Below are positions 1 through 64,000 of a DNA stretch of 64,000 nucleotides, in pieces (the first letter of the stretch is position 1; the number at the start of each line of letters is the position of its first letter). The notes below the pieces were generated by a model, which was given only the letters and a program-made list of their open reading frames with translations, did no database searches and was not told the origin of the DNA. The stretch is from Arabidopsis thaliana (taxonomy: Eukaryota; Streptophyta; Magnoliopsida; Brassicales; Brassicaceae): assembly GCF_000001735.4 (NCBI RefSeq), contig NC_003076.8, positions 8,618,001 through 8,682,000 of the forward strand. The letters are read 5' to 3'. The translations under genes were made by a program, and so were the position numbers.

Positions 1-566
1 TTGTGATATTGGTTACAATCTAAAAGAGTTTTTCTCTTTAGGGTTTATGTCTTATTTTGCTCTCTTAATAAGCTTTTCAGGAGCATGAATTTTATTGTTT
101 TGAGGATTTTAGCTTTTAAGGAGCTTTATTCAAATGCATATTTATAATAGTGTTATTTTAATTTATTTTTTATAAAATTATTTGTTGGTTTGAATTGAAA
201 ACACAAAATTTATGATCATAAAACCCAAACGAAAAATATATCAAATATAATTTGTTATATATCAATTCTTTGAAAATAGACAGATACAAATTATTATTTC
301 GTGAGAGATTTGTTGAAATTAAAAACCATAAAATTTAAGATTGTTGTTATTTATAAATTAGACACAGCTCATTCAATAACACCATCTTACTCAAAGAGAA
401 ACCAACCCTCTCAAACTAAAAAAATGTTTAAGTTTAAATATGCATAATTTAATGAAAACAGCCTCACATTAATAAACTAAACGGTCCAATGACTCGTATT
501 TTAAATTTCATTTAGGGATAATCAGATCCCACCACATGAGAGAGAGATCTCAACGAATCACACACC
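1..566. other. AT-rich intergenic DNA
   Basis: This is AT-rich sequence upstream of the first gene. I see no convincing coding region. The last part probably holds the promoter and 5' UTR of the DUF1336 gene starting at 567. Confidence 0.5.
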
Positions 567-1465
567 ATGAACCAAACCGAAACCACCACTGACGACGATA
601 ACAACAATTCCAAACCGGCCGAAACCGAATCAACCACCACCGCACCGGAATGGATAACCGAAACAATCAACGGTGGATCCTTCTGCCACGTAGATCTCGA
701 AACCGGAACCAACGGCTGGGCTTCACCCCCAGGCAACGTCTTCTCTCTCCGCTCAAATAACTACTTCACCCCCACAAAACAAAAATCTCCTGGCGGCGAT
801 TACCTCCTCTCTCTCGCCGCCGTAGACTGGCTCAAATCCACCACAAAGAAACTCGATCACATCCTCTCTCGTCCCGATAACCGTGTAATCCACGCTCTCA
901 AAACATCCCAATCTAGTAGCTTCATCTTCGCCGTTAATTTCCAGGTCCCAGGGAAAGAACACTACAACTTGGTTTCTACTTCGCAACACAAAAACCAATC
1001 CCTTCAGATTCACTCCTCCACAAATTCATCAATACAGACGAAGATTCATTTCGCAACGAGAGGTTCAAAATCGTTAGCAATGTTGTGAAAGGTCCTTGGG
1101 TTGTTAAAGCAGCAGCTGGGAAATTTGGTGCATTTGTTGCTGGGAAGGCTATGAAGTGTAGTTATCATAGAGGAGATAATTATTTTGAGGTTGATGTTGA
1201 TATAAGTAGCTCGGCGATTATGACGGCGCTTATTAGGTTTATGTTGGGGTATGTTACGTATTTAATGGTTGATATTGGTTTTGTTGTGGAAGCGCAAACG
1301 GAGGAGGAGTTGCCGGAGAGATTGATTGGTGGTGCTAGGATTTGTCATATGGAGTTATCGTCGGCGTTTGTGATTTATGATGATGTTGATGGGAAGAAGA
1401 GTTCGCAGCAACGGCGGAGAATGATGGGTGCGGCGGAAGGAAATCACAGCGAGGATGAGGATTGA
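567..1465 (+). pseudogene. EDR2 C-terminal domain (DUF1336) protein, frameshifted
   Basis: Two overlapping frames together encode a stand-alone DUF1336 domain of about 300 residues, like the C-terminal part of EDR2 without its PH and START domains. Frame one (567-1088) starts at an ATG and carries the conserved WITE..GGSFCHVD, SLAAVDW and FAVNFQVPGKEHY segments. Frame two carries KGPWVVKAA, YFEVDVDISSSAI and AQTEEELPERLIGGARICHMEL, ending at 1465. Just after GKEHYNLV (near 972-975) the reading switches by one base: the expected FYF..PIPSDSLLHKFINTDEDSF stretch is present, but only in the second frame. A one-T loss in a T run explains this. Alternatively, an 89-bp intron (972-1060, GT...AG) restores frame and gives 269 aa, but removes about 30 conserved residues. 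I favour a frameshifted gene. The biochemical function of the isolated domain is unknown. Confidence 0.8.
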
Positions 1466-2082
1466 GATTTGAAACGAAGATACGTCAACGCTTACTTTTT
1501 TTTTTTGTTGGGATCTGAGTTATTAAAAAAAATTGATTATTTTGTTTCCACGAGGTGGGCAAGATTTGAGATTAGTTTTTTTTTATATATATAATGTAAA
1601 AAATTTGGCAAAATTAATAAATATGTTTTGTTTATTTCTAAAGTAGAACATCATTTTTTAATTATCTAAACATGATTCAACTAATAATAAAACAATTTAA
1701 CAAATTAAAGAATCAAATTTATTAATTTTATTTTAAAAACTAAAAACATCATTTATGTTAAAAGAAATTTTTCAATGATATATCAGAAAATTACTTACAT
1801 TATGATCGGTACGAAAATAATATTTATCATATTTGAAAACATAGAAAGTGGCGCCATAATATTTAAATCTATTAATCTGTAGTGTCTTGTGTGATACAAT
1901 GCTAGCTTGTCAACACGATAAGCTGCGAAGTTTCATTGAACTGAAGAGTATAGCTTGTGCGATACATTCAAATGTAAATTTGACACTTGTTAAATGCAAA
2001 ATATGATTACGATGCGAAGATATTTAAGGTTTGGCAAAACGAAGTAAACAAAAACATAATCAGACATATATTTGAGAATCAG
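1466..2082. other. Intergenic DNA
   Basis: AT-rich spacer between the 3' ends of the convergent DUF1336 (+) and BMT5-like (-) genes. No further gene is visible. Confidence 0.5.
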
Positions 2083-2991
2083 CTATTTCTTAAACATGTA
2101 AGTGATAGCTGATCCGATAGGATATATAAAATCACAATTACTTCCACTTTCTCTTTTGTTGGAGGAACTTGGGAATGCCCATTTAATGAATTGCATTCTC
2201 TGGATTAAACGCAAACCACTTTCTTCAGCTAGAGCCTTTAAATCCCACTTGTTAAATGGGTTTAGTGTGTTTAGAGTGATATGAATCTCTCCATCTTCGT
2301 CTTTCATCATCTCTCTTGCACTCTCCATAAATCCTCCAAATACCTTATTGCGTTTCCTGTGAATTGCACACTCAAATGTTGAATATACATTCATATGAAT
2401 AATATATATATAATCATAATAAATATTATACATATATATTTTTAAAAGTATATATATGAAAGTGGTTCCAAACATATATGGATGTATCAGGAATCCAAGA
2501 TCTTGTTATGAATTTCCAAATATCAAACTTTTGATATATAAGATCTGAAACAAGCTCATCAAAAACCAAACCCTGCATGAGGAAAATTAAAGATGATTAT
2601 GTCGTAATGAGCTAAGCGATCGTCTGATTTCATGGAGTGTACATTAACACCACGGACCACAGTGCAACCAAGTCTCTCCAACTCTTCCACGTTCCCTTTT
2701 CCATTGTTGTAATTACGCCCTAGATCCTCTACCATACAAAACATAATCGCCAAACTTGATAAGCTATTGTTCTTTATATCGGATAACGACAATAACAAAA
2801 TTGAAAAAAAAATGATTGATAATTTTAGACATATTACTACCTCGAATATCAAGCGATATTGCAGTGATGTTGGTGGCAGAACCCAAGGCTTTTGCTAAAG
2901 ACAAAGAAAATGAAAACTCTCCTTCTCCGACCACGAGTATTTTTTGCTCATTGCTATATCGACTTAACCTTTTAGATTCCTGAACATCCAT
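2083..2991 (-). CDS. BMT5-like (DUF2431) Rossmann-fold methyltransferase, copy 1
   Basis: Three coding exons on the minus strand (2991-2841, 2728-2572, 2356-2083) join with GT-AG introns into 193 aa in frame. Exon 1 has the SAM-binding-like motif ILVVGEGEFSFSLSLAKALG. Exon 2 has NYNNGKGNVEELERLGC and the family hallmark NFPHAGF. Exon 3 has FMESAREMMKDEDGEIHITL and the C-terminal LRLIQRM and YPIGSAITYMFKK. The family includes yeast Bmt5, a 25S rRNA uridine-N3 methyltransferase; activity of plant members like this is inferred only. The protein is short, and the segment between NFPHAG and the FMES helix looks shortened. It is divergently paired with the transporter at 4185, and the pair is duplicated downstream (6296-15828). 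Confidence 0.78.
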
Positions 2992-4184
2992 CTCAGATCA
3001 GTTGCATGTTTAAGTCAATTCACACCATGTCCTTTTATACACATGTACATACACATCACAGGGATGCATTAGTCAAATTTAGACAATTTTAGTGTTAAAT
3101 GCTGGATTTTGTAATTCGTCTCTTCGAATTTAGTGATCATTTATGTACTTTTGAAAGACCATTCATTTTTTTTTTCCGTTCATATTTTTATTTTTATTTT
3201 TGTTAAAACCATTCATATTCTACAGAGGATAATCAAACTTCTTGTTTTGTTTTTCTTGGTTCAAAAGTTCTTTCTATCACGGATTAGTTTTAGTTTAGGA
3301 TCATGAATAGCCCTAATAAATATGATTATGATATAGTAATAATAATACTTAGGAAGAGTGACTAGCTCGTTTTACATTCTTTATCTAATGATGAAATCAT
3401 ATTTATTATTCATTTTGTAATATGTTTATAGATAACAACATTCTTCAAAAGTTAAATATCATTTAATTTTCAAGTATTTTATAAAATAGAAATAACAAGT
3501 AACAACAATTATTAATTAGTTGGTGGCAAGGTTTTTTGTTTTTTTTGTCTATTTCAGTATTTCTATATAAATGATCAATAAAGGCATGACACACTCCCAA
3601 AGATGCTGGGATATTTAATATTATTTCTTTTGTTATGAAGAAATGAAAATGGACATTTCACTTTTTGGTATATTATAAAATCAGTGGAGAAGTATAGTGG
3701 TGACAAGATCTACCTTTGATCCAACGATTTCCGAACACGTATATAAAAAAGGAAATACTACGTTAGAAAAAACAAAACTGTCCCTTTGTTTGGCGACTTA
3801 TTTTGAAAAAAACTTAGTAGATTTTTTCTTTTTTTTGGGAAATACTGAATTTAGAAGACAATAATGCAATGAATATTATACATAAATTAAATTCTTTCAG
3901 ACACATTGTATTATTTGAGATATGTGGTCATATATACGTCGGCTATCTTTTTCCCTTTATCCTTTATTTTCTTCTTCTTCTTCTTCATTGTAATTCATAC
4001 GAAAGCATGTCAACGAAGCTTGACTTTTAACTTGCGTACGTCAAAAGATTCATCCTTATGATCTGAGATCAATCCAAGAAATATCCACTTCAGACAACTG
4101 TTGTCCTCGGATCTGTTTTTCAGACAAAAGTGGAGCTCAAAACGGAGACAAATCTTCAATCTTTGACTCCTTGCAGAACCAGTT
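2992..4184. promoter_or_regulatory. Divergent intergenic promoter region, copy 1
   Basis: Shared upstream region of BMT5-like copy 1 (-) and BT1 transporter copy 1 (+). Two stretches are recognisable again in the second duplication unit: about 3060-3170 (matching 12232-12330) and about 3650-3800 (matching 13050-13205). The second includes a GTGGTGACAAGATCTA core followed by CCAACGATTTCC and ACACGTAT. The sequence elsewhere in the spacer is poorly conserved, so these blocks may be the functional parts of the promoter. Confidence 0.5.
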
Positions 4185-5965
4185 ATGGCAAGAGAAGAGC
4201 AAAACATTGAAAACAGAGGATCCGTACATGTGGTCGAAAGAGAAAGTAATTTACGTAGTGTGGTGTGTGGTCCTGTGCGGTGGCTAAAGATGTTGGCGTC
4301 AAAGCTTCACTGGAGCTATGTGTTTGCTGTGGTCTCCAATTGTGGAATAAACCAAGGGTTTGGTTACTCATTGGGTCATGTAGCTACAGATTATTACATG
4401 AAAGATGTTCAAAAGGTTCAGCCTTCTCAATATCAAGCTCTCTCTGCAATCACTAGGATTTCATGGATCATATTTAAGCCTCTTTTTGGCATTCTCACTG
4501 ATGTTCTTCCCATCTTTGGTTTCCATAGACGTCCTTACTTCATTTTAGCAGGTAAAATCTCGCTCGAAATTTCGATCAATGTCACTTTGATTTCTCTATA
4601 AATGTACAAAACTCTGTTTTTGCAGGGGTGATTGGAGTGGTTTCTTTGTTGTTTATATCACTTCAAAGTAATCTACATCTTTACTTGGCACTGTTTTGGA
4701 TGACAATATCAAGTGCTGCAATGGCGATAGCCGATGTAACAATTGATGCTTGTACTACTTACAATAGTAACAAACACCCTTCTCTTGCATCGGATATGCA
4801 GAGTTTATGTAGTTTAAGCTATTCCATTGGAGAACTTCTTGGTTTCTTTATGAGTGGTATCTTAGTTCATCTTGTTGGCTCCAAGGTTAGCGAATCGTTT
4901 GCTGTGATCTCTCTGTCATTCATGATTTTTTCTCTAATGAGTTTCACTTTTCGGACATTAGGGCGTGTTCGGCTTGTTAACATTCACATTCGCATTAGTA
5001 TCGGTAGTCGGGGTCTTGTTTAGTGAGCCTCGTGTTCATGGTTTCTCTTTCAAACAGGTAATTCTATTCTCTCTTGAATTCTTTTACCAACATGAGATTA
5101 TTTACTCATTGTTGTATCATTTCTGTTAAACCAGAACTTTACCAATGCAATGAAAGCGATGTGGAGGACAATCAAGTGCTCAGATGTGTGGCAGCCAAGT
5201 CTATATATGTTCATTACCCGTGCTCTTGGTTTAGACATTAAAGAAGGTCTTTTCTATTGGTTCACTGATTCAAAAGATGGTCCTTTGTTTGCTCAGGTAA
5301 TCCCAAAACAAGTAGCTTCTATATTTTCAAAATCCACCAATATGTTAAAAGCCTTTCTGGTTTGTTTTCAGGAAACGGTTGGTTTCATTCTCTCAATTGG
5401 TTCTATAGGGTCGATTCTAGGAGTACTGTTGTACAACCTACGCCTAAAGGATCATCCGTTCCGTAAACTATTTTTGTGGACTCAACTTCTCTTTGCTTTA
5501 TCAGGAATGTTTGACCTCATTCTTGTGCTACGTCTCAACTTAAAATTTGGTTTACCTGATTATCTCTTCATAGTAGTGGACGGGATAGTTTCTAAGATGA
5601 TCATACGTCTGACATGGATGGTGATATTCGTTCTCAATACAAAGCTTTGTCCTCACGGAATTGAAGGGACCTTTTTTGCGTTGTTAATGTCAATTGACAA
5701 TGCAGGCCTCATGACCTCATCTTGGCTTGGAGGGAAAATGTTGCATGTCCTCAAGGTGACTCGGACTGAGTTTGGTAACCTCTGGCTTGCGGTTTTGGTC
5801 AGGAATGTCATGAGACTTTTGCCGATATGTTTTCTGTTTCTTGTGCCCCAAGGAGATCAGAACACGTTCAAGCTCCCGGCTGAGATAATGGGCGAAGATT
5901 CGGAAGAAGAGGGAACTCGGAATTTGGAATTGGCTTCTCTTGTTGACTATGTTGATAGGAGCTAG
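4185..5965 (+). CDS. BT1-family folate/biopterin transporter-like MFS protein, copy 1
   Basis: Five exons (4185-4551, 4626-4885, 4962-5057, 5135-5296, 5372-5965) encode 492 aa in frame. BT1-family landmarks are [68 protein letters not shown] and [11 protein letters not shown], followed by a long hydrophobic second half with several membrane segments. The family contains folate and pterin transporters; plastid FBT1 is the studied plant member, and substrate here is inferred. From memory this is At5g25040, possibly the gene called FBT8. Exon 4 begins after a CAG at 5132-5134, because the equivalent of the first AG used by copy 2 is absent. Intron 4 has no in-frame stop, so a retained-intron product would stay open. 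Confidence 0.85.
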
Positions 5966-6295
5966 CAACGGTACTATTCTCTTATCATAGTGTTTGAAGC
6001 AACTGCTTTCAATTAGATTTTTCTAGAAATTGAAATTTGCAACTTATGGTAGTATTACTTCAATAACTTGATTGTTACGGAAGCAATCTAAACTATTTCC
6101 TATTTTGCAGGTTATGACTAATATCATCAATGAGGATATTGAGTGTCAAAAAGTTAACCACTCACCACTCTTATTTCTTATTACTTAAATAAGTCTTCAC
6201 CTTATGTTTGCAACTATCAATGAGGGTATTGGTTACAATGTTCGCTTGTCATCACGATAAAGTAACTGTGAAATTTTATTAACTCTAAGAAGAAG
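5966..6295. other. Convergent intergenic spacer
   Basis: Short spacer between the 3' ends of transporter copy 1 (+) and BMT5-like copy 2 (-). It probably contains both 3' UTRs. This is also the junction of the two tandem duplication units. Confidence 0.5.
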
Positions 6296-6510
6296 CTACT
6301 TCTTAAACATGAAAGTAACAGCTGATGATCCAATAGGATAGGTATCAACAGAGTTGCCAGGAAATATCCAGTTGTGAAATTTCATCTGCTTGATTAAACG
6401 CAAACCCGTTTCTTCAGCAAGAGCCTTGATATCTTGCTCGTTAAATGGGTATATATATTGTCTTATGAGTGACATGAATCTCTCCATTTTCGTCTTTCAC
6501 CATCTCTCTC

Positions 6511-6691
6511 TGAGAAACTTAAGACAAGATGTAGTTTGGTTTATGTTGTCTTATCTTATTAAAGAGGCGTTAAAACCTTACTTATACAAAGCAAAAGATA
6601 TAACCTAAAGTGTTGCACAAAGGAAATGACTAAACAGGATATATATTGTTGACTAAGCTAACTAAAATATTGACCAGCAATAGCTTCAACA
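6511..6691 (-). repeat. 3' LTR of the copia element
   Basis: 181 bp, identical to the other LTR except for one base (GCTAAC here, GCCAAC in the other) near 6659. It starts TG and ends CA. Confidence 0.96.
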
Positions 6692-6700
6692 TCCTCCCTC
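6692..6700 (-). other. Polypurine tract
   Basis: On the minus strand this reads GAGGGAGGA directly before the 3' LTR, the expected position of the plus-strand primer. It overlaps the end of the pol reading frame (stop at 6699-6701). Confidence 0.75.
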
Positions 6701-9700
6701 AAGTTGGAGCATGCACATCGAGAATGCCCAACTTGCGCAGAAAGTAACGAACTTCCTTTTCACCCAAAGCCTTAGTTAGAATATCTGCAAGCTGCTTGTG
6801 AGAGGGAACAAACGAAGTCGCAATTATACCATCAAGAATAGCATCGCGGATAAAATGACAATCCACCTCAACATGTTTGGTGCGCTCATGCTGAACTGGA
6901 TTGACACTGAGAGCAATTGCAGATTTACTGTCAGAGAAGATGCGCATAGCCTGAACGTGAGAGACACCAAGATCATAAAGCACCCGCTTGAGCCACATGA
7001 GTTCTTGAGTAAGGAATGCCATAGCTCTATATTCAGCCTCCGCGGAAGAGCGACTGACAGTGGGCTGCTTTTTCGTTTTCCAAGATATGGGAGTATCACC
7101 AAGCTGTACAAAGTATCCTGTGAGAGAGCGACGAGTGAGAGGGCAAGCAGCATAGTCACTATCGCACCAACCATTAATCTGCAGAGTAGAGGTGCTAGAG
7201 AGTAAAATCCCTTGTCCTGGGTTAGATTTCAAATAGCGAACAACACGAATGGCGGCGTTCCAATGGTCCTGACGCGGATTCTGCATAAACTGTGCAAGAG
7301 TGTGAACAGAATATGATAGCTCAGGACGTGTTACAGCCAAGTAAATGAGTCTCCCAACTAGACGACGATACCGTGAAGAGTCTGAAAGCAGAGGAGATGT
7401 AGACAACGAGAGCTTATGATTCTGTTCAAGCGGAAACGCAGACGGCCTAGCCCCCAAAAGTCCCATTTCAGAAATAATATCAAGAACATACATCCTTTGG
7501 GATAGGGAGAATCCTTGAGCATTGCGGTTCACTTCAATGCGAAGAAAATATTTGAGCAAGCCAAGGTCTTTCATGTGAAAACATGATTCTAGATAGGATT
7601 TAAATTGAGCAACAACATCAGGGCAGCTACCCGAAATGATCAGGTCAACGACATATACGAGGACATGAACAAAGACACCATCATTGTTGTAACTGAACAG
7701 AGAGTAATCCGACAAAGATTGTGTGAACCCATATTATTTTAAAGCAGAAGAGAGCTTGGAAAACCAACACCTTGGAGCTTGTTTCAAACCATACAGAGAT
7801 TTATGAAGACGACATACCTTGCTAGGATCATCACATTGAAATCCCTGAGGCAATTTCATATACACTTCCTCCTTTAAGTCACCGTGAAGGAAAGCGTTAT
7901 GCACATCCATTTGATGTACATGCCAATCACGGGCCGCAGCCACTCCCAAAAACAAACGCACCGTGCTCATTTTTGCAACCGGAGCAAAAGTTTCATCATA
8001 ATCCACGCCTTCTTTTTGACAATTACCCAAGACTACCAAACGAGCTTTATATCGCTCTATCGCCCCATCCGATCGATACTTGATTTTGTATACCCATTTG
8101 TTGCCAAGAGCCCGCTTTCCTGGAGGCAAATTTACAATCGAGAAGGTTTGATTAACTCGCAGAGATTCCATCTCAGCAGACATAGCCTCTCTCCAAGCTT
8201 TGTCAACCATAGCCTCGTTGTAAGTTGTTGGTTCCATTCCAGCAGTAACAGCTGCGAGAAAAGCCTTGTGCGACGAAGTGAATCGATGGCAATCCACGTA
8301 TTTCTCAATTGGATACAGAGAGGAGGAAGAAGCCTCAGGGGAAATCGATTCAACACTCACAGTATTGGTGACAAAATTCTTCAACTTCATCGGTTTTTGT
8401 GTTTGGCGAGAACTACGTCTAAGTTGTATTGGCGCCAGTGTTGTAGATGACAGTGGAAGATCTGCTGTCTGTACGGTGCTTGATACTAAAAAAGGATCGA
8501 GAGAGGAGAGAGAGACAAACTCACTTGGACTTGAAGATTCTTGATTGATTTCAGGTATTATTGGGCCAGTTGCAACATTCGGCCCAACTGTAGCTTCACC
8601 AATATTTCGTCCAATAATAGTTCTTGGCCCAATAGCTTCTTCAATAAAAGGTGGCCCAACACAATCCACCAATACACGTTCATCTTCCTCATTGCACGAC
8701 ATCTTGGAGTATGGAAACTCTGTTTCCTGGAAAATCACATCTCTAGACACGAAAATTTTTTGTTCTTCTAAATCAAACAGCCTCCACCCTTTTTGTCCAT
8801 GTGGATACCCAACAAATACACATCGTCTTGATCGTGCCGCAAACTTATCTCCTTTGTGATTTTGGTTATGTGCATAACACAAGGAACCAAATACACGAAG
8901 ATGAGAGTATTTCGGAGCCGTTTTATATAACATCTCATATGGAGATTTACCTTGAAGAAGCATCGAGGGAGTGCGGTTGATAAGGTAAGCCGCAGATAAG
9001 ATACACTCTCCCCAGAACTGAATTGGCAAATACGATTGAAATCGCAAGGTCTCGCGATATTCAAAATATGTCGATGCTTCCTCTCAACCCTTCCATTTTG
9101 ATGCGGAGTCCCAACACATGAAGTTTCATGAGCAATGCCTTTGTGTAGAAAGTACTCACGCATACATAGAAACTCAGTCCCATTATCACTTCTTACTGTT
9201 TTGATCTCAGTGTCAAATTGTCGTTCAACTAAAGCAATGAAATCTTTCAAATGTTTCTGAGTTTCACTTTTATCAGTCATCAAATAAACCCACACACCAC
9301 GAGAATAATCGTCAACGATTGTCAAGAAATATCGAGCACCAGAGTAAGAAGGTGTTCGATAAGGCCCCCACACATCACAATGAATTAGCTGAAAACTATC
9401 CATACTTCTATTATCACTTAGAGGAAAAGTATCACGGGTTTGCTTAGCTCGCATACAAGTATCACATACATTCTCCAAAATCTCTTTACCACTAGACAAA
9501 AGTTCTCTAGGCAACAAATTAACTATCTTGTCTGATGCGTGTCCCAAACGCCTATGCCATAGATCAAAAGGGGCCTTCACACTCGTGTGCACAGCAGCAG
9601 CATTCTCCATTCCCCGAAAACAAAAACTTCCATTCTCTCTTTTACCAATTCCAGTCACCATCCTCGTAGTGCGGTCCTGTATCACAAGGAAGTGATCAGC

Positions 9701-11137
9701 AAGTTGAACCACACAATGATTCTCATCCATCATTTGCCCAACAGAGATCAAATCTGATTCCAACTCCTTGACATAGAAAACTGATTTTAATATCAGATGC
9801 GAGCCTAATCTAACTGTTCCCTCACTGACAGCAACTCTCTTATTTCCATCAGCTAAGATAATTAAAACAGGAGACATGGATCGCATATCACTCAACAATT
9901 CCAGGTTTCCAGTCATATGGTGTGAAGCACTTGTGTCGAGTATCCAAGAAGTGAAAAGAGAACATGTACCTGATTGAGTTTCATGAGCATTGGACTTGTT
10001 ATCGCTTCTTCCAGCATTGAGAAGCTTAACAACTCCACGCCATTGCTCATCAGTAAGCCCACTGACTGCATCACGATCGCTATCAGTGATAACCCGGTTC
10101 ACATGTTCAGAAGATGGAAACGGTCCAGTCATGACGACATTCACATACGTTGGACGAGGTTGTCCTCCATTAAAACCAGGCCCAAATCTTCCTCTGCCAC
10201 GACTTGTTGAGCCATTTGAATTTGATTTTCCTCTTGGGCGATCTCCCCACCACTCTGGATATCCAATCAACACAAAGCAATTTTCCGGCGAATGACCTCC
10301 ACAGTTACAATGAGTACAAAGTTTCTTGTTTTGAAGCTTCTCTGAATTTGCAAACTTCTCTGAGATTACCTCAGAACGTAGCCGCATTTGAACAGCAAAA
10401 GCAGTGACATCGGTTCTCTCTTCATTAGACGATCTGTTGTTCAATATATCTTCTTCTTGTCGCACAATGTTGTAAACCTCTTCCAGCCCGGGGAGAGGAA
10501 CACGAGACGTCAAACTTGACCGTATGGTGTGAAATTTAGTTTCATTCAGTCCATAAAGAAATTGATGAACCATGTCATCTTCTCGATCTTTTTCTTGGTC
10601 TGTTCCAAGATTGCAGATACACCTACCACATTTACATATCCGAAGAGGGCGATAGCTGTAGATATTATCCCAAATCTTGTTGAGTTTTCCATAATATCCT
10701 TCCACTGTCATACCCTCTTGCTTGCAAGTCGCGAGATCCGCCTTCATCTTCTGATTCTTTGGCCCATTAGAAACAGAAAAACGCTTCCGAATCTGTTCCC
10801 ACAAGTCTCTCGCCACATCACGGTGAGAGATATTTGTCAGCAGCTCTGAGTCAATAGTCATCTTCATCCAAGAGACCAACAAAACATTAATCGTTAACCA
10901 ATCTTCTAGATCTGGAGAACCATCTAGTGGTTGAGGAATGGTTCCATCAAGGAAACCAAACTTTTTCCTAGACCGCAACGCCGTCTTGAAACCACATGCC
11001 CACTCTTCATAGTTATTTGTCTTCAGTATCGGATGGGAGATCACAGCTCCCGAATTGTCAGCTGCCGTCAAGTCGTACAGCGAAATTGTGCGTCGGACCT
11101 CAATTACAGATGGAGGTGGTGGTGGAGCATCAGTCAT
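6699..11137 (-). pseudogene. copia gag-pol polyprotein, inactivated
   Basis: Read on the minus strand from the ATG at 11137. The gag part includes a CX2CX4HX4C zinc knuckle (CTHCNCGGHSPENC). The protease motif is WILDTSASHHMTG, with Ser where Gly is usual. Then come the HHCC integrase zinc region (LWHRRLGH ... CDTCMRAKQ) and the DDE integrase core (HCDVWGPY, SDNGTEF, VERKHR). A one-base loss near 9047-9053 moves the rest into another frame (7734-9047), which carries the integrase end and RT ([40 protein letters not shown]). An in-frame TAA at 7734-7736 replaces a probable CAA. The last part (6699-7715) has RT and RNase H (CDSDYAACPLTRRS, SSAEAEYRAMA). The catalytic YVDD motif reads YVVD (codon 7647-7649). 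Confidence 0.93.
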
Positions 11138-11188
11138 AGCTTCAGAGAAAACTCACTTGAAATACTCAATTCGAAAAACACAGATTGC

Positions 11189-11200
11189 GCTCTGATACCA
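11189..11200 (-). other. Primer-binding site (initiator tRNA-Met)
   Basis: On the minus strand TGGTATCAGAGC follows the 5' LTR with no spacer. This is the usual plant copia primer-binding site, complementary to the 3' end of initiator methionine tRNA. Confidence 0.92.
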
Positions 11201-11381
11201 TGAGAAACTTAAGACAAGATGTAGTTTGGTTTATGTTGTCTTATCTTATTAAAGAGGCGTTAAAACCTTACTTATACAAAGCAAAAGATATAACCTAAAG
11301 TGTTGCACAAAGGAAATGACTAAACAGGATATATATTGTTGACTAAGCCAACTAAAATATTGACCAGCAATAGCTTCAACA
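11201..11381 (-). repeat. 5' LTR of the copia element
   Basis: 181-bp partner of the LTR at 6511-6691, with one difference between them. It should contain the element's promoter on the minus strand. Confidence 0.96.
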
Positions 11382-12197
11382 CTCTCGCACTCTCCATAAA
11401 GCTTTTCACTACCTCATGGTGTTTCCTGTGAATTGTACACACAAATGATGATGATTACTATATACCAAAGAGTTTAACAGGAAAAAATGTTGCAATAAGT
11501 AATGGACCAAACTTTATGTTATTCTCACGTATCCAAATGCATAAATACTAAACAAAAATCAGAGCGGTTCCAAACATGCGTACGGTACGGATATTTTGAG
11601 TTATAGATCAAATACTGAGATCATGATTAATAGACTCCTAATATCCTACGCATATCGGATCAGATTTCAAATGTTTTGTCCATCCCTATATCACAATATA
11701 CATGCATGATGAAATAAGCTTTCATTCTCACGACCAAAACCTTACCCTGCACGAATGAAATGAAATATGATTTTGTCATATCGAGCTAGGCGACAATCTG
11801 AGGTCATGGAATGTATGTTAACACCGCGGACCACGGTGCACCCAAGTCTCTCCAACTCTTCCACGTTGGCTTTTCCATTGTTGTAGTTACGACCTAGCCC
11901 ATCTACCGTACACATAAAACATTAATCAGTAAAGTTGATAAGCTATATTGTTGAGTTTATTTTTCATGTAGTGATTATGCTAGTATATGATGATAACAAT
12001 TAAAACAATATAAAACGATTGATGGTTTTAGATCTACTACTACCTCGAATATCAAAAGATGCTGCAGTGATGTTGGTGGAAGAACCAAATGCTTTGGCTA
12101 GGGACAAAGAGAATGAAAAATCTCCTTCACCGACCAGAAGTATTTGCTTATCACTATAGTGGCATACCATTTTACAATCTGCTGTTTTTCTTTTCAC

Positions 12198-14021
12198 AAC
12201 ATGTCCTTATATACACATGTATAACACATATGGATGCATGAGTCAAATTACGAGAACTCGTATTAAATGTTTAGTTCTGTCTCTTCGAACTTTGTGATCA
12301 TTGAAGTACGTTGAAGACCATTCATATTTCTTTTTTTTTTTGGTTCAAATTTTTTTTTTTACAACGGGTTTATTTTAAGTTTAGGACCATCAATTTATTT
12401 TGGCCCTAATAAATAAGATTATCATACACTGGAAGAGGTGACTTGCTATTTGCATTCTTTTTTCTAGTAATGAAATTATTTTTCTAAAATGCTTTCTTGA
12501 TAAAGATTTATATTTGCGAAAAAAGAATATAAAAAAAGATTCATAGTTTCTAAAACAATACCAGAAGTTTTATTAGTTTTTTTGTAATAGGTTTATCAAT
12601 GACAACCACCACAACATCCTCCAATGTTGAATATCATTAGAGATTGATCCGGGTTATACGTCAGAACGATATCCTTTTACAAAATAGTTTAAATTTTAAA
12701 TTACATTTATTTTGTTAATATTGTTTGTTTTGTTAAGTATTTAAGATTATACAATTTTATTTCTTAATTCTATAATTTCACCGTAGTATTATCAGATGAA
12801 TTTTGTAAAGACTGAAAGTGAAAATACTAAATACTTTAAGAATTTTTGGCTAAAAATCTACAAAAACGTACATGTAGATTATCAGTTTCAAGTATTTTAT
12901 AAAATAAATAAAAAAAGTAATATAATAAAGAGTAACAACAGTTAGTAGTTGGTGGCAAGCTTTTGTCTAAGTCTATATAAATTATCAATAAAGGTGACAA
13001 CAATATCCCAAAATGCTGGGATATATATATTTACTTTTGTTATAAAGAAATGAAAATGGGCTTTTTGGTATTTCATGATCAGTGGAGAAGTAGTGGTGAC
13101 AAGATCTATATTTCACCCAACGATTTCCAAACACGTATTTAAAGAGGATATACTAGGTTAAGAAACACAAACAAAACTACTTCTGTTCCTTTGTTTGGCG
13201 ACTCTTCAAAAAGCTTTTGGATTTTATTTTATTTTGGGAAATACTGGAATTAGAAAACTTATACACATAAATCAAATTCTTTCAGATACATTGTATTCTC
13301 TAATATACTTTAAAGTTACGTAATTTTAATTACAAATTCTTACGTTCACCTTTAACAACAACGAAAAAGGTTCTTCTTATGTAGAGAAAGAAAAGTCAAA
13401 AGTATTGATGAAGTAATATGGTGACTTTGATGCAAAACCAAGCTTAATTCCATTTAACAAAGAACTCATCTTCTTCTATTGAATTAATAACCTTATAAAT
13501 TCTATAAAAAGCTTCTATTTTTGAGGTAAAATTGCAAAAAATAAGCAGAGGAAAACAGACAAGAATGTTCTTAGTAAGAGACAAAGAAAGATGTGTGTTC
13601 TGGTCAAACATTTAGCAGCAAAAGCTTTGACCTTTTCCTTTCGTCTCTCTTGATCTAAGTTTTATCCTTTAGTTTCTTTATTCATTTTCTTTTTCTTCTC
13701 TTCTTCTTCTTCAATGGTCATTTGTTGTTCATACGAAAACAGGGTCAACGAATGTGTGCAAATTTCATTTTTGTTTCTTGAGTTTAATTCAAGATTCATC
13801 ATATTTGATTCCCAAATCTTTGATTTTTGACTTGCTTACATCAAAAGATTCATCCTTTTTTTAATAATCTGAGCTCAATCCAATCCAAGACATACCAACT
13901 TCAAACAACTCTCTTGTCCTCGCCCCTCGGATCTGTTTTTCAGACCAAACCCATATCAAAAGTTTCAACATTTAAGCTCAAAACAGAGCCAAATCTTGAA
14001 TCTTTCTCCTCCTTGCAAGTT
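12198..14021. promoter_or_regulatory. Divergent intergenic promoter region, copy 2
   Basis: Region between BMT5-like copy 2 (-) and transporter copy 2 (+). It repeats blocks of the copy-1 spacer at about 12232-12330 and 13050-13205. It is longer than copy 1 because of extra sequence at about 12640-12880 and 13290-13720, for which I find no clear element boundaries. A frame open from 13827 runs into the transporter without an in-frame ATG before 14022. Confidence 0.5.
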
Positions 14022-15828
14022 ATGGTAGTAGAAGAGCAAAGCCTTGAAAACGGCGGATCCGTACATGTGGTCAAAGGAGAAAGTAATTTCCGTAATGTGG
14101 TGTGTGGTCCTGTACGGTGGCTAAAGATGTTGTCTTCAGAGCTTCATTGGAGCTTTGTGTTTGGTGTAGTCTCACTATATGGAATTAACCAAGGGCTTGG
14201 TGGCTCATTAGGTCGTGTAGCTACAGAGTATTATATGAAAGATGTTCAAAAAGTTCAGCCTTCTGAATCTCAAGCTCTCACTGCAATCACTAAGATTCCA
14301 TGGATCATTAAACCACTTTGGGGCATTCTCACTGATGTTCTTCCCATCTTTGGTTTCCATAGACGTCCTTACTTCATTTTAGCAGGTAAAATCTCGCTCG
14401 AAATTTCGATCAAAGTCTCTTTGATTTCTCTTTTAAATGTACAAAACTCTGTTTTTGTAGGGGTGCTTGGAGTGGTTTCATTGTTGTTTATTTCACTGCA
14501 TAGTAATCTACACCTTTACTTGGCACTGTTTTGGATGACAATATCAAGTGCTGCAATGGCGATTGCTGATGTAACCATTGATGCTTGTACTGCTTACAAT
14601 AGTATCAAACATCCTTCTCTTGCATCGGATATGCAGAGTTTATGCAGTTTAAGCTCTTCCATTGGAGCACTTCTTGGTTTCTTTATGAGTGGCATCTTAG
14701 TTCATCTTGTTGGCTCTAAGGTTAATGAATCGTCTGTCTACTATGATCTTTTTCATTTGTGTTTCCTCTCTAATGCTGTATTTGGCTTGTTTTGCGACAT
14801 TAGGGTGTCTTTGGATTGCTGACATTCCCATTCGCGTTAGTATCGGTAGTCGGGATCGTGTTTAGTGAGCCCCATGTTCCTGGTTTCTCTTACAAACAGG
14901 TAATAATTATTCTCTCTTTGGTAGCTTGATCATGAGGGTATTGACTCTTGTTGTATCATTTCAGGTGAACCAGAAATTTACCGATGCAGGGAAAGCGATG
15001 TGGAGGACAATGAAGTGTTCAGATGTGTGGCGGCCGAGTTTGTATATGTACATTTCCCTTACTCTTGGTTTGAACATACATGAAGGTCTCTTCTATTGGT
15101 TCACAGATTCAAAGGATGGTCCTTTGTTTGCTCAGGTATTACCAAAACAAATAGTTTCTATTTTCAAACTTCACCCCAAAATAAGTAATATGCTGAAGAA
15201 CCTACCTGGTCTGTTTTAGGAAACAGTTGGTTTCATTCTCTCCATTGGTTCAATCGGATCGATTCTAGCAGCAACGTTATACCAACTAGTCCTAAAGGAT
15301 CATCCGTTCCGCGGACTTTGTTTGTGGACTCAACTTCTCTTTGCTCTATCGGGAATGCTTGACCTCATTCTTGTGTTCCGTCTCAACTTAAAATTTGGTT
15401 TACCGGATTATCTCTTCATAGTAGTGGACGAGATAGTTTCTCAGATGATCGGACGCTTGAAATGGATGCCGCTGCTTGTCCTCACTTCAAAGCTTTGTCC
15501 CCACGGAATTGAAGGGACGTTCTTTGCATTGCTAATGTCAATTGACAATGCAGGCCTCATGACCTCATCTTGGCTTGGAGGGATAATGTTGCATGTCCTC
15601 AAGGTGACTCGGACTGAGTTTGGTAACCTGTGGCTTGCGGTTTTGGTCAGGAATGTCATGAGACTTTTGCCGCTTTGTTTTCTGTTTCTTGTGCCTAAAG
15701 GAGATCAAAACACGTTCAAGCTCCCGGATGAGATAATGGGCGAAGATTCGGACGAAGAGAAAGATGAAAAAGAAGGAACTCGGAATTTGGAATTGGCTTC
15801 TCTTGTTCACTCTGTTGATAGAAGATAG
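14022..15828 (+). CDS. FBT2: BT1-family folate/biopterin transporter-like MFS protein, copy 2
   Basis: Five exons (14022-14385, 14461-14720, 14804-14899, 14965-15135, 15220-15828) give 499 aa. The gene structure is the same as the copy at 4185, apart from small length differences. Motifs include [69 protein letters not shown] and [21 protein letters not shown]. The ATG at 14022 aligns with the start of copy 1; the open frame upstream of it has no ATG. The long hydrophobic C-terminal half suggests multiple membrane spans. Folate or pterin transport is inferred from the family. From memory this is At5g25050, named FBT2; the symbol is less certain than the family. Exon 4 could instead begin at 14974, after a second AG. 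Confidence 0.85.
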
Positions 15829-16218
15829 CTAGTGTTCTTTTATTATAGTGTTTGAAGCAAATGCTTCAGTTTTTCAGCAGTTTTGCCGAACTTCACTTTT
15901 ACTTCTGGAAAGTGCAAAAGGCACACACTACATTTTTCTCTGAATGCATAACAAGTTTGTGTGTTTTTGGTATAGAAGAAACAATTCTTTGTGAATTTGG
16001 GGACCTACCTAATCTACTTACATTTCTAAAATAGTTCCATAAGAAAAACAAGAATCCAGTAGAAGAAACAATTGAGTGAGAAATCTTTCAGAAATTGGGA
16101 TACAAAATTACAAGCTGTGTCTGAGAACAAGTTCTACAATATCTTCTGGATTTAAAAACACAAAAGGTTAAAATCTTGAGAACAGACCATGAGGTGAGAA
16201 CAAGCATAATCATCATTA
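15829..16218. other. Convergent 3' spacer
   Basis: About 390 bp between the stop codons of transporter copy 2 (+) and RRC1 (-). It should hold both 3' UTRs. No further gene is supported; the short frame at 15852-16034 has no homology I can recognise. Confidence 0.5.
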
Positions 16219-21984
<5,766 letters not shown>

Positions 21985-23260
21985 TGTTTCAGCATCCAAC
22001 TGCTCCTCGGGAAACTTGTACCCAACGAAACAGAGAAGCCGAATTGATGATTGAGAAAGATCAAAGTAGAAAGATACGAAGACTATGGATTCTGATTCGG
22101 AACTAGGGTTTGGATGAATCGAGAAAGGTGACGATTGATCAGGAAGCGAGCTAGGGCTCGAGGAGAGAACACAAGACGAGCTAAAAACGGGAGATAGGGA
22201 AAAATAATAATTAGGATAAAATATTTGTATTTTCAGTCGTCTTTTAAGAATTTGTGGAATTTTAAATTAATTATTGCGTAAGCATAAAATTTTGATAAAT
22301 AAATTTAAAAAGTTACATATACAAAAAATGATAATAAACAAAATTTAAATCTAAATTGATATTTATTATAAACTGGAAAGAATATATTGTTTCAAAAATA
22401 AAAACTTTTAAAATAACTATGAGTGTTAACATATATTTGTAATAGAACAAAATTTTTTTTGCTGTTGTTTATAAATTATAACTAGAAGAATTGAAATTTG
22501 AGATTGAGGTTAAAGAGTTAACGTTCTATTTAATAGAGAGATTTAGAGAGTGATATAAATAAGAAAATACATATTTAGAAGTGATTTGGAGTAAGTAAAA
22601 TTTTACATAAACTGTATCTTTATATATTATTCCCACAAAGAATATTTTCATATATTTAGAGTTGGTTATCTTAGTTAAGAATGGTTCAGATGATGATGAA
22701 GTAAAGTTCATTATAGTGGTTTCCTAGGCTACAATTCCACAATGGTATCAACATCTTCAACTTCTCTATGTAAAATCATAGCATCCAAGAACATCCCACT
22801 TTGTTACTTACAGCGAGAGCCAGACATTTCGACGGAGAGGTGTCATAAGACTACTCAAGTCCAATACAAATAAAAATTCAAAACAGAATTGCCATAACGA
22901 GCCAAGTTTACAATTTTTAAATTACAATGACTAGTAAGACAACAATGTTTACCTACCAAATCAACAGTTTGATCTAAAGTAAACAGAGAAACAAAGAAAG
23001 TATATTCCAACAAAAAAAAGTTCCTGGTGTTTCTATCCTCGTAACATTTTGAATAGAATAAGCTTTCTCTCTTTTCTTTGAACAACCAAATCGATCAACA
23101 CATGGATCCCAAAAACAACCAAACAAAAACCATATACGTGGACTGCGTTATGGAGCTTAATGTTGTTGATAGATTTACAAAACCAACCATTCGGTTCTTT
23201 TCCTTGATGATTCAGGACATTCCTGTAGTCCCTAGGATTGAACCTGAAGCAGTTTCAGAG
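21985..23260. other. Intergenic region 5' of RRC1
   Basis: Contains the RRC1 5' UTR and promoter on the minus strand, then AT-rich DNA to the 3' end of the coiled-coil gene. A stretch at about 22709-22815 resembles 28590-28700 and 28730-28800 downstream of the C1D gene. A short plus-strand frame at 23078-23293 runs into the antisense of the coiled-coil gene and is not supported as a gene. Confidence 0.5.
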
Positions 23261-25471
23261 TTAAGATGGAACAGATTCCACCAGTTCTTGTAATTTTTTC
23301 AGACCAACGGTGGCTATGAGTTCCATCGAGACAAAAACTTCATTAGATTTTGCTTTCTCTTCTTCCTCTTCCTCTTCTTTGAGACCGCCTGTGAGTTTAA
23401 GCTTCTCTGCCTCGGATTCTGCTTCTTGCGCTTCCTCAAGTAGAAGATTAGCTTCTTCAAGGTCGCTCAGTTCCAGAGCAGCTGATCTCTCAGCTTTTGC
23501 AGTTCCACTGTCAATCCGCAACCTCTGGAATCTACTAATAGCCAATTCTTTTTCTTTCGACAAAATCAACTTCTCTATCTCTTGTAGCCTCTTGATGGTT
23601 TCTTCAATCTCATGCTCTGCTTTTTCGAGCTCAGCGTTAGCTTTTCCTGTTTCCATCTGTGTCTTATCCTTTTCTAAATTTAAAGACTTGGCTTCTGCAG
23701 CTATTCTTCCAGCTTCTTTAAAATTTCTCGTTGATGCAGCCACTTTCTTCTCTGCTTCAAGCTCCGGCATCCTTTTCTCTATGAACATAATTTTATCCAT
23801 GAAAGATGTAATGTTCTGTTGGATGATCGACTTTTTAGAAGATCGCTCCTTAAGTAACTCTCGGGTACTGGAAACCTCCTCTTGTAGCTTCTGTACTTCC
23901 TCAGAAAGCTTCTCTTCGATATTTACAAGCTTAGCTCTCTCTTCTCTAGTTTTAGACACATATGACATCAAACCTTTCCGCAATTTAATAACTTCCTCAT
24001 ATTCACAAGCTTCATCCGCTGAAACACGGGCAAGATCACGAAGTTTGGCTCCTCTCTCCTTCTCAGATGTCATGAACTCGTCCACGTCTTTCTTCTTCCT
24101 TGATAAATCTTCAGTTTCCTTGTCAACCTCAGTGAGACCAGCTTGCACATCGTTTAACATTTTATCCATACTTGTTTGCAATTCCTTGAAGCCAGTCACC
24201 ACATTGTTAATTCTTTCCTCAACTGCCTCTATTTGCGAATCGTTCTCGTCAATCTCCTTCTCCTTTGCCTTCACCAAAGCAAGCAGCTCCTCAAGTTCAT
24301 TTGCCAAATGTTCTTTCTTCTTCTGCAGTATCTCCTTCTCTTTCATATCTTGTTCAACAGATCCCTCAAGAATACCATTCAACGACAACCGAACGTTATC
24401 AACAACAACAGATTCTATATCCAATTCGACTTTTCTAACCTCAACATCTTCAGAACATGAATGCCATTTCTCCATTTCATCTGAATAAAAAGCTTCTGCT
24501 TTCTCCAGAATCGATCCAGCATCATTCTCAGCATCCGTGCCAAAACTACGAAGCAGACAGGCAGATTCTTCTTCAGCTGCAATCTGAGAAAGAAGAACCT
24601 CTTCCATTTTCGACTCAATAGCATCGCAATCAGATTCCGCTTGGCGAAGCAATGCCAACAATGCTAGCCTATCTCTTTCCTTAGCAGCGAGGCTTTCGCT
24701 AATCCTCTCAGCCGCATCGAAATCCTCTGTCTCGATCGCTTCCTCAAGCTGCTTCTCGAGCTCTTCGTGCGTCGTAGAAGCTAATCTGAGATTCTCAGAT
24801 GCTTGCCTTTTCTTCCTAATCGCATTCTTACGAGCAGAAGTAACCGAAGCAGCCAAATCACGAGAACGATTTAGCTTCGCTTCGATCTGAGCCTTAACTA
24901 ACTCCAACCTTGAGCTACCATTACCAACAACCACAGTAACAACAGGAGAGTCTAAAGATTGATTACCGGAATCAAACACTTGCGCGACGGAATCAGATAT
25001 TTGACTAACTGAATCTGATACTTGACTAACGGAATCGGATTGTTGACTAACGGCATCATCTTCGTCTTCGTCGAGATTGTTGGTTTCGTGCCTACCGTAT
25101 CCAATTCTTAATCCAGCCGCTCTCTTCTTCCTCCGTGACACCTGACGTCCATAATTCTTCGCCGGAGATTGATGAGTAGTGATAACTGCCTCCATCGGCT
25201 CAGGTTGGTGTTGAACCGGAGTCACAATCGTTAAGTCTGAAAACAGATTCTCGTCCAAAGCCTCCGTAATATCTGGCTGAGAAGTAGCCGTGATCAGTGT
25301 CGCCTCCGTCACATCTGGTTGAGAAGGAGCCGTGATCAGTGTCGCCTCCGCCGCCTTGGTTTCTTCAGATTGAGGCGGTGAGCTTACCTTGCTGTCACCG
25401 GAGAACTGAGACGCCGGTGTAAAAAGCTCCATCCCTTCGAACAGGGAATCCATATCGTCGCCACCATCCAT
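23261..25471 (-). CDS. Coiled-coil protein of unknown function (736 aa)
   Basis: Single-exon gene, probably At5g25070. I chose the ATG at 25471 (MDGGDDMDSLFEGMELF); the open frame upstream lacks an ATG. The first 200 residues are acidic and Ser/Thr/Pro-rich. They include an imperfect ATLITA.SQPD.TEA repeat (about residues 44-75), a basic patch SRRKKRAAG (about 123-131) and a run of VSQxSDS repeats (about 153-182). From about residue 200 to the end the protein is almost entirely Glu/Lys/Leu-rich heptad-like helix (LEKQLEEAIETEDFDAAERISESLAAKERDRLALL and similar), so a long rod-like coiled coil is likely. No catalytic domain is visible. It sits head-to-head with the C1D gene across about 310 bp. 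Function unknown; a scaffold or cytoskeletal-type role would be a guess. Confidence 0.9.
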   Translation of the reverse strand: MDGGDDMDSLFEGMELFTPASQFSGDSKVSSPPQSEETKAAEATLITAPSQPDVTEATLITATSQPDITEALDENLFSDLTIVTPVQHQPEPMEAVITTHQSPAKNYGRQVSRRKKRAAGLRIGYGRHETNNLDEDEDDAVSQQSDSVSQVSDSVSQISDSVAQVFDSGNQSLDSPVVTVVVGNGSSRLELVKAQIEAKLNRSRDLAASVTSARKNAIRKKRQASENLRLASTTHEELEKQLEEAIETEDFDAAERISESLAAKERDRLALLALLRQAESDCDAIESKMEEVLLSQIAAEEESACLLRSFGTDAENDAGSILEKAEAFYSDEMEKWHSCSEDVEVRKVELDIESVVVDNVRLSLNGILEGSVEQDMKEKEILQKKKEHLANELEELLALVKAKEKEIDENDSQIEAVEERINNVVTGFKELQTSMDKMLNDVQAGLTEVDKETEDLSRKKKDVDEFMTSEKERGAKLRDLARVSADEACEYEEVIKLRKGLMSYVSKTREERAKLVNIEEKLSEEVQKLQEEVSSTRELLKERSSKKSIIQQNITSFMDKIMFIEKRMPELEAEKKVAASTRNFKEAGRIAAEAKSLNLEKDKTQMETGKANAELEKAEHEIEETIKRLQEIEKLILSKEKELAISRFQRLRIDSGTAKAERSAALELSDLEEANLLLEEAQEAESEAEKLKLTGGLKEEEEEEEKAKSNEVFVSMELIATVGLKKLQELVESVPS

Positions 25472-25781
25472 CGCCGCCGATCTGATCAATCACCGATCTG
25501 ATCTACATTTGAGTTTGAAACCTTTTAATAATTCATAAAAATAAATTCACTAGTTTAATGGGCCTTAAATGTTTGACTTGTCTTGGGCCTATTAACGGCC
25601 CATATTTGATAATGCTGACGTCACTCTTTCCCGATTGTGTTAGCGCCTCTTCATCTCCATAAAGATAAAAATTTCAACACTTGTCGGCGACTCAGAGAAT
25701 CTAACCGGAAACCTAATCTCTTTACCTCTGAGTCTATCTACGCCGGATTTTTCAATTTTCAAATTCTCGATTCGATTGAAG
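25472..25781. promoter_or_regulatory. Bidirectional promoter with three site II (TGGGCC) elements
   Basis: The 310-bp gap between the divergent start codons of the coiled-coil gene and the C1D gene holds TGGGCC at 25559-25564 and 25584-25589 and its reverse complement at 25597-25602. Clusters of such site II elements bind TCP factors and are typical of Arabidopsis housekeeping and ribosome-biogenesis promoters. Confidence 0.6.
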
Positions 25782-28306
25782 ATGGAAGGAGGTGGAGGAA
25801 GTAGCGGCGGAGGAGCTGGAGGAGTGGTTCCGGAATCAGCGATTGAAGCGGTGAATCAAACACTTGCGTACCTCAAGGAACTGAAGCCACAGCTTGAGCA
25901 GATGCTGACTTTAGCTGAGCCAGAGGTTCTCGCTGCAATGCAACCATTACAGCGAGCTAAGACTATGCACTTGCTAGCTGAAGCCACCACTACTCTTTAC
26001 GAACGTAACACTCTTTCTTCTTTGTGAATCTGTTTCGATTGAAGTTTGTTTGTTTGTGATAAATTTGAATTTTTTTGTTGTTTTGTGTGTTTACAGTGAG
26101 GTTGAGATGTACTGGTGTTGATCCTGATGATCATCGTGTAAAATCTGAAATTGTATGTGTCTTTGGATGTTTTAGTTCTCTTATTATCTTGTTAACTTAA
26201 TCAAAATGGTATCTTTTGTTGTTTGATTGATGGTAGTATTGGTTTTGTAGGAGCGGATAAACGTGTACAGAGAGAAGTTTCAGAAGTGTGTTGATCAAAG
26301 TAAAGGTAAAGATTGATTTTCTGGTGCCTGGATTGATTTGTAGAGAGATCAAAAACTTGTTTGGTTCTGTGTGTCTTTTGGTTTAAACCATTTGTTTCAG
26401 TTTGAATTGGCCATTGTATTGTCTCGTGGATTAAGCAAGTTTTTTTGGCTTTCTCTTTTCATTGGAGAATTGCTGCTTTCAATTACCTTTGTTGGGGGAT
26501 AATATTTCAACCATGTTCAAGGATTATGCTCTCAGCTTAGAATTTATTTAGCCTTTCGTAATTTTAGAGGCTAATAGGTGCTAACGATTTCTTAAGCGTT
26601 AAATGATATCCTCTGTGTACCTTATTGTTGATTAGTACATTTTGAGGACTTGCGTTTCTGATCCTTTGTTTGTTGGGATTATGTATCTGCCTTATATAGT
26701 TTTCCTTGTTTTGTTCGATGTTTAGTGTTGATACTATTTTTCGTAGATATGATGATTTTCTTTAAAAGACTCTTTATTGCTTGTACCCATCTTAAATGCA
26801 GGGAAGTAGTGTTTCCATTAGAAGGCTTTCTCTTTTCATTGGAGAATTGCTGCATCCATTTACCTTATAAAGTTGTTGGGGATAATATTTCAACCGTGTT
26901 CAAGGATTTTGCTCTCAGCTTAGAATTTATTTAGCCAGTCTTAATATTAGGCAGATAGGTGCTAACCTCTTCGTTGATTAGTACATTTTCCGAGGACTTG
27001 CTTTTCTGATCCTCTGTTTGTTGGGATGATGTATCTGCTTTAGATTGTTTTCTTTGTTTTGTTCTATGCTCAGTGATGATTTTATTTATTTTTGGTAGAT
27101 ATGATGATTTTCGTTGAAAGACTCTTTATTGCATGTACCCATCTTAAATGCAGGGAAGTAGTATTTCCATTGGAAGGCTTTCTAATAATGAATCGCGCCT
27201 AATCCATTGTTCTGGACTTATCTTTTAGTCACCTTACTATTGCATCTACCTATCATCTTATATTGAAAGGAGATTTCCTCTCGTAGTCTATTGAATGAAA
27301 TTAGGGAGACTGATTCGTGATCTAGTTTCTCTGTATTTGTTTTTCCGTTGAATAGCTTTAAAATCAAAGTGGATAGTTTCAACTTTGTTTTGTCAAGATT
27401 TACTTCCATTTAGACAACTTATTTGATTTGAATTTATTTGTGGCTCATTGTTGATGTTAATGTTTCGCGATGTTTTTCGAAGTTTTTTCTTATTGTGGAA
27501 GATCCATTTGTTCTTGTCTACTATCTCAAATTTTGGAGGCTAGTGTCTTATCTTTGTTTATCAACGAGCTTTTATATTCCGTTTAGAAAGTGCTTACTCA
27601 ATTGGTAACACTTGTGCTCTGCGTTTTTGTGAAATGACTCGTGGGCCTTTCGGGCAAGAATCGTTTTGTCGATATGCTACCGGGTACTAATGGGCCGACT
27701 AGTTCGACTTAGTTTCTCGAAAGTATTTCTTTTCATGCACATCGTTTCATATTTAACTTGTCTAATTGATGTTTGGTTTATCTGATAAGGAAATTTTGTA
27801 GTCATTTCGATTTTGTTAGACATTGAATGGCTACCTCTAATCAATATCTTATCCTCTAAATGTTCTCTTATCTATTTCTCTTTTTTTTTTTTACCGTAGG
27901 ACCTTTGCGCCCGACCACTGTCTTAAACCGTCAGGCAGCAACCCGTTTCATCGAACATTCTCTACCTGATCTTACATCGAGTAAGCTTTTGTACAGTTTG
28001 TTGTTTCCACCTCTCTCTTTTACTGTATATCATTGTTTCTCTAACAGTCATTGCTAAATGAATCTAGCCCAAAAGCAAAGCATTAGAGACCTCAGTAAAG
28101 GAGAGAAATCGAGGATCAGGTATTCTGAAACATCTGCGAGAAAGAGGAAATACCAATCAAATGAGAAACAGTCTGTTCAGTCAGCTGCGAAGGACTTTCT
28201 TGAAAAGGCAGCTCGTGAGATTATCGGTCACAATGAAAATGGTTTGAAGGGCCCTTTAGTAGCGGCAGCTGATGGTTCAGATGATGTCGAAGTTGGTACA
28301 GCCTGA
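25782..28306 (+). CDS. C1D / Rrp47-like Sas10/Utp3 family protein (exosome cofactor)
   Basis: Five exons (25782-26004, 26097-26152, 26251-26305, 27900-27980, 28068-28306) join to 217 aa. The Gly-rich start is followed by the helical Sas10/Utp3/C1D domain: AVNQTLAYLKELKPQLEQML, PLQRAKTMHLLAEATTTLYELRLRCTGVDPDDHRVKSE. Then come ERINVYREKFQKCVD and the conserved RPTTVLNRQAATRFIEHSLPDL. The C-terminus is basic and Ser-rich. C1D/Rrp47 proteins bind the nuclear exosome nuclease Rrp6 and RNA, acting in rRNA and snoRNA processing; that role is inferred from the family. Probably At5g25080. Intron 3 is about 1.6 kb, unusually long for Arabidopsis, and contains a tandem duplication. In exon 5 an AG at 28046-28047 would lead to an early stop, so the acceptor at 28066-28067 is the likely one. 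Confidence 0.9.
26446..27182 (+). repeat. Tandem duplication inside intron 3 of the C1D gene
   Basis: Two diverged direct copies of about 360 bp lie side by side: about 26446-26823 and 26824-27182. Shared landmarks are GGCTTTCTCTTTTCATTGG, CAAGGATT(A/T)TGCTCTCAGC, GATTAGTACATTTT and CATCTTAAATGCAGGGAAGT. The spacing between matching points is 346-377 bp, so indels have accumulated. Confidence 0.85.
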
Positions 28307-29116
28307 TTTATTACCAATATATCATGGTAATGTTCTCTTCTGATTATCTTTGACACCTGAAAGCAAATCTCTAGAATTGCCAACTAGGTGGATGTCTAAG
28401 GAAAAAAAACGATTCTTTCTCCTAATACTTTATGACTATGATCACATAATGAAAACACTGTTTCCTTCCATTTGTTTTGAAAACTATAGTCTCTTTATGA
28501 GTTATCCTTAGGGATTTATTTGCTTCTCCTCATGGTATGATTATAATATCTTTGAGTCATATAAAGGATGTACCAATAAGGAAGATTTGTTCATTGTAGT
28601 GATTTCTCTCCTAGGCTACAAATAGCAGAATAGTATCAGCATCTTTAGTCCTCTTCGTGTAGATCATTGCATCCGTTACTTATCTGCTGATTATCGTGAA
28701 GTTTTCAGCACCATTTCTGTCTCTACATGCCAGGATAGTATCAACTTCTCAGTTCTCTTCTCTTTGTGAAGCATTGCATCCGTTACTTTGTAAATTCTCA
28801 GTCCTTCAACTCTTTCTCTTCTTCATATTTTGCAGCTGCTGCTACATTTTCTGGAACGTAGTTGTGGCATTCGTCATCGTCGACATTGCAGAGAAGTTGG
28901 TTTTGTCAAGTTTTAAAATTTTTGGACCTAGTTAGTGTTGTGGTGTATGCTGTTTGTACATTGCATTGTGTTAGTTACTGTTTTCGGAAAGCTCTTGAAG
29001 TTGGTGCATTTTGTATTCGGAAATAACATTAATATTTAAAAGGCAAAAGAATTCAACAAATCTTGTGGATCAAAGAATCAAAAAGCAGAGATAGAAGTTG
29101 AACAAAGCAGGTTAAA
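28307..29116. other. Convergent spacer with degenerate repeats
   Basis: Lies between C1D (+) and the ENODL gene (-). It contains two neighbouring related segments (about 28590-28700 and 28730-28800) sharing TAGTATCA, CTCTTC, GTGxAxxxCATTGCATCCGTTACTT. Both resemble the segment at 22709-22815. No gene is supported; the frame at 28696-28935 spans this repeat. Confidence 0.45.
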
Positions 29117-29755
29117 TCAAAGCAAAACAATCGCTAATAATCCAACAAATCCCAAAACCCCAACTTGGCGAGTTAAAGAAGAAGCAGAGCCACCACTGGC
29201 TGGAGCCACAGTGGGAGCTCCTAACAAAGCTGGAGATGGTGCAGGAGAAGGAGAAGAACCAGTAAAAAAACCACCGGTGTGGCCACCACGAGAGGACATG
29301 ACAACAATATGAAGCTTCTCACCTTCAACGCAGTTGCTTTTAGAGCCGCTGATGAAGAAGTAAGGACCAGATCTCTCTAGCTTCACTTTAGTATCTCCAT
29401 TGCTGTAGTTAGCTGCTGGGTTTGTGGTGTTGCAGTTAATGTATGCATCTTTCGTCACTTGCAAAACCGAGTCCTTTTCCTCATCGTACTTCCACACTGT
29501 TCACATACAGAAGTTTAGAAATTTCAAAGGAAAAGTGCTGATTTTTGGAATGAATTGGGGGAAAGAAAACTGACCGAGAGTGTCGCCAACGCGAAACCGT
29601 AAACTCTCAGCCCATTTGTTTAGGGACTCAGAAGGCGAAGAAGGGATCTTCCAGGAGCTGGTTTTGCCTCCGACAATAATCTCTTTGCTACAGACGAGAT
29701 TAGTCAACAAGAAGAAGATTAGAAAAAATGTTGCAACAAGAGTTCTCTGAGCCAT
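29117..29755 (-). CDS. ENODL13: Early nodulin-like (phytocyanin-like) GPI-anchored protein
   Basis: Two exons (29755-29575, 29496-29117) give 186 aa. There is an N-terminal signal peptide (MAQRTLVATFFLIFFLLTNLVCS), then a plastocyanin-like domain (KEIIVGGKTSSWKIP, WAESLRFRVGDTLVWKYDEEKDSVLQV, YINCNTTNPAANYSNGDTKVKL, GPYFFISGSKSNCVEGEKLHIVV). After it come a short PSPAPSPA arabinogalactan-type stretch and a hydrophobic C-terminus fitting a GPI-anchor signal. The His and Met copper ligands of true plastocyanins are absent, as usual in ENODL proteins, so copper binding is unlikely. It probably sits on the outer face of the plasma membrane. The number 13 (At5g25090) is from memory; close family members exist. 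Confidence 0.88.
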
Positions 29756-29840
29756 TAGAATGAAGTTTGTGTATGAGCTATATAGAGATAAAGAGAAAGA
29801 TTTTATGTTGCTTATTTGGGCTCTTTTGTGATTGATTGGG

Positions 29841-29850
29841 TCTTTATATA
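29841..29850 (-). promoter_or_regulatory. Likely TATA box of the ENODL gene
   Basis: On the minus strand the sequence reads TATATAAAGA, about 90 bp upstream of the start codon at 29755, which is a plausible core promoter position. Confidence 0.5.
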
Positions 29851-30373
29851 GGGGAAGAAGAGAAACTAGCCGTTGGAAGTGAATGTTGTTTTGCAGCTAC
29901 TCTCTGTTGGTCCCAACGGTTGTTATTTTAAACGTGTCAAGTCCTTACCATTGAGACTCAGGTTCCAAGAAATTAGATATACAGTAATTTCATTTTCTTA
30001 ATAACGGTCAGAGACAGAATTTATTGATGTCCGCAAAACGCAATTAACGGGAAGAGAGTGCTTAGAATTTGATGTAATCAAGAAAATGCTAAAGTAAAGT
30101 TTACAAGAGAGTATAAAAATATAAATAGAAATGAAAGAATCACATAATTGTCAATTAAGGAAGATAATCCAAAGTGACATTTGGGAAAATCAAACAGAAT
30201 ACACTCTAAAAAAAGAAAAGGTTTACATATAAAACCTTTTCTTTTGTTACTTGTAAACCAAAACCAGAGCGAAACAAGAAGAGACCCCTATTGAGCAAAA
30301 ACAAACTTGTGAAAATCATTAACTATATTACCTTCCTTCTTTCTTTCGTACTTCTCTTGAATGTTTTTCTGAA
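29851..30373. other. Intergenic region between TMN9 and ENODL
   Basis: Upstream DNA of the ENODL gene and the 3' UTR region of the EMP70 gene, both on the minus strand. I see no further gene. Confidence 0.5.
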
Positions 30374-33015
30374 TCAATCGATCTTTACCGAGGAATAGAT
30401 GAGTCTTGTGAACCAGAGACAAGCGTAGAACCCGATTGTTCCGGTCAGCACGAAAAACGCGTAAGAGGCGATGAGCATGTATCCAAAGTAGAGCATAGCT
30501 GAGACGAGCTTAGTGATCTGGAGCTTTGTGAAGAAATAGAAGGCTGCGTAGAGGAAGAGATAGACCGCAGAAGAGCCTGAGGTGAGGTAAGACCTCCACC
30601 ACCAGAGATAGTCTTCACTGCAAAGCTGGAAGTAGCAGAGAACAATGGTGATCTCGGCGCAGGTGACCATAAGGATCACAAAGACGAGGAAGAGGAAACC
30701 GAAGATGTAGTAGAACTGGTTGAGCCAGATGGATGTGAGGATGAAGAAGAGCTCGATGAAGACTGCACCGAACGGTAAGATTCCTCCAATGAGGATTGAG
30801 AAAATTGGGTTCATGTACCAAGCTTGCTCCGGGATTTGACGTGGGATTTTGTTGGTTTTCACGGGGTCATCGAGCGGTGGCTTCTTGAATCCGAGGTAAG
30901 CGCCGACAAAGACAAGAGGGACCGAGATTCCAAACCAGAGGAAGATCAGAGCAAACATTGTTCCAAAGGGAACAGCTCCGGATGATTTTTGTCCCCAGAT
31001 GAGAGCGTTTAGGACAAAGAAGATGGCTGAGACGACTGCAGGGAACAAGAAGGCTGTTCTGAAGGCAATTCTCTTCCATTCTGTTCCTTTGAACATTTTG
31101 TAGAGACGTGAAGAGGCGTAACCGGCAAAGAGTCCCATGAAGACCCAGAGGAGGAGCATGGCTGTCATAAGACCTCCACGGTTGGAAGGTGATAAAAATC
31201 CGAGCATGGCGAAGATCATAGTGACAAGTACCATGCCTAAACACTGGACACCTGTGCCAACATAGACGCAGAGAAGATCTGAATTGGCTGGAGGCCTGAA
31301 AACATCACCATGGACGAGTTTCCACCCAGTCTCTTCTTGAGCTTCCTCTTGAGTCTCAAGCTCGTTGTACCGTGAAATGTCACGGTAAAGGGTCCTTAGC
31401 ATAATCATCGCTACCATACCAGAGAGGAAGAGGACGATCATAAGAGAGTTGACAATAGAAAACCAGTGAATTTGATTGTCGCTCATCAAAAGATAAGCAT
31501 CCCATCTAGACGCCCACTTCACTTCACTTTCCTGAAGACATCAGCGCAAAAATCAAAACAGTGAGAACAGGAACACAATAGTATCTCACTAAGACAAAAC
31601 TATCTGGTGATAAACTGATTAGTCAAACAAGAACTTGCCTGAAAGTCAACATCATATGTGAAGATAATTTCTTTCTTATTTTCGACTTCTTGAGGGGTAG
31701 CTGAGCTAACAACCAGTCGCTTAGTGTGGGGATCACAGGTAGTCAAACGGGTCTTCTCACTCCATTGTCCCTCGTATTCATGCTTGACACTACAAATCAA
31801 GTATAAAATATTTAGTTCTGCAAAATAGAGGAGATCCCAAGAGTCCAATCTGTTAACAAAAATTGCACCTGTATGGTTTGACCTCAAATCCCACAATCCT
31901 TGCAGCATCGGTTTGCATATCTCTATGATACCGGACAGTGAATGCCAAGTGATTGTGCATAAAATACTTTTGCTCTTTGCTCTGTAAATGCAAATAACGG
32001 TTTAGAAAATCATGCTATCACATGCAACGCAAATAGTGAAGAATCCAAGCCTACTTACCCCTTCATACTGGCCTTTAAGACCAACATGATATCCTAGCTG
32101 ATACACAACAGAAGGAGAACCCTGACCCGGATCAATTCTTTCGATCGGAACCACTAGAGGAAGATTATCAAGGATCCTAACACACACACATACACAAGCA
32201 CACCATGAGAACAGTAACAGAGAGAGCACTACTATTAAACAAAAGTCAATGTCCTACATGTTAACTCGATACTCATCATCAATCTTCTCTTTAAACGCTT
32301 TGGCAGACTTTGCATCAAGCATAACACGACCGAGAACATTACACATTTGCGCCTCACGCATTTTAAACTACATTATTCCAAACTCCACAAGTTAGCAGTC
32401 AAGTAAAGAGAAATACATAAATGTATCAAAACAGAGACAAACCGAATAAGGAGCATTTTCGATTCGGTCACCACGAAGAACTTCACCAAGATTCTCAGTA
32501 CTGTCCACAATCTTCTTAGGACGACAAAAAGGAAGAGAGTAATACGAATATGGAAGCTGAGTCTTTATAGATGTCAACTTGTTTACTTTCACTTTCAATT
32601 CATCTCCCTACATAAACCATAAACCAAAACTTCAAATCACCACTACGATTTGTTCTCGATTATAAGCTAATCATGACAATTAGAGATAACTAATTGTGTA
32701 ACTGTATTGAAAATGCGACATTGTTATAGATCAAGAGATCGTAATGAGAATGCGAAATTCGAGCCTAAAGTGTCGGTGGCAACAACACTAACGATTGCTT
32801 CGCTAATTGAATCCTAAAACCAAAACTCGAAACCAGATCTAAGAGATATAAATCAGATCCAAATCAATAAGATTCGAAATTGAATTCATTTTTACCTTTT
32901 CGAAATCCTGAGGAGCAACACCAGGAAGGTAAAAAGAGTGAGCGACATGAATAGAGAGCAGAAGAATCACAGATCCAAGAATTTGTAATCTTCTAGAACT
33001 TCTATAAAACTCCAT
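30374..33015 (-). CDS. TMN9: EMP70 / transmembrane nine (TM9SF) protein
   Basis: Seven exons on the minus strand (33015-32896, 32607-32443, 32367-32258, 32176-32059, 31981-31869, 31789-31639, 31531-30374) join to 644 aa. A cleavable signal precedes the lumenal domain beginning [17 protein letters not shown], with [14 protein letters not shown] typical of the family. The last large exon encodes nine membrane spans. The tail ends YSSVKID, a KXD-type COPI-retrieval signal that keeps these proteins in the Golgi. TM9 proteins act in the Golgi and endomembrane system; the exact role of this one is not known to me. Name TMN9 (At5g25100) is from memory. The sixth intron (31638-31532) begins GC: CAG then GCAAGT. 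Using the next GT instead would cause an early stop, so this is a GC-AG intron. Confidence 0.92.
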
Positions 33016-33185
33016 AGCTATGGCGGTTCCACAGATCTGGAGCTAAAAGCTTTTTAACGATCTTGTGTTTCTATTTTGTGAGAGTCTCAGAGAGAAGAAG
33101 AAGCAGCACTATGAATTAGATCCTTGTTTCTCTCTCCGTTATTGCTTCGTTTCTGTAACATCGTTCTTCTCCATTCATATTCCGC

Positions 33186-33239
33186 CACGTGTCTAACCCC
33201 GTCGAGAAAACTTTAAATGGGCCTAATTTCTTAAGCCCA
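33186..33239 (-). promoter_or_regulatory. TMN9 upstream elements: G-box and two site II motifs
   Basis: CACGTG lies at 33186-33191, TGGGCC at 33218-33223 and AGCCCA (reverse of TGGGCT) at 33234-33239, within 225 bp of the TMN9 start codon. These are recognised plant promoter motifs; binding is not shown. Confidence 0.45.
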
Positions 33240-33479
33240 TGATGATCCATAATGATCGTCAACTGGCTATACAGTATTTTGATGTCCAGTTAAACCTATA
33301 TGCCACAAAGATGTTTTATAAACTAGTACAAAAATTTCATACGTTTGGAATTATTTACGAGTTAGAGATTTTTACGTTAATTTTCGACTTAATTATAATT
33401 AATGCATGTAAAGAAAGAAACCATATCGATGAGAAAGGAAAACAGTATATTTTATTAATTATAAACGTTACAGTAACAT

Positions 33480-34200
33480 TTACATCATGTCGATCACAAA
33501 ATATATAAAAGGCAAGGCCTTGGGATTAGACTCATCATCAGATGTATCATCACCATCACCACCTTCTTCGTCATTGGTGTAATTTCTCTTGATCTTTTTT
33601 CGAGTAATTCCTAGGTTTTGATGAAGATGAAGGCTTTTTGTGTTTTGGGTTCTTTGATTCACAAACCTCCTTTTTTGGTTTTTAAGATCTTTGGTGGCTG
33701 TCTCTAAGGATGCTGAAAGCATACATCTCATGAGGAGTCCAAGCCTTTGATGGATATGAGTCCAAATAAGGATAATTGTTCGGAAAAAGAGATGCCAAAG
33801 ATCTTGAAATCATGCAAGAAGGTTTTTGAATCAAACAACCGAATACAGAAAAGGCATTCTTCATCTTCATGAGAGGATACATTGTGAAAGTGAAAACCCC
33901 GAAGTCTTCCTTCCAAAAAGACTAAGAGTGACAATACTGATGATGAAGATGGTGATGAATTGTTGATGATGATGATGAATCCAAGCCTCCATTGAGCTTT
34001 TTGAAGAAATCGTCAGACGTCGTTGAAGCTTTAATGGATAAATTGAAGATTCAATCGCCTCTGGTGACTTCTTCAAGAAGTTCAATCCCCTAGAGAGCTT
34101 TTTAAGAAATCTCCATAAGCTTTAATGGAAAAATTGAAGAGAAAGAAGGATAAAGAAGCATGAGAAGGAAGTATATGTAACATGAGTAGTAGAAGAAGAG
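33480..34200. other. Degenerate region, possibly a decayed gene
   Basis: Several short frames on both strands look partly protein-like but do not join. On the plus strand, Asp-rich and LysLys-rich segments near 33930-34080 appear in shifting frames. A GAGCTTTTTGAAGAAAT ... GCTTTAATGGA(T/A)AAATTGAAGA module is repeated at 33993-34050 and 34094-34141. I do not recognise a family. It may be a pseudogene or mobile element remnant. Confidence 0.3.
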
Positions 34201-34310
34201 TACTTATTAACCATATATAGTGTCCCCCCAAAAAAAAAAAAAGGAATAAAAGCCAAGAATCATAATATATATATAAAAAATGAAAAGTAAATTGTATTAT
34301 TTTGAAGAAA

Positions 34311-34797
34311 ATCATATCCAAATCCATAAGATTCAAAATTGAAATGTAACCCAAGGTAAAAAATAAGGCCATGAATAAAAAAAGAACCACAGATCCAAAA
34401 AGTTGTAATGATCTTCTAGAAGTTCTATAAGACTCAATAGCTTGTTAGTGTATAATTGAGTTTGGTTGTTTGTTTATACAATCGTAAAAGTTGTTTTGTT
34501 TTATGTTAAGAGTCATGACTGAAGAGTTACTATACAACTCTTATTGTTTGTGTTGTTTCGGCCAAGATCTGTTTCACGTCTATAAAAAGATGTTGTCTTT
34601 GTTTTGTAACAGATTTAGATTTTCTAATTAATTGTCAAATACTATTCATGCTCTGTCTTCTTTCTTCCTTCTCTCGTTCAAAATCTCTCTCTTTTGTCAA
34701 CATAGCTATAGTGGCGGTTCCACAGTCCTGGAGCTAAAAGCTTTTGACGATTTTGTGCTTGTAGTTGTGAGAAGAAGCAATATGAATGGATAAAATT
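34311..34797 (-). pseudogene. Broken duplicate of the TMN9 promoter and first exon
   Basis: Sequence at 34311-34442 and again at 34703-34797 matches 32852-33120, the end of TMN9 intron 1, exon 1 and 5' UTR. Shared stretches include ATAAGATTC(A/G)AAATTGAA, ACAGATCCAA, GATCTTCTAGAA(G/C)TTCTATAA and GGCGGTTCCACAG, then GGAGCTAAAAGCTTTT. Much of the exon coding sequence is deleted. The start codon context CCAT is now CAAT, so the ATG is lost. A 260-bp solo LTR sits exactly at the former start site. Confidence 0.8.
34443..34702 (+). mobile_element. Solo LTR (copia-type)
   Basis: 260 bp beginning TGTTAGTG and ending GTCAACA, flanked by the five-base duplication TAGCT (34438-34442 and 34703-34707). 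The empty target is known from TMN9 itself, where TAGCT occurs once. A TATA-like CTATAAAAAG near 34580 suggests plus orientation. No internal coding region remains, as after LTR-LTR recombination. Confidence 0.85.
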
Positions 34798-37700
34798 GAT
34801 TAGGGAAAATGATAGTCAGCTAACAAATAGACGCCATCACAGTCACACATGTAGACTTCATAATGCTTGGTTTACTACATGAAGTATTGCCATCACATGC
34901 AAAAATATCACATGTTAAAGTTGAGGACTGGTTCAGGATTGTTAAATGAGAGTAGTGGTGGTACGTACCAGTGTACTAAATGCAGGAGTCAGATTGTTCC
35001 AGCATTTGAAATTCAGATGAGCCGATGCTATCATTGTGAAGGATGACGTGAAGAAGAAGCATAAGAAGAAAAGAGTCTAGGCTTTGAGTTTTGTTGAAGA
35101 ATGAGAATTAGTTTTCACAAATGTTCATCTTTGGTTTTGTTTCAATTATTATTCTTTAGCTAAGGAATTTGTTATGAAGAAGAAGAAGGATTCACCTAAA
35201 TTTGGTATAAGTGGATCTTTGTGTATTTGGAAAATATATTTGTGAATAGCAACAATAGAAGACAGAAAAATTCATTGACTTTTGAAGAGTAAATCTATCC
35301 ATGAAGAATCTTCGGTTGGTTCTCATAACTATTATGGATTCTCATAATGATCTCCCGACTTGGAGGATGATGAAATTACTTGTATATGTTGTCGAATCTT
35401 CCGACCAAAGTATATAACCGGAAGATGACATATTTAGAGTGTTCTTCACGTCATGTGGTTGTTACAGTCTCAATCTTGTGTTATGTGATATATAACATCT
35501 TCTTCTTCTAAAATATCATACCTACAATTCCAGGAAATGTAAAGAAAGAGACAGCTTTTAGAGAATCAATGAATTTGATTGTTGCTCAATCATAAAAAAA
35601 TATATACTTTTTATGACTTTATAAAAGTATTAATCCAATAACTGAAGATTTTAAATTACTTCTTACAAATCTTAAATTAATACCAAATTTTAATAAACTT
35701 TTTTAAATCTTGTTTGAATAACAATAGATTCTACATACATTTTAACTCACTAAAACTCTATTTAAATCATAAAACAATAATACCCTTAAACTTTAATTCA
35801 GTATGAACTAGTAATTGAAAAATATGAGAAATCATCTTAGATTCTTTTATTAAAGAAATCATATTAGATTTTTTTTATCAAAGAAATCATCTAACATTTT
35901 TTTTTTTTGCCAACCGATTTATTAATCATCTAAGATTCTTTCTAAGAAAATATAAACTTTTTGGAAAAGTTAATGATTAAAATGCTACGGACGGTATTAG
36001 AAAATAATAAGAATTAAAAAGATTTTCGATTAATTGTATTTATTGTAAGAGCTTTATAGATTTCATACTAATATTTTTTAATTCATATAAAGTTTTCAAA
36101 TATAGTTTTACTATGCATTTTCTTTAATCCTTTTAATTTCTTAGATAAAAAGACAAAATGTAAAATAAACATAACAGTTTTATGATGTTAAACTATTTTC
36201 ATACGTAGATATCCAGGCTTTTCTAAAACTGGTTTATGTAATTTATTTTTTCTTTCTCTTTTTCCTTAAATAGTAGTATTACATTTTATTACGTGAATTT
36301 CTTCAAATTATGAGTATTTAGGTTTTTTAATCGAATCAAAACGGATCTAACGGATAATTTACCTATAAACATTTGTTATATTGAGTCAAAACAATATACT
36401 ATTTCCCTTCTTAATTGCTAGCTTGACCTTCTTAATGGTTTCTCACTATAACATTTTTTACACAATGATAAAAGATCTATGACTATGGTTAGGGATATTA
36501 TTTAGTTTAATAAAAGAATTTTGAAAGGAGAATTTGTGTATAGGCATTTGGTTGGAGTAGGACCGAAGGAAGGTCGTTGGAGTTGGACATGTATTGGGGC
36601 CAACATCAGATGGGTAAGTAGTTAGGTTGTGCCAAAGTGGAACCCCCTCACTGATTGACTTCTATCTTTATTAGTAGATGGTGGCATAAAGTGGAAGACA
36701 TATTAAATTGATTACAATTGATGGATGTCTACTATTTCTTTGGTTAATAACAATGAATCAGAATATATATTAATTTGTAGTTTTGTATTAATGAACTAGA
36801 TATTCACCTTGGAAATAACATGCTACGAAAAACGTTTCATCTATATCACAAGAATGATTGAAACTGCAAAATCGTTTAACAATCGTCGAACAAATAAACC
36901 AAAGAGTATTTTGCTTGCTCTCTCTATACTATTTTCTAAATTCAGAATCCATTTTGTTGTTATTGGATATAGTTACTCTATTATATTGCATCTGTTATAC
37001 GTCATTGTCCCTTGGTCTGACACCACACCACCTTCCCCCACACTCATCGGTTAGAATCTAGGATAGCACCAAAATTTTGTGGACCGTTTCAATATAGTTT
37101 TGTTCAGACTAGACGGAAGTGCTTTTGTTTTTATTTAGCGGTTTTTGGCAAGAGACATTAAGAGTTTCGTTTGTTTGAGTCGAGTCCATATGACCATAAA
37201 AGAAGATCAAGCTCACGAATCAAATCCTTAAACCGATTATACTTTTTTGTAAATGATACAACTAACCGCAACCGGGCTCACAACAATATGATGAAATCGG
37301 ATCGGACTAGACTTGGACACTAAAAGGTCAGGACCGATCGAATCCGTGTGACCCTATTCCTTGAATTCAATTTTCTCTGGATGTTATTATGAGTTATGAC
37401 CTTTTCCAGATTAGACAATTAATTTTAGATATTTTGATCCTATAGGATTAGTATACATAGAGTTGATTTGTGGGTTTTGTTTTAGAGTACGAGTAATATC
37501 GTTGTTAATTTGGCTTAAAATAACCTTATTATTCGGATAGAGTTTGGTGACCCAGTGGTATTGTTGGTTCAGATTCCATCCATTTCAGCTCGACCTGCAT
37601 AGTACTTTCCTTGCACCCAAGGCTAAATAATGCATGATTCATAGGACCTACTACAAACATTATCTTTCTCTTTTTGTTTTTATATAAGTATTTCTAGTCT

Positions 37701-39739
37701 ATACATTTCACCTTTTAATTTGTGATATATGCCCATGCGTCCATGCAAAGGTTATGAATTCTGTGACACCAATATTAAATATTTACATGATTGGGTTCAC
37801 TTTTGAGTCATCAATAATTTTAAACTGGTATCAAGATTTGATGTTTGGTTTGTACATTTATCAGTTCGCGTAAGAGATATTTAGTTCCCACTTTTTTTTA
37901 CCTTAGATATCATTAACGCTTTTTGGCCAACAAAAAAAAAAGGAAGATATTATTAACGCTTTTGTAATTTTATACTTAACATACGATATATGAAACCTTA
38001 CGTCAAATATGGAATTCTATGTTCTTTAAGTACAAATTTCTGTTTTTAGTAGAATTTTACTACACAAAATATAATTATTTTATGTTTATCCGTGCTATTA
38101 CAAGTTGTTTGTATCGCTGAAGGCAAAACAAAACAAACAAAAAAACATTTTTAGCGGTATATTAGTTTACAATTTCAAATGGTCGGCTGTTAAATTTTTG
38201 ATATTATAATATAGACTTTTAATTATTTTACTTTTGTGGTAATTTGAATATTTTTTCCAAATTATAATCCTTTTGAATAATCGAGCTGTTGGAAGAAAAT
38301 GAAAACAAAGTATATAAAAATATCTCTACGGAAAATATCAATGACTAATATTGAACAAAATACTTTTTGTTAAAGGTAATACATATCTCACGTTTCCTGA
38401 ATGTTTGCATTACGCAACATTAATATACAACGACAACTAAAACTACGCTTTTGGAAAAATCAGAATGCAATGACTCGTCGAAGTTTCAGAATGTTTCTTC
38501 CTGTAATTATTTAGAATAATGCGGTTTTAGAACTTTAATTAACAATTTTGTCCTGTCTTAGTCCTTAGTAATCATTTTACTCTTTAAATTATTTTGTGCC
38601 TTTGGAAATCGAGAAAAGGTTGATCGTTTCGGAGTCTATACGACACGAACACGTGCCCTGTTCTTCTCAAAGCTCCAATTATGTTACAAGTTTTGTCCGT
38701 TACTTTTTCTTTTATCACGCAAGCAACGTTACCGTGTCCACTTGTCAAACAGTTATATGTCACTAATCTCTTGCTAAACCTGACAAATTATCTTCCAAGA
38801 TAGTTTATTTGCGACCATCCTATATTAATAATTTCTTAAGAGAAAATTTGTTTCTAAGTAGTTCTTGTTATTAACGTTAATACATGTTCCAATTCCTAGA
38901 GAGATAATTGGTATATTCGGAAGATAGAAGAGATAGTGTAAGGTTTTGTACTGTTTATTTATACGTGGACTGTGGTATGGATGTGAGATATGAGTACAAA
39001 GATGACAATTTTCATTAGCGAATATCTATTAGCAAACTTCTATTACTCCATTATTTCTACTAGATGTGATAAAATGGTATTTATAGAAAATATCTTATCC
39101 TAATTTGTAGATATACTTGTTGGATAATTGGTTTGGATCGTCCGTAAAACTATAGACGATCCATTATATTACTTTTTAGGCGGATATAATATAAAATTAA
39201 CAATTTTTGTTCTAGTGAAATAGTCCATGTAACCCGGTATAGTTGTCGAAAAAAGAATGGTTGGCATCGAAATATGTTTTTAAGCGATTATAATTAATGG
39301 TTGATCAGCGAAACATAAAGTATCATCCTACATACTTGAGCATGTTTAGTAAAAGGGATGATGGCTCCAGGGCTCCCGGAACTAAAACACCTACAATACT
39401 CATGTAAAAAGTGATTAACATCTTTTAAAACTTTTTCGAATACGACATAATACACTGATCTCATAAACCGTTTTTATCAGTTCGATCCAAGAATCTACCG
39501 TTTTCCTAACATCAACGAGATATGGCCATAAGTCGGATTCTAACAAATTCATCATCATGGCGCATAAGGCGAAACTATATCTACTTTTAGTAAATAATCT
39601 AAATGATTAAAATAAGTTGCTCAAAGAGAATAAAATAAACCTCAACTTCTATATACACAATATACAAAAACTTCCTTGAATCTAACAACTGATTAACAAA
39701 AATACACAGTTTAATTTACATAACTATCATTACATTCTC
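34798..39739. other. Gene-poor AT-rich intergenic region
   Basis: Almost 5 kb with no gene I can support. A 55-codon frame (34879-35046) with two CxxC pairs is the only coding-like trace. A GC-richer patch at about 36540-36660 and another at 37180-37350 stand out from the AT-rich background, but I recognise neither. The right end should contain the 3' UTR of CIPK25. Confidence 0.45.
34879..35046 (+). other. Small ORF with two CxxC motifs (possible zinc-ribbon remnant)
   Basis: A 55-residue frame from an ATG contains GGTYQCTKCRSQIVPAF and MSRCYHCEG, i.e. CxxC, 18 residues, CxxC. That spacing could bind zinc. There is no sign of splicing to other exons, and it lies next to degenerate DNA, so a decayed gene fragment is as likely as a real peptide. 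Confidence 0.25.
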
Positions 39740-41206
39740 TTAGCAGTCACTACCAGAATTTTCATCACTAACATAATTACCATTACTCTTAACAATATTA
39801 TTATTATGATTATCACCGTGCCACGACCACACTATCTCCTCCAACGCTGGCCGGACATGTTCTTCATACAACCTATTATACTCCAAAGTATCTCCCGCCG
39901 ACTTACACAACTCAACGACGGCGACTTCCGGCGCAACCTCGAAAACCTCAGCAGTCACCGCGATCTGTCCTTTCCTCCCTTCCGTTTTCCCAAACAACTT
40001 CACCTTAAAGTCTTTAGTCCTCTTCACCTTCATATTCATCTCTTTCCCTATCCCTTCAAGCTTCCCCATTATCTCCGACGCCGACCACCGTGACGTAAAC
40101 ATAGATCTCAGCTTCCTCTTACTCTCGAACAAACTTGATAGATCAAATCCTGATGACATAGAAGAGATGAATTCAAACGCGTTAAAGAACTTCGGCGAGA
40201 CCGGTGTTGTTGTTGTTGTTGCTGTTGTTGCTGTTGTTGTTGGTGTTTCGTCTTCTACGTTTTGGATCTCGAGCTCATCGATCTTGAACTCGATCGGAGA
40301 GTTGATGTTTTTACGAAACCACGGTGTTCGCATAATCGCCGGTATCGAGATCCGTTTGTTAGGATCAACAACTAAAAGCTTTGAAATCAACCTCTTGGAC
40401 TCCGGTGAAAACCACGGCGGATACTCAAACTCCGATTTGAAGATCTTCCGATACATTTTCATTAGGTTCTCATCTTGAAACGGTAAGAATCCAGCGAGAA
40501 GCACGTACAAGATAATACCACACGACCAAATATCACCTTTAGCTCCGTCGTAACCTTTCTTCCTCAAAACCTCCGGTGCAACATACGCCGGAGTTCCACA
40601 CTGAGTATGAAGCAAACCGTCTTGTAAAATCTGTTCCGGTAAAGCAGAGAGACCAAAATCTGAAACCTTAAGATCTCCGTTCTCGTCAACTAAGAGATTC
40701 TCCGGTTTTAGATCTCGGTGAGAAACGCCTCTACTATGACAAAAATCAACGGCTGAGATTAATTGTTGGAAATACTTACGAGCAGAGTCTTCTTTAAGCT
40801 TTCCTTTAACGATCTTGGAGAAAAGTTCACCGCCTTTAACGTATTCCATGATAAAGAAGATCTTTGTTTTTGTAGCCATGACTTCTTTTAACTCAACGAT
40901 GTTTGGATGACGAACAAGTCTCATGATTGAGATCTCTCGTTTGATTTGTTCCATCATACCTTCACGTTTGACTTGATCTTTGTTGATGATTTTGATTGCA
41001 ACGCTTTCTCCGGTTGTTATCTCTTTGCCGTAATAAACTTTTCCGAATGTTCCTTTGCCTAGTAACCTTCCCATCTCGTATTTCGCGAAGAGAACACGAA
41101 GTTGTTGTTGCTCTTCCTCCATTGTAGGGGCCGATTGGTAACGACTGTCTGGGTGAAAAACGGATGAGTGATTTAAGAGAGGGTAAAGTTTAAGTTTGGA
41201 TCCCAT
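39740..41206 (-). CDS. CIPK25: CBL-interacting protein kinase 25 (SnRK3 family)
   Basis: Intronless gene of 488 aa. The ATG at 41206 ([11 protein letters not shown]) is chosen because the longer open frame has no ATG further upstream. Kinase domain from about residue 43: P-loop GKGTFGKV (50-57), Lys72, HRDLKPEN (163-170), DFG (183-185), APE (210-212). The regulatory half has the NAF motif [20 protein letters not shown] (341-360), which binds calcineurin B-like calcium sensors and holds the kinase off. A PPI-like region for PP2C phosphatases follows, ending [12 protein letters not shown] poly-Thr/Ala tract (about 322-334) lies just before the NAF motif. CIPKs relay CBL-decoded calcium signals to transporters. 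Lack of introns fits the intron-poor CIPK clade. Probably At5g25110. Confidence 0.96.
40208..40245. repeat. Trinucleotide-like tract encoding poly-Thr in CIPK25
   Basis: A GTTGTT-rich run (ACAACA on the coding strand) encodes the Thr/Ala tract between the kinase and NAF regions. Such tracts often vary in length. Confidence 0.7.
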
Positions 41207-44000
41207 GTGTATATACAGAAGTAGAATGAGTCCATATTCAGTATATGGAATATGAGATAGATTGGTGATGAATGATGAAGAAGAAGGTGGTTTAGTTTTA
41301 TAAGAAATGAAGCAAAGGACTTGAGAGGGGATGTATGAGGCGGCCACTTGTAAATATATTATGTGGGTTAATTAAGAGATACTTAAGAAGAAAGAGACTC
41401 TTATTATCAATGCTGCGGTTTTAGAGATGCAAGTTTTTATACTATGGGTTATTTTTCTCTCTATACAATATGTATTTACATAAGTCTTTTTTAAATAGTA
41501 AATATACTTATTATATTAACATATATTTAATGTCCCTCTTTCCGTTACACTTTTCAGCATTGAATTTTTAAGTTTATAGTATTAAATAAAAATTAATGTA
41601 AATAACCAAACTATTTTATATAGAAATGTTAATAATAATTGTAACTTACCATTTATTGGTGTAAGGAAATTTGTTACCGTCCAATAATAATGGCAGGCTA
41701 ATGTGGGTGGGCAAATGATGCAATCCTCTAGAGCCTACCTTAATTTTGATTAATTTTTGATTTAAGAAAATATCATTTTTAATAAGAGTTGTATAGATTT
41801 AATGAAACAAATATGTTATTAAGGGTCCAAGTTTTTAATTCATTTGTAATAATAGTCCAAAGATTTTGGTGAAAGAGATTAGTGTTGTTGACTGAAATAT
41901 CGAATATAAATAAGTGATGATGACGCAATGGTAGTATTTGTTTGTAGCTATCGTTGGAGAAGATATTTCTAGCGGAATTTTTGTCATTAGCTCCAAGTAT
42001 CAAAAAAGAAAATACTAATGACACAAATAGTGAGTATACTTATACATGCATCTATATATTAAAGTTTTTATGTCGACGAGAAAGGACACGATGTGGAAGT
42101 CAATTTCGTCATGTTGTTTTGGATCTTTGTTTTTTGAGGCTAAACTATAGCTAATTAATACTAAACACGATTACTGTATATACACGTAGAAATCCTTAAA
42201 TGTTGAGCTGGTTTATTTATTTCACTAATATCATTTTGTTAAACGTACAATTTTTATTCCAATCGAGTAAGCTTTTTCCTTTAAGTTGTTTGGAATTTTG
42301 TTTGACATGAAATCAGTAAAAAAATAATCAAAGTATTTGGTATTTATACAAAGGCCTAGTAACAATATAAACAACTTACAAAATCAAATCTATTTATAGA
42401 ACGATCTTAAAATATCAAGATACTAAAACTTTGGGAAAAATACAAAACAATTACAAACTTTAAGCTTAGGAAGGTTGTTAAATAAAAGAATTTGTTAGAG
42501 TTTCTAAATAATTTAACTATTTAAGGGTCTATTGGATTAAGGATTTTGATTATTTTGGTGGATTTTAAAATTAGTGGGCTTTTAATAAATATCAAATATA
42601 TTCTAATGATTATAAAAAGGCTTGAGATTCAGTGGGCTCTTATGATTTTTTTAAAATGCTGCTAAGGAGAATTTTCGTATCAAAAGTTAGATACCTCTAG
42701 GCCCATAGTTTTGACGAAGACAACAACTGTGAAAGAAAAGTGTTACCTCCAAAATTGTTCTACTACCTCACAGAACATAATGTGTAAGATTAACGTCAAT
42801 GATTTTTTTTATTTTTTTGTCATCTACGTCAATAATTTGTTAATAAGAGATTAGAGATCCAACTACTAGGATATAAAATTTTAAATAGTAAATGCAATAA
42901 TAATAGTAGAAAGATCGAACAAGAGATCAAAGTGAGAATCAGAGCTTAACCGGAGATTAAGAGAGACATGAGAACAACGAATGGTCAAGATGAATAATGG
43001 AGACTACCATGAAGAGATCAATACGATAGAATCCGACGATAACGAGGCATGAATGAGGCTTTTTTTTTGTTTTTTTACGTTGATGTTGTATATATGGGAG
43101 ATTTCATATTTTTAATTTGTTTGAAGTCACTCCAAATTTCATGTTTAACAAAAAATAGTAATAATATATGAAGTTTCATAAAATCCTTTTTCATTAGATT
43201 TTTCCCCCAAATTGCTATATTCCTATTAGCATCACATTTTCTATGAATTTTCATATAATTAATCGTATAACGAGATATTTCAAATTATTTTTCAAAAGTT
43301 TCAAGTTCACTAATTACACATTTGAGAAGATATTATTGATGATTTGGAAGTCCTTCAAGGCTTTAACAAAAAAAGATGATTAGTGATTTAATTTGGGCTA
43401 CTGTCACGGATGTGTTACTATCCGAATTCGAACTCGTGTATATTACATGACAAAGAAAAACACATTTAAAAATCATCGATTAAATAACATGAAAACATAT
43501 ATACACTCTTCAATTTTTTTCTAAATTTTAGATTTTGGTGGAAAATTTGTAGAAAAACCTAATAAGTAGATCTAAAATCGAAAGTTCAACACTAACAACA
43601 TTTATATTGTTGATTGTTCATAATAATTTATAATAAAACTAAATCAAAAATATTTATAGTGATAATATAATATAATATATTTGGAACAAATATAATATCT
43701 AAAGCATCAAGTTTCACACTAACCACATTTATATTGTTGATTGTTTATCACACACCGTAGATTTGCTGCCACGAGTCAAATCCACAATCCTTTTCGCAAG
43801 CGTTTGACCCAGACTTTTGATACTCGTTTAATTATAAACACACAAATATCAAAATAACATATCACCTTATCTTGAAAATTGTGGCATTATATTCTTTTGT
43901 GTGGACAAGAATAATATGCTTAATTAAATAAACTTATAATGAAAGACTTCCATGCCACCACATCCTTGAAGCTTATGTAATTGAAATGTCGTGAAATGAT
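41207..44000. other. Intergenic region with duplicated P450-flank modules
   Basis: No gene is supported. Segment about 42340-43040 recurs, diverged, at about 47130-48110. Segment about 43740-43990 recurs at about 52390-52600 and 56640-57110. These mark the units of tandem duplication that made the CYP71B array. The short frames at 41779-42154 have no recognisable content. Confidence 0.6.
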
Positions 44001-44001
44001 G

Positions 44002-44842
44002 TATAAATAATTAAATATGAAATCGTCACAATTATTGCTCAAAAAAAGAAGAAATCGTCACAATTATATATCCCACACAACAAAGTCCAAAAAGAAAGAA
44101 GTTATCAACAACAAAAAAAGAAAAAAAAAAGTCCCACAAACACAAAGTGTAATATCTAAAAATCCATATCTCCATCTCTCCCCTCTATCTATCGCTCCCT
44201 CTCTCTAATTCTTCGGACACAAAGCATAAGACTTGAAGGTAATCCTACAGAAATATCAAATATTACATATTCTCAATTATTATTTTTTAAACACAAAGTG
44301 TTCTTTACTTGTTCGAATGTTGCATGTCTCTTGACCGTGAAAAGAAATTTAGGATTCTTCATTACGACAGAGTGATGATTTTTTTTGTTTTGCCAAAAAC
44401 GACAGAGTGATGATGCTTTGGTGGTTTTATTTTATGGGGTTCTATATTTTTCATCTATTGGTGATTGATTACAAAAACTTTTAAGACTTTAGATAATATA
44501 TTTTTGTTGAGTCTTTAAAATCCAATTTTCTTGAATCAAACTTAACACATTCATAGCCCTAAAAAATCTTCTAAAATTTCTCGTGGCCCATGTGTTTGGT
44601 TTAGTAGTTTTTTTCCTTTTTAAAGTCAAAATTACTGGAACAAACATTTTAACATCAGAATTTATTGTCACACTCATAACTAATGAACACCACACTTTTT
44701 TTTTGGGGTTAAATGATCCACTAAGCTTGCTAGTTATAAACTTATAGTATTTCTTTTAGGATTGTAAAATATAAATTGTTGCATTCGTCTTCTTTTCAAC
44801 CATAAACTAATTTGCTTTGTATAAACTTATCCTTTTGTGTAG
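44002..44842 (+). promoter_or_regulatory. CYP71B11 core promoter and 5' UTR intron
   Basis: A TATAAATA box lies at 44002-44009. A probable 5' UTR intron starts at 44239 (TTGAAG then GTAATCC) and ends with TTGTGTAG at 44842, eight bases before the start codon. The same arrangement occurs at all three P450 genes in this window, so it is likely real. Confidence 0.6.
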
Positions 44843-44850
44843 GAAGCAAA

Positions 44851-46432
44851 ATGAGTTTGTGGTATATCATTGTTGCATTCGTCTTCTTTTCAACTATAAT
44901 CATTGTAAGGAACACTAGAAAGACAAAGAAGAATCTACCTCCCGGACCCCCAAGACTTCCTATTATTGGAAACTTGCACCAATTGGGATCTAAACCTCAT
45001 AGTTCAATGTTCAAATTATCCGAAAAATATGGACCTCTAATGGCTCTAAGGTTTGGAAGTGTGTCTACTGTTGTGGCTTCTACACCAGAGACAGTAAAGG
45101 AAGTTTTAAAAACATTTGACGCAGAATGTTGTTCGCGGCCTTATATGACTTATCCTGCAAGACTTACATACAATTTAAAAGATATTGGCTTTTGTCCCTA
45201 CACCAAATATTGGAGGGAGGTACGAAAGATGACAGTTGTTGAACTCTACACTGCAAAAAGGGTACAATCATTTCAACATACAAGAAAAGAAGAAGTTGCA
45301 TCACTCGTTGATTTCATCACACAAGCTGCGTCATTGGAGAAACCGGTTAACTTGAACACGAAGTTAATGAAACTATCAGGAAGTGTGATTTGTAGAGTTG
45401 TATTTGGTATCAATCTTAAAGGAAGTAAACTTGAGAATCTTTATGAGGAAGTTATTCAAGGAACCATGGAGGTGGTGGGGAGTTTTGCAGCAGCAGATTA
45501 CTTCCCGATCATTGGTAGAATCATCGATAGGATCACAGGGTTACATAGCAAATGTGAGAAGATTTTCAAGGCAATGGATGCATTTTTTGATCAATCTATA
45601 AAGCATCATCTAGAAGATGAGAGTATTAAGGATGATATCATTGACTTGCTCCTCAAGATGGAAAGGGGAGAGATTGAACTTGGGGAGTTTCAACTTACTC
45701 GAGACAACACCAAAGGAATTCTTTTCGTAAGTAATATGAACCTCTCACTTTGTAATATACTTTCATTCTTCACATGTTGCATAAATTTTAAAAATATGTA
45801 CTCTTTGATTATTACAGAATATTCTTAACGCTGGAATAGACACTTCTGCACAAGTTATGACATGGGTGATGACATATTTGATTTCAAACCCAAGAGTTAT
45901 GAAGAAAGCGCAAGCCGAGGTGAGAGAAGTTATAAAAAACAAAGACGATATCATTGAGGAAGATATAGAACGACTCGAATATCTGAAAATGGTAGTTAAA
46001 GAAACGTTTAGGGTATTACCGCTCGTTCCACTTCTAATTCCAAGAGAGGCTTCAAAAGATGTAAAGATTGGAGGTTATGACATTCCAAAGAAAACATGGA
46101 TCCATGTCAACATATGGGCTATTCATAGGAATCCAAACGTTTGGAAAGATCCAGAAGCTTTCATCCCCGAGAGGTTTATGGATAACCAGATTGATTATAA
46201 GGGTTTGAACTTTGAGTTTTTGCCGTTTGGTAGCGGAAGGAGAATGTGCCCTGGTATAGGGATGGGTATGGCTTTGGTACACTTGACTCTTATCAATCTT
46301 CTTTACCGATTTGATTGGAAGCTTCCGGAAGGAATGGAGGTAGAAGATGTTGATCTTGAAGAATCATATGGACTTGTCTGTCCTAAGAAAGTTCCACTTC
46401 AGCTTATCCCGGTCCTTACCCAATGGAGTTGA
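44851..46432 (+). CDS. CYP71B11: Cytochrome P450 of the CYP71B subfamily (first of three)
   Basis: Two exons (44851-45726, 45818-46432) give 496 aa, with the single phase-0 intron typical of CYP71 genes. An N-terminal membrane anchor is followed by [13 protein letters not shown]. The I-helix motif AGIDTS (297-302), ETFR (354-357), PERF (409-412) and heme-binding [10 protein letters not shown] with Cys436 are all intact, so an active ER-bound monooxygenase is expected. Substrate cannot be told from sequence. The start is fixed by [13 protein letters not shown], shared by all three copies. From memory this is At5g25120. Confidence 0.9.
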
Positions 46433-47022
46433 TTTTATATTTTCATAGTTCTAAATGTAACCCTTAAGAAGTATCCTAAAGTTCTTATCCTTATCACTAG
46501 ATGAGTATCCACGCTATGTTGCGTTTGTTTTTAATATTCGTTTTTCTAAATTTCATATTTATGGAATTATGTGTAGACATTAGATTATTAAAGACTTATG
46601 TTGAGAAAGTTAACTACAATGCTACCATATGAAATGAACATTAAAAAATAGCTGAAAGAAGTAATGTAAAACGGTTTTTTGAAGTGTTATGTGTCTTTAC
46701 ATTTAGCATGATGTACGTATCTTATGTTTTTTTTGGATTGAGGAGAGGCATTATCATAGTTCGATTATGCAATGTAGCATTGGGAGATTTTCAAAACTGC
46801 CGATATAGAAGCCACTACTTCATTTTACTGTTTCGTGCAAAAACAAGTACATTCCCAGATGTCGTTTACACTCTAGCTACTGTATGATATCTTGATAATC
46901 ATCAATTGTCGATTTACAAATGAGCAATATAATATGCACGAGACACAACAATGGTTGATGACTAAACTTCAGAGAACTTTGAATCCACTTGTAGTTGTAG
47001 AGTATATTTGCATATTCAGGAA

Positions 47023-47071
<49 letters not shown>

Positions 47072-48152
47072 AAACTAAGGAAATACTACATAAATATATT
47101 TTCTTTTTGAGTTTAACTACATGAATAAGTAAAATATTTACAAAACATACCTGGAGTTATTCTACAATGGCCAGTAAAAAACATTAAAAAAAAACTTACA
47201 CAAATCCAATATATTTATAGAAATATCTTATTCATAAAATATCATAAAAAGAATAGCTTAAAAGATACTAATAGAAAAACATTTCAAACTTTAAGTTTAT
47301 GAAGTTTTTTATTTATAATTAGTTAGTGTTTCTAAATAAAAAAAATGTTGAAAAAACATAAACTTTCATATTTGGAACGAAACAAACATAAAATTTAAAA
47401 TGCCATGTCAAAAGCAATTGTTTTTATTGTTTTAAATTTGAAAATTCATGTTGTTTTGGATATTATTTTTTCATTTCTAAATCATTCAAGGAGTGTATTT
47501 GATTATTTTGGTGGATTTTAGAATTGGTCTGCTTTTCAGTGAATTTCAAAGATATTCTAATGATTGTTAACAAAAGGCTTTTCGATTGAGTGTGGTTTTA
47601 TAAACTGCTAAGGAGAATTTTGGTATCAAAGTTAGATACCCCTACACGGCTAGTGATGAAGAAGACAACACTAAGAAAACCCTGTGAATTGTGAAAAAGA
47701 TTTGTTACCTGCATTATTGTTCCATCACTATCTCACAACATAAAATGTGTAAGAATAATAACAAAACGTCTTGCGTCTCCAATCTCCAAAGCTAACCAAA
47801 AAAAACAATCAGAAGAAGAGGAGGAAAGAGGAGTAGAGACGCCAATAGATCTCACGGACTCTCACCTATTGTTAAAATAACGCCAATAATTTGTTAGTAC
47901 GAGATCTAGTAATAGTAGTTTTATTTAAATACAAAACCCTGTGAAAGAGATTTGTTAACTTCAAAATTGTACTTTTATTTAAATACTAAACTGCAGTAAT
48001 AGTGGAAAGACTGAACAAGAGATCAAAGTAAGAATCAGAGCTTAAACGAGATTATGAGAAATATGAGAACATGAGACCTGCACGATTGAATGATGATGAG
48101 ACATGAAAGGGTTTCGGTTCCTTTTTTTTTACATACCTTAAATGTTGTCTAC
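46433..48152. other. Spacer between P450 genes, with a (TA)n microsatellite
   Basis: Contains the 3' UTR of CYP71B11, an uninterrupted TA dinucleotide run at about 47026-47067, and a diverged copy (about 47130-48110) of the block at 42340-43040. No other gene is supported. Confidence 0.6.
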
Positions 48153-49385
48153 TTTTTTTTTTTTTTTCACCAAATTCTTATATTAAAATTAAAAAGATAC
48201 ATGAAGATTAGTTTTCATCGGACAAACCCGAATAACAAACCCGAATAACAAGTTTGAAAATTGAAAAGTTGACCAAACATAACTCAAACATAGAGACACT
48301 AGCTGAAGTAAGTTTGATAGGAGACCATGAGACGTTTCGAAACTAACTAACACAAGCATGCCCATGAGAGAAATCGTAAACAACACAAAAACCTCGACTG
48401 GTAAGAAAATAGTCACCGTAACTAGTGACATTAAAACGAAATTCAAACCATCAAACGTGGTTCTAGGTTGGAAACAACGTGGATTTGCCTTAGACGCAGA
48501 CATAGAGACGTCGGAGAAGTATTCGGTAAACAAGCTTCGCTGACGATGGGTGAGATCCAAATCAAAAAATGTGGTACTGAATCGGGAGTGAAATGGGCCT
48601 ACAGGAGAAGTATCCGGCGTAAGCAGAGGGAACCCGGAAAAGTATTCGGTGAACTGTTGAGAGATGAAACGGGAAAAGGCAAAAGGTTGGCAAAGGGAGA
48701 GACAAATGTATCCCAAGACGATGAAGGCAGATGATGAGCGTTGCACAATATTAAGGCAGACCAAAATAATATGCGTACAACCCAATAATCTTAACGAGCC
48801 TTTACGAAATCTAGAAGTTCCCAAGATGGGACAAGCCCAATTTAAAGTCTTCTTCCAAAAATGTGAAGTGAGGATTTGACCTAATCCAAGCGAGGCCAAG
48901 AACAAGAGGCGGCGACAGTTGACGGAGGTGACAAGGTCATCGACCACAAAGATTAAGAGAGGGCAAAGATCACTAGAAAGAGGAGACGAGGAGACAACAA
49001 CCATCAGCTTCACACATAAGAGTCGATTCTCGTGGCTGGGGAAGGAGAGGAGAACAGATTCAACAACGAAGTAGCCGCTGGTTCTTCCAATAGGAGGTGG
49101 AGCATGTCGGGCCGGTGGGCCAAAGATCTTCAGAAAAGAGATGCCACCAGATCTGCACTCGACGAGATGCAACAACGAGATGGAAAATGATGAGAGGCGG
49201 AAAGACGGGATACAAACTTGAAAATTTCGGGACAAAACGCGTTTGGATTCTTCGGGAGATGAGCAGAGAATCAAAAAGAAGACAACGTCCGACGCCGACG
49301 AGCCATAGCTACACCAGCGTCGAAAGACAGAAGTTTTTGAAGTGTTTCGAGAATAGCGTCTGGGAGAGTTTCAACTTTTATGGTT
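48153..49385 (-). mobile_element. Poly(A)-tailed retroposon-like insertion
   Basis: On the minus strand the segment ends TTTTAATATAAGAATTTGGTG followed by a run of 15 A (48153-48167 as T). This looks like the 3' end of a plant non-LTR retroposon. Base composition is clearly higher in GC than the flanks. The body holds a 361-codon open frame (49274-48189) without an ATG start, without RT or nuclease motifs, and with low-information hydrophobic sequence, so I doubt it is coding. It could be a short non-autonomous LINE derivative or a Sadhu-type retroposon; I cannot confirm either. The right (5') limit is approximate and I found no target duplication. Confidence 0.55.
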
Positions 49386-50205
49386 AATGGTCTTTTTTTT
49401 TATTATACCTCTTTTATAAGGTTTTTTAAAGATTTCTTTTTTAATAAGTTTTTTTTTGGTTTTAAAAGGTTTTAAAAGTTACCATAAAGATGACTAGGGG
49501 TCCAAACCTCCATAAGCCCGCATATACATCAAGGAGCATTTTTGAAAAAGATATTTTTATAAATATTTTATGGTAAAAGACGTTTTTGAAAAAAGTACCG
49601 TGAAAAGGCATTTCTCAAAATATTACAAACTTATAATCATTAAATAATTTCTTTTAGTATTTTAGTAAATTTTATTCATTGACTTTTAATAAATCCATGC
49701 CACCACATCAATGTGTTTGCTTTTTTTGATCGATTGATAAAGAAGACTCGGAAAAAACTCTTTTTTTTTGGATTTTCCATTTGCATAATTTTTAGATTAT
49801 CCAATTAATATACAAATTATCTGCCATTTGGAATTATACTTATATTAATAACTATCGTCCAATTTTAAATTTCATTTGCTCTACAAACTTGAAAAAAAAA
49901 ACTTGAATATATAACCCTAAAAGTAGAGTTCAAATGTGAGCATCCACATTAGTTATTTTTTTCAGTGTCTATTGATGATTATTTTTAAATATCAAAGAAT
50001 AAAAAAGCAAAAGAAAGAAATATAGATGTCTTTAAAATGAAAATTATGTTTTTCTAGAACTATTTGAGACATCTATTTTTGAAATGTCTTTACTTTTAAT
50101 ATTATTTTATGTGAAAACATCTGAAAAGTTGTTAGAATGAGAATGGTCTAATATTTTCAACTGCACGCTTATGTAATTGAAACGTCACCACAGCGCCAAA
50201 TGCTC
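49386..50205. other. AT-rich spacer upstream of CYP71B12
   Basis: No gene. Sequence at about 49430-49620 has homopolymer and TTTTAAAAGGTTTTAAAAG motifs and an end reminiscent of the foldback element at 57304 (GTGAAAAGGCATTTCTCAAA). It may be a relic of a related element. Confidence 0.4.
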
Positions 50206-50512
50206 TATAAATAATTAAATATGAAATCGTCACAACACAAAGCCACAACACAAAGCCACAAAACAATCTCTATCTTATCCATCTAATTTTCTTTGGTCAT
50301 CACTATCTTATCCATCTCTCCCTCTCTAATTCATCAGGACAGAGCATAAGAATTGAAGGTAATCCTACGGATCTCGGCTTCTATGATGTTGCAATATTGT
50401 AGAAGAAACTCTTTAAATTCTCGAATACTTTAATTTTAACTATATGTGTTCTTAAACTAAGAATCAAAGTAAGTGATCAAATTCAAAATTGTACTCTTTT
50501 TTTTCTGTGTAG
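50206..50512 (+). promoter_or_regulatory. CYP71B12 core promoter and 5' UTR intron
   Basis: A TATAAATA box lies at 50206-50213. A probable 154-bp 5' UTR intron (50359-50512) begins TTGAAG/GTAATCC and ends CTGTGTAG, matching the one in CYP71B11, whose intron is about 600 bp. Confidence 0.6.
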
Positions 50513-50520
50513 GTAGCAAA

Positions 50521-52104
50521 ATGAGTTTGTGGTATATCATTGTTGCATTCGTCTTCTTTTCATCTATGATCATTGTAAGGATCATTAGAAAGACAAAGAA
50601 GAATCTACCACCCGGACCCCCAAGACTTCCTATAATTGGAAACTTGCACCAACTAGGATCAAAACCTCATCGTTCGATGTTCAAATTATCCGAAACATAT
50701 GGACCTCTAATGTCCCTAAAGTTTGGAAGCGTGTCTACTGTGGTGGCATCTACACCAGAGACAGTGAAGGAAGTCTTAAAAACATTTGACGTAGAATGTT
50801 GTTCGCGACCAAATATGACCTATCCCGCAAGAGTTACGTACAATTTAAAAGATCTATGCTTTTCTCCTTATAGCAAATATTGGAGGGAGGTACGAAAGAT
50901 GACAGTTGTTGAACTCTACACCGCAAAAAGGGTGCAATCATTTCAACATACAAGAAAAGAAGAAGTTGCAGCCCTCGTTGATTTCATCAAACAAGCTGCT
51001 TCATTGGAGAAACCAGTTAACTTGAACAAGAAGTTAATGAAACTATCAGGAAGTGTGATTTGTAGAGTTGCATTTGGTATCAATCTTCAAGGAAGTAAAC
51101 TTGAGAATACTTATGAGGAAGTCATTCAAGGAACTGTGGAGTTGGTGGGGAGTTTTGCAGCAGCAGATTACTTTCCGGTTGTTGGTAGAATCATCGATAG
51201 GATCACAGGGTTACATAGCAAATGTGAGAAGCTTTTCAAGGCAATGGATGCATTTTTTGATCAATCTATAAAGCATCACCTAGAAGATGAGATTATTAAA
51301 GATGATATAATTGACTTGCTTCTCAAGATGGAAAGGGGAGAGACTACACTTGGGGAGTTTCAACTTACTCGCGACCACACCAAAGGAATTCTTGCCGTAA
51401 GTAATGTGAACCTCTCAATTTGTAACATACTTTCATTCTTCACATGTTGCATTAATTTTAAAAATACATACTGACTTTGATTATTACAGAATATTCTCAA
51501 CGCTGGAATAGACACTTCTGCACAAGTTATGACATGGGTGATGACATATTTGATTTCAAACCCAAGAGTTTTGAAGAAAGCGCAGGCCGAGGTGAGAGAA
51601 GTGATAAAACACAAAGATGATATCATAGAAGAAGATATAGAACGACTCCAATATCTGAAAATGGTAATTAAAGAAACGTTTAGGATAAACCCACTTGTGC
51701 CACTTCTAATTCCAAGAGAGGCTTCAAAAGATGTAAAGATCGGAGGTTATAATATTCCAAAGAAAACATGGATCCATGTTAATATATGGGCTATTCATAG
51801 GAATCCAAACGTTTGGAAAGATCCAGAAGCTTTCATTCCCGAGAGGTTTATGGATAGCCAGATTGACTATAAAGGGTTGAACTTTGAGTTGTTGCCGTTT
51901 GGTAGCGGAAGGAGAATATGCCCTGGTATTGGAATGGGTATGGCCTTGGTTCACTTGACTCTTATCAATCTTCTTTATCGATTCGATTGGAAGCTTCCAG
52001 AAGGAATGAAGGTAGCAGATGTTGATCTTGAAGAATCATATGGACTTGTTTGTCCTAAGAAAATCCCACTTCAGCTTATCCCGGTCCTTACCCAATGGAC
52101 TTGA
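50521..52104 (+). CDS. CYP71B12: Cytochrome P450 of the CYP71B subfamily (second of three)
   Basis: Two exons (50521-51396, 51490-52104) give 496 aa with the same intron position as its neighbours. All P450 signatures are intact: PPGPP hinge, [16 protein letters not shown] and [10 protein letters not shown]. Exon 1 and the intron are closest to CYP71B11. Within exon 2, from about 51687 to 51950, the DNA is almost identical to CYP71B13 instead, suggesting gene conversion. It is an ER membrane monooxygenase by family; substrate unknown. From memory At5g25130. Confidence 0.9.
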
Positions 52105-52927
52105 TGTTATTTTTTCATATTTCAAAATGTAACCCTTAGGAAGTATCTTAAAGTTCTTATCATTATTATATATGAATAAAGAAATTATTTGATGAATAAT
52201 GCTCATTTTATTTGGTAACGTAACCTTAACTTTTAATAACCATTGCTAAAGTTAGTCTAACAAATTTAGAGATTTAATTACACAAAAGAGACTCTTATCA
52301 ATCATTCGTTCCACATATTTTGTTCATTCCACTTATAATGTTGATCAGTTTTTTCTGCATTGCCCTTTCAGTTGTCACTATTTAAATCCCTACTCACAAT
52401 CGTTTCGTAAACATTGGACCCCAGCTATTGATATGCTTGCTGGAAATTTTGGCATTACCTCTCATATTCAAATAAACATATACCTCATATTGAAAAAATT
52501 GGCATTATTAATTCGTTTGTGTGGACAAATATATTATGCTTTATTGCAAAGTAAACTTATCGTGAAGGAATTCTATCCAACCATCCTTTGAATAAACAAG
52601 GATTGATAAGACTCCAAAAACTATTACTATAATTTTGTGGTTGAGTGATAGAGATTCCCCTGTAACAAACAAGGATTGATAAAAGACCCGTGAAAACTCT
52701 CTTTTAAAAGAATTCACGTAAAATATATTTTATCAAACAGACAATAAATACTAGGATTTCAATATAAATATAATTGCCGACCAGGAAAATATGTGGTGGT
52801 TCATTTCTTTTGGACACCGCCACACCGGTCAATTTGATCAGTCATCTTATGAAGATTATTACATATGTGTTTGACGTAAGACGTACATTATAAAAGGGCA
52901 ATTTGTATATAATAAATTATTAGTTTA

Positions 52928-53143
52928 ATTTTCCAAAAAACACCACTAAAATATATTATTTCCAAAAGTAACAAAACTAAAACTAAACAATACCTTCAAA
53001 AATCAAAACTAAACCCTAAATCTTAAGCAACCATATCCCATAAAAACTATATTCTAAACTTCAAATTGAAATTTTACCATTGAACATCAATTTTGGTGTT
53101 TATGGTATTTTTGAAAAACATTTTTAGTGGTTTTTTAGAAAAT
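52928..53143. mobile_element. Small terminal-inverted-repeat element (MITE-like)
   Basis: About 216 bp. The left end ATTTTCCAAAAAACACCACT and the inverse of the right end ATTTTCTAAAAAACCACT match closely, and the similarity continues inwards. No clear target duplication was found, so the exact ends and superfamily are uncertain. Confidence 0.5.
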
Positions 53144-53658
53144 CCTAAGAATATTGAATACCCAAGCAGGACAAAATAAAATAATTTGAGACAGCATGAG
53201 AAATGGAATCGTTGAGTTGGATACAGGTAGGAATCCGAAGAAATAATTATGTTTCAAAGACATGATATACTGCAAGAAAACATAGTAAATTTTTACCAAT
53301 TTTCCTATGAAAATTTTGGTACGAAAAAAAAACCATATACCTACAACCTTTTTATGAATATTTTGATAGAAAAATGGTAAAAAAAATTTATGATTTTTTT
53401 ACAAAATATTTTACGAATTTTCCTACAATTTTTTTTTTGTATAAATAACATGCATATATATATATAAATATTTTACAATAATTTTGAATTATATCATAAA
53501 TAAGATCAACATTAATAAAATAAATGATTTTTTTTTGTAAGATGTGTTTGGCGAGACATTATTTAATAAAAATGGTAAACTATAAAATATATATATTTTA
53601 TAAATATATATAATTTGTTAACTTTTATATATAGTAACTTCAAAAAATAAAACGTTTT

Positions 53659-53684
53659 GCGGTATACCGCGGGTTAAAATCTAA
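53659..53684 (+). mobile_element. Possible Helitron 3' terminus
   Basis: A perfect palindrome GCGGTATACCGC is followed by GGGTTAAAATCTAA, similar to the hairpin plus CTRR ending of Arabidopsis Helitrons. The next base is C, not the T expected at an insertion. I did not find the 5' end. Confidence 0.35.
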
Positions 53685-54450
53685 CTATACTTATAATACA
53701 TATAATAATACCAAAATCGTTGCTAAGAATCAGACCTAGATACGTCGCCGGCGCTGCTAATCAATCCTCGATCGAATTCCTTTTAATACACTGTCACGGA
53801 TATGAATATCTCTATCAGGTTTGTCGTGTCACCTGATTCTTGCTTCAAGATTACTTCTTTATACCATTAAAGTTTGGATTTAGCTTCTGGTTTCTCATCT
53901 ACTAAAAAAATAATTATTAAAAGCAACATTAGTATTTAGAACGCAAAAAATATATATATGTGGATAGATTAAATTTCTTTGTAAATATTTATGGGACAAC
54001 GAGTACGAAAGCCATTTTGAAGATTCAAAATAACAAAATTATCATTTTGTTAAAGTGTTTTGTAAGAGTTCAAAACCTTGAAGGTTTAAAGTATAAGTAA
54101 ATATTCGTTTGAAGATTTTTAAATGGATTTTTTCCTAAAACTAAACGTTGAATAAAACTTGTGGAGTTGTGGTATTGCAAACCAAAGTTGTACTATAGAG
54201 TTGGTGGGTGTGAAAACTTCTTTCATTGGGAGACCTATGATTTGTAGCTATATACCTTTTATGTAGTTGCCAATAAGTCAGTATATAATTAGAATATGTA
54301 TAAAAACCCTTATAAATTTAATAATAATATTTATGAAATGAGATAAATATTTTTACTAACAACAATTATTTCTAACTTTAGGTATACTTAATATATAAAA
54401 TATATTACCAAAATAAGGAGCTCAAAATGTGATGTTTTCTAGTGGACGCT

Positions 54451-54980
54451 TATATAAATGTGCGATTGTCACACAGTGTCATCTCTCCCTCTCCGTCTCC
54501 CTCTTTCTAAAATCTGCGGCACAAAGTATATGAATTAAGGTAATCTTCAATTTTATATTTATTTGTGTATATATATGTGTATTAGATGTTGCAATATTGT
54601 AGATTTTGAACCCGGAATTTAATACAAAAAAAATTCTTAAACCCGGAAAACAAAAACTAGGTGAAATTAAAATAAATAAATAAAAACGAAAAGGTAAAAT
54701 TTGTTAAAAGCTATAAGCGTTATTTATTACTTATTCGAATATTGCATGCATTTTGCCTACCGTGATCATATAACGAAATTTGCAATTCTTACGGCAAATT
54801 GATTCTTTGGTGATCATCTTGGTTTGTGCAGCTCTATATATATTTGCATCCACTTAACATGTTTTTTTTTGGGTAGTTGGCAGCATCATGCTATTTATTT
54901 ATATTCTCTTGTTAATCATCAAATAAACTGAACAAATTGAAAATTAATTTACTTTACATAAACTATCCCTTTTTGTGTAG
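54451..54980 (+). promoter_or_regulatory. CYP71B13 core promoter and 5' UTR intron
   Basis: TATATAAATG at 54451-54460 is a likely TATA box. A probable 5' UTR intron runs 54540-54980 (GTAATC ... TTGTGTAG), ending eight bases before the start codon as in the two sister genes. Confidence 0.6.
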
Positions 54981-54988
54981 AAAGCAAC

Positions 54989-56557
54989 ATGAGTTTGTGG
55001 TATATCATAGTTGTGTTCGTCTTCTTTGCATCTATATTCATTGCAAAGAACACAAGAAAGACAAAGAAGAATCTACCTCCCGGACCACCAAGACTTCCTA
55101 TAATTGGTAACTTGCACCAATTGGGATCAAAACCTCACCGTTCGATGTTCAAATTATCTGAAAAATATGGACCTCTAGTGTACCTAAAGCTTGGAAAGGT
55201 ACCGTCTGTTGTGGCCTCAACTCCAGAGACAGTGAAGGATGTCTTGAAAACGTTTGACAAAGATTGTTGTTCGCGAGCTTTTTTGACATATCCTGCAAGA
55301 ATTTCATACAATTTGAAAGATCTTGCGTTTGCTCCCTATAGCAAATATTGGAAGGCGGTACGAAAGATGACGGTTGTCGAACTCTACACCGCGAAAAGGG
55401 TAAAATCGTTTCGAAATATAAGAGAAGAAGAAGTTGCCTCCTTCGTCGAGTTCATCAAACATTCCGCTTCGTTGGAGGAAATAGTTAACTTGAACCAAAC
55501 GTTAGTGAAACTCTCTGGGAGTGTAATTTGTAGAGTTGGTTTTGGAATCAATCTTGAAGGGAGCAAACTTGAGAATACTTATGAGGAAGTCATTCATGGA
55601 ACCATGGAGGTGCTAGGGAGTTTTGCAGCATCAGATTACTTCCCGGTTATTGGTGGAATAATCGATAGGATCACGGGGTTACATAACAAATGTGAGAAGG
55701 TTTTTAAGGGAACAGATTCATTTTTCGACCATTGTATAAAGCATCACCTAGAAGATGGTGGTAGTAAAGATGATATAGTTGACTTGCTGCTCAAGGTAGA
55801 AAGGGGAGAGATTGGACTTGGAGAGTTTCAATTTACTCGAAACCACACCAAAGGAATTCTTCTAGTAAGTAATGGTAACCTACCAATCTATAACATTACA
55901 TTATTCTTTTGTTAAGTAATTTGTTTATTTTGATAATTACAGGACATTCTTCTTGCTGGAGTAGACACTTCTGGCCACACAATAACATGGGTGATGACAC
56001 ATTTGATTAAAAACCCAAGAGTTATGAAGAAAGCACAAGCCGAGGTGAGAGAAGTGATAAAAAACAAAGACAATATCACAGAAGAAGATATAGAAGGACT
56101 CGAGTATCTGAAAATGGTGGTTAAAGAAACATTAAGGATAAACCCACTTGTGCCACTTCTAACTCCAAGAGAGGCTTCAAAAGATGTAAAGATCGGAGGT
56201 TATAATATTCCAAAGAAAACATGGATCCATGTTAATATATGGGCTATTCATAGGAATCCAAACGTTTGGAAAGATCCAGAAGCTTTCATTCCCGAGAGGT
56301 TTATGGATAACCAGATTGACTATAAAGGGTTGAACTTTGAGTTGTTGCCGTTTGGTAGCGGAAGGAGAATATGCCCTGGTATTGGAATGGGTATGGCCTT
56401 GATACACTTGACTCTTATCAATCTTCTTTATCGATTTGATTGGAAGCTTCCAGAAGGAATGGAGGTTGAAGATGTTGATCTTGAAGAATCATATGGACTT
56501 GTCTGTCCTAAGAAAGTTCCACTTGAGCTGATCCCGGTCCTCACTCAATGGACTTGA
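54989..56557 (+). CDS. CYP71B13: Cytochrome P450 of the CYP71B subfamily (third of three)
   Basis: Two exons (54989-55864, 55943-56557) give 496 aa. Motifs: [20 protein letters not shown] in helix I (the two sisters have AGIDTSAQ), ETLR, PERF and [10 protein letters not shown]. Exon 1 and the intron are the most diverged of the three, while the middle of exon 2 is nearly identical to CYP71B12. Different residues around the I helix could change substrate choice. A short piece of the coding end (CACTTGAGCTGATCCCGGT) is repeated in the 3' UTR at about 56621-56639. From memory At5g25140. Confidence 0.9.
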
Positions 56558-57303
56558 TTTTATATTATTATAGTTCAAGATGTAATAATTTGGAAATATC
56601 TTAAAGTTAAATAAACAATCACTTGAGCTGATCCCGGTACACTTATTGTCACCACATTCGAACTCGTGTTCACGATCCTTTAGCAAGCGTTTGAGCTCAC
56701 CTTTGACATATGCGCGTTTAATAACAAACACACGAATATTCAAACGAACATATATCACCTTATCTTGAAAAAGTTGGCATTATTCGTTTGTGGGACATCT
56801 TTAGTACTCTCTCTATTTTTAATTAAGTGTAGTTTGAAGATATATTTTTTTTCCGTGTTGTTTTCACTTTTCAATGCTAAAATTAAATGTATTTTATAGT
56901 TTTTAATTAATCATATTTTTTTATTGGTTAGATTAGTTGTAATTAATGATGTTTTTATAGAAAAGAAATAAATTAAATAAGATTTGTATATTTTCTTAAT
57001 TTATGTGCAAAAACCTTAAACTACAAATATTAAGAAACAAAGAAAGTATGATTTATTGTAAAATAAGCTTATCATGAAGATGTTCCGTGCAAAACACATC
57101 CTTGAAATAGTAACAGTGAGATAAGATATAAAACATCTTATTAATAAAATTTTGTGATTGATTGAATTTGACTCCCCTGTAAAAAACAACAACTGATTTT
57201 AAAAACCATACATAGAAAACTATTTTATAGAACAACAATAAATACTAGTTTTTCACTATATAAGGACTTGATTGGTTCTTGAAAATTATATGTATTGATT
57301 ATT
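56558..57303. other. Spacer 3' of CYP71B13 with a flank-module copy
   Basis: Holds the 3' UTR of CYP71B13 and the third copy of the P450-flank module (about 56640-57110), which is interrupted by a 240-bp Stowaway-like MITE. No gene. Confidence 0.6.
56807..57046. mobile_element. Stowaway-like MITE
   Basis: 240 bp bounded by TA on both sides (56805-56806, 57047-57048). The left terminus CTCTCTCTATTTTTAATTAAG and the inverse of the right terminus CTTTCTTTGTTTCTTAATATT are diverged inverted repeats close to the CTCCCTCCGTTTC ends of Stowaway/mariner MITEs. Paralogous modules near 43915 and 52530 lack the insertion. Confidence 0.8.
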
Positions 57304-57448
57304 GGGAGATTTGCAAAACTAGCCTTTTTTTACTACCCTTTTGCAACAATACCCTTTCATGTTGTCCATTTTTAAAAATATCTCTCCCCTTGAACAAAAT
57401 GACCAAATTACCCTCATCTAATAAAAACATGTAATTGGAAACTGAAAT

Positions 57449-57562
57449 TTTCCCGCCAATTTTTTGGCGCCAAAATATTTTTTTTCCCGCCAAAAAAAAG
57501 TTTCCGCCAAACTTTTTTCCAACCAAAAAAAAAAATTCCCGCCAACAAAAAAATTTCCCGCC
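57449..57562 (+). promoter_or_regulatory. Left cluster of E2F-type sites
   Basis: TTTCCCGCC occurs at 57449-57457, 57483-57491 and 57554-57562, with a near match (ATTCCCGCC) at 57535-57543. All match the E2F/DP consensus TTTSSCGC, allowing one mismatch in the last. Confidence 0.65.
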
Positions 57563-58181
57563 AAATTTTTTTTTCGTAAAAAATTTTTCCTCAGCCAAAA
57601 AAAATATTTTAAAAATCCTTGTAAATATTTTTTAGCGCCAAATAGATTTACAAGGGATTTTAAAAGGATTTTAAAAGATTTACAAGAGATTTTTAAAAAG
57701 TTTTAAAAAATTTACAAGAGATTTTAAAAGAGTTTTAAAAGATTTACAAGAGATTTTAAAAGAGTTTTAAAAGATTTACAAGTAATTTTAAAAGGTTTTA
57801 AAATCCCTTGTAAATCTTTCAAAACACTTTTAAACCCTTTAAAAATCTTTACAAATCCTATGTAAATATTTTAAAACCCTTTAAAATCCCTTGTAAATAT
57901 TGTAAAACCCTTTTAAAATCCCTTGTAAATATTTTAAAATCCTTTTAAAACAATTTTAAACCCTTTAAAAATCTTTAAAAGACCTTTGTAAATCTTTTAA
58001 ATCCCTTTAAAATCTCTTGTAAATCTTTTAAAACCCTTTTAAAAATCCCTTGTAAATCTTTTAAAAACCTTTTAAAATCCCTTGTAAATTACCCTTTTAA
58101 AATCCCTTGTAAATCTTATAAAACCCCTTTAAATTGCCTTGTAAATCTTTTAAAACTCTTTTAAAATTCCTTGTAAATCTA

Positions 58182-58310
58182 TTTCCCGCCAAAAAAAAAA
58201 ATTGACGGGAAAAATATTTTTGAAAACAAAATTTGGCGGGAAATGTTTTTCAAAAATTTTTGGTGGGAATTTTTTTCGAAAAGGTTTGGCGGGAAAATTT
58301 TGGCGGGAAA
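58182..58310 (-). promoter_or_regulatory. Right cluster of E2F-type sites
   Basis: TTTCCCGCC at 58182-58190 and its inverse GGCGGGAAA at 58235-58243, 58288-58296 and 58302-58310. These mirror the left cluster, as expected for an inverted-repeat element. Confidence 0.65.
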
Positions 58311-58500
58311 TTTATTTTAGAATATTTTAGGCGAAAAAATATTAATATTTCATTTTGTTAACCTAAAACAATTTCCAAATAAGGGTAAAATGGTAATTAA
58401 AAATTTAAAGAGAATATAAATAAAAATGGATAAAACAAAAGGGTAGAGTTGAAAAGGGGCATCATGAAAAGGGCATTTGAAAGAATTTTTCTTGATTATT

Positions 58501-59116
58501 TGATATCCAAAATTTTATAATATATTTTTAGAAAACGAGTTAACCATTGTGGGAGGAAATAACTGACCTTGTCTTATATACAATAAATTGTTGCAAGTGT
58601 TTAGTTTAACCATTGTAACATTTGATTTAAGAATTATTGTTTAAATATTTTTAAACTGGGTGTTTTGGAAAGTTATTTTTTTTTTTAAATAAAAGTTAGA
58701 AATTTTGAGAAGATAACATTTTTTTGGATAATTTTCAATAATTCTGTAAGAATTAATTACTCAAACAATAAATATTGGTATCTTGTCCCAATCTTTAAGT
58801 TGAAATAGAGAATCCAAAGCAAGTAATTTAAAAAGAAAATGGTTATGAGATTTTACATCAAAGTAAGGTCATGGGCTTATAATTCAAAAACTCTTAGTAA
58901 ATTTTGAATCTGGGCATTTGCCCAACCTGCCACCCCCATAGACGGGCCTGGTTTTAATCATAACTTTGAAATTATTATATTTGGGCCACAATTAGGCCAT
59001 TGAAACAGGCCCAGTTTTGTAGAGACACGGAATCTAAAAAACTGAAGATGTTTCAGCGACGAGATACAAGTTTCTAGGAGAGGAAATTGAATCGAGAGAG
59101 AGAGAGAGAGACAACA
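58501..59116. promoter_or_regulatory. TAF5 upstream region
   Basis: AT-rich DNA followed by site II motifs TGGGCC at 58982-58987 and its reverse complement at 59008-59013, about 100-135 bp before the TAF5 start codon. A GA-rich 5' UTR (about 59095-59110) follows. Confidence 0.5.
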
Positions 59117-62100
59117 ATGGATCCAGAGCAAATCAACGAGTTCGTCGTGGGCTACTTGAAGAAGAAAGGATTCAGTAGCGCTGCTAAAGACCTTGAATCT
59201 TATCATCACCAGAACAATAATGGTAGCTCCTTCACTTCTGTCGATTATCATAACGATCCTGAGCTCACGAAGCTCATTCGCTCCTTTTCTCAGTAATCTC
59301 TCTCCCTATCTCTCTCTCTCGTTTCAATTCTTAATGCGAATTGTGTTTTGAATTTTTGGGAAAGTTTTAGTGTCTTTTGTGAATTTTGAAAACCGTAAGG
59401 AAAAATTATGTAAGCTCCAACGTTTTTGAGAATCTAAAAATGAATATAATTCACTTTCTGGGTGAAGTTTATGTGAATATTTCTATCAGTTTATCTGTCA
59501 AATTTAAGATTTTGATGACATCTCAGTGGCAAGAAATTAGGTTTTTTTGTATGGCTTATGTAGAGAGAGCTAATGGTAATGAAATGTCTGTTCTTTTGTT
59601 TGCAGACAAGAAGATGATCCAACTCGGTACCGTGAAGGTTACAGCAAACTAAGGTCATGGGCGTATAATTCTCTGGATTTATATAAGGTGGGGATTTTTT
59701 TTTGTGTATCCCTTGGCTGTTTTGGGTAGAGACAGGCTTAATTGAACTGACGAGATGATTCTAATTTTGTAGCATGAATTGCTTCGAGTGATGTATCCTG
59801 TGTTTATTCATTGTTACATGGATCTGGTGGGGAAAGGGCACACTCAAGAAGGTACTTGTCAATATAGCAAATTAGATGTACTGAGTATTTTTTTTACCTT
59901 CGGTATAAGATTTTTGGAAACAGTGACTTATGCTACTGTGGGAAATAATACGTCTCTTGTATTCCAGCTAGAGCCTTCTTTAACAGCTTCCGCAAAGATC
60001 ATGAGATGGTACACTTACGGGATCTTCAGAAGCTTGAAGGCGTGCTTTCTCCATCTCATCTAGAGGTTTATGATAAACCTTATATGGTCATATAATATTG
60101 ATAATGGATTTTTTTTTTTTTTTTTTTGGTTATTATCTTTCTTATGATCTTGGTTCTTATCAGGAGATGGAGTTTGCTCGTTCTCTTAGAAAAAGCAAGG
60201 TTAACATCAAGTTTTGTCAGGTAGACTTGAGTGAAAATTGACTAGTAGCTGTAATAGGCAACTGCTTCGAGGTTTCTGGTCTGATTAACTGAATTCCGTG
60301 ACTGCAGACCTCTAATATGCTTACTGAATGTTGCAGTATTCATATGAGCTGTTACTTCAGTATCTACATAGTACAGTATCGACTTTAATGCTTGGTATTA
60401 TTAACGAGCACATCAATTTCCAAGGTAAATGTGTTTCTTTCTCTTATATATGCGATAGCTTGTAGCAGTTTTTTGAGTAGAAAATTGAATCAATTGGTCA
60501 TGGATAATTTGTTGCAGTCTACTCGGGACAGCCTACTTCCTCATCCGATGACATAGAAGCTGTCACCATTGTCGGGAGTTTTCAGGACACTGCTAATCAC
60601 ATTAATCAAAAAGAAATACAGTGGGGAGTACGTATTTCCCCTAAAGTTTCTTTTCTCTTCTATTTTTCCAGAGTTATAACATGTTGATGCCTCATCCCAG
60701 GGATGATAACATATTTGCGTAGTTAATAGCTACATATGCATTTTTCTTTTACAGTTGCTTGAAGATTCACTAGAAGATCGCCTTGAGAAGACAGGAGGTC
60801 TGCTGTCTGATTCTGAGAAGGGACAAGGAGAAAGTAAAGACGGGGATGCAGATGATAGTAAGGTGATACATAGCTTCAACTTAGTCAATAATTTCTGAAC
60901 TGAAATCCCGTTTTTACTCGTCAATTGATTCTGTGTACAGAAAAGATCCACTGAAATTGGAAAGCAAGGCTCTTCCTTAAAAAAGTTGAAGAAGGACAAA
61001 GCGGGTAATGCAACAGCAAAAGTTGCACGTCTGGAGACCATTACGGTGTCACCGGCGCCGCGTGTAAAACCAGAACTTGCCTTGCCAGTAATGTACTTTC
61101 GAATCCCTTACCCATTTTTTGTGTTGGGATTTGATTAAAAAGGAATGAACATGTGATATCTATGGGTGATGCATGATTGTTTAGGAGAAATGAACATAGT
61201 CTTTGTATTTGTCAAAGACTCAACCTCCTTTAACATAAATCAATTTTGCTCCATCTCCTTGTTTTCTCTGTCAGGTCCACAGATGTAGAGCAATCCATCC
61301 TTGAAGACCTTAGAAACCGTGTGCAGTTGAGTAGTGTTGCAATGCCATCAGTCAGCTTTTATACATTTGTGAATACTCATAACGGGTAATGTCCACCTCT
61401 CCTCCTAATTTTAACTACTTATTTGCAACCTTGTTACTCACTCTTTTATTCTCCCCCAGGTTAAACTGTTCATCTATATCTCATGATGGATCTCTGGTTG
61501 CTGGTGGGTTCTCAGATTCTTCAATAAAGGTATGTTATTCTCGGATGGTTGGATACATTTCCCTTTTTTTGTTTTCTTCCTCTCTTAAATGATGCCAAGT
61601 GACAATTATGGTGTTCAGGTCTGGGACATGGCTAAGATAGGACAAGCTGGCAGTGGTATGTTAATTCTCTGAAAAATTGTATTGACATCCACGTTTAAGA
61701 ATGATATTTATCTCATACGTTTCGCTTGTCATTTTTGTTGATTTCTCATAATGATTGTTTTTGTTTCCATGAGAGTTATAGACACTAAGCTGTCTGGTTC
61801 CAGGTGCTTTGCAGGCTGAAAATGATTCAAGTGATCAAAGCATAGGACCAAATGGCAGAAGAAGTTATACATTATTACTGGGTCATTCAGGGCCAGTTTA
61901 CTCAGCCACTTTCAGTCCCCCTGGAGATTTTGTTCTATCTTCTTCAGCAGATACAACAAGTATGTATCTGTCCATCACTTTACAAATCCATACACTGGCT
62001 CATTAGTTCAGACTTTTTTAGTTACCAACCCTGTATTCATAAGTGCAGTACGACTGTGGAGCACAAAACTAAATGCTAATCTCGTGTGCTACAAGGGTCA

Positions 62101-63742
62101 TAATTACCCTGTATGGGATGCCCAGGTATAGTTAATTCAATTTAACCCATGTTTCTTACATAACCTGCAATTTATGGTGGCTGGACATGTATATATATTA
62201 TATACTCATTTTATGGTGCAGTTTAGCCCTTTCGGTCATTACTTTGCAAGCTGTTCTCATGATCGTACTGCACGGATTTGGTCAATGGACCGAATACAAC
62301 CTCTTCGGATAATGGCAGGGCATCTATCTGATGTTGATGTGAGTGTCTCCCTCATCTTCATTGTTTGGGTTTAATTTGCAAAGGTTAAATCGAAGGGACC
62401 AATTGAGTTGTTAATTAAATGCATGGATAAATTTCTTAAAACGTTTTATTATGCAATTGAAGTCATTAATTCACCGTATCAATGTTTACAATGGTTTATC
62501 TAACATTTTACATTGTTTATTGACTTAGATTAGTACCCACTTGTTATTTTAACGTGACCCTGACATTCATAATTTAAGAATCGTCCAGTTTATAGTTGAT
62601 CCAAAGATTGTTAGCCAATACGCTTAAAGTCATAAGGTTACGATGGATTACTTAACTATTTGGATTGACATTAAGTCAGATCAGTAACTTCAATTTTTCT
62701 TTGGATACCTATTGATGCGACTTTCGTTGTACTTGTCAAATGCATTTGATTTCAGTGTGTACAGTGGCATCCCAATTGTAACTACATTGCTACCGGTAGT
62801 AGTGATAAGACGGTTAGACTCTGGGATGTGCAAACTGGAGAATGTGTCCGGATATTCATTGGGCACAGGAGTATGGTTTTATCATTGGCGATGTCTCCAG
62901 ATGGGAGATATATGGCTTCCGGTGATGAAGATGGCACTATAATGATGTGGGACCTCTCAACTGCTCGCTGCATCACTCCTCTCATGGGCCATAATTCATG
63001 TGTCTGGAGTCTCTCATACAGGTGAGGTGTCAAGAGAAGAAGAAAATAGCTTTATTTGATCATTCAACTTTTATTGAGTTAGTAATACACAATGAAAACG
63101 TAATATGATCCTTTTTTCAGCCAACTATTGGTTTTGGTTGATATGCTTTATCATCTCTGGAATTTCTTCTAGGACAACATTTTTTAAAGGGTAGTTCAGG
63201 GTTATGATATAGAGTGGTATGGTGTGGCTATTTCTATTAATTCTACAGTGACTTACTACTGAACTGGTAGATTTTTCTATATCCACGCACTCTTGTGTTA
63301 GCTCTAACATAGGGTTCTTGTCATGGGTTGTGGAATGTTGTATAGGCCTAATGTGTTGGGTCGTTAATGGAATGACTGGTTTTGGTTGGTAAAATCCACT
63401 TGCTTGGAATATTGGAACCGTAAACTCCACTTTGATAAATCATAGAACTACTACAATTTATGACTAACCTGTTTTCCTGTTTCAGCGGGGAGGGCTCTCT
63501 TCTGGCTTCTGGATCCGCAGACTGCACAGTGAAACTGTGGGACGTCACTTCAAGTACCAAATTGACAAAGGCCGAGGAAAAGTGAGTTTGCTCTTTCAAG
63601 TTGTATTGTTGTTCCCTTTGAATGGTAGATTGTTTTGTTAAAAACGATTTATCATTTGTGATTGATCAGGAATGGAAACTCGAACAGATTGCGCTCACTC
63701 AGGACTTTCCCCACCAAGTCCACACCAGTTCACGCTCTCCGG
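59117..63742 (+). CDS. TAF5: TAF5, TFIID subunit (3' end beyond the window)
   Basis: Eighteen exons are visible: 59117-59292, 59606-59687, 59773-59851, 59968-60065, 60164-60220, 60337-60424, 60518-60627, 60755-60862, 60941-61092, 61275-61385, 61460-61529, 61619-61655, 61804-61959, 62049-62125, 62222-62338, 62756-63021, 63486-63581, 63670-63742. They encode 651 residues in frame. The protein has an N-terminal LisH-like helix pair ([22 protein letters not shown]), the TAF5 NTD2 domain (about 55-185: [43 protein letters not shown]), a basic linker, then WD40 repeats ([61 protein letters not shown] and others). TAF5 is a scaffold of the general transcription factor TFIID. The donor GTAAGT at 63743 shows at least one more exon, outside the window. 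Probably At5g25150. Confidence 0.96.
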
Positions 63743-64000
63743 GTAAGTTATGCTTTCTTTACTAGAATTAATTCCACCATTCTCTAAACACCGTGGTATT
63801 TCTCTCATCCCTAAGTTTATCATGTTGTGCTTGTGATCAACACATCCCGATAATGAGTGACCAAACACTTGATTAGAACCAAAGTTTCAGGGTGTGTGCC
63901 AAACAGATTTTATCCATCAGTATCATATAGAACCTTTCCTCTAACACCTAGGATTCGTTGATCGAGGCATACACTAAAACTCATGTTTTACATTGATGCA
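63743..64000. other. Last visible TAF5 intron, truncated by the window
   Basis: Begins GTAAGT. No acceptor followed by a sensible TAF5 C-terminus is seen before the window ends. Confidence 0.7.

What the first reader, a model, noticed from the sequence alone, without database searches (positions are those of the whole stretch)
57304..58491. Foldback Mutator-like element carrying seven perfect E2F-type sites near TAF5
The sequence shows a 9-bp target duplication, long inverted ends, mirrored clusters of TTTCCCGCC (seven exact copies plus near matches) and a central inverted array of about 20-bp TTTTAAAATCCCTTGTAAAT-type units. E2F/DP factors bind TTTSSCGC, and amplification of E2F sites by small transposons has been reported in Brassica species. 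This copy ends about 625 bp before the TAF5 start codon. It could act as an E2F sink, as a cell-cycle-linked enhancer of TAF5 or CYP71B13, or as a source of hairpin small RNAs.
Basis: partly seen in the sequence, partly recalled or inferred. Interest (0 to 1): 0.75.

Follow-up and report, generated by a model that had tools for sequence, protein, structure and literature searches.

The report
Non-autonomous jumping gene bearing cell-cycle switches
This is a non-coding plant jumping gene whose ends carry many DNA sites of the kind bound by the cell-cycle regulator E2F (already known for such elements) and whose middle is a repeated DNA word shared with a second family of jumping genes, which suggests the word may be a docking site used by the jumping genes themselves.

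Summary
In detail: a 1,188-bp element (57304-58491) with a perfect 9-bp target duplication, imperfect ~290-bp inverted ends, and all seven TTTCCCGCC of the window. The central array is a ~32-bp tandem unit in two opposed blocks, built on TTTTAAAATCCCTTGTAAAT.

It belongs to a Mutator-like family (48 copies recovered with both ends; about 149 left ends counted). One coding member is an 8,755-bp element with a MuDR/MULE transposase and, convergently, DUF1985 and Ulp1-protease reading frames. E2F-type sites lie in both its ends, so they belong to the element's own inverted ends, plausibly its promoters. The family consensus keeps them, but I found no extra purifying selection.

E2F-site amplification by Brassicaceae transposons, with E2Fa binding, is already reported, so that half is not new. 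The less expected half is the array: its motif also sits in 84-bp tandem repeats 1.2-1.6 kb upstream of the transposase at 10 loci of a second MULE lineage. Such MULEs commonly carry DUF1985, a domain of VANC anti-silencing proteins, whose known targets are arrays of this sort. I propose, unproven, that the array is a VANC/KIU-type target. Nothing here shows an effect on TAF5.

The parts
57295..57303 (.). left copy of the 9-bp target-site duplication, TTGATTATT
57304..57443 (+). left terminal region of the inverted repeat; over both terminal regions the family is 0.963 identical at A/T and 0.859 at G/C columns
57449..57562 (+). left E2F-type cluster: TTTCCCGCC at 57449, 57483, 57554; TTCCCGCC also at 57536
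57646..57781 (-). central array, block 1: 5 minus-strand TTGTAAAT at 32-bp steps
57808..58178 (+). central array, block 2: 10 plus-strand TTGTAAAT, mostly at 31-33 bp steps or about double, motif TTTTAAAATCCCTTGTAAAT
58182..58310 (.). right E2F-type cluster: TTTCCCGCC + at 58182; - at 58235, 58288, 58302
58332..58491 (-). right terminal region of the inverted repeat
58492..58500 (.). right copy of the target-site duplication, TTGATTATT

Best explanation
A non-autonomous, foldback derivative of a Mutator-like DNA transposon. Its ends are those of a coding element (C5:10197293-10206047) that has a MuDR/MULE transposase at one side and, running towards it, DUF1985 and Ulp1-protease reading frames at the other. 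SHOWN: common ends, 9-bp target duplications, E2F-type sites in both ends of the small elements and of the coding one, a central motif array of variable length. INFERRED: (1) the E2F clusters are promoter elements of the coding element, tying its transcription to dividing cells; the small elements carry them along with the ends they need for mobilisation. (2) The TTTTAAAA-N(4-5)-TTGTAAAY array is a protein-docking array of the element's own system, most likely the target of a DUF1985/Ulp1 (VANC/KIU-type) anti-silencing protein, which would let non-coding copies be kept free of methylation in trans. My odds: identity as a MULE derivative about 0.95; E2F clusters as element promoter parts about 0.5; array as VANC/KIU-type target about 0.35.
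For: Family and TSDs: 48 copies with both ends (the coding one included), 24 with 9/9 and 31 with at least 8/9 TSD in exact register. Coding member: same two ends, TSD 8/9, PF03108, PF10551, PF02902, PF09331. Its E2F-type sites (TTSSCGS) lie at 147-290 and 8470-8565 of 8,755 bp, its array at 8061-8458. Array word AAAATCCCTTGTAAAT: 720 in the genome, 0 for the reversed pattern; the 48 copies hold 213. Second lineage: same motif in 84-bp tandem units; an array 1,233-1,611 bp upstream on the same strand at 10 of 124 MULE loci; displaced arrays give mean 0.18, maximum 3 in 2,000 trials. L071 has E2F-type family ends around 84-bp-type units. VANC proteins have DUF1985, and their targets are short motifs in tandem repeats of noncoding regions, including upstream of the transposase gene (PMC5735166).
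Against: No binding, methylation or expression data could be examined. DUF1985 does not single out the array-bearing loci: 8 of 10 have an opposite-strand match within 6 kb, but so have 17 of 51 other high-ranking MULE loci (37 of 51 within 14 kb, capped list). The known VANC words are not enriched: YAGTATTAY 0 and AGTTGTMC 2 in 62,424 bp, against 12 and 2 in one shuffle. In the foldback copies the array runs in both orientations, whereas VANC21 sites are described as arrayed in one. The 84-bp and 32-bp arrays are partly alignable (65-76% over 114-357 bp), so plain common descent can explain the shared word. In the coding element only 1 of its 4 exact TTTCCCGCC is at the transposase side. The nearest other coding copy (99% in transposase, C5:18477481) does not continue into the array- and E2F-bearing end at the expected place. 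E2F sites are about 1.4 and 1.6 kb from the DUF1985 and PF03108 reading frames; no transcript start is known. No excess conservation of E2F columns.
Confidence: 0.5

Rival explanations
1. The central array is a transposase-binding subterminal repeat array (as in CACTA or hAT elements, recalled), not an anti-silencing target.
For: Arrays lie near the ends and at a nearly fixed distance upstream of the transposase gene in the second lineage; most non-coding copies keep them (47 of 48 copies have TTGTAAAT).
Against: A 441-bp copy with a perfect TSD has no TTGTAAAT (L054), though it may have lost the array after insertion; the number varies from 0 to 23 per copy. MULE transposases are generally thought to bind the terminal inverted repeat (recalled).
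Confidence: 0.28
2. E2F clusters and array are neutral passengers; the element is just an old palindromic MITE, perhaps silenced through hairpin small RNAs.
For: E2F columns change on internal and end branches like the rest (internal/terminal 0.32 against 0.24 and 0.25; Fisher p 0.10 and 0.21); a median copy keeps 4 exact TTTCCCGCC; very strong fold-back.
Against: The CpG inside the E2F sites is not lost faster than other G/C positions (0.871 identical; terminal G/C 0.859, subterminal G/C 0.817, other CpG 0.846), and the array word persists in a second MULE lineage in a different repeat unit. Both are mild.
Confidence: 0.32
3. One reading: this copy is an E2F sink or a cell-cycle enhancer of TAF5 (or CYP71B13).
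For: 625 bp upstream of the ATG; reviews report E2Fa binding to TE-borne sites and that some lie close to genes in A. thaliana.
Against: No data on this copy. It is on the 3' side of the P450 gene. It holds 6 of the 1,561 TTTCCCGCCAAA of the genome, so alone it can be only a very small sink.
Confidence: 0.12

Closest known systems
E2F-site-amplifying MITEs of Brassicaceae (Henaff et al. 2014, Plant J 77:852; known to me only through passages of reviews PMC12595863, PMC4110626, PMC13317346)
   Same: Small non-autonomous transposon with many E2F sites; one review names MULE MITEs among the carriers and reports E2Fa binding.
   Different: The primary paper could not be read, so I cannot say whether this family is named there. 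The passages I saw do not mention a coding member with E2F sites in both ends, nor a second motif array.
VANDAL / Kaonashi (KIU) Mutator-like elements with VANC anti-silencing genes (Hosaka et al. 2017 PMC5735166; reviews PMC13317346, PMC6117577; passages and one section read)
   Same: Partner element encodes a MULE transposase, DUF1985 and an Ulp1 C48 protease; noncoding tandem arrays of a short motif near the transposase gene.
   Different: Those MULEs are described as non-TIR; this family has ~290-bp inverted ends. The motif differs from those of VANC21 and VANC6. Anti-silencing was not tested.
Maize MuDR (recalled, no paper read)
   Same: Two convergent genes with each promoter near an inverted end, 9-bp TSD.
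   Different: The second gene is DUF1985/Ulp1 here; E2F clusters and array.
Elements with 27/28-bp E2F-site arrays in the same genome (L065-L070)
   Same: Dense sites, 6 to 19 TTCCCGCC per 2.8-3.5-kb locus.
   Different: No similarity to this element at E 1e-5; no AAAATCCCTTGTAAAT; L068 has an 8-bp flanking duplication TGATTTAT, as in hAT elements (read by eye).

Membership tests
Mutator-like element (MULE), non-autonomous | 9-bp target-site duplication | tested here: met
   9/9 in this copy; 24 of 48 copies 9/9 and 31 of 48 at least 8/9 in exact register
Mutator-like element (MULE), non-autonomous | long terminal inverted repeats | tested here: met
   ~290-bp arms, score 203 against at most 66 in 50 mononucleotide shuffles
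Mutator-like element (MULE), non-autonomous | coding relative with MuDR/MULE transposase sharing the ends | tested here: met
   C5:10197293-10206047, PF03108 37.3 bits, PF10551 84.3 bits, in two reading frames
Mutator-like element (MULE), non-autonomous | mobilised by that transposase | not testable with these tools
   needs a transposition assay
E2F-site-bearing MITE (Henaff 2014 kind) | E2F consensus sites conserved through the family | tested here: met
   46 of 48 copies have at least one TTTCCCGCC; majority sequence of 47 keeps 9 TTCCCGCC
E2F-site-bearing MITE (Henaff 2014 kind) | E2Fa binds in vivo | not testable with these tools
   reported for TE-borne sites in general, not for this copy
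E2F-site-bearing MITE (Henaff 2014 kind) | being one of the families named in that paper | not tested
   paper not held
VANDAL/KIU MULE with VANC targets | partner encodes DUF1985 with Ulp1 | tested here: met
   PF09331 121.5 bits, PF02902 124 bits in separate reading frames on one strand; that they form one gene is inferred
VANDAL/KIU MULE with VANC targets | non-TIR ends | tested here: not met
   inverted ends present, also in the coding element (score 178); so not filed as a VANDAL
VANDAL/KIU MULE with VANC targets | known VANC21 or VANC6 motif | tested here: not met
   YAGTATTAY 0, AGTTGTMC 2 in 62,424 bp, against 12 and 2 in one mononucleotide shuffle
VANDAL/KIU MULE with VANC targets | short motif densely arrayed in one orientation in noncoding tandem repeats | tested here: inconclusive
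   dense and tandem; 8 of 9 TTGTAAAT of the right-end array of the coding element in one orientation, both orientations in the foldback copies
VANDAL/KIU MULE with VANC targets | sequence-specific loss of methylation on VANC expression | not testable with these tools
   needs transgenic bisulfite data

The most novel reading that the evidence does not exclude
The central array is the target of a DUF1985/Ulp1 (KIU-type) anti-silencing protein with a bipartite recognition word, TTTTAAAA-N(4-5)-TTGTAAAY, shared by two MULE lineages in different repeat units. Together with E2F sites in the ends, the family would combine a cell-cycle switch with a docking array for escape from silencing, and pass both to its non-coding copies.
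Probability: 0.28. Interest if true: 0.72.

Novelty: new variant of a known kind. Interest (0 to 1): 0.48.

Why it matters
If the array is an anti-silencing target, it gives a defined, testable DNA word and a named candidate protein for a KIU-type system, and shows how non-coding transposons can keep both a cell-cycle promoter module and a silencing-escape module. The E2F half alone adds a possible reason (promoters in the ends of a coding MULE) to an already reported amplification.

Tried and rejected
L071 (4.36 kb between family ends) was first taken for a coding copy; it has no reading frame over 87 aa and is a composite of family pieces without clear TSDs (best 7/9, out of register). The PF10551 list was used only to spot the MULE domain at C5:10200562 between two family ends. 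Selection on E2F columns was tested on a tree of the terminal columns and found no support. VANC21 and VANC6 words were tested and are not enriched. E2F-type sites in ends of the second lineage: none in the two stretches I hold, L044:1-583 and L038:1-587. Paper searches for the MuDR TIR promoter (listing only), for E2F with MULE and terminal inverted repeat (listing only) and for E2F with VANDAL (passages of one hit) showed nothing that joins E2F sites to a coding MULE or VANDAL. Sasaki et al. 2022, the paper on KIU targets, is not held, so the array word may already be described there. No Repbase or TAIR family name could be assigned.

Counting choices: the 48 copies come from the best-scoring hits that I fetched and in which a left and a right end were found on one strand; L024, L039, L044, L050, L062, L063 lack an end and were left out, as were L071 and L052 (same place as L031, other ends unpaired); L001-L010 repeat L011-L020. 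L036 was merged into the coding element. The arm alignment used 47 (the 441-bp L054 left out). The 124 transposase loci and 40 array clusters were typed from the 142 and 98 rows, merging pieces of one place and leaving out small leftover pieces; 19 of the 40 array clusters could be placed beside a listed transposase, 21 could not. No tree of the transposases was built. The 51 comparison loci are my choice of high-ranking rows.

Full report
What is there. The element runs from 57304 to 58491 between two perfect copies of TTGATTATT. All seven TTTCCCGCC of the window lie in it (0 of 100 shuffles reach seven). The two arms pair over about 290 bp, E2F sites against E2F sites, and the strand folds far more strongly than 20 shuffles. 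The word AAAATCCCTTGTAAAT occurs 7 times in the element and nowhere else in the window.

Family. The window is G000 C5:8618001-8682000 of a 119.7-Mb genome; that it is Arabidopsis thaliana is my recall from the gene names and genome size. Searches with the whole element and with each end score only the best 40 of 363, 191 and 171 candidates. A 21-bp word of the left end is found 149 times with up to 3 mismatches, against 10 for the reversed word. I recovered 48 copies with both ends, the coding one included; 24 have a 9/9 and 31 at least an 8/9 duplication in exact register, 17 do not. They hold 187 TTTCCCGCC, median 4 (0 to 9), 46 of 48 with at least one. The majority sequence of 47 arms keeps nine TTCCCGCC in mirrored order.

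Are the E2F sites kept by selection? Their columns are about as conserved as other G/C columns: E2F CpG 0.871, E2F other G/C 0.860, terminal G/C 0.859, subterminal G/C 0.817, other CpG 0.846. On a tree of terminal columns the ratio of internal to end-branch changes is 0.32 for E2F G/C columns, 0.24 terminal, 0.25 subterminal (p 0.10 and 0.21). So they are family features and not fast-lost, but I have no evidence of extra constraint. The alignment of repeated motifs in A/T-rich spacers is gappy and may favour matching motifs, which limits this test.

Coding member. C5:10197293-10206047 has both family ends, a TSD of 8/9, and E2F-type sites and TTGTAAAT copies in both ends; of its four exact TTTCCCGCC three are at the DUF1985 side and one at the transposase side. 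Between the ends lie, on one strand, reading frames with PF03108 and PF10551, and on the other, towards them, DUF1985 and Ulp1 C48. E2F sites are about 1.4 and 1.6 kb before the DUF1985 and PF03108 frames; promoter function is inferred. A 99% identical transposase at C5:18477481 does not lead into the same array-bearing end (L073), so the coding version of that end rests on one copy.

Second lineage. The array word led to other places: 84-bp tandem units at C1:11887 kb, C2:567 kb and C1:18600 kb. A search with that repeat (40 of 186 candidates scored) set against the transposase list shows an array 1,233-1,611 bp upstream, same strand, at 10 of 124 MULE loci; with arrays displaced at random the mean is 0.18 and the maximum 3 in 2,000 trials. 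The ten match the coding element's transposase at 40-43% identity; nine of them are among the ten rows that align over residues 2-303 at 42-43%, the tenth such row (C2:5972866) shows an array only on its other side. Seven of the ten have a second array 3-12 kb beyond the transposase. Eight of the ten have an opposite-strand DUF1985 match 3.4-5.7 kb further on; C2:6574854 and C2:3017194 show none in the capped list. But 37 of 51 other high-ranking MULE loci also have one within 14 kb, 17 within 6 kb, so DUF1985 is usual in these MULEs and not a mark of the array. The two ends taken as this lineage's are similar to the family's inverted ends (60 of 77 and 82 of 103 aligned positions identical) but have no E2F-type site; that they belong to it is inferred from their place next to its arrays. 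L071 carries 84-bp-type units between ends of the E2F family, and L053b has the 84-bp-type word too. So ends and array types seem to have been exchanged while the motif stayed: family units, 84-bp units and L071 units share TTTTAAAA at a fixed distance before TTGTAAA (TTGTAAA was the search word, so only the flanking conservation informs). The two array types are partly alignable, so common descent is possible.

Reading. DUF1985 is a domain of VANC proteins, which bind short motifs arrayed in tandem repeats of noncoding parts of their elements, including upstream of the transposase gene, and induce loss of methylation (PMC5735166, passages and one section; PMC10398659, passages). KIU elements have the Ulp1 domain in that gene (PMC13317346, passages; PMC6117577, passage). 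Different VANC families use different words, so a MULE group with DUF1985 and its own arrayed word fits. I therefore propose the array as a VANC/KIU-type target, at about 0.35. A transposase-binding array and a neutral passenger are the rivals.

What is known. Reviews state that about 85% of E2F sites in some Brassicaceae lie in transposons, mainly hAT, PIF/Harbinger and MULE MITEs and Helitrons, and that E2Fa binds them (PMC12595863, PMC4110626, passages). In this genome TTTCCCGCCAAA occurs 1,561 times, reversed 3; the 48 copies hold 137 of them. The first 100 listed sites form 15 clusters: 12 sites in 4 clusters lie in places of this family (one of the four, C1:4111 kb with 4 sites, is only presumed from its array words), six clusters that I read are 27/28-bp arrays without similarity to this element, at least one hAT-like by its flanks, and five were not read. 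The E2F half of the finding is thus a member of a reported phenomenon.

Effect on neighbours. The element lies 625 bp before the ATG at 59117 and downstream of the P450 gene. No binding, expression or methylation data were available; the enhancer and sink ideas remain untested.

Noticed in passing
L065-L070 (between C1:54800 and C1:8269000): 27/28-bp tandem arrays with 6-19 TTCCCGCC each, in at least two groups by mutual similarity; L068 is flanked by an 8-bp duplication TGATTTAT as expected of hAT elements.
   Followed up: partly
L038:587-601 and L044:583-600: Two family copies stand within about 20 bp of what looks like the end of a second-lineage MULE, as if MULE ends were preferred insertion sites.
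   Followed up: no
L073 (C5:18480200-18481700): A 99% identical transposase copy departs from the coding element at its position 8036, just before the array begins; truncated or a different end.
   Followed up: partly
C1:2792194, C1:7360930, C2:12569922, C3:9727651: Four MULE loci with identical scores, each with an identical-scoring DUF1985 match about 7 kb away: looks like a recently active family.
   Followed up: no
L071: E2F-type family ends enclose 84-bp-type array units: apparent exchange of array types between families.
   Followed up: partly
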